Source: Babesia bovis T2Bo (lineage: Eukaryota; Apicomplexa; Aconoidasida; Piroplasmida; Babesiidae). Taken from it: DNA of 64,000 nucleotides. The notes below the pieces were generated by a model that worked only from the letters and a program-made list of their open reading frames with translations, did no database searches and was not told where the DNA came from. Position numbers and translations under genes: made by a program. Location: positions 620,001 to 684,000 of the forward strand of contig NC_067396.1 of the NCBI RefSeq assembly GCF_000165395.2, in the 5' to 3' direction. Position 1 is the stretch's first letter. Each line of letters opens with the position of its first letter. Positions 1-64,000 of the stretch are shown piece by piece.

Positions 1-1749
1 CTTAACTCCATTGACCTCTAAGCTATACCTTTACAAGTACTTGATAAATTTACATGAGCGTGGTAAGGCCACTAGCATTCACACGATTGTGCTGATGAGG
101 GTTTTGCAATCTTTGTTTGAGGACAGTTCAAACAATGTGGCATCGTCGGACTCAACTTCAGATGCTGCAATTACCTCCCACGACTGCCATGAGTTGCTAT
201 CACGGTTTTTGTCTACTTTTGGCGAATCTGAGAAGGATTCAATTCGTGAGGCTTTATATGATTGCCGATCCTCTGGTGGTTTTAATTTTGCTCGTGCTGT
301 AGCTCTTGCTCAGCAAAACCACAATGAGTACATTGACATATTGGTGGAGGACTTTCACGACTACGGTGCTACACTGGACTACCTGCAGTCTACTAGCACC
401 CAGGTAACTTGTAACGCCATTTTAAAGCACGGCAGGCGCCTTGTTAGGCACAATCCTGGTGCCATTTTATCCTTTATCCGTCGTATAGGTGATTCTATGC
501 CTAAGAATAATTGCAGTTTTCTTGAAGCGTTCGTTCCTACCTTTTGTATGGAGGACCTTTTTCTTACTGACATGCTTGGTTCGTATGTCGATAACAATTC
601 TTTGTTGATATTTTCCACTCGCCTTCACCTTTTGCTTGATCAGTATGCTGGTTTCCAGATTTCTGCAAGTCGTGACCTTACAACTGATTTACATTTGGGT
701 AGTGGTTCCACCAGTGGAACACACCTCGATAGCCGTTCGGGTACTTGTGGAACACCTCTGGACAATAATGATGCCAGTATGGCTGTATGTCCAAACACAA
801 TTCCGGGTGGTGCTACTATCTCTTCTGATGCTAAGTACACTGATTCAGGCTCACTATCTGGTAATTTTGACACTGCGGTTCTGGAGGATCGACTATGGAA
901 GTTGCTTAATGGCAACACTCAGTTGGCTGGTCACCAGCTTATAGCTTTGTTGCTGTGCCTGGTGTATAATTATCAGCGTGGTGCTAATTCCATGGCTATT
1001 AAGATGGGTTACTATCACCTTCCTTTGGTGCTTGCCGGTATGCGTGATGACGGTGTTGACACCAATACGTTTGACCTATTGAACCATGCTTTAAGTTATG
1101 GTTACAATGAGCCAACGCTTTGGGTTGGTACTCTGTCCTTGTTACTATCATCTCCCAATGACATTTCGGAGTTGTTGCGCGTTGCTCTTCAGCACATTCA
1201 GACTCACAACTTGTTGAGTTTCGCTAGTGTGTTGACTATTCTTCAGCGCAACTCTCATTTGCGCTTTGGTGATGTAAAGGTTCGTTTTAATTTAGACTCC
1301 ATATGGTTTTAGGACTACTTGCGTCGAGAATTCCGCCAGATTGGTGATTTGTTGCATGAGTATGAGCGTGACATAAGTCAGGACAAGGCTGACTGTCAGC
1401 AGATGAACCGCGACTTGCAGCGTTTGCAGCATTCTTACGTTGTGATTAACAACAGTAACTGCTCTCGTTGTGAGTTATGTCTTGAGATGCCATCACTACA
1501 CTTTTACTGCCAGCATTCATTTCACACTTACTGCATTGGCAGTGATGGCTTATGTCCCAAGTGTGGACCCATAGCCAATGAGGGCGGGGTTAGTTTGCAT
1601 TAGTGCTTTTATAGTGTATACAGTATGGCGTGGACTCACAGAAGCGTCTGGAGCATCAGGATAACTTTTTTAAGTTTTTGAGTGGTGCTACTGACCCGTT
1701 TGTTTACATGACGCAGCAGTTGGAGTGGTTTGCATTTTCCCAGGCTTAA
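1..1749 (+). CDS. VPS11: VPS11 (class C Vps, RING finger), 5' partial
   Basis: C-terminal part of the HOPS/CORVET core subunit Vps11, a tethering and E3-like protein on endosomes and vacuole-like organelles. Exons by inference are <2..1279, 1313..1588 and 1624..1749, giving about 559 residues. The introns are 33 and 35 nt; the first ends in an in-frame TAG that would otherwise split the protein. The middle exon carries a coiled segment and then a RING-H2-type cluster starting NCSRCELCLEMPSLHF, with CQHSFHTYC and CPKC following, which is the arrangement seen at the end of Vps11. The last exon supplies the family's extension after the RING (KRLEHQDNFF region). The N-terminal beta-propeller half lies left of the window. 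Confident on family and on the exon joins. Confidence 0.92.
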
Positions 1750-1823
1750 CGGTTGCAACATGCGCTATTAATACTATTTCATCTTTCGTCATGTATATGT
1801 TACTTGTGTAGTTTTATTTATTG

Positions 1824-2565
1824 TTAAACTCGGTCTTTTAATACCTGGTTGATTTGGTTGACTCGCTCCTGGAGTCCTACTGCCGATTCACTGATTCGAT
1901 CTAGATCATCATTTTGTTTTTGCACGGCATTTGCGATAGTTTCAGTCTTTTGGCGGTTATTCCTCAGTTCCTCAATCAGTATATCTAGGTGGTCGCTTGT
2001 ATTTACTGCTAAATGGCTCACCGCGTCTGTGTACTATGTGCTGGATACTAGGATAACTTACGGGTTATGGAATTATGATTGGCAATGTCTTTGGTCAAGG
2101 TCTCCTTGTTCGGAAACCATGTTGTTGTATCCCAAAACTTAGTCTTTCCAGTTGATACGTTTGGTTCCATATCCTTTTTTAACTGTATTCCCTTTTTCCA
2201 TGGTACGGAGTTGGTAATCCAGCTGACAGAATTAAGATAGGCATCTACTATCTTTTGTGTTGTTGTTACAGATTCATGTGATTCGTTAAGTCTATCTTTA
2301 ATTCGATTGATATTTTCTGTTTCAATGTAGTAATTAGCTTAGTTAACGTTACCATTTTGCGATTGAAGTTCGGTTAGTGAGTCCGTGGCCACATTTCCAG
2401 CTTCTACTGAGTGTGATAGTGCCTTTTTCAAGCTTTGCGTGATGCTCTTGCTATATTGCATAACCACCTATTGTGATATATATTCATATTTGATGTATTA
2501 ACCTGGGTGATACCATGCTCTTGTACATCGTCATCTTCGTTTGGTGTTTGGCTCTGCAGTTCCAT
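1824..2565 (-). CDS. SNAP-25-like Qb+Qc SNARE
   Basis: Predicted soluble double-SNARE protein for membrane fusion. Exons in transcription order are 2565..2503, 2467..2353, 2316..2062 and 2026..1824, with introns of 35, 36 and 35 nt, giving 211 residues (SNAP-25 family about 200-260). The N-terminal half holds a Qb motif with zero-layer Gln in LQSQNENINRI, and the C-terminal half a Qc motif with zero-layer Gln in VQKQNDDLDRI. No transmembrane segment and no Cys cluster are visible in the linker, so it resembles SNAP-29/SNAP-47 more than palmitoylated SNAP-25. The first exon is short and acidic. It is tail-to-tail with VPS11, another trafficking gene. The only single open frame in this stretch is the last exon, so the gene is easily missed. 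Confidence 0.85.
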
Positions 2566-2812
2566 ATCTGATTATATTATAATTTCCATGTTTAATAGAT
2601 ATTTTCCAGTGGAATTCTATCCAATGTGTAGGATTAATATCGATCTCTGGGGATTTGCCTCTATTTTTGTAGCAGATGTGTATCACATTGTTTGCTAAAA
2701 CCGTTTAATACAGATTCCGGTGTTGCACATCGCCTAGAATACGCATTAGTACTACTTTATTTTGCTTCTGTTATATATTCTTGTATGTTTACAATCGAGA
2801 TGTTAATCTAGG

Positions 2813-3345
2813 ATGCTGGGTATTAATTTATCTTGTGCTAAGGACATCGGTCGCACATTGGTTTATACATTTTGTTCGGCTCACGTGATAACTAAATATG
2901 CAGTGGATGTTACTTTGGTTAGTTTTGGTATTCTATTCCTTAAGTTTCTAACAGACTCAGGGTCCTAGTATGGTCCCTACTATAGATGAATCACGTGCCA
3001 TTGCATTTTTTGTTCGTCCACATTTACTGCGTATATTGCGTGGCAGTCCCGTTCCAATATACCGTGACGGTGACATTGTGATTGCCAAATCGCCTACAAA
3101 TGCCACTCGTCGTATTTGCAAGCGTGTCGTTGTAATTTCACCTGAGCATCGTGGTGACATTATGGTTCCTGAGGGCCACGTGTGGTTAGAAGGTGACAAC
3201 AAGTGTAGGTCTTGACTTTATACTTCTAATCTTGACATTAGCGAACTCCCTTGACAGTCGATACTACGGCGCCGTATCATCTCACTTGTTGCTGGGTCGT
3301 GTATTTCTGGTTATATCGCAAAGTACCGGGGTCAGCGTACTCTAA
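2813..3345 (+). CDS. Mitochondrial inner membrane peptidase-type S26 signal peptidase
   Basis: Serine-lysine signal peptidase of family S26, IMP1/IMP2 type, which in mitochondria removes sorting signals on the intermembrane side of the inner membrane. Exons by inference are 2813..2917, 2961..3204 and 3242..3345 (introns 43 and 37 nt), 150 residues. The catalytic Ser is in GPSMVPT (about residue 38) and the general-base Lys in CKRV (about residue 89). The signature GHVWLEGDN is followed, after splicing with a GTAGGT donor, by NSLDSRYYG, the expected box. Length fits IMP (about 150-170). An apicoplast or mitochondrial location cannot be told apart from sequence alone. Convergent with the clpS-like gene, 121 bp apart. 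Confidence 0.9.
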
Positions 3346-3466
3346 CAATGCCTCGTTCAACGTAACACCATGTACGGTCTTTCTAGGCATTCACTATTGC
3401 ACTTTATAAATCTAGATCGTTATATACATGATCTATATTACAGCATGTTTGGTATTATGTGCTTAT

Positions 3467-4374
3467 TTAATTCTGCTTTGGGCATGTATCATGTATTGCG
3501 CAAGCTGTTAAACCTCGTTTCTGCAGTTCTGTAGAGAATGAATTGTGAGGAACAATACTAATGGGCCATGGCATTGTCAAGGTAATTGACAATTCCCTGT
3601 GGTCACGAAAAGTTGCATATTCTTTGGTTCAATATATGGATACATCATTGATATGTTGTAAGGAGCTATGCTAATATTGCCATACGTACCTATACAGTAG
3701 AGCTCAGCCTTCCGTTGCCAGGTTCGCAACACCGTTGCTTGTCCTGTGCTATGCGCTTCCATAGTGATTGTATGTGCCACTTCTCTACTTATTTGTGGTA
3801 TGGCATCTGCGATTGATTCCGTGACATAAGGGATGCTGTATTATGTAATAACTGCGACATGCTTATTTACCTGTGTATATCGTCATTATAGATTACTACA
3901 CGCCAAGCAGTTGTTTCTTCCTTCCTTTCTTGTTTGGTTTGGTCATCCATACTGGCGACAGCGTCTTCCTTGATGGATTCTATTGTTTGCCTAGGTAATC
4001 ATATAGCACGGGCTATTTGGTTGCTATAGACACACCTTAATTTACTTTGTTCTTCTTTCTTGTGTACATAAGTACCCAATTGGGCAGCAGGTGTAGATGA
4101 CGCCTGTGCTTTTACCTGGTTGGTGTTATTCCACACTGGATGTAAGACTTACTTTGGTTCCTAGGTATGGGTGTTTAACTCTTTGGACTAAGATTCCACT
4201 GCTAAATGAATTCCACGATTGCGTGTCTAATGTACCCAAAGCGGCTAATAAAAGCGTTGCGATGTGTAGCCCTCTTAAGAGTTGTGTATATGGCCGGCGT
4301 AGCATCGGAGGGAGCGATTCTAGCTCTTTGGCAGATCCGCTTCGGTGCTTGGCGATTCGATAAGGAGCTTCCAA
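3467..4374 (-). CDS. clpS: ClpS-like adaptor with bipartite leader (apicoplast)
   Basis: Adaptor that hands N-degron substrates to a Clp/Hsp100 protease; in apicomplexans the ClpC/ClpP machine is in the apicoplast. Exons in transcription order are 4374..4153, 4115..4036, 3990..3871, 3835..3690 and 3528..3467; introns are 37, 45, 35 and 161 nt; product 209 residues. The ClpS core spans about residues 129-205: WRVVIYNDD (130-138), the MEAH box (166-169) and the closing ELQKRGLTA. A hydrophobic stretch at about 36-49 (LHIATLLLAALG) looks like a signal peptide core and is followed by a Lys/Ser-rich transit-like part. The second Met (residue 24) would place the signal peptide at the true N-terminus and may be the real start. 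The last intron is unusually long. Confidence 0.87.
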
Positions 4375-5174
4375 TAAAATGCTGGGGGTAGCTATTGGCT
4401 AGCTAGTTATATCATTGTCGACTATTTAATTCTTCGCGTTTGGTGGGCTCGCTACTTTATGTGGCGCTGTCTATGAAATGGCTACACAATTTCATTTCAT
4501 GGTTTTGCGATGCTTTATGGCCATATTGTTGTATGCTTGGATGGGTTTTGCATTGGTGAAGGCTTGTAAAATTCTTGCAAATTCTCCTTCTGCTTACACA
4601 TTCTTGTGAGTTACATGTTTTATAATTTCTCACACAGTGTGTTTAAAAGCACGGATTACTTTTATTAATACCAGAAGACCCTTATAGAATTCACATTTTG
4701 TGGAAGGTAGGTTTTATTTGTTACTTAGGCGTGTCGTAAGATGGGTGCCATGCTTATATATTTCTAGAGTTGGTTGTTACATGCACATAGTACCATTTTG
4801 ATTCACTGTTGAATATTTTTCGATCTTGCATTTATCTGAACATGCGATGTTTATGATGTTTATATACATTTTCTAAGTTTATTCAGATTCCACTGATCCT
4901 TCTATGATTTTTTTCTTTTGCGTCATCTATGGCATAAATCTGCTTCTTCTAAGGGTGTGTATATTCGTGCATTGATTCCTGGGAGTACTGGATATTAACA
5001 GTATACAACTAGATTTCAGATTGGTTTGTTTCGGTTGTTCCCTTCTCAGGATTCTTTGCCTATCTTGGATATTTCGTCAAGATCACTTGGTTTGCATACA
5101 TTTGTTGAGTTTAGGGTCTCTGTAGAAGCATTGTCTGTGTTGTTTGTTTGCCGTAATTTTTTTCAGGATTCACC
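4375..5174. other. Intergenic region, divergent clpS-like / ApiAP2
   Basis: About 800 bp between two divergent start codons. I see no gene, RNA or repeat that I can support. It must contain both promoters. Just before the ApiAP2 ATG there is a T-rich run ending in CAG (5158-5168), typical of a splice acceptor, so a 5' UTR intron for that gene is likely. Confidence 0.6.
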
Positions 5175-7223
5175 ATGCTTTCTGCAAGTGTGTTTCACCC
5201 TGTTGAGGGGATTGGGCATCGTCCTGGTTGTGTTCCTTTGATGAATGATTTTCCTGAAATGTGTTATATGCCTCAATTTCACGATATGGGTGCTTCAACA
5301 AATTCTTATACTGATTTTAATGGTGGTCCTATGGATACTGAGGCTGTTTTGTGGGATAGACGGGTATGGGACCAGGGTCAATATCCAGGACCTTCTGACT
5401 TATATAATAGTTATGATACCCAGATAGGATTCGTCAACACTGACCGGATTGTTCCTGTGGAGATGTTGGCTGAATACGCTCAGTATCATGAGCGTGTATC
5501 TGCACAGCAGCAAAAGGCTTTGGAGATTCAACATCAGCTTCAGCAGATGCATGCTCAGTATACTCAATACCAAGCCTTTTTGACTAATTTTCACTTACCT
5601 CATATTATGGAGATGGAGCTAAAGGGCAAGTATGGCTTAGGTGACCAGGGTTCACGCGGGGTTATGGGCAACGTCTTTGGTGGCAACTCCTCTCCAACTA
5701 CTCATTTCCACACCATGGGACAAATGTCTGAGACACTTCGGGAGCTACCGTACACTTTTTTCGCTGATGACAACACTGCACCTTGTTCTCCGGACCGCCA
5801 TTCATCATCCATAAGTTCTGAGACTACTCCCAATAACATGGACGTCCTCAATGGCATTTCGGGATATAGGGCTTTCCCTCAAAAACACAACCATGGTTAC
5901 AACAGTACTTTAGATTCTGTTGACATGGTTACAAAGCCTGTGGTATCACTGTGTTCCATGGCTAGTGTGAGCACTGTTGACTTGATGAACGACGAGGGGT
6001 ATCGCTCCATGGGCAATGGACTAGCTACAGACGATAGTGACAATACGTTTGACTTCACTCGCAAGCGTACGTTATCTATTGACGATCCTGTGGATTCAGC
6101 ACTGATCATTGGCAGCGATGAGAAACGTCAGAAGCCCACGGGTCCTAGTGATGTGAGCTTGGTACCAGATTCCTACCGTGTTAAGTACATATCCAATGGT
6201 AACAGAGCGGTTAAAACCCCTGCTTTTAGGCGCAGTGGCGCTAATGACTATCCAGTAAAAATGCCATCTAGTGAGCCACATTATAGTCGCATTCCATTTT
6301 CTGGTCCTAATGCCTTTATGACTGAGCCCATAATAGATGGTCAGATTAACCATGATTACTACCGTCGAGATTTTTACTCCAGGATGTCGCAGCATGGCTT
6401 GGACCATTTATTCCCAGAGCACAATATATCTTGCAACCCTGTTAGGATGGGTTGTGAACCGCTGTTCAATAATGTAAATGGTATATCTTGTAGCGCTGGT
6501 GCTACTCATGACCACAAGGAGGTTAGGAGTACTAACCTGGATAACATTAGCATAACTCCACGGAGGAACATTGACGATGACCTAGTCAATGGCAATCTAC
6601 GTTATCCTGGTGACAGTAATGATGAACATGACCTCACTAGTGAGATCTCTCCTTTTGGTCATGACCATACCGATCTTTGCGACACTCAAGATCAGGATAG
6701 CCTTAGTCCAAAAGAGCGCAAGTCGCATCGTCTGGCTGCCAAGAAATTATCATCCAATGTTTTCAAGGTTCGCAAGAAGATTGCTAGATCTTCCGAGGTG
6801 ATTCGTGAGCACCGTGAGATTGCTCAGCGTCTGAAGTCACTGGAGGTGGGTGGCATCATGGTAATTAAGAAGCGTCGGAGTCACCGGGACTCCCAAATAG
6901 AGATTAAGAAGTCCACTGATTTTTATGACTATCTTTTGGACATTCCTGTAACTGCTGAGCCCGATCCGGAGTTGGGTGTTCAGCAGTACAAGTGTTTAGT
7001 CCCTGGTGTCTACTGGGACAAGCGTTCTTGGATTGCCTCATGGTATGAAAACGGTATTCGTTGTTACAGCAGTTTTTCTGCGAAAATGCACGGGTTTTAC
7101 AAGGCAAAGTACTTTGCGATTCACGTTCGCATCTTTAAGACCAAAAACGCAGATTTTTATGACCCAGAGGCTGAGACGGAGCGATACCATATTTTAAGTC
7201 AATTAGGCGTTAAGAAATGTTAG
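5175..7223 (+). CDS. ApiAP2 DNA-binding protein
   Basis: Predicted nuclear transcription factor of the apicomplexan AP2 family, 682 residues in one exon. The single AP2 domain is near the C-terminus (about residues 606-655): PGVYWDKRSWIASWYENG, then a helix with FSAKMHGFYKAKYFA. A basic Lys/Arg-rich stretch at about 515-580 precedes it. The rest is low-complexity and rich in Ser, Asn and Asp, with a Gln-rich coiled segment near residues 95-135, as usual for ApiAP2 proteins. Start: the ATG at 5175 follows a T-rich acceptor-like run; the ATG at 5242 is an alternative. The target motif cannot be read from the sequence. Confident on family, not on which orthologue. Confidence 0.9.
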   Translation: MLSASVFHPVEGIGHRPGCVPLMNDFPEMCYMPQFHDMGASTNSYTDFNGGPMDTEAVLWDRRVWDQGQYPGPSDLYNSYDTQIGFVNTDRIVPVEMLAEYAQYHERVSAQQQKALEIQHQLQQMHAQYTQYQAFLTNFHLPHIMEMELKGKYGLGDQGSRGVMGNVFGGNSSPTTHFHTMGQMSETLRELPYTFFADDNTAPCSPDRHSSSISSETTPNNMDVLNGISGYRAFPQKHNHGYNSTLDSVDMVTKPVVSLCSMASVSTVDLMNDEGYRSMGNGLATDDSDNTFDFTRKRTLSIDDPVDSALIIGSDEKRQKPTGPSDVSLVPDSYRVKYISNGNRAVKTPAFRRSGANDYPVKMPSSEPHYSRIPFSGPNAFMTEPIIDGQINHDYYRRDFYSRMSQHGLDHLFPEHNISCNPVRMGCEPLFNNVNGISCSAGATHDHKEVRSTNLDNISITPRRNIDDDLVNGNLRYPGDSNDEHDLTSEISPFGHDHTDLCDTQDQDSLSPKERKSHRLAAKKLSSNVFKVRKKIARSSEVIREHREIAQRLKSLEVGGIMVIKKRRSHRDSQIEIKKSTDFYDYLLDIPVTAEPDPELGVQQYKCLVPGVYWDKRSWIASWYENGIRCYSSFSAKMHGFYKAKYFAIHVRIFKTKNADFYDPEAETERYHILSQLGVKKC

Positions 7224-7767
7224 TGTGGCGCCTAGTGGGACATTGGCATTCCCGATGCCCATCTATGCGTTTCATACATCCCATCAAAATTTGGATGGAC
7301 GAATCAATGAAGTGAATCTTTACGTCATCCGCTGAAACAGAGTGGATATATTTGCTATACACAAAAAATGCGAGTTTTCAAGATTGCTAGTTGCATTCCG
7401 CCTGGCTCCTCATTCTCACTTGTACCCCTGGTTCCAGAAAGCCTATGTGGGATACAATCGTGGTACCACTTTCCTTACTACGTTACGTCCTGGAATGGTA
7501 CTTGGAACATATAAGTTAGGCGATTGCTAACATCTAGCATTGCCATGGCTGCTTAGGGTGGATTTTGCACTTTGGGTTTCGTGACATTATGACTCTCATA
7601 ATGTTGCGTCTGCTCGTCAATCGCCAGCATTTTCGTTTGTTTACGAATTTACTTGGGTGTATAGGCTGTGCGCTGGGCGTGTAGTTCTGAATCCTGCCGC
7701 TGCCTTTCACACACATTAAAGGCAACTGCCATTTAATAGCTATTCATGGTATTTATATTAAGTAGTT
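7224..7767. other. Intergenic region between ApiAP2 and OGG1
   Basis: Only one short candidate frame (7534..7716, minus; separate entry) is worth naming. The plus-strand frame around 7367-7530 is open for some 50 codons but shows no motif I recognise and no clear splice partner. The rest is probably 3' UTR of the AP2 gene and the OGG1 promoter. Confidence 0.45.
7534..7716 (-). CDS. Small basic ORF, possible bL36-like organellar ribosomal protein
   Basis: A 60-codon frame starting at the ATG at 7716. The product is strongly basic. Its second half (KRKCW, RRN, then SRNPKCKIHPKQ) recalls the C-terminus of ribosomal protein bL36, where NPKHKQRQ ends the protein, but the zinc-binding Cys/His set is not clearly kept. 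It lies between the AP2 gene (convergent) and OGG1 (divergent, 51 bp). The resemblance is short and could be chance; an upstream exon is also possible. Listed as a candidate only. Confidence 0.28.
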   Translation of the reverse strand: MCVKGSGRIQNYTPSAQPIHPSKFVNKRKCWRLTSRRNIMRVIMSRNPKCKIHPKQPWQC

Positions 7768-8825
7768 ATGGGTTTAGAGTGGACCTTGCTGTGTACGCAG
7801 CGTTGCATGGATCCATCCCTTGTTCTTACTACAGGTGTGTTGACGGTTAAGAATATATATTCATAGGTCAATCATTTGGTTGGTCACCTGTTGGTGACGA
7901 CACATGGGTTGGCGTGATTGACAGCTTTGTCATTGAGCTGCGGAAGGCTGGTGACAATGTCGAGTACAGGTTGGTTGGATTCTTGCTATATATTATAATT
8001 AAGGAATATATTTGGCGATTGCGACGTAAAGCGATTAAGAGCTTACTTCGACTTGGACTATAGTTACACAATCGATCGGTCTATTGCTCCTGATAGCGTA
8101 TTGCGTATAGTTGATCGTCGCGTCGGTGTCCGCATACTCCAGCAGGACCCCTTGGAAACCCTTGTGAGCTTCATCTGTTCGGCTAACAACAACATTAAGC
8201 GCATTACTCGCATGTGCTATGAGATTCGTTCGTCTTATGGTACCCTGCTGGGTTCAAAGGATTACAATGGGACGACCTTGCGTTTCTATTCATTTCCTAC
8301 ATTGAGTCAGCTATCCGCTGCTGACTTCACTTCTCTGGGTCTTGGATTCCGTGCTAAATACGTTGCACGCAGTATATCATTTCTCCGAGAAAACGGCTTA
8401 GAGTGGCTGTTGAACTTGCGTGACATACCTTACCCGGAAGCCCTGGAGGAGTTGGTTAAGTTGCCGTAAGTTTGACTGGATAGCAAGTTATCATTTACCA
8501 GTGGTGTTGGCCGAAAGGTGGCTGACTGCATTTTATTGTACAGTTTGGGTAAACGTGAGTGCGTTCCTGTTGACGTCCACGTAAATCGCATAGCTAAATT
8601 GTAGGTCATTGTCCCGTTGATAACAGTTTGTTAGGCACTTTGGTATTCGCGCTAGCGGCTCCGGCAGCTATGACAGGATCCATGAAGCTTTTCTCGAAAT
8701 GTAGGTTTACTCTAGGTAGTTAACTCTACTCCAGTGCTCCTAGGGACGCCGGGTGGCTGCAAGCCGTGCTCTTTGTGGATTCAGTTATTCAAAACTCCAG
8801 CCAAGTTACTAAGGTCATACACTAG
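7768..8825 (+). CDS. OGG1: 8-oxoguanine DNA glycosylase OGG1
   Basis: Bifunctional base-excision glycosylase/AP lyase that removes 8-oxoguanine. Exons by inference are 7768..7834, 7867..7969, 8004..8465, 8502..8600, 8635..8700 and 8735..8825, with five introns of 32-36 nt; 295 residues (human about 345). The N-terminal OGG domain shows LVLTTGQSFGW; the helix-hairpin-helix shows GVGRKVADC with the Schiff-base Lys at about 216, followed by VPVDVHV with the catalytic Asp at about 235. The last exon encodes AGWLQAVLF, the expected closing helix. All splice phases agree. No mitochondrial leader is obvious. Convergent with the cytidylyltransferase gene, 25 bp apart. With MSH6 in the same window, two DNA-repair genes are present. 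Confidence 0.93.
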
Positions 8826-8850
8826 TTCTGGTATCATTGATGTATACTAC

Positions 8851-10011
8851 TCAATGGTACAGCGCCTGCTCTATTTTACACCTACGTTCCACGTTTAATG
8901 TAATTTGGTCCAGTCTGTTAGACACTCTCTGTATTATGTCAGAGCTTGTCAAGGTGCATCCGGAGTCTATATGCTTTAGGATACCAATATCCCTTGCCAC
9001 TGCGTAGTTATCAAAGTCATCGATCATCAACGGGTCATCACTGTGGTTGCCCACTGCAACTAAGCTAACCTCTAGGTTTTCGAGGTAATTCTTAGATGGA
9101 ATGAATGGTGCTCCCATGATCACATCGTCGACATACTTCATTGCAAGTACAGTTAGTGCGCGGTCCATAAGGTGGTTGACTGGGAATGGATTCCCCTTGA
9201 TTGTCCGTACTGTTTGGTCGTCGTACAACCCAACTATTAGGTAATCTCCCAGTTCTTTAGCTCGTTGTAGGAATCTCAGGTGCCCTACATGGAACACGTC
9301 GAATGTACCATCGACATATATAACTTTAGCTCCATCAGGTTTGCAAGACATTGGGATAAACTTGGAAAACAGTGATGCGCGTGTTCTGCATCTTGGGAAT
9401 CTTACATGCATTTCATTTTTAGATGCCTTCTTTTCAATTTCATTAAACCCGTCGTCGGACAGCAAGTCCCGTGACATCTGCTCTTCATTTTGTGCTACTA
9501 GCGTCTCAAATTGAGCAATTGGGTCCTGGGCTATACCTGAGTTGGATGCAAAGTGGCTGAATCTGTCACTGCTCAGTGCTTCTACAAGCCTACCAAGGGT
9601 TGTAGATGTGCTGCATCCACGTGACCTTCGTACTGATACGAACAGCCCGGCATTTTTAATCTCCTCGTAACAATCTTTACCACTTGCTCCAATGGCCACG
9701 TCATCTCCATGTGCTACGACATCGCATTTGGCAACATCCTTGAGGAATTTTATTGTAACGTCATAGGGTGTATCCACAATAACATCGTCTACCCATCGGC
9801 ATCCACTTATAAGTTCCGCGCGCTCCTGTGAATTGTATATCGGTGCTATACCCTTAGTATCCTGGGTCTCCTTGTCCGATACTACACCAACTACTATTTT
9901 ACCTCCTAATTGATGTGCCTGGCGCAGTGCATTCAAATGCCCCCAATGGACCAAATCAAAAACGCCATCCACATATATTCTTCGGTGACTTGTCATATCT
10001 TGGTCTTCCAT
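8851..10011 (-). CDS. PCYT2: Ethanolamine-phosphate cytidylyltransferase
   Basis: Makes CDP-ethanolamine from CTP and phosphoethanolamine in the Kennedy pathway to phosphatidylethanolamine. One exon, 386 residues, with the family's two tandem cytidylyltransferase folds. The first has VDGVFDLVHWGH (HxGH at 22-25) and RSRGCSTSTT at about 129-138; the second has VDGTFDVFHVGH (HxGH at 241-244) but no clear RTxGxSTT box, so only the first is probably fully catalytic, as in other ECTs. The linker at about 150-225 is charged. Length matches the family (about 370-400). The start is the first ATG; a Met at residue 6 is an alternative. Confidence 0.95.
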   Translation of the reverse strand: MEDQDMTSHRRIYVDGVFDLVHWGHLNALRQAHQLGGKIVVGVVSDKETQDTKGIAPIYNSQERAELISGCRWVDDVIVDTPYDVTIKFLKDVAKCDVVAHGDDVAIGASGKDCYEEIKNAGLFVSVRRSRGCSTSTTLGRLVEALSSDRFSHFASNSGIAQDPIAQFETLVAQNEEQMSRDLLSDDGFNEIEKKASKNEMHVRFPRCRTRASLFSKFIPMSCKPDGAKVIYVDGTFDVFHVGHLRFLQRAKELGDYLIVGLYDDQTVRTIKGNPFPVNHLMDRALTVLAMKYVDDVIMGAPFIPSKNYLENLEVSLVAVGNHSDDPLMIDDFDNYAVARDIGILKHIDSGCTLTSSDIIQRVSNRLDQITLNVERRCKIEQALYH

Positions 10012-10649
10012 TATGTTATTTTGAATCGTTCGTTAACTCGGGAAAATGGATACGTACGCAAGGCAGACATGTGGTATTACCAACCTTCCAAGGATACTTT
10101 GGTCCAAATTAAATTCCATAAACTACTTTATGCGCAATCCCTGGTTTTCGGGTACTTTCAAATAATAAATATCAGATATATCCTTGGTATATATAATCTC
10201 CATACAACGCTCTACAAGCAAAAACTTATATATTTCCTAATTAAAATTCAGAATAATAATTAAATAAAGAGCTACATTTAACCCCGGATGTAAAGATTCT
10301 GTTTTGGTATTGGCCTACCGTGCGGCACCATTATACCACATGGTAGCAACGTGCACGTCCCAACAGTATGTAAATTACTGTCTAGTATATGTCGTTGTGT
10401 ATCCTAGTATATAATATACCGCCTTGGTATTTCTTGAGTCAATGTGTACCTCTTTTTCTTTTTAGTTGTACCACGCTGTGTTGCAAGTCACCTAGCTATA
10501 TAAAATCGGTTTCTGTAATTCCAAAATTCTTGTTACACCGGATTTACATTGATCCCATTGATGACCGGCTTCCTCAATGCATGAACAGCTCCTGTTGATG
10601 AAAGATTCCCTCTAAAGAACGGGATACGTACAAAATTGCGTAAACAACT
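10012..10649. other. Intergenic region, divergent PCYT2 / LENG1-like
   Basis: 638 bp between divergent starts, AT-rich. I found no coding frame with a recognisable motif, no tRNA and no repeat. It holds two promoters and 5' UTRs. Confidence 0.55.
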
Positions 10650-11387
10650 ATGGGAGGTCACGGTGGGCTTAACATTCTGCCTCAGAAGAAGTGGAATGTC
10701 TATCGAGCTGATAGACAGTACGAGGTCAAATACGACGAGCACCGTGACATTGAAAAGCGTCTGGCAACTCGGGAACAGCGTAAACGTGAAAGACTTACGG
10801 ATTCCTTGGTGGAGCTTCGCAGGAAGTCTCAGGGTGTTTTGAACTATGAAAGCCGACCTAGTGAGCAATCGGAACCGCATCGCAAACGGCGAGACCGATC
10901 TCGCAAGCATCGCAGTGTTAACGAGGAGCATCACCATAGACGAAGTTCTAGATCGCGTTCCCCTGAACGCACAGCAGAGGACGACGCTATAAATATACCC
11001 GTTAGTGGCCACATCAACCTCTTTGAGGATGCTGAACGCGAGGCTCAGGAACTCGCTGAGAAGCGCCGCGAGAACTTAATAAAGAGTGGCGGTTACGTCT
11101 ACAATTCTGGCGATAAGGGTCCTAGATCAGTGAATGTATACACTGACGATGCGTCTATAACTCTAGTTCCGGATTTTAAGCGGTATTCTACACCCTGGTA
11201 CATGAAAAGTCGTGCTCAGGACCGTGTTATTGACACACCTCTGGACAGCAAAGGCGGGCCGCGCTTCCTTAAAAGCGTGTCGACTTTCGATAACGACTCG
11301 GCAACGATTGAAGAAGATGAGCTTAAGCGTTCGTTTGGTGAGCGTCTAGCGCGTTTCAGCAGTAGACATCAGCGTTCTGGTGAATAG
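10650..11387 (+). CDS. LENG1/CIR N-terminal domain protein
   Basis: 245-residue single-exon protein. The N-terminus, GGLNILPQKKWNVYRADRQ, followed by a long charged helix (about 20-70), is the CIR N-terminal domain found in LENG1-type spliceosome-associated proteins. After it come Arg/Ser/His-rich stretches (about 75-115), acidic and basic patches, and a C-terminal SFGERLARF-like segment. Predicted nuclear, probably linked to pre-mRNA splicing; the exact step is not known from sequence. CWC25 also has such an N-terminus but usually starts differently, so LENG1 is preferred. Short UTR space follows before the next gene on the same strand. Confidence 0.8.
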   Translation: MGGHGGLNILPQKKWNVYRADRQYEVKYDEHRDIEKRLATREQRKRERLTDSLVELRRKSQGVLNYESRPSEQSEPHRKRRDRSRKHRSVNEEHHHRRSSRSRSPERTAEDDAINIPVSGHINLFEDAEREAQELAEKRRENLIKSGGYVYNSGDKGPRSVNVYTDDASITLVPDFKRYSTPWYMKSRAQDRVIDTPLDSKGGPRFLKSVSTFDNDSATIEEDELKRSFGERLARFSSRHQRSGE

Positions 11388-11551
11388 TTGTAGCAGCCGC
11401 TGCCATCGCAAATCTTTCTTTTTTCCAATGGCTGCACTAAACTTTTACATGTCAAAAATGGGCATATAACAATACAGAATAATTATATCGCAATCCTCGT
11501 TTAGTCGTGTTGCTTCGGTGTGTTACTGCCTTGTCGCGTCCTGGCTATACG

Positions 11552-14462
11552 ATGGACATATCACGTCTGGTGGAGCTGCAGCAGCGGCTTAATGCCGCTC
11601 TGATGTTGTGGTCAGGTGCTGGCAGTCATCTTGAGAAGACTCAACGGATGCAGGATCTTCTAGACCAGTCATTGGCCCTTATATCTGGGCTCCATGGCTC
11701 CAGCCATATAAACCGCGACATTCTCAACTGGATCTCCCGCAACGTCCTGAGCGTTGTGAATGTTGTTTTGAACCACATGTGCTCGCTGTCACGTGCTGAT
11801 ATAGATGGCCAGCTGTATGTCCAGAAGGGCCACATCCTGGTGAAGATGCTGTTAATTGTGCTACAACATCCCTCCGAGGACCAGTGTCTGCGTACAAAGG
11901 TGCTTCTATGCGGTGTATTAACATCCTGGCGCATTCTATTTTCAAATAGCGATACTAACATGTGTTCTTCACTTGCTTCATTCAGGCGTTCCTCGCTTGT
12001 TGTTGGCGACATCCTGGAGCTGTGCACAGGTATATTTTCCAGCCTTGAGCGTGATGAGCACTCTATAACAATGTGCATGATACTGCTGGAGATACTGTCC
12101 TTCTCCGATACTCCTAGGCACAGGTCTGCTGTTTTGGACTGCTTGGCCCATGTGCCACCTGATCCCGTTGTAGCTCGTATATATCCCGGGTTGGTATCCC
12201 GGGTTGTATCCATACTCTCGGAGCTACGTGAATCTGATTTTGGCAGGGCCATGAATGTACTAAAATCATGGATTCCAAAGGCACTCGCTTGTGATTGCAG
12301 CGGCGAGGCATGTTGGCGTCGTTCCGACGCCAACATGGCAAAGAACGCACATAAAACCTCGGAAGCTATTGTAATGGTATTTAAGAAGTATGCCAGGGTA
12401 TTTCCAAGCCATATGACGGATCTGTCCATAGCGTGTTTGCGCTGTGCCTGTCTATCACAGGAGGTTATCCATTGTATCCAGAACCATGTGATATTTATCT
12501 TGGATACCGACAAGCTACTGGGAGAGGCACGTTGCATAGCTGCTGCATCTTCGATTGCATTCAAGCTGTCGTTGCGCAGCGAGGTGACATCCCAGCTTAG
12601 CTCATGCCAGGACCCGCAAAGGACGCTAGCTATATACCTAGGCTACGCGGATCTAGAGAAGCACGTAAGCGGATTGTCGCAAATCGACCCTTACGTGGTA
12701 ATGGAGATGCTCTACCGCTGTGCTGAGGTGCCTCCTGCGGCAGATGGCACCGCTTTCGTTGCGCTGCCGCGTCTATCCCGTTGCGAGACATCAGTGGACC
12801 TCGCTGATTTCTGTGAGCCGCATGAACAGGTGTTTTTAAAGGCTGCTGGCGACCACATAGGCCGTATGCCACCTGCACAGCAAAAGCAAGTTATATCGGA
12901 TTTGTTGGACCACTTCATCGTTGGGGTCGGGGATAGATCTAGAGTATTGAGGCTGCTTGCAGTTTTGCGAGGGCTCCTGAATTGCGGATCAACATGCATT
13001 TCAGCAGTTATCCCCGAGATCGTGGAGGTCATTATGCTCAAGGTGGTGCATAGTGACCTCCACAAGGAGTCCCACGTCGCCGCTTTAGCGCTGTTTGCCA
13101 CTGTCTTCAGGAGATATCAGGTTACTTTACCTGCTCAACAGATGTGCGATATACTATTTTGGTCCTTGCCGTGGTGTATGTCAGATTGCGAGCGTGGTTA
13201 TAACTATGCAAGAGCACTTGTATATAGGATCGCTATGAGACACTGGTGGTGATGACGGCAATATCGCCGTCATCACCCACGCCATGCTGCAATTCTACAA
13301 GAATCTACTGCTCCATCGTTCTATACGGGAGCTTAAAATGGTTCCCAGGGATTGCAATACGTGCTACAACGTAGCGGATGTTGTTTTCGTACTGTTGCAG
13401 TACGGTACGTGCTCCCTGAAGGACCTGTTTGATATTATCGTCACGCTAGAGCGCTGCTTGCCAGCAGAGGCAGATGCAAGTGTAGCGCCCATGCTATATA
13501 TCTATGCGTTCATCGCTGACTACATTGAGAAACGATTCGACTCCCTCGGCACCGGGGTAACGAACAGGGCCATTGGGTCAAGTTTGGATTTGACCCCGGG
13601 TATCGCTGAGGACAGGCCGGCAGGACCTAGGCCCAACGGTGATGACACTAGTGACGTGTCGGATAAACACTACATGCAACAAATCGCAGATCAAACTTGC
13701 ATCAGCCAGTATACAACTGGTAATCAGCAATATGACATGGAATTCAAGGATCGCCGGCTAGCAGTGGCCACTGTCATTGCAACGCGCTGTCGCTACTACC
13801 TGAGCCATCCGGACATAGAATTGCGCAACATCTGCCTATTCACGCTCAGCAGGTGCTTCTCATCATTTGCGCACAACGTGCCGATTATGCGCATCAGGTT
13901 ATATGAATGCTGGGATCCGCTTATCCACTGCATGGAGCTGAACATACGGAGTCTACAGGTGATGACCTACATAGTAGGCATCATGACCATCGGTACGAGG
14001 AATGCCTATGAATTCGTTGAAAGGTGGTTAGTGGATGTATTCAACAAACTGTGCGACCTCGTGGTCGCAGAAGGAACAGGAGGCTACGTCACCAAGGCTG
14101 ACGAGGTACACCGGACCATACGCTACAAGTTTGTCGTCACGCTGCTGGAATTCACACATGAAGTCTCCAGCCGTGCGTGTAACCGTGAGTTGATATCAAG
14201 GGTAATGGTAATGGCACTGCTAATGTGCAAATCCACTGCACCCTCAGTGGAGCGGTTGACCTCAACCGTCCTGCGAGAGTTATACTCCCAGGATAGTGCT
14301 ACATTCCTAAGCGTAATTGCCCATACCAATGTTGACTACAGCAATGGAATCACAGTTGAACCATGTGAGTTAAAGCGTGATGTGCGTAGGCTCCTGCCCC
14401 AAAGCGCGCGTATCCAGGCTTTGCTGCCACCGGAGTCATTGTCTAACGCAGTTATTCATTAA
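11552..14462 (+). CDS. Unidentified helical-repeat-like protein (about 942 aa), one intron inferred
   Basis: Two long open frames, 11552..13249 and one running to 14462, are out of phase. The simplest join is exons 11552..13219 and 13302..14462, with an 82-nt intron (donor GTATAT, acceptor TACAAG, phase 0). The intron would contain a perfect 12-bp inverted repeat (13248..13277). A second solution is a 103-nt intron 13246..13348. The protein is Leu/Ile/Val-rich with regularly spaced hydrophobic helices, like HEAT/ARM solenoids, but I recognise no family. No signal peptide, TM or catalytic motif is seen. The stop codon lies only 2 nt before the ATG of the next gene. GC content looks higher than in the neighbours. 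Confidence 0.7.
13248..13277. repeat. Perfect 12-bp inverted repeat with 6-nt loop
   Basis: Arms GGTGATGACGGC (13248..13259) and its exact complement (13266..13277) flank the loop AATATC. It sits exactly where the reading frame of the helical-repeat-like gene changes, inside the inferred intron. A hairpin here could shorten the effective splice distance; a sequencing or assembly fold-back artefact is the other explanation. Confidence 0.85.
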
Positions 14463-14464
14463 TT

Positions 14465-16045
14465 ATGGTCGGGTGTGTACACTTTTTAGCGTTAATTAAT
14501 TTCTACATATCAGTCCAGGCGGGTGTTCTATCACGTTACACCCCGTCTATTAGCGGTGTATTCCACGGACTTATCGCACCCAAACGACTGTCAATACGCC
14601 TAGAAGGCTGCAGCAATGATGCATTGATCTTGAAGGAACTGGAAGACAGAGGACTAGGGATATATGAGATTGATTATAACAATCCACGCAAAGTCAAGGC
14701 ACTGGTTAACGCCGTCAATGATATATACAACTCAAGGCACTACTTTGCCAGTAATGTACACAAATATCAAATAGGCACCAATGGGAACGCGGTTATATTA
14801 AAATGCGTGGAAAATGGCGTACCAGAGGCTAATTTCAAGTTATTCGTTTTTGACCCTGATAAGGGTACCGCCATTGATACCACTGGCATGGAGCTGGTAA
14901 CCAGCTCAAGCCATCGTATGAAGGATCTGAAATATCGAGAAGAACGTAGTGATAGATTAAAGGCAATGGTCTATAGTACCAAGAATGTACTTTTGAATCT
15001 TGATCCCGCCTTTTTCCGCAGCATCCAAAAGTTAGGTATCTGGAAAAACCTTGAATACACCATATGGCGCACCGCCGATGGACAATTACATATGCACTGT
15101 TATTGTGACGGCCCGGGTATCACCCGTACCGTGGATTACACGCTGTCCAACATCTTATCCAAAGAGGGCGCTAAGCTAAACATCGCACTTAGGGACAACG
15201 ACTTCTTAGGATCAGGGCTGCAGGCTGAGATAATGACTCAAGTTGGTTTGCGAGACTGGTATAAGATGTCGTCTAACCACACCATGAGCGCCAATATGAC
15301 CTATAACACATTGAAAAAGACCATGTGGTCAGATCGATCGGGTGATACAATGGCATTCACATTGGCATGTAATTGCGGAATGGATGATGTAATGCGCTTT
15401 GTAAAGCCAGGGGACGTAAATGAAGCGGGTGGTGGCTCCAAGAGTAGTGTAAAAGGTATTATGCTATTCAAGGCCGGTGCTACCCGCGGGAATGTAACCG
15501 TAGGACTTGATACCCGAACAATGCAATTCAGCACAGACACACAGTCAGAGATACGTAAGAGTCACAAGGTACCCATAGCCATCAAGCATACTTTATTGCT
15601 AAAATACCCACGGAAGGTACCACTCAACAGTAGTGCTTCCGATAATCTATATCTCAACTCCAAGGCATCGGCATCCACTGCACTGGGCGACTATAACATA
15701 GATATAGGATTGGGAATGGGCACCTCAACGGATAAAAGCGGGTTCCGAGGTAACCTAGCTGAAGGAAAGCGTTACCTCATGATAGCAGGCGATGTCACAC
15801 GCCAGTGGTCACAAAAACACCTGTGGAATACCATTAAACCAGGTGTGTTCCTGGATGTGCTGTACTCCATTAACGGCATGAACTACCCTCATGGCCGGCA
15901 TCACTTTGCCGTGTCCGCCGGTGTTATCGTCAGGGTGCTTGGAATTGCTATCGCAATATCACTTTCGGAAATCCCTCGTAATATGGGCAGTGGCTCAGCC
16001 GATCTCCTGAAATCACTACAGGAAAGTTTTTACGTATCAAGCTGA
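14465..16045 (+). CDS. Putative Omp85/Toc75-like outer-membrane translocon protein
   Basis: 526 residues, single exon. The N-terminus, MVGCVHFLALINFYISVQ, reads as a signal peptide and is followed by a basic Ser/Arg/Lys stretch, the layout of an apicoplast leader. Residues about 55-130 alternate like a POTRA fold. The remainder is rich in amphipathic beta-strands and Gly/Asn turns (IALRDNDFLGSGLQAEI, GNVTVGLDT, HHFAVSAGVIVRVLGI), as in Omp85 barrels. Apicomplexans are known to keep a divergent Toc75 in an outer apicoplast membrane, which is what this most resembles; identity is inferred from layout and not from an invariant motif. The start is 2 nt after the stop of the upstream gene, so its 5' UTR must overlap that gene. 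Confidence 0.45.
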   Translation: MVGCVHFLALINFYISVQAGVLSRYTPSISGVFHGLIAPKRLSIRLEGCSNDALILKELEDRGLGIYEIDYNNPRKVKALVNAVNDIYNSRHYFASNVHKYQIGTNGNAVILKCVENGVPEANFKLFVFDPDKGTAIDTTGMELVTSSSHRMKDLKYREERSDRLKAMVYSTKNVLLNLDPAFFRSIQKLGIWKNLEYTIWRTADGQLHMHCYCDGPGITRTVDYTLSNILSKEGAKLNIALRDNDFLGSGLQAEIMTQVGLRDWYKMSSNHTMSANMTYNTLKKTMWSDRSGDTMAFTLACNCGMDDVMRFVKPGDVNEAGGGSKSSVKGIMLFKAGATRGNVTVGLDTRTMQFSTDTQSEIRKSHKVPIAIKHTLLLKYPRKVPLNSSASDNLYLNSKASASTALGDYNIDIGLGMGTSTDKSGFRGNLAEGKRYLMIAGDVTRQWSQKHLWNTIKPGVFLDVLYSINGMNYPHGRHHFAVSAGVIVRVLGIAIAISLSEIPRNMGSGSADLLKSLQESFYVSS

Positions 16046-16202
16046 TGGGTTATCTAGCGTGATGCCTAGATTACACGTAGATCCACTTCGTGGGATGCAG
16101 TACGGTTGAAAACATTTCCCGTAATGTACTAAATACCAACATAACTGCTTATACCTAGGTATAGAGTATACCAACTTATATAATGGCACATAGTAATTTA
16201 GA

Positions 16203-18281
16203 TTACCTGTCCCTAAGAGCCCTTTTAATCAGTTCGCGCAACTCACGGTTGGGAATAGTATTGGGATCGAAGTATTCCGGGGTAGTCTCCAAAAGCCACG
16301 ATAATTCAACACTACTGACAGTACGTAGAAATGTCCGGGAAGTGTGCACTATCTGGTGATATACAACCAGGGACTCTAAAGAGGTCAATATGGAAGAAGG
16401 GTGCAAAGCAACAGCCTGGTTGTCCTTCACTGTGTAGTACGTAGTACCCTTGCTGGAGTACGCTGTTTGCTGGAAGAATCCAGCACATAGACACCTCAAA
16501 ACATTGGATTCCACAGGGTCCGATTTATGATCCAATGTACAATCCACTTTCAAATGCTTCTGAGCCAGTTTGGCCAGCTGCTCGAAAACGCGTACCGCAG
16601 AGTCCAAACCCTTTGTACTAGCGCGAACCTCGTAGCAAAAGTCCTCACAAACCCTTCTGCCCTGTGGAACTAGCGCGACATACGCATTGAATACATTTAG
16701 CATGGTCAGGTGGTCACCTCTTTTGGACCTTAACCTATAGGCACGATCGCTATAAGCGGTCTTTAGTCCATCGCGCTTACCCTGGGAACGCATGAATACA
16801 TTGGGTACCGACAGCATAGCTACAAGCGCTATGACGTCACGAGTGCAGCCGTATTTCGGTGATACCACTACCATCTTAGCCAGTTGTGGCTCAAGTGGGA
16901 ATTCAGCCATCAAGTCACCCGTAGGAGTAAGTTCACCCTCATCATCCAGGGCCTTCAAGTAGTTCAGCTCCTCCAAAGCGCGCATCATGGTCTCGGGAGC
17001 TGGAGGGTCCATGAAGTCAAAGTGGACCAAGTCGTCAATACCCAGCTTCTTGAGGTTAAGAACGACAGTTGCGATGTTGGACCTCAATATCTCAGGAAAT
17101 GTCTGAGGTATCAGCTCGTTCTTGTAAGCCTCCTCAGTATATAGCCTGAAGCACTTGCCAGGACGTGTCCTACCAGCACGCCCAGCTCGCTGAGCAGCTG
17201 AGGCCTGCGATATTGGAGCCACGAGAAGTGACTCCACCCTGGCCCTTGGGTTATAGACGTTTTGTTTAGCAAAACCAGTGTCGACTACATACACTATGCC
17301 ATCGATAGTTAAACTGGTTTCTGCAATATTAGTGGCCAGCACGCACTTGCGGCCCTCTACCTGTTTAAATACCTGCTCCTGCTCCCGAGGGTCCATGCTA
17401 CCATACAATGGTAACACGGTTAATACCCTAGACAAGGCAGTGTTCCTGGAGTCCAGCCGCTGCTTAAGCTTCAGGATCTCATCCTCTCCAGTGAGGAAAA
17501 CAAGTATATCACCCTCATCCTCGTCCTTGTGGATCCTAATAACAGTGTTGAACACAGCGTCAACGTAGTTCTTCTGAGGACAGGAAGTGTAAAATATTTC
17601 TACAGGGAAGGTTCTACCAGGTATGGATAACATATCAGCGCCGCCAAAGTACTTCTGGAATTTCTTACCGTCCAAAGTGGCACTCATGACAACTATCTTC
17701 AAATCTTCACGAGATCCCGCAACCTCCTTGATGAGACCAAATAATACATCCGTAGAAACCGTACGCTCATGAGCCTCATCCAGAATAATCACACCATAGT
17801 TGCGAAGCATGGGATCGGTAATAGCCTCCCTTAGTAACATACCGTCAGTCATAAACTTAATGACCGTGTTCTTGGAAGTCTTATCTTCAAATCGAATGGA
17901 ATATCCCACAGTCTCACCCAGCTCGACGTCCATTTCATCAGCAACTCTAGCAGCAACCGACATTGCAGCTACCCTTCGGGGCTGTGTTACCGCCACTTGC
18001 AGCCCCTGGTTGAGTTTTGAATTGACTACAAACTGCGGTATCTGTGTAGTCTTACCGGAACCTGTCTCTCCCACTAGAATAATCACTTGGTTGCGCCGTA
18101 AAAGCTTCACAAAGTTCTTTCGGGCGCTCCATGCCGGTAACTCACGGCGCTTCTCAAGGATGGTGTAGTATCGCTGGGAATATGGTAAATTGGTGAATCT
18201 GTTTATGTCGTCACAGAGTTCATCATCAGGCTTGCTTCGCTTTAGACTAGAAGTGTCTGAAATAGTATTAACAAGTTCCAC
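16203..18281 (-). CDS. DHX15: DEAH-box RNA helicase Prp43/DHX15
   Basis: ATP-dependent RNA helicase that dismantles spliceosomes and acts in ribosome biogenesis. The main exon encodes 692 residues: motif I GETGSGKT (71-78), DEAH (168-171), SAT (200-202), a GRAGR box, then winged-helix, ratchet and OB-fold regions to a normal C-terminus. FTNLPYSQRYY just before the helicase core matches Prp43 rather than Prp2, Prp16 or Prp22. The frame opens at a GTG (18281), so the true ATG is probably upstream; the ATG at 18467 followed by about 20 codons and a GT donor near 18408 is a good candidate, with an intron of roughly 100 nt. That exon is not proven. Confidence 0.93.
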   Translation of the reverse strand: MELVNTISDTSSLKRSKPDDELCDDINRFTNLPYSQRYYTILEKRRELPAWSARKNFVKLLRRNQVIILVGETGSGKTTQIPQFVVNSKLNQGLQVAVTQPRRVAAMSVAARVADEMDVELGETVGYSIRFEDKTSKNTVIKFMTDGMLLREAITDPMLRNYGVIILDEAHERTVSTDVLFGLIKEVAGSREDLKIVVMSATLDGKKFQKYFGGADMLSIPGRTFPVEIFYTSCPQKNYVDAVFNTVIRIHKDEDEGDILVFLTGEDEILKLKQRLDSRNTALSRVLTVLPLYGSMDPREQEQVFKQVEGRKCVLATNIAETSLTIDGIVYVVDTGFAKQNVYNPRARVESLLVAPISQASAAQRAGRAGRTRPGKCFRLYTEEAYKNELIPQTFPEILRSNIATVVLNLKKLGIDDLVHFDFMDPPAPETMMRALEELNYLKALDDEGELTPTGDLMAEFPLEPQLAKMVVVSPKYGCTRDVIALVAMLSVPNVFMRSQGKRDGLKTAYSDRAYRLRSKRGDHLTMLNVFNAYVALVPQGRRVCEDFCYEVRASTKGLDSAVRVFEQLAKLAQKHLKVDCTLDHKSDPVESNVLRCLCAGFFQQTAYSSKGTTYYTVKDNQAVALHPSSILTSLESLVVYHQIVHTSRTFLRTVSSVELSWLLETTPEYFDPNTIPNRELRELIKRALRDR

Positions 18282-18560
18282 AGGATTCCATATAGTAACG
18301 TAATATCTATGTCACCAGGTAGTTATACAGTGTAGATAGCTACTGAAACATTCAATTACAAGCGTTACGTTTGATATGGTACAACCTATGAAAGGGAAGG
18401 TCTACCTACCTGTGACGGGAGCGTCGGAAAAGCCAGTATGCGATTTAAAATTCGTGTCTGCCGCCATTATATATAATTACCACATTATAATGTATATGGT
18501 TGCCCATAAGTGCTACCACCCACATGGCGGGATGTGTAAAGGCCATTACACATCCACGTG

Positions 18561-19646
18561 CTATGACCACGGAGTAAAAGGCTGCATTATCTTGACGATT
18601 ATGTTTTCAGTGGGATCCTTAGCCTGGTAAATAATGGCGTCAAACTCAGTGGTGTGCTTCATCAAGTAAAAGAAACATATAAGCAAAAAGAATACAACAG
18701 CCCATATAATGCTGTATAACATAAGGTACTTGTAAAGGTCACTGGAAGTTGCAGCATCGATAAATGCATCCAAAGATTCCGGAATTTTACCAAGGCATCC
18801 ACGAAGTTCGCCTCTTGACCAGTCAACGTCTGCGTGGAGTATAAAGTCAACCCGTTAAACCCACCTCTACCTGATAATACCTCATTAAAAGCATTACATA
18901 CAGCTGGATCAGCTACCGAGCAAGGCAATCGTGAAGTGTTTTCCACTAGAGCCAGTAACATAAGACGCTTGCTGAGGAGATATTGTGGACTGTTGCACTC
19001 ACGGATTTCCTTGTGTAAACCACTGGTCATGGTCAATGTGCACGGCACATTACCCCGTACAATGAGCCTGCAGTTACGCACAGCGTTCACAGCAGCTTCA
19101 TTGAAACGATTCTCACACCATTGACGTGAATTGGCAAACATCCATATCATAGAAGATGAATGAAATATAATAGTTATAGCCATAAGAGCAGCCATCACCC
19201 AAGGTAACCACTTTATACTGCATCCTAGCATAGTCATAAGCCGCTCAGTGGTCATTGAGTCACTGATTATCACATTAGAGAACATGTTACAAACACGAGC
19301 CATAAATATAGCCATAATCAGAACGACACCTAAGGGATATGATAAATATATCCTATAACTTACCTATAAGAAGCATCTGCATGGTAATATACCAGGTGAT
19401 CATACGGATGCTACGTGCTGAACATGAGTAACTTATGAAGAATGAGAATTTGGTAATCAGATAGTGAAATGTAAACGTCAATACCAACCCTGTATAGATT
19501 TAAGAGTATCAAAGGAACCCTTTACCTGCCACAAGAGCAACGCTCATCCCCGTATAGTAGTACGAAGCTCTCCATAGGTACCTGCGACGCTGCCATCGGA
19601 ACCTAATAGACTCTATATGGCGATTTATACATCCACATATATTCAT
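18561..19646 (-). CDS. Unidentified multi-pass membrane protein
   Basis: Exons in transcription order are 19646..19526, 19489..19364, 19329..18871 and 18829..18561; introns 36, 34 and 41 nt; 324 residues. Hydrophobic segments: a pair around residues 34-55 and 76-95 (MQMLLIGVVLIMAIFMARV), one near 115-130 (LPWVMAALMAITIIF), and one near the C-terminus (YSIIWAVVFFLLICFFYLM), with a Cys-containing, probably extra-membrane part between the last two. Splicing at a GTAGAG donor replaces a frame that would otherwise run into unrelated sequence. I recognise no family. Divergent from the 1437-residue gene. Confidence 0.65.
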
Positions 19647-20042
19647 GGTGTAAATATATGGATACACAGACCTAGGCACAGCCTTATAAGTCAAATGTGT
19701 ACGAGGTAATATATGTAAAATCCAGGTTTTTCGACACACAGTGTCTGTCCGATTGGCCGCTAACAGCGGCCTTTATGGTCGCACATCCAATTTTCCCCGA
19801 GTATATATCAAATATTAGGTCTTAAAAGTGCCTGCATAGTGTTACATGGGTAGTTTCAGCGCACTTTGGTAGGGTGTACCGTGGACGTGCAAATAGCACG
19901 GGGAGATCTAGTTGCCATGAAATGTTTCCCAGTAATTGAATACATGACATAGGCTAACAGATGCCCATATTTTATAATGTACCAGATTATAGTGCCTATA
20001 TTGTTATAGTAACAACTACATTGCCTGTCTTGTTCGAGGTAA
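19647..20042. other. Divergent intergenic region
   Basis: 396 bp between the membrane-protein gene (minus) and the large gene (plus). AT-rich, no coding or repeat signal that I can support; two promoters are expected. Confidence 0.5.
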
Positions 20043-23000
20043 ATGGATAGACATGTTTGGCCGTTCTCTAGACGCGGTATACGGAGACACATTCCATGGC
20101 AACTGGAACTTATTGATACCGGAGCATCGTCAGAATCTGATGATGACCCCCAAGATTCTAAGTCCGTGGACGGAAAAATATGGAAGCATAAAACCAAAAG
20201 AAGAGCTGTTGTACACAATAAACCTGGGTTTCCGGTGTCCAATACATCCAATGTATCAGTATTCCTAGACATACCGACCAAAAGCACTACTCAGGGAGTA
20301 GATAGATCCATAAAGGCAGCGTCGCCTCGACATGGTATCAAGGTGCCGCTGCAGCAATATGCAGTCACCAAGAGTGAAACTTTGGAGTACCTCCGCGAAC
20401 ACTGGATGGCGCTACTCACCGCGCCGTGGCCTAGTGATGTAGCAGCGGTCACCGATGTGTTGGCGGAGGCCAACTCATTAATAGGGATACAGAGCCGCTG
20501 GTTCAGCAACTATGAGTGTAAGTCTAACTGATAATTGAACACAATCCTCAGGCACTTTGCTATTCCGCGACTTATCCCAAAGTATTAACGCCCAAGGACT
20601 ACTGGACCTCGTATTACGTTGGTGGTTCTGTGCCCGGTATGGAGTTCACCTATCGCAATATCCACATTTGGGTATGTTGGAACGCCATTGTTAATTATGC
20701 CCAGGTAATCAACCCGTACTGCATAACGCCGCTATTGGTACTATGCTGGATTTCCACACGCATACACAAATTGTGCTGGCACTACTCAGTATACATGGGA
20801 TGGAACTTGGTAACTTCAATCACGAGCGAAATGGTTTGAAAAATACCGAAGCTATTCCCAATTCTACCCAAAACTGGACAAGTGGTTATCTACCTCTTTT
20901 CGAAAGTCTACTGATTCAGAAGGGGGATTTTGATAACATATCTAGCGTGGATGCTAGGAGTTGTAACTCACTGCTGCTTAAAATGCTGCCCATGCTACGG
21001 CACAGTTGCAAGGAGTCCATATGCACCAATGCTGTCAAATTTGTATCAAAGGTTAGTAAAGCTGCAGTGGACCTGGATCCTGGAATCTCAGTTGAACGAG
21101 TAGATTCTGGAGGCACTATTGAATCGGATATGAACGATATATGGAATGCATTAATAAGATGTCACAAGGATACAATGACATTGGCGTGGCATTGTGATTG
21201 CAGTAAGCTAATGTGCTCATTGTTGTTGGACTTGCTTTCTAGAGGTATTGAGTACATATGTCCGTACCTAGTGGACCAGAATGAAAAGGACAGCTGCCGT
21301 TATACCGCAGAGGAAGCTCTACACAAACCAGATTCTATAGACCTGATAAAGCGCTTAATAGGTTTCTATGCATTATGGACTCAGTCCAAAGGGCACCCGT
21401 TCTTAACAAGTAGGGACCTTGATGGCTCCCCTGAGGGAGCATCAACAATGTTATTGAACGATTGCACTAGCATGTGTAACGAGGTTGAATTTAACCCTGG
21501 AGTTGAAATAAAACGAGAAGAAAATGGTGATACACCTGAATTGACGTGTTATGACATGTACCTCATGACGTCATTTGGTCGCTTTTACACCAGGTTTATT
21601 GGTACAACTAACCTGGATGTACGACCATGCTTGGACCAGTTGGCAAATGCTATTCTAGATATAGAGTTATCACTATTACAAGGTGATGTTGTGACAGACA
21701 ATGGCTATAACCGTGCCATAGTGGCATCGGCCATATCGCAAACAGCTCGTGGACGCGAGCTGTTGAGGTCCATTGCTCCGAGCCGTTGTGAAGCTACAGG
21801 AGTAGACACTTCGTTGTGCCAAGAGCCTGGTTCAACATTCTCTACTAGGTGTCACTGCATAATAGCTCTGCATAGTGACCTTTGTAGCTCCGTGGGTGCT
21901 GATGCAGAAAATGTCAAGTATATAACTGACATTGTGTTGGATCAATCGTCTGCTATGAATGGATATGAATTCCAGATACCCTTTGAACAGGCGTTGCATA
22001 TACTGGAGCATCTGTGCGATCGTTTGGAGTCTAATCAAACATGTGCTGGTAATATGTCCATAAGCGTAGAATGCGCAACGCCCGCTGCTGTATGTGCGAT
22101 AGTAGCTCTGGCAGCTGTCATGGGTGATGAAATTCAACTGGATTGTGTTGCCCCGGGGCATGTGCGTATTAGGTTGATTTTGCGTGATACTAGCGTCAAT
22201 ATGGCAATTCCTGATCGTGTGTTTACGTTACTGACCAGGCTTCTCTACGCAGAGATACGCAGTGATGCTTTGGTGTCAATGGAATACCATAGTCCATGCT
22301 CCAGTGTCTACAGGACCCTTATAGTGCACTACTTGGGAATACAAGTAGCAGGTCCCATGCGTGAAAGCCAACGCATAGGGCCGCACTTGGGTAACAAGAT
22401 TGACTTTGATACTTTTGTAACGCGTTTAATGCGTTTAGTGTTCTTTAGGGTGCACACTATACTCTTGGACGAGTCGAAATTCGAAAGTTTCATGCGCACA
22501 AGGGTTGATTATTCCGTGGATGCCCTGTATACAAATGATAGTGACTTGTTCCAAGAAATTAACAGTGGGTACATTGACCTGGGAGATGATGATATGTCTG
22601 AGTCAGTAGAAGATCTAGATCCCACCTCAATGTCTGCAGTGGATCATCGCATATTTGGGTTCCTGGAGTACTCACATACTGAACGAGTTGATAGGTCACT
22701 CTGCGTGTCCATCAAGACGGAGTCTGGAAATGTAGATTGTCCTAGGAATGTCAACGGTATGGAAGATCACATGATACTGTTCTTCGAAGCGGCTTTTGAC
22801 CTGTGCTCACACATGAGGTTCTGGATTGATGAACATCAATTGTTCCAACACAACAAAGTAGATCGATTGCTCTACCAACTGGTAATGCATATATGCCACC
22901 TAGACAAGACAGTAACAACACAACGTAACTACGAATTAGGCGTGCTATCCAAGATCACACGTGGATATGAAACTGATATTTATGGCGATATCTACCCGTG

Positions 23001-24423
23001 CTCAAATGTGATTGATCAAAGTTTGCTGCCAAATGCAGAAGAAAAATCAGCATGCCACGTAAATACTGATTTGTTGTACCTAGGCAGGTCGAAGTTCACC
23101 AGGCGCAGCTACTATACGATCAGCCGTTTGGCCATAGAGGCCCTGGTAAAATGGCTGTCGCCAGAGTCTGCAGCCAGTGCCTTGTGCAGGTGGGCTGCTA
23201 GTGTCCCACTGGATACTACCAGCCGCGTAAAGGCTAACAAACCCGAGACTGCAAGGGCCATAGTCACACTACTTACCATGAGCTTGCTGTGTCATGGATC
23301 TGATATCTCAACGGCTCAAGTAGATTCTTTGATATCAACAGCTAACGTATGCTTTGTCAACTTGAAGGTGTCATTCGATGCAGTGGATTTCGTGGAAAGT
23401 GCTTTCGAACTTGATGACCTAGACTCACCGAAGGGTACAGTTCCCATCAAGCCGGACCCAGAAGAAGCCAATGTTAAATCTGAGCGTTTATCTATAGTTG
23501 ATAATATATACCAGGAGTCTTTGTGTAACAGTCCCAAGGAGTCGATATCTAGTCGGGACCAAAAGGTGCCTTCATACGTACCGGGTAAGCTCCAATCGTG
23601 GAAGGACCTGAAGCTACGAGAGCATCGATTAAGACAGCAACGTATAGCCAGATTACGAGTTGAAATGCGTAAAAAATTGTTAAATGAAGTAGTGCTTCTG
23701 CTGCAGACGTGCGTACTCTTTGTACATGTTCTGGGTTACATGATCTTGCAAAGGGTGTACCAATTCCAAAGCGAGGCAGCTAGTTTGGGGTGCTGCACGT
23801 GCAAGCTTGACGTGTTACAAAAGGATATACATCGAGTAGATGAAGGTACCACCCAGATAATTGAAGCTGATGGCAAGTACATAGATATGGAGCCACAGAA
23901 TCTAGATACCAACGAAGCATTACCACCCATGGACACAAATACACAGTCACTATACGACCAAGTAATACAATTTGTCAATCTAGCGGGAACTACACTGGAA
24001 TCGCTATTTAGCGCCTGCACTGCAGTGAGCATGTCATGTGTTACGGGTAGCATAGATGTAGCCACATGGGACAACGACCGGTTTTTCGAAAACTCTGAAA
24101 ATGAATTGGAGCTCCTGCTGCATGAAATTAGCTACCTAAGAGATGCCATACAATCGCAAGTGACTGTACTACAACAGTGGCCACAAGAAGAATCGATATT
24201 GGGACACGTAGCATTGATCAAGAATGATGTTGAGTCTAGAAATACTGAATCGGGAGAAAGCTCAGATGAAGATGATCTGGCGTCATTCGTTGATTTTGAT
24301 ACTGACCGCCATTTAGGAATGGTAATGTCCAATAACCAAAAACGCCAACGCACAAGCTCACGCCTAAATGATGTAGTGCTGCGTTCTGAATGGAACTGCC
24401 TTATAAAAAGCTATTTGTCATGA
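20043..24423 (+). CDS. Large unidentified protein (about 1437 aa)
   Basis: Exons by inference are 20043..20517, 20552..20671 and 20705..24423 (introns 34 and 33 nt, phases consistent). The N-terminal 60 residues are basic and Ser/Asp-rich. Residues about 110-260 form a compact helical part (EYLREHW, APWPSDVAAV, SRWFSNYE, LLDLVLRWWF). The long middle is helical with Cys and His scattered, then an acidic linker (SPKGTVPIKPDPEEAN near 920), a basic helix (HRLRQQRIARLR) and a hydrophobic helix (LLQTCVLFVHVLGYM). The end is acidic with SSDEDD and a basic KRQRTSSR tail. This looks like a nuclear scaffold subunit. Mediator Med12-like or cap-binding CBP80-like proteins were considered but no diagnostic motif supports either. 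Confidence 0.75.
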
Positions 24424-24467
24424 ACTACACAGTATAATGTAACATAAATATCAATAGATTAGTAACA

Positions 24468-25802
24468 TCAACTAGAGTTCCGCACTAAAGGAAACTTGAT
24501 GTATGATGTGAAAGAACCCCTGCATACAGGACATTTTTCAGTACGCAGAGACTGTAAGCAGGTGTAGCAAAATGATGCATGTCCACAGGGAAGTAATACC
24601 GTGTCCATACGGTTGGATAGACAAATTAAACAGTCCGTATCGGCATCGTCACCCATACCAAACATGTCACGAGGCTCTTGAGGGTTCCTAAAGTCATTGG
24701 AAAAGCATACCTGACGACTGAAGTCAACAGAAACTCCAGCAGCACTCCCAAAGGATCGTGGTAATCGTTCACGCAAGCCCAGCCTGCCGACGAAACCCAC
24801 CATAGTTAGCTCAGCTATACCCTGATATGACTCCACATTACCCTCAACAAATACACGAGTGTCATGGTTCCTAGGACTGTATAACACAATCACCAAGGGT
24901 ATAATCTCCTCGCCATTGTAACGGCGCTCTAACAGAATCTCCCAAACTGAACGATGGAATCCATCTACACTAAAAGCCTTCACGGGCGGCGTGACTTTGC
25001 AACGCACGCCTTCGCCAGCACTGTAGCACACAGCCTCAGAAGTGCACAGCTTATCAGCATGAGCCAATGCACTGAACCTGCCAAAACGCTCGTCACGATC
25101 ATCAGGCGAATCCAACACAACGCTCTCGTCATAATCCAACAAACCCTGATAGCCATCATCATAGTTAGGATATAACAAGCTACGGAAAAAACGCTTTAAA
25201 CTGAATTTTTCATTAGGACGCTCAACCTGGGCTTCCCTAGTGCCTACGCATATTTTCTGCAATACCGACACCGGAACACCCCAATGAGCACTAACGAACG
25301 TTGTCCTGTTGCAATCCATGTTAAAGGAGACACATAGGTTATCCAGGTTACTTGGGTACATGCTTGTAGGCTCGGAATCACTCATAGGGTCCAAGGGGGA
25401 ATCCTCAGATGTGCCATCAAGTTCTACATGGATCGAGCTTGCGATAATGGTAGCAGGCATGTGTATACGCGGTACTGGAAGTGGCGACAAGTTGTGCCTC
25501 AATTTAACTACAGCACTAAAATGCTCATGGGTCAGTGTTACAAGGTCACCTGCAAATTCAGCCATACCCTTAAGATGCAATATCTTAGGAACAGTACTCA
25601 TCTGCTTCTGAACGTGATGTAATGACCTGAATTCCATCCATAGACGCAATGCCCAGGCTACTATACCACATACAACAGCAGCAGTAACCAGGTTGTTGAA
25701 ACCTGATGACTGGAGCACACCATTGCTGCCGCCTATGAAACGACTGCGAGCTTGGTTGCTGTAAGGACTCCAATCAAAGTTGTTCAGTACATACTCATCC
25801 AT
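24468..25802 (-). CDS. Membrane-anchored RING-finger E3 ligase
   Basis: 444 residues, single exon. One N-terminal membrane segment (about 37-55, LVTAAVVCGIVAWALRL) is followed by a long soluble part with beta-rich sequence (about 240-350) and a C-terminal C3HC4 RING at about 391-428: CLIC, LLPCGHASFCYTC, CPVC. A TM protein with a terminal RING of this type recalls MUL1 and the MGRN1/RNF157 RING subclass; the middle domain does not settle which. Probably a ubiquitin ligase of mitochondrial, ER or apicoplast-associated membranes. Tail-to-tail with the large gene, 44 bp apart. Confidence 0.85.
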   Translation of the reverse strand: MDEYVLNNFDWSPYSNQARSRFIGGSNGVLQSSGFNNLVTAAVVCGIVAWALRLWMEFRSLHHVQKQMSTVPKILHLKGMAEFAGDLVTLTHEHFSAVVKLRHNLSPLPVPRIHMPATIIASSIHVELDGTSEDSPLDPMSDSEPTSMYPSNLDNLCVSFNMDCNRTTFVSAHWGVPVSVLQKICVGTREAQVERPNEKFSLKRFFRSLLYPNYDDGYQGLLDYDESVVLDSPDDRDERFGRFSALAHADKLCTSEAVCYSAGEGVRCKVTPPVKAFSVDGFHRSVWEILLERRYNGEEIIPLVIVLYSPRNHDTRVFVEGNVESYQGIAELTMVGFVGRLGLRERLPRSFGSAAGVSVDFSRQVCFSNDFRNPQEPRDMFGMGDDADTDCLICLSNRMDTVLLPCGHASFCYTCLQSLRTEKCPVCRGSFTSYIKFPLVRNSS

Positions 25803-26175
25803 AGTGTTCCTAGATTATAGACTGAGCTATGCAGGTATAATGTGTAGACATATAACCTGCACAACGCAATTTGGTTGACTAAATAATACCAATGCTGCAC
25901 TGTAAAGGCCAGTGTTGAGTATCAGTGCCTCTAGATGTCCAGACTTAGTCTATTGCTCAATTGTCCAAAAAAAAGATCATAAATGTTATATACGTATATG
26001 CGCGTGATATCGCGCTATTACACACTATCCCATTTTAAGTTGTATATGACATGGAAAGAACAAACAGAGATAGTGGCGCCACACCTAGTACGCCACACGG
26101 AAGGTGCGCGACCACCAAGGAATCTATAATCAACCATCGCAACGATAACATAAAAGTCAATATCGCACACACAAA
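25803..26175. other. Divergent intergenic region
   Basis: 373 bp between the RING gene and MRT4, containing an A-run (25968..25976). No gene or repeat that I can support; two promoters are expected. Confidence 0.5.
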
Positions 26176-26975
26176 ATGCCAAAATCAAAGCGTAGCAAAG
26201 AAGTTAAACTCACAGCAGTGAAGAAAAATGCTAAAGAACGCAAAGTTAACCTCGTGGACTCCATCCGCACATCGATAGAGGCACCCGAAGGTATAGAAGA
26301 ACGCTTCGTATACGTAATCGCATTGAACAATCAACGAAATTCACCGTTAAAAGAATTGAGAACTATACTTAAGCCCGGGCGTCTGTTCTATGGCAAGAAC
26401 AAAGTAATGCAGCTGGCGCTGGGCGCCAAGCCTGAGAATGAATTGTTGGACAATCTCCATAAAATAGCAGAGGTAGTTATAAAGACACTTTATTAATTGC
26501 TCGCAGTGTATAAGTGGAGAACGCGCACTACTCGTAAGTAACGAAGCTCCCGATGTAGTTAGGAATAAGCTTGAGAGCTATAAAGTAAATGATTTCGCCA
26601 AGGCAGGTAATGTCGCCACAGAAACCATTTTACTGAAGGTACGTTACCAGCTTCCCTATGCTAGACCTAGTTACTGTCTACTTAGTGCTGTCCTATATAA
26701 AAGTATCGATTTCATAATACACGCAGCCGGGCGATAGTACACTCGAGGTGTTTCCTGGTAACATGGAGCCACAGTTTCGCCATTTGGGAATGCCAACTAC
26801 TTTAAAAATGGGCAAAATCGAACTGCTAGGTGATTACCTTGTTTGCGAAGAAGGCAAGCCATTGACACCCACGCAAGCAAAGGTACTCAAGGTTTTGGGA
26901 ATTCGGATGGCGCTCTTCGAGTGTACAATCCATGCACACTGGAACAATGGAACATTTAGATTGATCGGTACCTGA
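26176..26975 (+). CDS. MRTO4: MRT4/MRTO4 ribosome assembly factor (uL10 family)
   Basis: Nucleolar placeholder for the stalk protein P0 on pre-60S particles. Exons are 26176..26472, 26507..26638 and 26727..26975 (introns 34 and 88 nt), 225 residues. The N-terminus MPKSKRSKEVKLTAVKK is typical; then NQRNSPLKELRTILKPGR and FYGKNKVMQLALG match the uL10 rRNA-binding fold; the middle exon gives GERALLVSNEAP; the last gives HLGMPTTLKMGKIEL and GKPLTPTQAKVLKVLGI. It lacks the acidic P-protein tail of P0, as expected for MRT4. Part of a ribosome-biogenesis set in this window with UTP11 and the Utp12-domain gene. Confidence 0.93.
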
Positions 26976-27080
26976 GATTCACATAGTGTGTAAGCGTAGA
27001 CACTATAGCTTCAAGTGATACTTTGATAAGCATTTCGTATATCGCGAATCACAACGGTGGTAATTTATAGTTTCTTTGCA

Positions 27081-29312
27081 ATGAAATCTTATGTTAATGT
27101 ATTAACCTTCCTTTATATCTGCTGTGTTACACATCAGTGCTATGACAACCACTGCCCATGGAATGTCGCCTAAAGGCGCTTGCATGGCATTTAGCTGTGG
27201 GCTTAACAGCGTTGTTACAACTGACTTATGGATTCCGCTACCATAGAGACTTCAAACGTGGCTTCACTGGTATCGAGACTATAGTAAGTCTTGGACAGTG
27301 ACACGTAATAACGCACAGGTAAAACGAGGAGTTGAACGTTTGTGTGACTCACAGGCAAATGAAGTCATCACAGGAGCTCTGCGACCACTGGTTCGTATTG
27401 CTGATGGTTGTGAAGGTGATATTCATACCAAAATCGCACATACAGTGTCTAAATTAGCACAAATACCCATAGAAACAGCGGCTATACGTCTAAGGGATGA
27501 ATTAAAAAAGGAATCTGATGCTGTTAAAGATTGTTTTGTCACGGGTAACCATTATGTTAACATCGTGCTCCACGATGGGTATATACGCAATGTACTCCGT
27601 GAGATGGATAGCGACCAAGCAGTTAGGCTAGGAGTTCCTTACATGTCATCAGGCACTGTAGTAGTCGATTACTTCAGTCCTAATGTTGGCAAGGACCTGC
27701 ATATGGGCCACCTGAGGTCAGCAGCCATTGGTGCTGCGCTGTCAAACATACTCGAATTCTGTGGTTCAAGAGTCATTCGACGTAACCATGTTGGTGACTT
27801 CGGATCACAATCAGGACAAATAATGCGTTACCTCATGGAGTATGATCCAACGTCTATAGAGGCGTTCACTGAAAGTCAAACTGATAAGGAGCGTGCTAAG
27901 GAATTTACCAGATTGATAGATGGGTATTCGATATGGAGTATTAAAGGAATTACTACATCAGGACGTTTTTCAAGACCCACACCCGGTGTATCAGCCGAGT
28001 TGATCATTAATACCATGGGCGAAATATATAAGAACGCTAAAGAATTGTGCGACACGGACCCTGAATTCCAACTACGCTCTAAAGAAGAAACTGCACTACT
28101 CCAACGTGGGAAACATATGTACCAGGAATGCTGGAAAAGCATCGTTAAAACGTCTATAGCAAGCCACCGTGACATCCTAGAGCAATTTAAACTTGATGCA
28201 ATTCGTGACGTACCAGAAAGTTGTTACGCCAAGCGCGTATTCGCATTTGTCGACCGATTAGTGAAACAAGGTCACGCATTGGCGCGTCCGGATGGCAGCA
28301 TTGTTATACCATGGCAAGCACTAAATGAGCAATCAGGTGATACACCCACCGAGGAGTTGCACGGTATGTACTCTACAGACCAGAATCATATACCATAGAT
28401 TTAGTATTGATAACTAAGGAAGGTGCTGCAACATACCTGGCTGTGGACATTACTGCCCTAGAGTACCGACTTTCAGAACACAAGCCAAATGAAATCATAT
28501 ACATCACGGACTTAGCACAGAAACCGCATTTTGATAAGGTGGGTTAAACGAGATATGCATCTGAATAGATTATAGGTCATAGCCATAGCTCGACATATAG
28601 GGTTCCTGAAAGACCAAAAAATTGAACATCTGGGATTTGGGGCTGTGCTGTCAGAGGATGGCAAGAAAATGCGATCAAGGACAAAAACAGGTGTTAATGT
28701 GCATGATATATGGAAGTATACCTTGAAAAGGTGTTTAGATGAAGTGGAAAAGAAGGGTGAATTCCTAGGTCAAGCGAGTATGTGCATGGCGCACAAACTG
28801 GGTATGTGCATTGTGGACTTGCATAACAATGTTTTGCAGCTGTAGGGTCCATGTTATACGCGGACCTGTCTACCAAACATACGGACACTTATGTTTTCTC
28901 CACTGACCGACTCTTGAATCAGGGTGGCAACAACTTGATCAGTATACTGTATCCATACGTTCGTGCACGTTCGATATTGCGCAAGATAGAACAAGACGCA
29001 ATCAAGGTAGTAAATGAAGACTTGTGGCTAGTGGGTGGAAAGCCATTTCTAAACAGGAGTGCAAGACAGTTGGCTCTACATATTCTAGGCCTGGAGAATG
29101 CCATATTCACCACGGCCTATTTGAAGACTCCACATAGACTATGCAAATACGTACGGTCGTTGGGTAGGATTTTCACCCATTTCTATGATAACAACCGTGT
29201 AATTGACCAAGGTAAAGCTGAGGCTGATTTGGTGCATTTGGTACGTTTGTTCTCACAAGCGACCAAGTTGGTACTCAAGCTGCTAAATATAGAGACACTG
29301 GAGTTTCTATAG
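27081..29312 (+). CDS. Arginyl-tRNA synthetase, with alternative starts
   Basis: Class I aaRS charging tRNA-Arg. Core exons are 27247..28363, 28399..28538, 28576..28801 and 28840..29312 (introns 35-38 nt). HIGH motif as HMGHLRSAAIG with FSPNVGKDL before it; the KMSKS equivalent is GKKMRSRTKTG; the last exon shows the anticodon-binding helical domain (YADLSTKHTD, NLISILYPYVRARSI). Two 5' ends are possible. (a) ATG 27081 opens with a signal-peptide-like MKSYVNVLTFLYICC and reaches 27195..27210 through a 58-nt intron (675 aa). (b) ATG 27163 reads directly to 27210 (667 aa). Both then splice over 27211..27246. This would suit one gene serving cytosol and apicoplast, but that is inference. Confidence 0.9.
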
Positions 29313-29504
29313 GGAGTAACTTACAGATGTATTTTGCTCCAAGGGATTAACTTTGGTAATATAATGCAGTAACGGTGATGATAACTAATGCCCACTTCTA
29401 ACAGCGGTATTCTAAACGTCAGGATCCACTGTAGTGGTCCGTAGTATGATTTAAATGCATTCGTATAATACAAACATCTAGGACCATAGACAATTGGGAA
29501 GATA

Positions 29505-30032
29505 TTAATCCTCGTAAGTTACCAGAGGCTCAGAAGCACTGTTGCGCTCAATCGTCTCGCGTTGACGCTTACGCGTTTCAATCGAAGACAAATAGACTAC
29601 AGTATCGACCTTGCCCTTTAAACGAAGCAAAGCTTGGTTAGCAGATAACCTTTGTTTAATGTGCTTGTTCAACTTCAACAGAGTAGCGCGTCCAGCAGTG
29701 TTCTGTGAAAAGAATGCACAGTTGTGTCGTAGAAGAGTGTTTATCCAACCCTCCCGACCATATAGCTGGTTTGGTACCCTTATTACATTAGAGCATATAA
29801 ATTCCAGCAATGATAATGCTAATGAAGATGGCATATCAGCCACTGTAGCCTCGATGGTATGAATATCAGTGGTCTGCAGCATGCTCTCCAGCAATGCCTT
29901 GTCCGATGTCAAAAGAGCTTGGGTTAACGATACAGAAAGAGATTTGCCAGACTTGCCTGCATCAGTGTCTTTATGGCCTTCTCCATGCTGCTCGTTACCC
30001 TCCTGGTCACGTGAAGCACCTTGCTTCACCAT
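29505..30032 (-). CDS. Utp12-domain (WDR43/UTP5-like) nucleolar protein
   Basis: 175 residues from the ATG at 30032. The core (about 35-150) follows the Utp12 domain: LTQALLTSDKALLESML, IEATVADMP, SLLEFICSNVIRVP, GWINTLLRHNCAFF, a LNKHIKQRLSANQALLRLKGK helix, then a basic tail. In yeast such domains belong to Utp5, Utp12 and relatives of the t-UTP/UtpB complexes of the small-subunit processome. Here no WD40 part is present and none can fit upstream, because the divergent gene begins at once. The N-terminus is charged and low-complexity. Its ATG overlaps the ATG of the plus-strand neighbour within a single CATG. Confidence 0.72.
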   Translation of the reverse strand: MVKQGASRDQEGNEQHGEGHKDTDAGKSGKSLSVSLTQALLTSDKALLESMLQTTDIHTIEATVADMPSSLALSLLEFICSNVIRVPNQLYGREGWINTLLRHNCAFFSQNTAGRATLLKLNKHIKQRLSANQALLRLKGKVDTVVYLSSIETRKRQRETIERNSASEPLVTYED

Positions 30033-30358
30033 GTCTATATATCGAATCACCAACTACGACGAACTGTACGGCGGTATTTGGCAGCAGAGGTTGCCAGAAA
30101 TGTCTCATCAGTACGCCACGCAGGGTGACGTTGGTACTGTTTACCAAATATATACGGACTCAGATGCTTGGGAATACCGCGAGATCGTGGAGCAGGGTTA
30201 GACAATGCCTGCTTATGCCTTGGGTTGGCGTTACAGTCGACACCTTCAAAGCATTACGCCCAAAGAAATTAACCTACCCAAAATTGGAACGTGCCAACGA
30301 CGTATCACGTAACGGCAGGAGCTACAAAGTAACGTCAAAGTACCACGATGCCACATGA
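30031..30358 (+). CDS. Small conserved-looking protein, function unknown
   Basis: 95 residues; exons 30031..30196 and 30237..30358 (intron 40 nt). The protein begins MSIYRITNYDELYGGIW, continues with TDSDAWEYREIVEQ, and ends with a basic segment (FKALRPKKLTYPKLERA). Tyr/Trp-rich first half, Lys/Arg-rich second half, no TM or signal peptide. I do not recognise the family. The start overlaps that of the Utp12-domain gene on the other strand, so the two 5' UTRs must run into each other's coding regions or one start lies elsewhere (Met at 30094 is the next choice here). Confidence 0.6.
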
Positions 30359-30755
30359 ATTATAATATAAAACACAGCTATCCATAAAGTGGGCCTATTG
30401 CGAATACTCGCACATGCCAATAGAAGACACCCGCCTGTGTAATTGCAAAAACGTAGCTACAAACACCCAGAAGGTTTTATCTGGTAACAAAACACACTGC
30501 CGATACACAATTCCCGAGGAACGTAATAACCAATATTGCGATATAAAAAGTAAATAATTGAACCAGATGGGCGAACCAAAGACTGTAACTATGCAGGCGT
30601 AGTGTACACCCATGTCGTGTAGAGTTGGCTATAGAGGGGTGGAAATGACTGGATCATATAATAATATAATTAACATCAGATAAATCAAATAAACATTAAG
30701 AAATATATTTTAACGCATGGAACTTAACTGTAATACCTAATGTGACTAAAAAAAG
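30359..30755. other. Gap with one small Cys-rich frame (30414..30557, plus)
   Basis: Within this 397-bp gap a plus-strand frame of 47 codons starts at ATG 30414 and contains several Cys (LCNCKN, HCRYTIP, YCDIK). It would extend by about 20 residues if a 17-nt intron (30550..30566) were real, but that is far shorter than other introns here. The opposite strand is also open (30395..30613) but its product is hydrophobic and motif-free. I would not call a gene without RNA evidence. The rest is AT-rich. Confidence 0.3.
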
Positions 30756-31932
30756 ATGCCGTCACCAGGGCGCTTTCCAGCGCCAAGCGAAGATGATATA
30801 CAAGAAGCTACCAATGAAACTTCTACCGCCAGAACGAAGCGTCCGAAGTATAGCCATGAGTGGGTCACTTTAAATTGCATATGTGTCATATGTGTAGAAC
30901 ACTTTTGGACGAACTTACTAACATAGATTTTGATCAACGCAACCTTCACAGAGTTGTCTTAAACTATTTAAACACTAACATGTGTAAGGATACTTATGTC
31001 AACTTCCTAAGGGAGTCTGGATTCATAGGTGGGTGTATATCATTGTACATTAATACCTGTGTACATACAATGTTGTTAGTGCATAAGTCCATTGAGAATC
31101 TAGGATTACAACTAGATTCCACTGCATAGATTAGATAGTTTGTATTGTGTGGTGTATTTGTTCATAATTGCTCTTGAATCTGAGCGTTATCTGAAATGCT
31201 GTTTTCGTAACCAAACGATCATAACTAAATGATGACATTATTCGGTACTTTAGCTGTCCCACCTTAATCTGTTTATCAGATTTTTGGCAGATGTGCAGAT
31301 GACTCTCATCCTTGCCCTGAATGTTATGATCGTAGAACTGTCACCCATGTCATACAGGTCCCAGTCTTTCGGACACCATATCGCATAGAAGGCGTGTGAA
31401 AGATGCTATAATCTCCGGAAACAGCACTGAGGCTCGCAAGCTTATGGATGAAATCGATCCCAGTATACTGCAGAAAAACGTGCGTATAATGTTTAACCTG
31501 CTAGCCAATGAAGTCATTGACGCCATTAAATCGGTAAGTATATAACGCTGTGTATATAATCAATAGGGTAACGTTGCACTTGCAATTGAATATGCACGGA
31601 ACAAACTGGCTCCATGCGTAAAGGAAGAAAATGCACTACTAGAGAAGTTGGAAGCAATAATGGGCCTCATTACATTTTCCGACTTTAACGACCCCGACGT
31701 ATCGCAAGCTGTAAATAATATACAACAATTGGAACATACAGCGCAAATGGCAGATGTCGCTATATTGGACTACTTTGGGCAAGAATCGTACGTTACCCTG
31801 GAGTCCCTAGTTAAAGAGGCAATGTGGCTACAGCAACAACTATCCAGTGAAGATGACTGGGGCCGGCTGTATTATTACGATATAACACGCGCAGGAATCA
31901 CAATAAATGAAGAAGAGACAAATGAAGAGTGA
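30756..31932 (+). CDS. GID8: GID8/TWA1 (LisH-CTLH protein of the GID E3 complex)
   Basis: Scaffold subunit of the GID/CTLH ubiquitin ligase. Exons by inference are 30756..30859, 30898..31028, 31358..31533 and 31567..31932; introns 38, 329 and 33 nt; 258 residues (human GID8 228). After a 30-residue charged N-terminus comes the LisH motif (RVVLNYLNTNMCKDTYVNFL), then CTLH (PSLSDTISHRRRVKDAIIS), then the CRA part (GNVALAIEYARNKL, LEAIMGLITFSD) and an acidic tail. The 329-nt intron is long for this genome, but phase and family order across it are exact. Only the last exon is visible as a long frame. Confidence 0.85.
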
Positions 31933-32006
31933 CCATAGGTAATATAACTGTTACGTCACTAGTCAACGACCCCAACATCACATCAAATATTTTAACACAC
32001 TATTAA

Positions 32007-32747
32007 TTACTTTTGTCTCACAAAGGGGAACATGTGCACGCCCGTTCCCTTCACTTTGCGTATTTGGCGTTTCTTGTGAACGGCCACCCTGAGGTTACGC
32101 TCAGCATCTAATCGTTGACGCAGAGTATCGTCTTCATGTTTGGCGTCTATGCACTCTGTCAATACTTGTAGATTGCCCTGGATAACAGCATGGGAATCAG
32201 CCGGTTGTTTTTTCATTGAACTGGAGTCACCAGATATTGGCATTTCATCGTTGGAGTCAGTGTCGGACTCATGTACGGGTTCCACTTCGCTAACTGAGTC
32301 ATCACTGTCAGCAAACTCAATATGGGAGTTGTCACCCATCAATATAGTCGCATTCTCAGTGATGGCCTTTTTAGCACGCTTTTCTTTAAGATTAGTGCGA
32401 TGTTGTAGAACGAATCTACTGCGATCTAGTTGCTCCAAAGACCGACGAAACTGCTTCTTTGGAGGCAACTTACGTGATGCAACGGATGACGATGATGGAA
32501 GGACGACGATACCATCATCTCCTAATTTACCATGAATCATCTTAAAATTAAATTCATCTTCATTCCTGAATCTAGACTTTGCAGCTAAATCCTTAATTTT
32601 TCGTTCCACAAGATGGTAACGTTCAGCACGCTTCTTATAATCACGCTTCTTCTCCAGATACTGGCCCACCTGGTCTCGACGATGACGAGGTTGGGACCGT
32701 TCCAGGTGTACCCTGCGGTGTACAACATGACGCAAACCTTCAGCCAT
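32007..32747 (-). CDS. UTP11: UTP11 small-subunit processome protein
   Basis: 246-residue single-exon nucleolar protein needed for 18S rRNA processing. N-terminal signature: VHRRVHLERSQPRHRR, then LEKKRDYKKRAERYH and RNEDEFNFKMIHGKL, as in UTP11. The middle is acidic and Ser-rich (DSDDSVSEVEPVHESD), a usual insertion, and the C-terminus returns to basic (KKRQIRKVKGTG) with a hydrophobic end. The ATG has no competing upstream Met. Convergent with GID8 (75 bp). Confidence 0.93.
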   Translation of the reverse strand: MAEGLRHVVHRRVHLERSQPRHRRDQVGQYLEKKRDYKKRAERYHLVERKIKDLAAKSRFRNEDEFNFKMIHGKLGDDGIVVLPSSSSVASRKLPPKKQFRRSLEQLDRSRFVLQHRTNLKEKRAKKAITENATILMGDNSHIEFADSDDSVSEVEPVHESDTDSNDEMPISGDSSSMKKQPADSHAVIQGNLQVLTECIDAKHEDDTLRQRLDAERNLRVAVHKKRQIRKVKGTGVHMFPFVRQK

Positions 32748-33036
32748 CTTGATTTAGTAAATAATGGCAATATACATTATATAAATCAAGGTGTGTCGTC
32801 ACTCTAACCCGATCCATATACCTAATGGCCCAAGCGATATTATGTCACTATAATCTGAACTTCCACAGTCTAGAGCATATATTGTACAGATAAAGTAGTG
32901 CACATAATAAAATAATAATTGTTTTAACGGCTCAATGGCCTAGAAGGATGCCTACAGGGTACACACCATTCCAATAGGTATAATACTGAAATCCCGTTGT
33001 AATCACGCATGTCGCGACGGAATAAATAGCATTGTG

Positions 33037-36000
33037 CTATATATGGAGTGAATTGCGTAGTTCATCGTAGAGTCTCCTAAACAGTGGTTCGTCATCTTGC
33101 TTGTGCGCTTCTAGCAACGCCTGTAGAATCGACTTTATAGGACGCTTAGACGCTCTATATGATCTAGACACGACCTCTGCCATGTCAGTAACGTGTTTAG
33201 GTATCCCTGCTAGCCGAGCTACGTGAATACCATGCGATTCGGGACAGAGTCCTAGTGAGAGCTTGTACAGGAACGTAATGCTCTTTTCCTTATCATCGAG
33301 AGAAGCCGCCATATGGCAAAGAGATACATTATCCAACTTCTTGGCGTATGACCACACCTCGTGAAAATGTGTTGTAAACACGCCGCGGCATCCTATAGCT
33401 GATAACTTTTCCAAACAGGCAGCTGCAATGGCAGTAGCCTCAAAAGTTGAAGTTCCTCTACCAAGCTCGTCAACCAACACTAATGAATCGCGTGTAGCCT
33501 GTGCATAATATATTCAAAGCGTGTAAAACCCACCGAGTGCAATATGGTACTTGCTTCTTCCATTTCAATTAGGAACGTACTCTTGCCCTGTATAATGTTA
33601 TCGTAGGCACCCAAACGAGTGAAAACACGATCTACCACTGTCATCTTGCACTCAGATCCTAAAATGCATTTCTAGACTGATGCAAATGACTTACCAGGCA
33701 CAAAAGAGCCCATCTGGGCCATTATAACACATAATGCTACTTGTCGCAGTAACGTAGATTTACCGCCCATGTTAGGTCCAGTAAGCAGTATCAACGGCTG
33801 GTAGTCACCATGTCCCAGCTGTACATCGTTTGGTACAAAACCCTCCGGGTCAATCTGGGATACAATAGGATGAACAGCATCACGTATCAGCACAAACGGT
33901 TCTGCTGTACCCCGATCAATCACTTCGGCACGGGTTAGCGGTAACACCGAATTTTTAGCAACTGCTGCAAGACTGCATAGGCAGTCTAACTCCGCAGCAA
34001 TGACCAATAGCTTATTGAAAACATCACGCCGATCGTGCAGTTGCTTAACCATGTGTTGGAAAAACTGTAATTCACTTTGACTCAAGGCAAATTCGTGGTC
34101 ACTTAGGTCAGCAACAAGACTTACAATGACCCTGTTGTGTATGCGTACAAAGCCCGATCTAGTGGAAGTCACCTCAAATGCCTTTGCAGTTGCTATGCGA
34201 CGATATTCCTTTTCCTGAATTTCAACTTCATAACGAAACTTGGTATGCACAAATTTAGCCGATGGACACATATCACGAATTTCTTCAAGCTCCTTCTGCA
34301 GAGCTGAAACTGTCTGATTTATTAAATCGCGAACGCGATCGGATTCTTGCCATACTCCAGAACGGGTATGGCATGATTTGGGACCGGATATATCCAAAAG
34401 TGATAGGAAGTATTCGCAATGAGGTGCCACATCCTGAATTGCCTTGTTCATATCCTGTAATAAAATAGGTAAGTCCTGGCCAGTCTTGCCACAGTCAGAA
34501 AACAAAGCTTTAACGTACCGCTGAAGTAACATAAACTGCTCCATCATCTGGTGCATAGTATACTGCTTTAAGAAAATGCCTTCGTCAAAGTATACTGCCA
34601 TCTTATAACATCCAGCAGCAGCATTGAGCAATTTGCCAAATGAACGTTCTAAATCTGGTAGTTGGCATAGTTGGTCCTGGTATGCCCTGCATACGGAAAA
34701 GTTTTGATGAAAGAACTCAACCACCGCACTGCGTTCATTTATACGATTAGCACACGTAAGAGGCTTCAAAAGCCATTGGCGTAGCATACGCTCCCCGAAT
34801 GCACAAGAGGTCTTGTTCAAAACTCCAAATAAACTTGAGGAAACATCGCCTTCCTGGGATTTAAATAGTTCAAGTTGTGTTAAAACTGCACAATCCAAAG
34901 TCATGCAATCGCGGTAGTTACTCGATAAAATACTAATTGTACAGTAGTTAAGTAGATTATTCAGCATAACAGATTTTAAGTATCGCTGTACAAGAAGTAT
35001 CACCCTTTGGTACATAAATGTTTGGTGTCCCAGTGTTGCGTTGACCTTATTCATGAAATCGGTGTAATCAACTTCAGCAACTGTAGCATCCTTATCGCCG
35101 ACTGTTGCATGAGTCACATCCTCGAAACAGTCAAAAGAAGTCAATTCAAATCCAAGGTAAGTTGCCATCTCACGTAGATCTTCCAAATGATCAGATAAAG
35201 TAGAGTCCACGACAACTTCTGCAGGACTCAACGCAGCGATTATCGCACGTAACTGGCCCATGCCCAGAGAAATATCTAAAGTACCCAAGCATAACGAACC
35301 CACAGAAGCATCAAAGGAACATACACAAAACATGCGACCAGTCCCAGACTCTAAGCATCGAGGCAATTCAAATGTCCTACGACCTAAAGATGACGGAAGC
35401 TTTGTTTTGGATTCGTTGTGTGATGGGCTAGTAAAACCTTCGTCATTTCCGCATTTCGCATCCGTTGCCGTACCCATGTCTTCACGGTGAACGTCGGTTA
35501 TAAGCAAAAGAGGTCTGCTTTGTTTGGTTAGCATTTCAGGACGGGTAATCGTTCCAGGAGTTATGATCTCACAAATAGCACGTGACACTGCATTTTGACG
35601 TTGGCCACTCTCACGGTTGCGCTGCTCTAATTGTTGAGGTGTCTCAGTCTGCTCGACCACTACCACCTTGTAACCATGGTCAACGCAAGATGATGCGTAT
35701 ATATGCAAACTCTTCTCCGGAAAACCTACATGAGGCTTAGCCTCTGAACCCATCCATCGCAAACCACAAATCTGCTGCACTATGCAAGCATCATGATAGA
35801 ATAACTCGTAAAAACGACCCATTTTAAAAAATAGTAACTGGTCGAAACGATCTTGTTTTATATTCCACCATTGCTGCATACAGTCAGTATAGTGACCACT
35901 GCGGTATTCAGTGGCCCAACGGTGGCCTTTAGGCGGTATCCAAATAGTACTGGGATCGTAATTATCATCAGTAGGTTTCCGACCATCGCGGTCCTTAATT

Positions 36001-37049
36001 GTTTCAACACATACCCAAGGAGGGAATACAAATGTCTGGTTGTATCTATAATAACATTCTACATATGCCTTAAAGCCACGACTTTTTTGACTGGCAGCAC
36101 AATTAAGGTACATCTTGCGATCCTGATCAGTAGCACAATCCTCACTTTGTGAATATGGATGTAAGGGTTCTTTTCCAACAGTCAATGTAACCTGACTCAA
36201 ATCTACGATTTTCACTTGGGATCCATCATCTACTGCCGACGGCGCCTCAGATTCTGCCCTATGACGTTCTTCATCAAAGCTCAACTCCTCGACATCACCA
36301 TCATGACCCTGATAATGTGTATCAGCTCTGTCCACCAAGTCGTCGCCACTGCTACGATGTAATACGCCACCTGATCCTACATCTTCCAGGTCGCCATCTT
36401 TAATGCTACTGGTGGAATCAAGGCGACTCAGTGCACTACATGAAGTGCCCAAACTACTGTCAGTGTAAACACTCGAAAATGAAAATACACATGAATCTGA
36501 ACTGGTATCCGATAATATATCCTTGGCTCTGCTTTTCTTGGTATGAGAGAGCTTGGCAATTGAGCCCATGCGATTCACTAATGCACTAGATTCACAAATA
36601 TCTGGTTGAATACTTGCAACCGGTTCTGGTGCTACCGTAGTAGCATCGTTTTCGTTGTCATCCTTTGGTATGCTGGGAACGAAACCACCGTCAAACATTA
36701 AGCAGCGCTTCCGGACTATAGGCTCATCATCTTCAAATGAATCTTCAACAACGCGCTTCTCAGCAGGTATGTCTGCTGATTCTACCTTGGATCCTTGAGA
36801 GCCTTCCTGAGAAGGCTGACTTTGTGTCTGTACGGAGTCATTTGCCTGTGTTGATTCACATGATGTCGTGCCCAAAGAAGAAAGAGATGTTATGTCTCCC
36901 TCTTTGCTGTTCTTCACGTTATCTGGAACAGATTCAGGACTAGAATCTGTATTAATGGGAGCTGATGCATTAGACACACTCGAGCTGCGCGAAAGCTTAT
37001 CAGCAGACGTACTCCGTACAAGGAAGAAACTCTTTATATCCTTCTGCAT
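33037..37049 (-). CDS. MSH6: DNA mismatch repair protein MSH6
   Basis: MutS-alpha subunit that recognises single-base mismatches. Exons in transcription order are 37049..33695, 33658..33534 and 33498..33037 (introns 36 and 35 nt), 1313 residues. The N-terminus carries a PCNA-binding box (QKDIKSFF, residues 2-9) and then about 330 residues of acidic, Ser-rich sequence without a PWWP domain. Mismatch-binding domain with KMGRFYELF (the Phe-x-Glu motif), connector, lever and clamp follow. Walker A is [10 protein letters not shown] (about 1090-1099); the last exons give the Walker B/signature DELGRGTS and TTHFHE. The N-terminal motif set separates it from MSH2. Confidence 0.95.
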
Positions 37050-37516
37050 AATTAAAGTGCAAAATAATGCCCATAGTGCCGTAATTCAGCTCTTGTGTTA
37101 CCGGTTGGGCACACTCAAATGTGTTACACACGACATTTGTTAAAATCATTCTGGATACATCATGGATTCTACAGTAACGTAGCTTATATAAAGTTGTTAA
37201 TGCTGTATTATATCCAGTCTATTACAAAATGTTGCAAGAATGGCTATGAGTAACGGATAGACATACTTCATTAAAGCACAGTCTGATGCTCTCCAGATTG
37301 TGCCATATGTCGATTATTGTAGATACTACAACCATCTGTTGATATCAAATGGACGTTCTATGTCCCAGGTCGATAGAATCAGCACAATGCAGGCGATAGA
37401 TGTACTGTCCTCGAAATCTATCATTATACATGCCAACGAATAGGCGATATTGTTCAGTATATTTACGTACTTAGTTAAGATATATGTTCGCTTGGTGGAT
37501 TGAATCCGCCAAAAGC
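37050..37516. other. Intergenic region MSH6 / SRP72
   Basis: 467 bp upstream of MSH6 and downstream of SRP72, both on the minus strand. AT-rich; no supported gene, RNA or repeat. Confidence 0.5.
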
Positions 37517-39725
37517 TTACCTCTTCTTGTTGCGTCGACGGCGCATGTTAGAAGATTCGGCATGAATGGTACCACTGGTAGGCTTCGATGCGCCCACATC
37601 AGAAGTAGCACCCTGACTATGACCCTTTACCATCTCTTTCTTGCGTTTAAGCTGCTTCTTAAAAGCACTGCGTTCGTACTTGGGAAGCCAACGTTCGGGA
37701 TCCGGTGGACCACGAGAGGTGTCCACTGTGTGCCTACGACGGCGCTTGCGTGTCTTGCTGGGCTTGTTAACCTCAATTACCTGCTGAACATACGTTAGTT
37801 CGCCCGCAGACTCCAACTCTTCAGCGTCAATGAACCGCAACTCGCTGAAGAAAGGGTCTAGTAACTTTGATTCCAAAGACACAGCAGACTCGTGAGATTG
37901 TGGTAGATGAGACTCGTTAAACAAAACACCACAATATACCGATATATTGTCCGGGTTTGAACTATATAACTTGTGGTAGATTGATAGGGCTTCATTATGC
38001 ATATCATGCGATTCAAGGAAGCTGCAACCACGCTTAATGGCTTCTGAAGATTCAGCAAAAGAACATTCATCCACCAAATGAGTGAGTGCATCTAAAACAC
38101 CCTGTGCGTTGCCCATATAAATGTGACAATGAAGTAAAATAGACCAGTATAACACAGGGGTCTCGCATTTTTTCAATATGTGACCATACTCCTGAAGGGC
38201 GCGTAAGGCACATTTGTATCTGCGCGCCGATATTAGCACATAAAGTAAGGAACGTATTAACAGCATGCTGCGCGGATGAACTAATATACCACGCTTTAGT
38301 GTGCTGATACTGGCATCGATCTTGCCCTCAACATAGTCAGCGCAGGCAATACTGTGATGCAATACTTCTTCATTACGCAATCGGTCCATGAATTTACGTA
38401 TGTGTGCTCTAGAGCCAGTAATATCACCGGAGTCAATTAAATGAGCAACCATATTATGATGGACATCCAGAAGTTCATTGCGACCGAACTTGCAAACCAC
38501 ATTGCGCCGTTTCAATAAAGCCTCCAAATTAGATAACTCTGTAAATGATTGACCCTTCGGTAATAAGCACAAGCAATTGTTCAACACAATCAGCATAGTG
38601 CCAGGGTCAACACCATCAGCTTCACCATATGTTGACAGTAAGGCCTCGTTCCTAGTTCTAGCTAAGTCGTCATTACCACGTTTGTGCAATAGGAATACAC
38701 GTAAGGCATCCAATGGCATGAACTCAGGTTGGTTACGCAAAGCAGGTAACTCTCCCAAGTCGTTCTTCAACTCAGCAGACAAACTCTCCTCAGAAAGATC
38801 TAAATACATCTCGGATTTACTGTAATCACATTCCAGTAACTTAGAAATGGACCAATTGAAGGTATATTCGTAGCTCAAAGAGTCTATCTCACCAACCTTC
38901 ATGTCAATATCACGGTTAATGGCAGTAAATATAGCCTCCTTACCGTCGTGATCAAGGCTCGATACCACATGCAAATTGGTACTCAACAAATTCAGAGAGA
39001 CCAAAGGGTCCTGCGAAGAGCTCTGCCCAGCTGTGTATAAATCACGCGCTGATTCGAATCGTCCTAAACGTACATAAACCTGAGCTAAAAGGTAGTTATA
39101 CTTCGGAGACAAACTACGATCAAGGGTTATATTAGCTTCAGTTGATGAATCTACACTCGAAGCAGACGAAGGCTTGTGCAAGTCAAACGGACGCTCTCCA
39201 GATGAACATAAACGTAAGGAAGTAAAGGCCGATTCAAAATGACCCATTTTGTAATAACAATAGGCTTGCTCGAAGTGAAGCCATTGGCACTCTCCATTGA
39301 TTATATGAGGCCCGGCAGCTTCACGAAGCACATTAACCAAATCAACATTCTCCTCGGCACGACGTTCACGAGCCTCAGTGCGCAGACGCTTGGGACACCG
39401 CTTGCTACTCACATCGGCTATCGAAGGATGGTCCATATAGTTGTGTAACCATCGGACAGTCTCTAGGCATGAATGCCACCTACGAAGCTGTAGGTCGCAG
39501 TAACATTTAGCACGGTAAAATGCATTTACACCGCCATGGACGCGTATAGCTGTAAAAGATTGTATACAAACAACACATGAAGCATAGAAGAACTAGTGAA
39601 ATAACACCTAACTTACCCTGAAGACATAGACGACTCGCCTCAGCAAATTGGCACTCATCAATCAGCCGCTTTACTTCGCGAAGTGCCTGATCAACAGGCA
39701 TACTGAAAGCAGTCTTTCCTCCCAT
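37517..39725 (-). CDS. SRP72: Signal recognition particle subunit SRP72
   Basis: TPR scaffold of SRP that joins SRP68 and 7SL RNA for ER targeting. Exons in transcription order are 39725..39617 and 39549..37517 (intron 67 nt), 713 residues. TPR-like helical pairs run from the N-terminus (LREVKRLIDECQFAEASRLC) to about residue 560, including FEQAYCYYKMGHFESAFTSL. The C-terminal RNA-binding segment shows KTRKRRRRH then PPDPERWLPKYERS, the conserved SRP72 box, followed by a Lys-rich tail ending RRRRNKKR. Length is near other SRP72 (about 620-670). Confidence 0.93.
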
Positions 39726-40307
39726 TGTGCATCCAAGTATGTAACATATTTATAAGTACATTTAGCATGCTACATACCATGTACTGCGGCATAAACCCAC
39801 TACACCCACCAATGTAGGAATTGCCGTGGGTAACAGTCAATAAGAGTACGCAAGAAATTTGAAATCTAATTACGAAACACTACATTATTTAGTAACTACA
39901 CAGATATGTGTTGTTTGTTAGATGGTAAATGAAACTAGGGTGTGTAAATGGTACAATGACATCGTGGTATAGAGAGAGAAGGTCCACTTTAACATAATTG
40001 ATCCATGGTCACTTATAAGCCAAGACACATATTTATTAAATCACATCTTCTTACAGAGGAATTACTATGCCAATGGTTAAATGATATATACAACTTAAAG
40101 TCTTCAACAACCGTGTAGTTGACGCGTGGCACACTAACCAATAAGAATCCACTATATGTAACACATGTTTAAATAAATATGCGTTAATAGAAACATTAAA
40201 TTGGCTTACAATTAGTTCATCGATCTAACATTCTAGGGAAACGTAGACACCGGGTCCTCGAACGCGTCAGAACAACTGTGGCGTGATCACTTTAAATTCT
40301 AGTAAAA
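39726..40307. other. Divergent intergenic region SRP72 / PSMB2
   Basis: 582 bp between divergent starts, strongly AT-rich with scattered poly-A/T. No gene or RNA that I can support; both promoters lie here. Confidence 0.5.
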
Positions 40308-41123
40308 ATGGCAGACACACTTATCGGAATTAAAGGGCCAGATTTTGTCGCAATAGCCTGCGATACCTACGAAAAATACTCAATAATCACCATCAAAAAT
40401 GATGATGAAAGTAAAATTATGAAAATAGGAGACTCAAAAGTCATGATGCTAGCTGGTCCACTAGGAGATCGATCGCAGTTTTCGAAGATGATTAAAGCCA
40501 CTTTGGATTATCACAAATACAAAAATTCAAAAGAACTTTCAACCAATGCCGCTGCACATTTCGTAAGACTTGAGCTGGCAGAATACCTAAGACAGAGTCC
40601 GTATCAAGTTGATATGCTCATCGCAGGAATAGATCAGGTTAGTTGATCTGCATATTAACGAATAAAGAACGTGTGGTCTCTCTGAATCACTGCTGTGTAT
40701 TTCCGTTGGTTTCATCCTCTATATAAATAGGCACTATTTGCTGGGAGTGCGCTAATTAGTTCTTGTCCGGTCTGTTCCATTAACATTTTCCTTCAGGATG
40801 GACCTAAACTTTTCTGGATTGACTACTTGGCTAGCTGCACTCAGGCAGATACAGCCGTACATGGTTACGGTGGATTCCTACTTAGAGGGTTACTAGACAA
40901 GGAATACAAACCTAACATGACGAGAGAAGAGGCTATAGCATTGCTGAAGAAGTGTAGACATGAAGTGCAAAACCGTTTCCTTATTTCGCAGTCCAACTTT
41001 GCCGCAAAAATCATAGACAAGGATGGTGTACATGATGTTGATATCAAGGATGATGATGTGCCAGAAGCATTCACTTCTAAACATCATACAGCCTACATGC
41101 CTATAGATGTGACCATGCAATAG
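40308..41123 (+). CDS. PSMB2: 20S proteasome subunit beta-4 (PSMB2 type)
   Basis: Non-catalytic beta-ring subunit of the 20S core. Exons 40308..40637 and 40797..41123 with a 159-nt intron, 218 residues. The protein begins MADTLIGIKGPDFVAIACD without a propeptide and without the catalytic Thr1, as in beta-4. Then come KIGDSKVMMLAGPLGDRSQF, YLRQSPYQVDMLIAGID, and in exon 2 PKLFWIDYLAS, AVHGYGGFLLRGLLD and a C-terminal extension that wraps onto neighbours. The intron is longer than most here; its donor (GTTAGT) and acceptor (TTCAG) are good. Confidence 0.95.
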
Positions 41124-41368
41124 GACACACTAATACTATTAACTTGAAATAATGTTATCGTATATCTGTATCGAATCTCAAGTAGAGTTGCTTCTGCCAT
41201 GCATTAACATAGTCTGCAATTGCTATGTGCCAATAAATTAAGACCTACAGTACCTATTATATTAATACATCAACTAGATAATGATATTATGCGAAATGTA
41301 CTATTCAACCTTGACTTAAAAAGACTTTTTAGCCACCTTTGAATAGGTATTGGAAGCCACAGAAAAAC

Positions 41369-42308
41369 TCATTTCCCTGGGTTAATCAAAAGAGAGTCAG
41401 AGTTCAACATCACTCTGTTCTGAGATTTAGATAGGATGTCAGCGATCTCCCTAGCCGTATCAATACGGCGAAGAGTAATAAATGCAGGGTTGTCACGTAT
41501 GGCACTCCCAATCTAAAAGTGGTTAATAAAATCAGCATAAATACCCACCAATTTAGCTGCCTCGGATTCACCTTGTGCTTTGATAATCGTGCTCTTTTTC
41601 TCCTCTTTAGCCTTTAACACAATGTACTTGCTACGCTCAGCTTGCTGCTGAGCTACCTGCTTCGCCTCAACAGCCTTTTCATATTCCGGACTGAAGCTGA
41701 CGTGAGTTAGCGACACATCATCCAACAGTATGTTAAAGTCACGAGCACGTTGGACCAATTGGTCGCGTACCGATTTGCTAACCTAAAAACTACTATGAGT
41801 TGAAAATAACAAACATACCACTTCCCTCTGAGTGATTAACTGGGATGCATTATACTGCGCAACAACACTTTTTAAAACCTCATTGATTATAGACGGCAAG
41901 ACTTTTTCATCATAATCACGGCCCAACGATCTGTAAACGTCACGAAGGCGACGTTCATCAGGACGCGATAATACACGGCAAGTAATATTGACCATCTGAA
42001 GATCACGACTGCCGGTTAACGATGTCAATGTACGAGGGCGAGTACGAACGTCGTATATAATCGGGCGTTCAAGCCATGGAATCAAAAAATGTGTGCCTTC
42101 GCCAACCAACTTCTCGCCAACACCACTCAGGCGGTTGTAAACCAACGCACGGTGACCCGCTTCAACTAAATCCAATGTATTTACACAGTTAGCGCATCTT
42201 ACCATTATACAGGCTGGAATATGCAGCAGCAGCGCCACCGGCAGCAAGCATCAACGCAGAACCTGCGCCCGCAATACTGCGAATAATCTTTGGTATTTCC
42301 GAAGACAT
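41369..42308 (-). CDS. PHB1: Prohibitin 1
   Basis: Mitochondrial inner-membrane SPFH protein that forms rings with PHB2. Exons in transcription order are 42308..42203, 42165..41819, 41782..41549 and 41512..41369; introns 37, 36 and 36 nt; 276 residues. The N-terminus has a membrane segment ([17 protein letters not shown]). The SPFH core shows [39 protein letters not shown] and [20 protein letters not shown]. The coiled coil shows [20 protein letters not shown] and [15 protein letters not shown]. The [11 protein letters not shown] box and spacing favour PHB1 over PHB2. The donor before the last exon is GTGGGT, chosen because only it keeps phase. Confidence 0.93.
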
Positions 42309-42744
42309 GAGGACTTATATCTAAAATATAAATTTAAGATGATATGTATAGCAAAAAGGTGCAGAAGGATCGAATTCAACCTTGTCTACTATCCTAACAC
42401 AATACTCGGCACCCACATGGAAGGCAACACACAGTACCAATCATATACATGATATAGCCTTCTGTCTACTTATATGGTACTAAATATATATATATATATA
42501 TAATATTATGTGGAATAAATAACTTGATAGCGAGGCAATGTAGAAAAGATGTGTGATCTATTTATTATGGAGTGGATAACTACAAACTGAGCAATGGAGT
42601 TGCATTAGACATGCTGCAATACTAAACAATTATACGTAAAATGCTTAATAACAATGTAACGACCAATGACAGAACCCTTGGTCTGCCATTTTAGAGTGTA
42701 GTATATATTAATTCCACAGTGGACAGCGATGTTGTAGGAATTGG
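42309..42744. other. Intergenic region with (TA)n tract
   Basis: 436 bp between two minus-strand genes. Contains a (TA)n microsatellite at about 42484..42503 in AT-rich sequence. Nothing else that I can support. Confidence 0.6.
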
Positions 42745-43803
42745 TTAAACACATTTTGTGTTCTCTTCACTTCCAGCATTGGATCTGGTTGAACCTATGT
42801 TTTCTAGGTTAGTTAAATTCACGGTTTCACCCTCGCGCAATATAATAAAATTCTTGCGTAAAGAAGGATTAACCACTTCGATATGGGCTTCCAGACGATT
42901 TAGCAGCTCACCGTAAGCTTCCCTACCTAAAGGGAAAGTGTCATACCCAACTGGTATGGTATACTTAGCTCCCAAGTCTATGTGAGCTTTTACCAACTCT
43001 TCAGGAGTCAACTCAGGACTGTGATGATATATAGGTCCCATCGGTAGAATGGCAATGTCGATAACGTGTCCGTTCTCTTTTAAAAAATCGTGAATCTCAC
43101 GAAAATGGCCACTGTAAGCTGTTCGACCGCCATAATAAAATGTTCTTGTGTTAGAACGTACAAAAAATGAACCCCAAAGAAGTAAGTCACGCCTGTGCCA
43201 GAAGCGACCACTATTTGAAAACGATGGTAAAAATGTCACCTCCACACTACCGAAGCTGACAGTTTCGTACCAACGAAGTGGATATGTATAACGATTAAAA
43301 AACATAATAACAAAACGTGATATGTTCATGCCACCAATGACTAATGCCGATCCTAGGTCGCCCAAACGGCGCATGCTAAAGGCATCGACACAACCAACTG
43401 AATTATTAGATAATAATACAAAATCCGTCATGGGACACTGCCAGTACTTGATGAGTCTGTTGGTCACTCGACGTAATCCAAAAATCGGGATGAAAAGACG
43501 ACGTGAAAATACGGGATCCGTCAAAAAAGAAGCGCCTCCAGTTTGAAAATAAACGGTTCTATGGCCCAAATAGGTTATACTAGATTCATCCTCAGGCACC
43601 GTAGACATGTTAATTGGCGCTGGGTCTACAGAAGATGGCCATTTTCCAAGAGGCTCACCCAGCAACGATCCTAGACAGGGAAACTTTCGACATAATAACA
43701 CAGCAGCCTTCTCTCTCAATCTCCCAGGATAGCGAGCAAGTAAATACCGCGATACATCACCACGGGCGTGCCATGGATCTAAAAACCAGGGCAATAGTCG
43801 CAT
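42745..43803 (-). CDS. NAPE-PLD-fold metallo-beta-lactamase pseudoenzyme
   Basis: 352 residues, single exon, following NAPE-PLD-type phospholipase D of the metallo-beta-lactamase fold: ITYLGHRTVYFQTGG (75-90), FLTDPVFSRR (93-102), LLWGSFFVRS (208-217), DIAILPMGPIYHHSPELTPEE (249-269), VGYDTFPL (285-292). The metal ligands are gone. The family's SHNHYDHLD is SNNSVGCVD (132-140), so every H/H/D/H position is changed. The second His box is SFSNSGR (194-200), the bridging Asp of AGDTGY is replaced in GGRTAY, and the last His (IHWGTF) is absent. The frame is intact, so this looks like a maintained non-catalytic protein, perhaps lipid-binding. Partner unknown. Confidence 0.78.
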   Translation of the reverse strand: MRLLPWFLDPWHARGDVSRYLLARYPGRLREKAAVLLCRKFPCLGSLLGEPLGKWPSSVDPAPINMSTVPEDESSITYLGHRTVYFQTGGASFLTDPVFSRRLFIPIFGLRRVTNRLIKYWQCPMTDFVLLSNNSVGCVDAFSMRRLGDLGSALVIGGMNISRFVIMFFNRYTYPLRWYETVSFGSVEVTFLPSFSNSGRFWHRRDLLLWGSFFVRSNTRTFYYGGRTAYSGHFREIHDFLKENGHVIDIAILPMGPIYHHSPELTPEELVKAHIDLGAKYTIPVGYDTFPLGREAYGELLNRLEAHIEVVNPSLRKNFIILREGETVNLTNLENIGSTRSNAGSEENTKCV

Positions 43804-44002
43804 GACCTCAAAGGACTAGCATATAGTTCATGTAACTGACTATATAATTACATTGCATACAAAGATGTTAAATAGAGGAACAGGCAATATAACATAAGCA
43901 ATTAAGAGCCAACTTAACCATATGGTGGAATCCAACACACAATAATAGAATCCTAGTCCCCATCCATCAGAGAAAATACACATTTAAAGTCTAATTGAAA
44001 TA

Positions 44003-44388
44003 ATGAATAAAATGGTAAGTTCTGATTAGAAATACCTATATACCACACAGTCAATCGCCAAGAAGTTTGTACCGCTATTTGACCGTGTATTGGTCACAAA
44101 AATAAAACCAGACAACAAGACAAAATCGGGGCTGCTGTTGCCGGAATCCTCTAGTTTGTCTTCTAGATTAGCGACGGTAAATACTTTAAAGTGTCCTCAA
44201 GATTTATATAGGTGCTTGCTGTTGGAGCTGGAAGAATTACACCAAAGGGTGATCTAGTGCCACCTACACTGAAACAAGGTGACACAGTAGTTATCCCAGA
44301 ATATGGAGGTATGGAATTAAAGCTGGATGGAGAAAGGTATTCGGTTTTCCGTGAAGAAGATATTATTGGTGTAATAAATAATGATTAG
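44003..44388 (+). CDS. Chaperonin 10 (HSP10/GroES)
   Basis: Co-chaperonin lid for HSP60. Exons 44003..44014 (only 12 nt: MNKM), 44051..44176 and 44212..44388; introns 36 and 35 nt; 104 residues, the family length. Motifs: KFVPLFDRVLVTKI, KTKSGLLLPESS with the mobile loop, VLAVGAGRITPKGDLVPP, LKQGDTVVIPEYGGMELKLD and the closing EEDIIGVI. The 4-codon first exon is unusual but phase and start fit exactly. No clear apicoplast leader, so a mitochondrial or cytosolic product is more likely. Confidence 0.93.
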
Positions 44389-44722
44389 AATTATAAGTCT
44401 AGGAATCATACACTTAGCTTTAGTTGTTCACAGACATCGGAACACGGCGGTCTCATCTAATGAGAGTAGCATCTAATATTTTATATGTTGAAGATATATA
44501 TATATATATATTTGAGAGTTTGTTTAATGCTGAATATAAACAAGAACAATTCTATATCATTTATGTCGAAATGGCTACATCCTGTACAACGATCTTAAGG
44601 TTAATCTAGTCTGTTTTCTCTATTTTTGAATGAAACAGTCAATGAAGACATTAAACATTTAAACCATGTTATCGTTTAGTTAGTGGCATATTGCGAGGAA
44701 TCCATCATGCATTGGACTATTC
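44389..44722. other. Convergent intergenic region with (TA)n tract
   Basis: 334 bp between the ends of HSP10 and the cyclophilin gene, with a (TA)n run at about 44494..44511. Presumably both 3' UTRs; no gene supported. Confidence 0.55.
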
Positions 44723-45522
44723 CTATGTGTCCAAAACGTAATAACTCTTGGGACCATCTTCAGGACCACTGTATAAACCGCAATTAATGATTCTAAAATA
44801 ACATAAATTGTCTGATAAATAACCTACCGTATGTCGCGAACGGGCTTGCCGTCCTTTATTATCTCTTTACCCAAAGAACGAATAAGTTTCATACCTTTTA
44901 CAACCGTGCCCACTACTACTGGATGACGACCTAGTAGCGGATTTCCCGTGAGCGTTATTAAAAAACGAGATGTCAACCCAGATTGGTCCCTAGATGTTAA
45001 CATTGCAATGTCCCCTTCTTGTACAAAAGGTGCTTCAAACGATTCTTCAGGCATAGTACGACCGTAAATAGTACATGATTTTAAAGGATCATCACCATGG
45101 AACAAGTCACCAAGTACAATGCCATTACCGGGGTAGATTTGGCTTATTCTCGAATTGCGATAACCAATCGTTTGTTCACCAAGCTGGTAGCCTTTGCATA
45201 ATTGTACAATGTTTTCACAAGTTAAAGGCTGATGGCGACCATATAGACCTACGAGAACGCGACCTAAATAACGACGGTCTGCAGCAAAATCGAAGTATAC
45301 ATAGTCAGTGATTACTCCATCTTCTGTTGGTGTGGCATCCTTGTGGCCATAATCTTTTGGAGATCCCGAATAATAAGCAGCGCCGCATAAGGCGCCCTTT
45401 TAATGTAATGAGCACCGATGTAAAGGACTTACCAACATCAACTTCTTTCTCCAGCTCAAAGTATTGATTTTGCGTGCTAAAAAGTGTAATACGTCCAACG
45501 GTAATAACAATGTACTACGCAT
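44723..45522 (-). CDS. Cyclophilin-fold protein with N-terminal anchor and degenerate active site
   Basis: Exons in transcription order are 45522..45433, 45396..44828 and 44792..44723; introns 36 and 35 nt; 242 residues. The N-terminus has a hydrophobic stretch with basic flank (LSWRKKLMLGALCGAAYY, about 23-40), a leader or anchor. The fold follows cyclophilin: VYFDFAADRRYLGRVLVGLY, ENIVQLCKGYQ, GIVLGDLFHGDD, FLITLTGNPLLGRHPVVVG, and the closing INCGLYSG. Residues that make the PPIase site in CypA are mostly replaced: HRV by SQI (Arg55), the Gln63 and Phe60 positions, GSQFFIT by TSRFLIT (Gln111, Phe113), and the cyclosporin-contact Trp121 by Leu. Probably a non-catalytic or very weak member. 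Confidence 0.83.
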
Positions 45523-45883
45523 TGCCAAAAGGTGACTTATAAAAACCAGTATAGACTATGATGGCGCCGTGCCATGGAATCTGGTAACTCATACGTAATA
45601 GCGGCAAGTCTGCAAAGTAATTTTTGTATAATACACCGTTCAATTTTTAAGGTTAAAATGACTCCTGGAAGATTAATTTTAAGCCCATAAATTCACGGGT
45701 ATGATGTAGACATACAAGACAGCAAATGTGTAACTATATTAATAAGCAAATATAATAACAAAAGGTAGTAATGAAAAATTGCCGAACAGTTATAATATTT
45801 AATGTAAGCATTTTAGCCATGTGTCATACCCCTGTCATTTCGAGGGCTAAACCGTATTGAGTGAAATTGAAGGCACATGAATG
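45523..45883. other. Intergenic region
   Basis: 361 bp, AT-rich, between the cyclophilin start and the peroxiredoxin end (both minus). Nothing that I can support. Confidence 0.5.
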
Positions 45884-46648
45884 TTAAGAAAAGGTCTTGA
45901 AAAGGTAATCACCTGTAGAAGAAGATGTCTGAGACATACCAGCACCGCCCTTCTGCCAGTTTACTGGGCATACCTGCCCAGATTCGTCGTTAAATTTAAT
46001 AGCGTCAAACACACGAAGGGTCTCGTCAACGGATCGACCAATACCCAAGTCAAAAACAGCCGTATGACGCACCTTACCGGTCTTGTCAATAAGTACAGAA
46101 GCACGTTGTGCAAAACCGTCGCTACGAAGAAGGCCAAAACTCTTGCTTATTGAACGTGATATATCAGACACTAATGGAATCTTTAGTCCCTGCACACCAC
46201 CCTTCTTCAAATCCATCTGAAGCCAAGCAAGATGAGAAAATACTGAGTCTATAGATATGCCAACTACCTTGATACCACGCTGCTCAAATTCAGGAAGTCT
46301 AGCGGAAAATCCCAAAAGCTCAGAAGGGCAAACAAAAGTGAAGTCCAACGGATAGAATACAAGCAACGCATACGAATCACGAAAATATGCAGAAGCGTCA
46401 AATTCGGTTATGTTTCCGTTGATCACAGCAGATGTTTTGAAATCAGGGAACTCGCGTCCAACAAGATCTCCTATATTAGTATGGCAGCTACCGGCCTGTG
46501 TACCGAATGCCCGTACAACGAACTGGTTGTACACAGGCCTAAAGCAACGCACACTGTCGTTATTGAGCCATCCGGTAGTTTTGTTAGATAGCATTCGCAT
46601 GGCCCTGTAGGCTGAAGCAGTAGGTAGACGCAACACACCGTTCATCAT
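45884..46648 (-). CDS. 2-Cys peroxiredoxin (mitochondrial type)
   Basis: Thioredoxin-dependent peroxidase that reduces H2O2. 254 residues from the ATG at 46648; the frame is open further upstream but those codons show no leader-like or domain sequence. Residues 1-50 are basic, Ser/Arg-rich and free of acids until late, as in a mitochondrial presequence. Peroxidatic Cys107 is in YPLDFTFVCPSELLGF, resolving Cys227 in GQVCPVNW. The GGLG loop of oxidation-sensitive enzymes is not seen (DGFAQRASVLID instead), so a robust type is suggested. Plasmodium has a mitochondrial TPx of this layout. Confidence 0.92.
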   Translation of the reverse strand: MMNGVLRLPTASAYRAMRMLSNKTTGWLNNDSVRCFRPVYNQFVVRAFGTQAGSCHTNIGDLVGREFPDFKTSAVINGNITEFDASAYFRDSYALLVFYPLDFTFVCPSELLGFSARLPEFEQRGIKVVGISIDSVFSHLAWLQMDLKKGGVQGLKIPLVSDISRSISKSFGLLRSDGFAQRASVLIDKTGKVRHTAVFDLGIGRSVDETLRVFDAIKFNDESGQVCPVNWQKGGAGMSQTSSSTGDYLFKTFS

Positions 46649-47712
46649 GATGACTGATTTAACATATGCAATCAAAATATATATCCCACAAAACTTGTGT
46701 ATAAAGTTGTTAGTAATAAGTGTGTGAGGCTCTAAGCGGCAATAACGGACCATATGAGGAGGATTCCATCCCCAGAGCGGAATATAAACCACATTACATA
46801 TGTACATTAGTATACTCAATTTGTGGAATTCTGTTGAAATATTATCTCTTTTATGGACTGCAATTACTCTAAATGTGTATTGACGATATATCATGTAAAT
46901 TGACCTCGTTATCAGTTCAATTTTTTAGGAACAAACAAAAAATTGCCAATGGTGTATATAGCAACGATTACACAATTTAATCAATGGTTATATCTGTTGT
47001 AAGTGTTGCTCAACATCTTGCAGAATAGGATTCACTTTTTTAAATAAGGATTTTCGGGTGGAAGTTAACCTTTCCGGTGTCGTTGAAATATCCAAGCAAC
47101 TTGAATTGTCATGTCTTCGTAACTGTATGTTAACACAGGTTCATATTTTATCATACAACAATAGATTAAATGTAATGGATACGTAAAAATAGTGGTATTT
47201 ATGACTGAAGTTTAATCAGGCTACATAAACGAACTCAATTTGATGAAATATGAACGCCTTTCCTTGACCATCATTATTCACTTTTGATTTTCTTTGAATT
47301 AAATCCAAATTAGATAACACGGCTCCAAAATATAACGGGGAACAATAATGTCCATTGTATACACTATATAACTTAATGCCTGCCCTCATGTCATAAGTTT
47401 GATGAAAGGAATTAGCGACTGAACGGAAAGGAATACGGATATATTTTAGAAGGATGGCAGTTTAAAATATAGTTAAGAAGATATACCCATTGCTACTCTT
47501 ACTCCCATCGGCCGAATTTACAAGTGGCAAAAGGATCGACAGAATTTTTACAGACCTATTAGTCTTGGTCAGCATTTAGGACAGTACAACTTGCCGTCAT
47601 ATTGGCGCATTACGTGGGTGGAGTCATGCGGGACTTCAACGTTATTTTCAGCACCACCTAGAAAATACACCGGCAATGCCACTGCTATTGCATTAATTTC
47701 ACCACCCCTACA
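46649..47712. other. Gene-poor stretch at the left edge of the ves island
   Basis: About 1.06 kb. Most is AT-rich without supported genes. From 47477 a plus-strand frame stays open into the antisense of the ves1-beta last exon; its first 60 codons (for example GRIYKWQKDRQNFYRPISLG and YNLPSYWRITWVESCG) look protein-like but have no start, splice partner or family that I recognise. It may be a gene fragment left at the island border. Confidence 0.4.
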
Positions 47713-50700
47713 CTACCTCCCACCAAAAAACTCCAGTATCCCCCTTCCCTTCTTCTTACCCACCATCAAGATCTCCCATGGACTCAGACTGCCCTTCCTG
47801 AACCATCCTCTACAATGCGACCTCATATGTGTCCAGTCCAGTGGCCATATGGCTCCAAAGGCAAGGTAGAGTACCGCTACTAGCCAGGCCAAGGTCAGTA
47901 CAAAGATCCAGGGGAGCCTGGTGGTGTAGATGAGTTGGTTTATTTCACGGTGGAGTCCTGTATTAGAGTCTTTCTTGAGGTGTTCACCCTTGAGGACACT
48001 CTCTAGTGTTCCCAGGAAGTTGTGACACTTCTTATGTGTACCTACATCACCATTTAATACCCCTAGGGCACTGTTGCGCCAATGGCGCCCTTATAGATCT
48101 TTCAGCAACATTGCTACTAAACTTTTGTGAAACTTTTACCAAAACTACAGCTACACTCTCTCTACACTATCCATACTACTATACTACAACTTACCTCCAG
48201 TAGTGTGCAGCTTACTGACATTACCATACCCAAAGCCATACTTGTACAACACCGGCAGTACCCCGGTACATGATACCACAGATGGGCATTTACATACTCC
48301 GTCACCACCATCGCACGTTTTACCATGCTCTCCTTTAACGCATTTACCATTGCCACATCCACCAGCTCCAGATGCCGCACCTACTACAGCATTAATCCAT
48401 ATGATACTGTTGCGCGCCACCTGTTACACTGTCGCGCCGAAGGCGCCCCTATTCCTATACGGCGCGCCCATACCACCACTAGAACTTACCACCCGTACGG
48501 CACTCTGAATCCTTACAGTCAATCTCCTTAAACGCCTTTTCCAGGCTTTGTAATCCTCCCTGGAACTCCCCTATCAAATAGACCAACCATGACAGGTAGG
48601 TCCCGGCCATCGCTGGACTCAACTGGCCATACTGCTGGCCACTGAGGGGACATAAGTATTGAGAGCATTGACCAGCGGCACCCTTATCACATGTATATAG
48701 GCACTTAAGGTTGCCTCCCTTGCCACTGCAATCTCCCTTGTTCCACCCCTCTAGTGCCGTGACCACTGCATCATTACCACCACTAAGCATGCTCAACCTA
48801 ACATCCCGTAGTTCACTTTCTAGCTTCTGATACACTTTCTGTCCACCACCTCCACTCTGTCCCCCAATGTACACTATATAGTAATAGAACCCAAAGAGGT
48901 CACCCAGGGTCCGTGGCACCGTGGGAGTAATACATGCCAGGAGTCTCAGGAGTACCACTAGGGTGCCATGGCACTTCTCTGGGTCACAGTAGTACTCCAG
49001 GAGCAGTGACAGCGTCCTGCCAGTGCAGTGGGCAGGGTACTTGCCAGTGCCTACTACACGATGAGTCCATGTGACTACCGTGGCACCCTTATAGAACTAG
49101 GGTGGGACGTACCTGGAGGTGATAGAGGCAGTGTCTTGTGCGTCTTGGTTAAATCTGTGCATACCATGAGTCACTGTTAGTCACTATTGGTTACTGTGGC
49201 GCCCAGGGGGTGCCCCTAGTGTATATACAGTGCCTTAGGGGTGCCATAGAGTACTGGGACGTACCTTTGAAGTTAGTTTCCTTTTCCCAGCCCATTGGGA
49301 CTGGACAGTGTTTAGGAGCTCCTTCATAATGCCCCGGTGGATTTTCATACTTGGTAGTCCAGTGCTTTTCTATATCTGGGTATCTTTTTACACTACTTCC
49401 TGTAGTTTCCTTGCATTTTAGTGAACCGAGAATATCACACAAGAAGCTCTGTAATGGTGATCCTTCACCGGGTGATCCACCCGTGTGCTGGATAGCTCCG
49501 TCTGCCAGACATTTACACTTCTGTCCAGCACCATTATCTGCTACACCATTATTCCAATAGCACTGGGCGCGCCACTGTAACGGTCACTGTCAAGTACCAT
49601 CTCTATACGGCGCGCATAATGCGATATCACTTACCTGTACACTGCCACTTATTGGTAACTTTCCCATCCCTCATTGCCACCTGATAACCATACCTACAAC
49701 TCTTCCAGCCCAGCACATCCTTGTCCACCACCCCCACCTTACACTGCTTCCTTAGGAAATAGAGCTGGTAGAAGCAGTGGTAGACATATATCCTCAGTTG
49801 GTCCAGGCACTGGGCGGCAGAGCCGCCCATGTCAAAGCCAAAGAGCCCATTGGCATACATCCCATGGAGGGGGCCTACACATAGTGTTAGGGAGTGGTAC
49901 TACAGGGTACTTACCGAAATCCTTTACAGCCAGGTGGTACCCGCCGTAGCAGACTTGGCCGGCTTGGAGTGGTTTCCCTGTGGTAGTAGACTGTGACTGG
50001 TCAGCTGCTGGCTGGGCGGCTGCTTCTTCCAGGGTACATCTCTTATGCGTAGGGTCCTTACTGTGATTGGGACACTTATTCTGGTCAGCATCACCAGCAC
50101 TACCACTACTACCTACTACACCATTAATCCACATGACCACCCCTAGGGCACCGTTGCGCCCCTATAGAGCCCTGTCTATGTCACTCACCTGATGCAGCAG
50201 CAGGATCCGTGCCACTGGTAGCTATGGTCCCCTGGATACCTATGAGTACCAGTGGGCAGTAGCCACAGGCGGCCATTAGGTAGTGGGTAATACAGTCCCT
50301 CTTGAGGGTGGTACTACTTTGAGATTCACCGTGAAGCTGCATTTCACCTTTTTCCTGCTCTTTTTTAGGCAATATACCCTCCATTTTGCTTTGCATCCTC
50401 TCTACCAGCTCTCTGTACCCCTTACTATAGGGCAATGCACTTAGCCAGTATAGGATCTCCCGGATGGTCCTAGGCTTCCTGGAATCACTAGGGGCCGGCT
50501 TCGCCGGCGGCGTAGTCACTCCCTTAGCCCCCGCACTGCCCGCCCTGAAGTACCCACTGGCCAGGATGTGGAGTACCAATAGGGGGTACTTAGTACAAAT
50601 TTCTTCTGTTTTCTTGCCTTTGGCAGCACCCTTAGCATTGTCATATATACTACTGTAGTACTCAGCTACACTGTCTGGGTCACATTGGTACTACAGAGGA

Positions 50701-51842
50701 GGTGGACTTACCCTGAGGAGGACCATTCTTGAATTCCTGCCACGGTACTCCCTTATCCTTCCCTCCAGTCAACAACGTTTGCACAAACTCTCCATTATTA
50801 TTACCTACCACACCATAAGTCCACATGACCACCACTGGTTACTCACCTCCCTTCTCCTGATTCAACCTATCCAGGTCATAGCCCATGGCCGCCATGAATG
50901 AGCCGAGACCCTTATCGACCTCGTGTAGCTTTCCATCCTGGCTCCACCTCTTGCCACCACCCGTTAGGAACCCCAACTGACTGAGTCCACTCCAGATGAG
51001 GCATACTGACCCTAGGAAAATACGGGCCAGGAGGTGGACCTCTGTAGTACTGTTGGTAGTACTGCTACAATTACGTACCCTGGGCGGCCTTCACTGGGTT
51101 GACAGTAACTGCACTACCAGCCGATCCGGATCCTCCGACACCTACTACACCATTAGTCCATATGACTACCAGTGGGTACTTACCTGTGGTACCATTGACT
51201 ATGTTCGTCCATAAGGCCGAGTCCTTGTTGTAGGCTGACTTATAGCAATTGTTCGCAGAGGCACAGGTACAAGTACCACTAGAACCGGTACAACAACCGC
51301 CAGCACCACCACCAGGACATGTACACTTCCCTCCTATCCCAGTTTCCGTATCTAGACAACAGACTTCCTTGCCTTTCTGCCACCCAACCCACTTCTGTAG
51401 TCCCTGTGCCAACTGGTCTATCAGTGCCTTTATGACCTCGGTACCACCAGCACAGGTAGTGGTAGTACTGGCAGCACTAGTGCTATCACTAAGGAGTCCC
51501 AGGTCAGTGAGCACTGGCTTTACTATGGACTGTTCCTGGTCTAGGAGTATGTCATTCCAGTTCCTCCCAGTGCTGGGACCAGGGTACTCCGGGGACCTGG
51601 CATCATACAGTAGGTCCTTCACTGCCTTGGCCAAGTAGCACAAGCAATCTGTATAGCAATGTAGGTGCTACTGTGAGTAATATTGACTTACGAGGGCCAT
51701 TACTAGTGCTTGGTGGCGGCTGTGCCGCCTTGTTGCTTTTACCATCCCTACCAGTAACCCTCAGGACCCAGTCAATGGCCTCCTTCAGGTTGGTGGGAGC
51801 CTGGGTGAGGCTGTTGTAAGGGGTCCAGGCCTGTGCTGCCAT
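47713..51842 (-). CDS. ves1-beta-type variant erythrocyte surface antigen, 13 exons
   Basis: Predicted VESA1 subunit displayed on infected red cells for antigenic variation and cytoadhesion. Exons in transcription order: 51842..51692, 51648..51184, 51141..51079, 51041..50847, 50804..50712, 50665..50189, 50112..49915, 49874..49635, 49537..49265, 49154..49113, 49050..48490, 48380..48195, 48041..47713. All twelve introns start GT, end AG and are in phase 1, giving 1090 residues. The N-terminus shares APTNLKEAIDWVLRVTG with the neighbour; a Cys-rich part is in exon 2; TIREILYWLSALPYS and YCPLVLIGIQG, YQLYFLRKQC and CPVPMGW blocks follow in the same order as in the alpha gene; one TM (LPWIFVLTLAWLVAVLYL) and a basic tail end it. 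No coiled-coil block. No internal stop was found, so it looks intact. Confidence 0.85.
48042..51164 (-). repeat. Recurrent 3' intron element in ves1-beta
   Basis: Seven of the twelve introns end with the same short element, read on the minus strand: a CATRTGG start, a branch-site-like YTAAT core, and GTGTAGTAG at the acceptor (core TGGAYTAATGGTGTAGTAG). Copies end at introns 51142, 50805, 50113, 49538, 49051, 48381 and, more degenerate, 48042. The other introns lack it. Confidence 0.75.
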
Positions 51843-52135
51843 TATGTTACCACCCCTTGTTTCGAGAGTGTCCAGTGAGAGTCAGTGGTAGTCAAGGTCA
51901 ATGTATCGGGGTGGAATCCTATATAATACAGTGGCGCCTTCGGCGCGACAGTGTCCTAGGGGATTCCACTATAACAATAGCACAACCACCAAGGCAGTAC
52001 CTGGTGGAATCCCATAGAATAGTATGCGCGCCACCAATCTACGGGCGCGCTCAGTATATGTAGGATTCCACCCCGATAGCCAGACCACTGCCTCACCACT
52101 GTGAGTACTCTTGAGTACTTCTAAAGGCACTGATA
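51843..52135. promoter_or_regulatory. Quasi-palindromic bidirectional ves promoter region
   Basis: 293 bp between the two ves start codons. A perfect 18-bp inverted repeat (arms 51904..51921 and 52061..52078, TAGGATTCCACCCCGATA on the right) is centred near 51991, almost exactly midway between the ATGs (midpoint 51989). An inner, imperfect pair around GGATTCCAC (51961..) and GTGGAATCC (52004..) nests inside. GC-rich hairpins (GGCGCCTTCGGCGCG at 51933..51947; GCGCGCC...GGGCGCGC at 52026..52050) lie in the same interval. Divergent ves pairs with quasi-palindromic bidirectional promoters are known in B. bovis. Confidence 0.85.
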
Positions 52136-55100
52136 ATGGCCCTGAAAAACGCTTTCACGCCGAAGGCGTCACTAACCGACGCTCCCACCAACCTGAAGGA
52201 GGCCATTGACTGGGTCCTGAGGGTAACTGGTAAGGATGGTAACAATAACAATGGAGGTACGTTACTGTAGACACATAGATAGTATGCGCGCCCGTGGAGA
52301 TGTTACCTGACACTGTCCATTACAGTGGCGCGCCCAGTACTATAGAACTTACTTTGATACAGAATGTATATGTGGCCTGGCGGCGGCAGTGACTGACCTC
52401 CTGCAGTCAGTAGAACTACAGTACCATGGTAAGTAACCAGTACTAGAAGTAGTACTATCTAGTACCACTACTGGTATACAGTACCTCATGGTGTCCTATA
52501 GGCTATCAAGGTGATTCCAATGGCAGTGGTAAAGGTGGCCCCCCCAAAAAGAGAGTCACAGAGTGCCTTAATGGACTATTCTCTCTAGTCCAGGGACTAG
52601 GTGGCACTGCAGTGGTCCGGACCTACATAGACCAGTTGGCACAGGTACTCAGTGCACTCGTTGGGTGGAGTAAGATAGATAAGTGTTGGGGCAGTGGTGA
52701 CAGTGAGAAGTGCAAGGGTGGTGGTAGTAGCAATGAACACGGCGAAAAGACTGGCTGCGAGTATCTACAGGATGTAAAGCATGAGAACAAGTGTGATGCA
52801 TGTGGATGTATGAAATGGAATGTGACCAATGCGGACAACGAAGGAACACCGCTGGGCAGGAAGTGTACAAGGTGTAGTGATAGTGGTAGTAGTGCTCATA
52901 GGTGTAGCTGTAATACTGGTGGCAGCAGCACCTGTACTGCTGAGACTTGCAAATGCGCTTTAGCAGGCAAATGCTGCAAGTGTTATTGTAAGGGAAAGGG
53001 GTGTGGATGTAAGGATGCCAAGTGTAGTTGTGATAAGGAAATGAAGGACGAGGACAGCTATTTATCAGCTTATCGCAAGCGAAATACCAGCTGGGTTGAT
53101 GGTGGAATCAGGGCCACTTGGTTGAATCTGGAGGAAGTTCCTTACAGTGGCTATCCAGTGACCCCCTCCCAACGTCGCCACCACTGTGCCCGCATCCTAC
53201 TAGGCTCAGTATGTCTCATTTGGAGTGGGCTCACGTATATGTATTGGACTGGAAAGTACCATAAAAGTAGTCCCCGATGGAACAATCACATCTTGGATGG
53301 TAGTGGTCTAGATGATGGTACCCTATCCCAATGGCTCCAGGCCCTAGGGTTTCCTAGGAAAATGTTGAATAACCATGGTCCTAGAAATAGGTGGGATGCA
53401 GTTATATGGGATGGGATTAGGGGTATGTTATATTTGGGATTCCCGCATACCAGTTACAATGCTGCCCATGGCAGTGACCATGATGATAATACATTCAGAC
53501 AACCGGCTGGTATGAACTATGCTGGATATATACATACCGTAGACAGGGGTGCATTTGATAGTAGTGTCTTTAAGGGCACTGGTGACACTAAAATTGACAA
53601 GAACAAACAAGGTGCCCTCTTCAAGCTCTACATTCTATCATGCGCCTATTTTACTGGATTGCAGAAGAAGACTAATACTCAGACCACTACCAGTACCACT
53701 CCTAGGACCATCCGTGAGATCCTCTACTGGCTCAGTGCACTGCCCTATAGTCCGGCATATAAGGATATGCTGGACTATGCTAAGGAGAGACTCAAGAAAG
53801 AAGCACCAGATGTTGGAGGCAAAAGGCAACTTTCGTTCTACCAACAAGGCCGTAATGCGCCCATCACAGTTGATGAATACAACCTTTTTGCCCACTTCCA
53901 AGCAGTGACTCAGTATTGCCCACTGGTCCTCATAGGTATCCAGGGTGGATTACACAGTACTAAAGGCACTGACAAGACTACAGAACCACCTATCCATTCA
54001 CTCTACGCTAACACTGAATGCCACTTCACCTACCCAGAAGTTAAGATTCAAGCATACAACCAGGTGGTCCACTACATTAGGGCTCTATTCTACCAACTCT
54101 ATTTCCTTAGGAAGCAATGTGCCGTGAAGGTTGCTCTAGGAGGTAAATGGCGTGAGTGTAGGTATGGTAATGGGGTAGTCTCCAAGGGGGTGATCAGCTG
54201 GATGTGCCTGGGGTGTAACCCCATGGAACATGATAGGAAAAAGAGGGTTGATAAGGTAAAGGAGGGATTAGTGGGGGTGAAGGAGAGTGATAAGCTCGCA
54301 GGGGGGCTAAAAACATTATTGGAAAAGATTGGTGAGGTGGTGGTACAGTTGGGTAATGCCCAGGAGGAATTGGAAAAGAGTGGTGGTAATGTGAATATTG
54401 CACTAGCGGCAGTAAAGAAAGTATCAGGGGTGAATGGGAGTGATCTAAAGGGGGTACTAGAGAAGGTGCTAGATGTAGTACTGGGGGTAGTGGAGAAACT
54501 AGTGGAGGGGGTGAAGGAAAAGGTGAAGGCACTAGAGGAGATAAAGAAGACACTAGAGGCGGCTAAGGAGAAACTAGAGGAGGCTAAGAAAACTCAGGAG
54601 GCACTAGAGGCGGCTAAAGGGGAACTAGAGGGGGCTAAGGGGGCACTAACGACGGCTAAGAAGGCGTTTCCCGGTAGTAGTAGTGATATTGATCCATGTA
54701 AGAACATAGTGAGTGCTACTATCGATGGGCTACACAAGGCATTACAGCTGTTGAAGGACGCAGTCCAACAGATCATGGAAGCAACAAGGAAAGATACGAC
54801 AGAGTTCCAAGATGCCATTTTTTCTGCTACTTATACAGCAGACGTAGTTACTGAAGTTGAGAAACATCAAGCAAAACAGAAGGTAACATTGGATGCATTA
54901 TCGACGCTCGTCTCAGCCATAGAAGACCTCCTCTCCATCTGCAACACTCCCAAGTGCCCTGGATGTACAAAACACAGCGACAAGTGTGGCCAACCACCAA
55001 AGCCCACTGTCTGTCAGACCTGCCTCCAACCCACTACCACTGGTGTCCCCTCCCCCCTCCAGGCCTTCCTCGAGGATCGGTTACCAGGCTTTAGTTGTAA

Positions 55101-56394
55101 AGAGGTACCGGACACCGAGAATCCAGAGTACCCTCCTGCAGCATCCCACCTACGACACTGTGGTGGTTCCGGCCAGTGCTGCCCATTGCCAATGGGTTTT
55201 AGAGGGCAATTCCATGAGGGCAGCATCCGTGATTGTACCGGCCAACGCCTTTATGGCATCCTCTACTTCTTTAGTAACGAGAACATGATGCAGTCATGTG
55301 TTTATACATTGGTGAGAGTTACAGCAGCTCTCAGTGCCACTACACCACAGGTATTGGGTGATGTCTTTGGGTTCTTTAGGGGTGGTGTGGGAAACAAGGA
55401 AAGGGGGAAGCCACAGAAGGGAGAGGAGACCAGTTGTGAGCACACAGGTAATCCTAGTGAGTCCTCTGAGGCTAACAAGAGTAAATACTTTTGCGGCTGG
55501 TGTGCCTCTGGGTTACGTGATGAGGTAAAGAAGATAGAGTGGATCCAAAAGATAACGGGTGGTGACGACTACAGGGAGAGTGTCGGTAAAGCGTTAAGAG
55601 ATATTAAGGGCAGTGACAGCACTGCTACTACCACTGCATATTCCAGCACTGGTACCACCACTACTTCCCTCTCGGCACTGACCAAGGACTCAGAATACCT
55701 CTCCCCCCTAACCGGTGAACTCTATACAGCAGTGAGTGCCACATTCGGTAACACATACCTCTCATGGGTACTCTATCTATCAGATGCACTTCATTGGGGA
55801 TTACAGTCACTGTCTGAGGCATTCCAACAGATTGAATGCCGTGGCTGTAGAGACTGTGACCCCAATAAGTGCAAGAAGGGGAGTCATGGTGGGACGGATA
55901 GTGCACAATGTAACTGCTCTTCAATCGTATCATGTACCGGGGTACTGCCGGTGTTGTATAGACATGGCTTCAGTTATGGTAACCCATTCAATCTGGAGGG
56001 GTACCAGCAGAAGGAAAAGGACGAGGGAGATTATAGTATTACAGACACGAAGAGTACTAAGAAGTGCCATCAATTCTTGGACAGTCTCAGTGCAGTGATC
56101 AATAAGAAGAAGGAATCCGATCAGAAGGACCAGGACAACCACCCCCTCACCAACCTCCTCTCCCAGGTCGGTAAACTCCAATACGACATACGGCTCCCCT
56201 GGATCTTTGTACTGACCATAGCCTGGCTAGTAGCGGTACTCTACCTTGCCTTTGGAGCCATATGGCCACTGGACTGGACACATATGAGGTCACACTGGTT
56301 ACGGGGTGGAGAACACCAGTGGCAATGTATGTGGTATAAGGTGATGACGGGACGTAAAGGAATGGAACTGGTGGAGTATTTTGGTAGGAGGTAG
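52136..56394 (+). CDS. ves1-alpha-type variant erythrocyte surface antigen, 3 exons
   Basis: Predicted VESA1a-type subunit. Exons 52136..52256, 52363..52428 and 52502..56394; introns 106 and 73 nt; 1359 residues. Two introns is the layout reported for B. bovis ves1-alpha. The start shares the N-terminal block with the beta gene. Residues about 124-240 are a Cys/Lys-rich domain (for example CKCYCKGKGCGCKDAKCSC). About 641-789 is a Lys/Glu/Ala heptad-rich coiled coil whose coding strand is almost free of C. The rest aligns block by block with the beta protein. A single TM (LPWIFVLTIAWLVAVLYLAF, about 1294-1318) and a short basic cytoplasmic tail follow. No signal peptide is seen, as usual for VESA1. 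The frame is intact. Confidence 0.9.
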
Positions 56395-58045
56395 TGGCAA
56401 AGTAGTGGCGCCTTAGGCGCAACAGTGCTGTAATGTGGTAGTTAGTATCATGTTATGAAAACGTTCCCCAGTGAGTATTCATGTCCTATGAAACACCAAG
56501 TGAACAAAAAATGGATAGTCAGTACCATATAGTGTAACTACATAGTGACCACACGATGTCTACTCTGCGTGGGTATCCCTAATTGATATAGACTGTGTCC
56601 CGCTACAGGTCTAAACATTATTGTTACAACATGCAACACGTTCTCTAGTCTACACAGTATTATACATATTGTCCCCGCACAAAGGTGTGCTTAGTGGGGG
56701 CACTATTTATGTTGGTGTTACCCTGGTGGGGTTTATAGAGTGTGGTGTAGTAGTGGGGATGCTAGCTACGGGGTTAAAAAGTAGTATTGACAATTGATGG
56801 GTGGTATATCTAAAACCTAACACAAGGAAAGGACATATCATTGGGACAAAGCAAGAAAACGTATTACAACAGCGGTGAACAATATATCACTAAACAAACG
56901 TCAGCAGCTCAACACAATTGAGGAGCCCGGAGCCGATGTGCCAGTTGTTGTTGTAGCACACGTCAATTGACAAACTGAGGAACTAGCTATGAAGCCTGTT
57001 CATGATACATGTATTATTCTGATTCTGGCCATACATGTTGAAGGATCTACCATAAGGCCCGGTTAATAGGCCGGGGATTCCGAAGGAAACCTGTGTTATT
57101 AGATGCCAATTTGAAGCTTAAGTGCCATTAAAAGATTTGTCCATAAAGTTGCAATATATATATATATATATATATATCATAATGCCAATCAATGACGGTT
57201 GCAGTTTACGATTTATATACCACACAGTTTCTCATTTGAAGAATCGTGCTTAAGAATTCAAATTACATTACACTTTTCGTTACTTTATAACTAGCTTAAT
57301 ATAACAATACTACTGCTTTTATTTATGAATAACAATTCCAATACTCCACATGGGCTTATTCGCACTGTAACATTTACTGCTCATCGGAATGCTTATATAA
57401 CAAAAGATTCGTAATACCTCATGTGACGGTAGATTCATTTCATACCGTTAAGTTTTATCAAACAGACAATATGTCACCTATAAAAGCGATTCATCGATTG
57501 AAATGATTGTACTAGATTATTGCCATGTGAGAATCATATTGTCGGACGTGGTTACTAAAGGTTGTTGAAGGTTCCACAATTGTTGGTGATTCCACATTTG
57601 TATGATTAGAAAATATTAAACCACAATACTTCAACGCCCTATAATAAATATATTGTTATGTGAACAAAGTTTAATGTGGCGCCGAAGGTCAGAGGAATTG
57701 TATGATACACTAAAAAACATGTAGCTAAAATAACTACCCTTAACATACATTTAAATAAAACGATATACTGAGAATTAAAATTAAGGTAGACATAGAGAAC
57801 TTAAAGTCGAAACACTGGAAGTTTCAAGATCCACAAAAGATGGATTGCAACAATGTTAAAGCGAATAAGTTAAGACAGCACATAATTATTATCAACCTAT
57901 AAAAACATCTTCATAAATGTAAATACCAACAGACGCACTAACCGTAATGCAATTCTCCCGATTATTGACATGTGTCAGAACACCCTTCACGATATAAGTT
58001 GACAACGCAGTAAGGATCTTCCATACCGCTACACACACTAATGCA
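56395..58045. other. 1.65-kb gene-free right flank of the ves island
   Basis: No gene supported. It begins with a GC hairpin just after the ves stop (GGCGCCTTAGGCGC at 56407..56420), holds a (TA)n tract at about 57154..57177 and another GGCGCC element at 57677. An antisense frame at its right end (57943..58218, minus) is treated as the shadow of the BTB gene. The sequence turns from mixed to AT-rich away from the island. Confidence 0.55.
57154..57177. repeat. (TA)12 microsatellite
   Basis: Uninterrupted TA dinucleotide run of about 24 nt in the ves right flank. Similar shorter runs occur at about 42484..42503 and 44494..44511. Confidence 0.9.
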
Positions 58046-59676
58046 ATGTCCTTAGCACACTCTATAGGACGGAATAAACAAAGGATATCGCCAAATGTGA
58101 AGTTGTCGGAGTTGACGTTGCGGTAAGCCTTTTTTGGCCCCTTTATAGTATACAGTAAGGATATAGATGATTCGTCGACTGATACAGTACTGATTCTAAG
58201 AAATACTTCATCTGCCAACAGTGTTAGCTTCTTGACAATACATTAAAATACTTTCCAGCATCCTACCACTGATATAATTATAAATGTTCACAGTGGTATT
58301 TTACGAGTCGCATCTCCTTTTTTCATGCGTTTTTTCAATGAGACAGATAAATTTGGACTGCAGACTGACGACGCTAATGCTTCATCTGACCAGTTTCTGT
58401 ACACTCTTTCCACATGTCACCCATATGCTGTGCAAAGGATAATATATTACATTTATAAGTACGTTTTATTTTACCCTTTTATCGAACCATAGGAATGATT
58501 ATCAAAATCTCAACGAGGATGCCGGGTTATTGGTTCCTATATATCAAGAAGCGGGTCGCTTTGAATTAACCGAGTTGAAACACAGTGTATTGCGTCTTAT
58601 ACGCAGTCAACACAATATAGAGGTTTTGGTGAACTTATCGTATGCTGCCGAATGTGGTGGTGATGTGGAACTGGCACAGGAGTGCGGTAGATTGCTCGCC
58701 GACGCAGCGTTTGCGGTCTTTTCATGCGACCTATTGAAGAAGATGGGAATTTCTGCTGTTAGGACGTTGCTAGCATGTGATAACATTCAACTGGATGAAG
58801 TGCAAACGTTTACAGTACTGTGTCAATTTCTTGATCAAAACAACAAGTTTGTAACCCCGTACTCGTCTTTGCCTCTTGGCCCTATAGAAAAGGTTGTTTT
58901 TATGAATGGAAACATAATTGCTACTTCAGGATTTCTTGAAACACATACGATTTTGTTCACTGTCACCAAAGTCCATTGATCGAATAAGACATGACAACAT
59001 CAGTCCGCTCTTACTTGACGCAGTCCTTCGAATATTGCAGGGCACTCAAAAACGCCCTAGGCATTTTCCGTGGCTTGAGAACGACTGTTACAGTTGTTTG
59101 ACATATAATGGTCTCTTCCCTGTGGTGACTGTACGGGCATCTAAGGAACAGTTGGGATTTTTTGATCCCAACACTGGCAATGCAAAACTTGTTTCTCCAC
59201 CAATTTCCCAATTACCAGTAGATTCCGGAAATCGGGAAAGCTTTACTACGGGAACTGAACGAGAAATCAGCATTGGATGGTGGGCATATGAAGTCTCAAG
59301 AACGGAGAAAGGGCGTATTTCTGTTGGTTTAGCCTTCAGGTCGCAAGAGCCCATTGATGAGGCTTCGCGATTGTCTTTCTTATCTATGCCGAATTCTAGA
59401 AGAATTGTATTCTACTACGATTTTGGAGATGACAGATTCAAATCTGGTTATATAGACGTTACTAATCATCACCAGTTGAACTCTGTTTGGTCTTATGATT
59501 TAAGATTAAACAGCAATGCACACAAACTAAGGCATAAAGATGTGATCACAGTCAATGTGATAGTAGCCACATCTTGCATTACATTGAACATCGGAGTCCT
59601 TGACAGTGGAATGAAACGCACATTTCAGATTCCTCATCGCGCTACGGTAGGAATGTTACGGATAATCATAACATAA
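58046..59676 (+). CDS. BTB-BACK domain protein
   Basis: Exons by inference 58046..58122, 58156..58222, 58259..58458, 58493..58892 and 58930..59676; introns 33, 36, 34 and 37 nt; 496 residues. BTB fold from about residue 48: TTDIIINVHSGILRVASPFF, then YAVQRIIYYIYKND and a last helix (ELKHSVLRLIRSQ). BACK region at about 120-230 with KHIRFCSLSPKSIDR closing it. The C-terminal 250 residues are beta-rich (WENDCYSC region, FYYDFGDDRFKSGYID) and match no propeller that I recognise. Likely a substrate adaptor for a cullin-3 ligase, by family. The first exon start (ATG 58046) is uncertain. A minus-strand frame of 92 codons lies opposite exons 1-2. Confidence 0.75.
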
Positions 59677-59862
59677 ATGTAGGGCATATTAGGCAATATA
59701 ATCAAGCGTCCATGTATCTTCGGTGCTCCATTCTTCATCTTGGAAGACATAGGGGACTCACTCTCCATACCCGAATTACGCTTCGACGTTAATCTATAAA
59801 AACAATCGTTGCTTTTAGATGTCCAGATACTTTTAAGTTGTATAGTACATGGGACCATGATT

Positions 59863-60740
59863 TTATGGATCCATTAGTCCCCTAAGATCTTTAGACCATT
59901 CATTGCTCTTATTGAAGTTGAACACAATATATTCGTTTACCCCTGTGTTCCCATTGGAGCCTGGATTATGGATATGATGGTATTGATTACATTACTTACC
60001 GCACCTGAAGTGATGGAGAGAGTATACTTCTTCTTTCAAACTGTTGACATATTTAGCAGTGACATCACATTTAGCGAATTGAATTACCGGGTTAAATGTA
60101 GATTCAACACCTTCCGCATTTACATCCGTCGCCAACGATTTAGCGTTGTTAAAGCCATCCCATGAATCATCGGTCTGGCGTGCCATTAATGATTAGCATA
60201 TGCAAAACGTACGTCTGTTTCTCCATCCACAGAGTAAGGAACGTCATCACCGTCAGATTGCGCATGAGACAATTTTAATTGCCTGAAATATTGGCAAATT
60301 GGATTGTTAATAGAACATAATTTCCATATTAAAATATCTGATCGTGCAGATGATGATTTCACATAATCTTCAAGTCGTTTAATAAAAAGTGCCTTTGTGA
60401 TTACACTTCCATGGGCGTCAGCAGCTATGCGAAGAACTTGATCAAGAAATTCTCCCAACCTTTCGCACCGTTTTAAGGCTTCTGCAATCATAAAACGTGC
60501 CTCATCAACGTTGACAAAGCCCCTGTTTTGGATATCGAAGTAATGAAAACAAAGCAATATATTACGCATTAGGACGCGATCCTTTCTTTCCGATATGGAT
60601 TCCACAGGATAATCATTAACATTTTTTTCGGACGTAGAGGGGTCAATGTCATGACTTTTCATATATATTGAAAATGGATTGGCGGTTCCATGTTCCCTTA
60701 TATGAAATGACTGTAAACGCCTATGTTCAGCCATTGGCAT
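59863..60740 (-). CDS. EF-hand-like protein
   Basis: Exons in transcription order 60740..60213, 60174..60000 and 59960..59863; introns 38 and 39 nt; 266 residues. Without the first intron the frame appears to end at TAATG, which would wrongly suggest two overlapping genes; a GTACGT donor and CAG acceptor remove it in phase. One EF-hand-like loop at about 69-80 (DIQNRGFVNVDE) keeps Asp1, Gly6, Val8 and Glu12 but has Gln3 and Arg5, so calcium binding may be weak; a second, more degenerate one may lie near 107-120. The C-terminal third is polar without a known domain. Function unknown; Met at residue 3 is an alternative start. Confidence 0.65.
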
Positions 60741-61142
60741 TTTTTTTTAAAATTAAAATACGCAAGTCATTTGCACAAAGATAAGGCTGCTTTGGTAACG
60801 ATAACCCTCGTTATGTGTACGAATTCTGGTGTAACTACACCTAAAATAACATATTATGTCTAGGTGATAGCATTTATTGGTATGTAATGCAACATATTAT
60901 ATCATATAACAAGGTATTCACCCTAAGATCCGTAATATCGTCCTTGCCCATATTGAACATTTATATACAGTGAGGTATGTTGTCAAATGAGAGAGGTGTG
61001 TACATTATGCAATATTATTTTTTTTATTATTACAAGTTCTAGTAGTGCACCTTTTACATACTGACCATATTTAATGACCTATTAAAGTGGCTTAATCTCA
61101 CTTATCTTAGGATATTCGTTGTGTTGAACGGTTCATATCGCC
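60741..61142. other. Divergent intergenic region
   Basis: 402 bp, very AT-rich (long T-run at about 61017..61028), between the EF-hand gene and SDE2. Two promoters expected; nothing else supported. Confidence 0.5.
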
Positions 61143-61973
61143 ATGACAACATGTATCGTTTGTTTTCCTAATGGAACGATTAAAACTGTCAATATTGACA
61201 GCAATGCGTACTTATCCTTATATAATTCTGTAAATATTTTTGAACATAATTGTCCTAATGGCCATTGGTGCCGTTATACGGCTCCATGTTTGGAAGGCAA
61301 TGTCTTAGCTTCCATTCTAGAGTCAATTTTTTTGTTGCCCAGGGACAGATTCAGGATTACATCAACGAATGGTCTTTCTTTCCGGAGCTCTGTGAACCAT
61401 TCAGATTTTTACGATACTAACACGGCACAAAATAAATCTTATCTACGTTATATTCCAGATTCAACTATTGATGACGGAAACAAAAACGCATTGCGGAGCG
61501 TTTCTAATGACTCATTTAGATTTAAGGATTCGATAACAATCAATGTTACTTTCAGACTACTAGGAGGTAAAGGAGGCTTTGGTGCTCTATTAAAGGGGAA
61601 AGGTCAACGGAAAAAACAAAGTTCTAACATAGATTCTTGTAGAACTCTAACGGGTGAGAGAGTTCGTCAAACTCGGCTTAGAAATCTAATACAGGGGCAG
61701 CGTGAGAATAGATCGGTTCATGATGCTGCAAAGTTACCGCCACAAAGCGTGGATACGGATGAAGGACCCGAAGCTTTGCCCACATCACCGCACCAATTTA
61801 CGATGAAGCACGAGACGAACAAGCGAAAAGAATTGCGACGGATAACTAACACTATCACAAAGGGTTTGATTAATAATATGCCGACTTCAGAGCAAACAGC
61901 GAATGCTTCAGAGGTAGAAAAGGAGTTGGACGAAAAAATCCACTCCTGTTTCGACATATATGAGTTACGTTAA
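61143..61973 (+). CDS. SDE2: SDE2-type ubiquitin-fold splicing factor
   Basis: 276 residues, single exon. SDE2 is made as a ubiquitin-fold precursor cut after a Gly-Gly; the Lys-starting product joins the spliceosome and genome-stability pathways. Here residues 1-140 form the ubiquitin-like part (with longer loops than usual), and GGKGGFGALLKGKG begins at 141, so cleavage would leave Lys143. The next block, TLTGERVRQTRLRNLIQ, matches the SDE2 domain's ACRDLSGRRLRD region. The tail is charged and low-complexity. The motif around the cut site is diagnostic; the N-terminal fold itself is divergent. Confidence 0.85.
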   Translation: MTTCIVCFPNGTIKTVNIDSNAYLSLYNSVNIFEHNCPNGHWCRYTAPCLEGNVLASILESIFLLPRDRFRITSTNGLSFRSSVNHSDFYDTNTAQNKSYLRYIPDSTIDDGNKNALRSVSNDSFRFKDSITINVTFRLLGGKGGFGALLKGKGQRKKQSSNIDSCRTLTGERVRQTRLRNLIQGQRENRSVHDAAKLPPQSVDTDEGPEALPTSPHQFTMKHETNKRKELRRITNTITKGLINNMPTSEQTANASEVEKELDEKIHSCFDIYELR

Positions 61974-62336
61974 CATCATATCAATAAAGTTGAATTCATC
62001 ATAGTGTATAAAGTCATTTACTCATTTCCTCAAATGATTGGATTCTGCCGGTTGTGGATTCCTTCAATTTTGCGTCTCATGTTTTTTTGAACGCTGGTAA
62101 CAAGTATATAACGATGATCTATATAAGATATTTAAGTTCCATTTCAGTGTATAGTACGTAGTAAGTGATTACATTCGCACGATTCTTTACCGCGGTACAC
62201 ACTGACGGATAACGCGTTATTACAACGAATTATAACAACTATTCGATGCACAAGCACATATATAATTCTCATCGACATTCCTATACCATGTCTACACCTA
62301 TGTTTCGCTGTTTTTATTTTTGGCATTATTTCTAAT
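61974..62336. other. Intergenic region SDE2 / PRELI
   Basis: 363 bp. Minus-strand frames start near 62331 (ATG, basic PKIKTAKH) and end near 62031 (KNMRRKIEGIHNRQ), suggesting a possible small spliced minus-strand gene, but I could not connect them with consistent phases or recognise a family. Left unassigned. Confidence 0.35.
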
Positions 62337-63291
62337 ATGTTATTTACAAAGAGTTTCAGCTGCAATCTTGATTGGGGAAGTTTGGTTGTGTGTTTTATTT
62401 AGATTTTAACCATATGTGTAGCTCTATTTAACGTTTCCGTGCACGCTATATTGAATGTCAAGCTATTTCATAAAATTCTATCAGGGAGCATTTTATCGTA
62501 TGTATCCTTCAAAGTACTATCCTCATGTTCATGAAGTATATACAATAAACCATCAAGTTTTACCTGAATTACGTCAGCTTAAGGTCCAACGCATTGCTCG
62601 AGTGAAGTACGATCTCCCTCCGATAGTACGTAAGTTAGCGATTTCTGACCTCATATATAGTTGTTTCATTAGATTCATAACAGTGATTACACAATTAACA
62701 TAGTTTTCATTATTTAAACGGTGTTGTTAATATGTTTTTTGCTAGAAGCTTTATCTGTGGATTCCATGTAGCCATGGCAATACTGTAGTTAACTAATGTC
62801 TTTCACAAGTTAATCTCCATGTACAAAGTAACGGTAGATGTTTCAAGTTATTATTTTAAATTACATTTTCTCTCTGATCTACGTACTAACAGTGTTACAG
62901 ACTACATTATAGGACCTAGCATAGAATACATGGTCCTTGAAGACTCTTGTGTAGATATTGACAAGAAGCAAATATCACACAAAACAATAGGATTAACTAT
63001 GCGAAATACTTATAGGCAAGTTTTTTGAGATGATGAATAATATGGTTGCAGCTACGAAGAAACTGCTACATTTGAGATCGTAGATGAAGGATTATGCAAT
63101 TACAAGTGTTCGACTGATTTTAGGATAACTGGGTTTTCATTTCTCAACTCTACATTGGAAACTGTAGGTTGCCCTTTTCTTTGTAGGTGCTAACGTTACT
63201 CCAGGTAGCAAAACATGTGGTAGCAGAATTTTCAAAGAATGAAGCGGTTAAAAACGCGCTTCTTCAAGCTGCTAGCAACAACGATGGATAG
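62337..63291 (+). CDS. PRELI/Ups mitochondrial lipid-transfer protein
   Basis: Intermembrane-space PRELI/MSF1 proteins carry phosphatidic acid or phosphatidylserine between mitochondrial membranes. Exons by inference 62337..62387, 62485..62629, 62901..63015, 63052..63163 and 63205..63291; introns 97, 271, 36 and 41 nt; 169 residues. The N-terminus reads MLFTKSFSCNLDW, then AFYRMYPSKYYPHVHE, which keeps the family's spacing between the Trp and the YPNPY-like box. Then ARVKYDLPPIV, IEYMVLEDSCVDID, YEETATFEI and a final amphipathic helix. The third intron starts GC (GCAAGT) and ends AG. The 271-nt intron was chosen by phase and family order. Slightly short for the family (about 180-200). Confidence 0.75.
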
Positions 63292-63362
63292 AATTGTTTT
63301 CTTAAAAGATTAAACACATCTAATCAGTCTTTACAGATTTCCAGTTACCTTATATTTTATGT

Positions 63363-63911
63363 TCATAACGCCGCTTGGGCTACACCCGGTTTATGGGACA
63401 ACAGGTACTCCAAACGTTCTAAGATGAAGAAAGCGATAACCGTACTGATATCCACCCCGTACAAGACGGGTATCATGCTTTGAAACGGCTTGATATATGC
63501 GTTGGTAGCTTGATAAATAGCATCAAAGGGGAATATATACGGATTAGCCTGAGGTAACCACTCCAAAAGGTTCCTAATGTACAGCAGAAACCTGAAGATT
63601 CTAATGCTGTATACAGCGCTTAATAAAATACTAGCGCTATAGTTCTTCCAGATGTTCAGAAAAGTGCGATGTAATTCTATGTTCGGTGAGGTTGTCTTTT
63701 CTAGAGAACTTGGTTGTGACAAGGGCGATACCACTGTTGATAGAGATTGTCTTCGTCCGTAGGTTGTTTGCCTGTATGCTACACTGCACTCCTTTGCGTA
63801 TATATATGGTTTATGGTACTGCAACTGCTTATTCCACTCATAGGACTTTGATGATATTGCTGCGGCGTAGAGAGTGTGTATCAACACACATATGAATATA
63901 ACTATCTTCAT
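63363..63911 (-). CDS. YGGT/YlmG family membrane protein with signal peptide
   Basis: 182 residues, single exon. N-terminal signal peptide (MKIVIFICVLIHTLYAAA) then about 60 residues of Ser/Gln/Arg-rich sequence, the bipartite layout used for the apicoplast. Two membrane helices with the YGGT pattern follow: FLLYIRNLLEWLPQANPYIFPFDAI, then PFQSMIPVLYGVDISTVIAFFILERL, with the family's NPY...P and PF...P..gvDiS signatures. In chloroplasts and cyanobacteria YlmG proteins affect nucleoid distribution and membrane-complex maturation. Convergent with the PRELI gene (71 bp). Confidence 0.85.
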   Translation of the reverse strand: MKIVIFICVLIHTLYAAAISSKSYEWNKQLQYHKPYIYAKECSVAYRQTTYGRRQSLSTVVSPLSQPSSLEKTTSPNIELHRTFLNIWKNYSASILLSAVYSIRIFRFLLYIRNLLEWLPQANPYIFPFDAIYQATNAYIKPFQSMIPVLYGVDISTVIAFFILERLEYLLSHKPGVAQAAL

Positions 63912-64000
63912 ATCACATTGACATTATTTTACATATCAAAATTGACATAATGACAACCAACCTTCCTTTTATTTTATAACAAATCACAGTATTGTCAACC

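What the first reader, a model, noticed from the sequence alone, without database searches (positions are those of the whole stretch)
42745..43803. NAPE-PLD-fold protein that has lost every metal ligand
The protein keeps the length and landmarks of NAPE-hydrolysing phospholipase D, but the HxHxDH box is SNNSVGCVD, the second His box is SFSNSGR, the bridging Asp is replaced in GGRTAY and the last His is gone. The frame is long and intact, which argues for selection on a non-catalytic role such as lipid binding or scaffolding. A dead member in a parasite that remodels host membranes is unexpected.
Basis: partly seen in the sequence, partly recalled or inferred. Interest (0 to 1): 0.75.

Follow-up and report, generated by a model that had tools for sequence, protein, structure and literature searches.

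The report
Zinc-less NAPE-PLD relative in Babesia
A parasite gene of a family of fat-cutting zinc enzymes has lost every zinc-holding residue, its six closest relatives have lost all or all but one, and yet the protein stays well conserved, so it likely binds lipid or a partner instead of cutting.

The parts
42745..43803 (-). Intact single-frame gene, 352 aa, NAPE-PLD-like MBL-fold protein (Pfam PF12706)
   Evidence: single full-length copy in the genome
43771..43785 (-). N-terminal FLDPW (residues 7-11), F-x-[ND]-P-W in 6 of 6 full-length family members; the NAPE-PLD-like part seems to begin almost at the start Met, leaving no room for a classical signal peptide (inference)
   Evidence: model aligned to human NAPE-PLD from residue 8 or 11, though residues 1-27 of the model have pLDDT under 50
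43384..43407 (-). Former HxHxDH box, residues 133-140: NNSVGCVD; His185>Asn133 (7/7), His187>Ser/Thr/Ala, Asp189>Gly (3/7; Asp in 4/7), His190>Cys/Thr/Ser
43288..43317 (-). Residues 163-172, predicted helix rich in aromatic residues (4-5 in residues 161-172 of the 7 family members, 0-3 in 29 relatives); candidate lipid- or membrane-facing helix (inference)
43204..43227 (-). Second His box, residues 193-200 PSFSNSGR: His253>Ser196 (7/7)
43114..43128 (-). Bridging-Asp loop, residues 226-230 GRTAY: Asp284>Arg227 (7/7)
43000..43020 (-). Residues 262-268 SPELTPE: His321>Glu264 (7/7); the loop before it is four residues shorter than in human NAPE-PLD
42934..42948 (-). Residues 286-290 GYDTF: His343>Gly (Ala in 6 of 7); Asp288 is invariant in the family and found in none of the 29 relatives

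Best explanation
This Babesia protein has the NAPE-PLD sequence signature and predicted fold but none of the zinc ligands, and it most likely works as a metal-free lipid-binding pseudoenzyme in which an invariant arginine would hold the phosphate where the two zincs sat. Shown: change of all metal and active-site residues in the window protein, the same loss (except one Asp in four members) in its six orthologues, four fixed replacements (Asn133, Ser196, Arg227, Glu264), and intact frames with protein conservation close to that of a presumably active enzyme. Predicted: the fold, and an aromatic-rich helix near residues 163-172 that could face lipid. Inferred: no phospholipase activity; Arg227, with Asn133 and Ser196, forms an anion site for a phospholipid head group; Glu264 or Asp288 pairs with Arg227 when the site is empty; the protein sits in the cytosol at a membrane surface, since no signal peptide is apparent by eye (no signal predictor was run).
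Against: Residues within 4 of the site positions are not significantly more conserved than the rest of the core (29 of 50 against 100 of 206; 51 of 256 circular shifts do as well), and residues 135-138 vary, so a conserved binding pocket is not shown. No coordinates were available, so the placement of Arg227 and its partners is read from the alignment. The acidic Glu264 and Asp288 near the site could repel a phosphate. The model is weak at residues 1-27 and 200-208 (pLDDT under 50) and 161-170 (mean 64). Mean hydropathy of residues 159-178 is like that of relatives (-0.03 against -0.09). I saw no lipid-binding or localisation data for this protein.
Confidence: 0.42

Rival explanations
1. Pure scaffold: the fold is kept as a surface for a partner protein, as proposed for CPSF100 and INTS9, and Arg227 with Glu264 or Asp288 only plugs the empty metal site with a salt bridge.
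For: The surroundings of the site are not significantly more conserved than the rest. Yeast CPSF100 shows no active-site metal and human CPSF100 can pair with CPSF73; INTS9 is inactive and pairs with INTS11 (PMC4819959, passages).
Against: In those two cases the partner is an active paralogue; no other NAPE-PLD-like protein was found in this genome.
Confidence: 0.33
2. Re-purposed enzyme: a different metal site or metal-free catalysis using residues such as Glu264, Asp288, Asp140, Ser196 and Arg227.
For: These residues are invariant in 7 of 7, and Glu264, Asp288, Ser196 and Arg227 occur at their positions in none of the 29 relatives.
Against: No His or Cys is among the family-specific invariant residues of the core, and an Arg at the bridging position disfavours a cation there (inference).
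Confidence: 0.15
3. Decaying gene on its way out.
For: The Asp189 equivalent is changed only in the bovis-ovis-bigemina lines (their fork has support 90/73), and the 135-138 loop is variable.
Against: Six full-length members (this one and five orthologues) of 333-357 aa with the same start, 129 of 256 core columns invariant, and conservation near that of a presumably working enzyme.
Confidence: 0.04

Closest known systems
Human NAPE-PLD (PDB 4qn9, 8p90)
   Same: Best sequence and fold match, with shared landmarks such as LGHxT, LTDPxFS, LWGS and PEE-V
   Different: All seven zinc ligands and His321 are replaced in the window protein; the loop before His321 is shorter
Toxoplasma GRA66 (TGGT1_320490)
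   Same: Apicomplexan protein of the NAPE-PLD family (PMC10128063, passages)
   Different: The paper says it has HxHxDH and is a dense-granule protein of the vacuole; the Babesia protein lacks the motif and has no apparent signal peptide. The GRA66 sequence was not compared here.
Yeast Fmp30p
   Same: Divergent NAPE-PLD relative with another job (PMC13392021, passages)
   Different: Active phosphatidylinositol hydrolase with HxHxDH
CPSF100 and INTS9 (MBL-fold pseudoenzymes)
   Same: MBL fold kept; CPSF100 lacks key catalytic residues and INTS9 is inactive (PMC4819959, passages)
   Different: RNA-processing branch, and partners of an active paralogue

Membership tests
NAPE-PLD family (by descent) | Sequence match to Lactamase_B_2 above the curated cut-off and to NAPE-PLD itself | tested here: met
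   PF12706 37.9 bits, cut-off 27; NAPE-PLD E 1.7e-16
NAPE-PLD family (by descent) | NAPE-PLD fold, closer than to other MBL folds | tested here: met
NAPE-PLD enzyme | HxHxDH plus His, bridging Asp and His zinc ligands | tested here: not met
   0 of 7 zinc ligands in the window protein
NAPE-PLD enzyme | Hydrolysis of NAPE to N-acylethanolamine and phosphatidic acid | not testable with these tools
   Needs an assay
MBL-fold pseudoenzyme | Fold kept and catalytic residues lost across orthologues | tested here: met
   7 of 7 family sequences lack at least 7 of the 8 site residues
MBL-fold pseudoenzyme | No metal bound | not testable with these tools
   Needs metal analysis or a solved structure
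CPSF100/INTS9-like partner of an active paralogue | An active paralogue of the same branch in the genome | tested here: not met
   The intact relative P0009 as query finds only this gene at E up to 1; the protein itself finds one more, weak 66-residue match (E 0.02) in a frame that looks like a membrane transporter. Six-frame search exon by exon, so a much divided gene could be missed.

The most novel reading that the evidence does not exclude
Babesia turned a NAPE-PLD phospholipase into a metal-free phospholipid receptor: an arginine took the seat of the two-zinc centre on the Babesia stem and was then frozen, giving a lipid sensor or carrier built from a dead hydrolase.
Probability: 0.35. 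Interest if true: 0.72.

Novelty: new variant of a known kind. Interest (0 to 1): 0.52.

Why it matters
Three public Babesia records (B. ovis, B. caballi, B. bigemina) name orthologues of this protein as the hydrolase, so pathway maps would credit these parasites with N-acylethanolamine synthesis that it almost certainly cannot do. A pseudoenzyme of the NAPE-PLD type shared across Babesia, with an Arg in the metal seat, would show how a lipid hydrolase becomes a lipid binder or scaffold, and gives a pair for comparison with Toxoplasma GRA66, a relative reported to have the motif.

Tried and rejected
Orthologue DNA for dN/dS: one scan of the prokaryote genome contigs found no relative; the phage, plasmid, E. 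coli and viral collections were not searched for it, and metagenome scans were capped at 0. Protein conservation against a same-window enzyme was used instead. Enrichment of conservation around the former metal site: not significant, so I do not claim a conserved pocket. Membrane anchoring by plain hydropathy: the mean of residues 159-178 is like that of relatives; residues 161-172 are higher on average (0.47 against -0.28) with overlap. Alternative metal site: no coordinates are given out, so it was not measured. The NAPE-PLD structure paper (PMC4351732) is not held, so the ligand roles of His185, His187, Asp189, His190, His253, Asp284 and His343 and the active-site role of His321 are recalled; their numbers were counted along the alignment.

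Other MBL-like stretches of the genome: the frames read out look like an RNA-processing MBL nuclease, a tRNase Z, a glyoxalase II and another RNA-processing MBL protein in pieces. These names are recalled judgements from reading the frames; no family scan was run on them. The weak second match lies in a transporter-like frame.

Paper searches, all ten: NAPE-PLD with Babesia (13), with apicomplexa (14), with pseudoenzyme (40), with His321/zinc/membrane (45), with crystal structure and ligand names (49); GRA66 with Toxoplasma (21); pseudoenzyme/MBL/zinc ligands (22); Babesia with the full enzyme name (39); Babesia bovis with N-acylethanolamine (57); piroplasm/MBL/phospholipase D (58). In what was listed (titles and starts of abstracts; 22, 45 and 58 were cut lists) I saw no description of this protein or of a dead NAPE-PLD. 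One listed review (PMC9353526) and PMC12871999 hold the terms but were not opened.

Limits on the absence outside Babesia: the hits of the two protein searches (20, 31; the second scored only the 7998 best candidates) show no Theileria or B. microti name, while the same database gave the cytidylyltransferase of four named Theileria species and B. microti. A strongly diverged copy would be missed. Babesia sp. Xinjiang and B. ovata are named but not; not resolved. Because no canonical apicomplexan NAPE-PLD was in hand, the long stem in the tree also contains the distance to the mostly unnamed, apparently bacterial relatives.

Full report
What was checked. The finding is a 352-codon open frame on the minus strand, 43803 to 42745, ATG to TAA. 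Four codons lie between the ATG and the in-frame stop upstream of it, and the six full-length family members (this one and five orthologues) begin with the same MRLLPWF. The genome that holds the window is 8.2 Mb in 8 contigs; the window carries a VESA1 surface-antigen frame and the closest named relative is from Babesia ovis, so the source is a Babesia, probably B. bovis (inference).

The lost site. Counting along, the human positions and their state in the 7 family proteins are: His185 Asn in 7/7; His187 Ser, Thr or Ala; Asp189 Gly in 3, Asp in 4; His190 Cys, Thr or Ser; His253 Ser in 7/7; bridging Asp284 Arg in 7/7; His321 Glu in 7/7; His343 Gly in 1, Ala in 6. In the 29 other relatives (all of P0008-P0036) these columns are the expected His or Asp in 29 of 29, or 28 of 29 for His343. 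Restricting to 26 columns at least 28/29 conserved there, 0 of 8 site columns and 16 of 18 other columns are unchanged in the family (p 2.9e-5). The two other changed columns are Glu>Pro175 and Tyr>Ile/Val258. The loss is thus aimed at the metal site. The Asp189 position is kept in B. gibsoni, B. divergens, B. caballi and the unnamed P0007 and changed in B. bovis (the window), B. ovis and B. bigemina, which fall together in the tree with modest support (90/73), so it probably went last (inference).

Is it maintained? Codon-based tests were not possible with the data at hand. At protein level, identity to the B. ovis, B. caballi and B. divergens proteins is 73, 68 and 63%, against 78, 73 and 71% for the phosphoethanolamine cytidylyltransferase encoded at 8851-10011, one yardstick only. 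In the core 75-330, 129 of 256 columns are invariant in the family. In a 36-row tree the family is one group (100/100) on a stem of 2.74 changes per column, with tips of 0.06-0.22. The stem is inflated by the lack of a nearer canonical relative. Decay is very unlikely.

Is there an intact enzyme beside it? Searches of the host genome with the protein itself and with an intact relative (P0009) found no second NAPE-PLD-like gene; one weak 66-residue match (E 0.02) lies in a transporter-like frame. Three Pfam MBL families ring at other places, whose frames look like nuclease, tRNase Z and glyoxalase II types (recalled judgement). No Theileria or B. microti name appears among the hits, though the cytidylyltransferases of four Theileria species and B. 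microti were found. Toxoplasma has GRA66, described as NAPE-PLD-like with HxHxDH, in dense granules and the vacuole (PMC10128063, passages).

How it may work. With Arg at the bridging position and no ligand left, zinc hydrolysis is almost certainly gone (inference); in Fmp30p one His>Asn change in the motif gave a dead protein (PMC13392021, passages). The putative substrate site of NAPE-PLD is described as a large hydrophobic nook with channels (PMC12214272, passages). I therefore favour a lipid binder whose Arg227, helped by Asn133 and Ser196, holds the phosphate in place of zinc. Supporting hints are the basic charge (median pI 9.1 against 7.3, ranges overlapping) and an aromatic-rich predicted helix. 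Against it, the surroundings of the site are not significantly better conserved than the rest (51 of 256 shifts), and the acidic Glu264 and Asp288 could instead make a plain salt-bridge plug, which would fit a scaffold. These two readings are close in weight; a new metal site is less likely but open.

What is known. MBL-fold pseudoenzymes exist: CPSF100 and INTS9 (PMC4819959, passages). In the listings of the ten paper searches I saw no description of a dead NAPE-PLD or of this Babesia protein. The Babesia records in the protein search call it the hydrolase (B. ovis, B. caballi, B. bigemina), a ribonuclease Z/hydroxyacylglutathione hydrolase-like protein (B. gibsoni) or hypothetical/MBL-domain protein (B. 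divergens); the first three names should not be taken as activity.

Noticed in passing
8851-10011 (-): Phosphoethanolamine cytidylyltransferase frame with two cytidylyltransferase stretches, a phosphatidylethanolamine synthesis enzyme about 33 kb from the finding; used as yardstick.
   Followed up: partly
52612-56394 (+): Long frame with the VESA1_N domain (variant erythrocyte surface antigen, E 1.4e-176) in a window that also holds housekeeping genes.
   Followed up: no
45884-46894 (-): Peroxiredoxin frame (AhpC-TSA) with about 140 residues before the domain; possibly a targeting extension or an upstream read-in.
   Followed up: no
14465-16045 (+) and 58918-59676 (+): Long frames without any Pfam match at E 0.001.
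   Followed up: no
5175-7223 (+): 682-aa frame with an AP2 domain near its C-terminus, a likely ApiAP2 factor.
   Followed up: no
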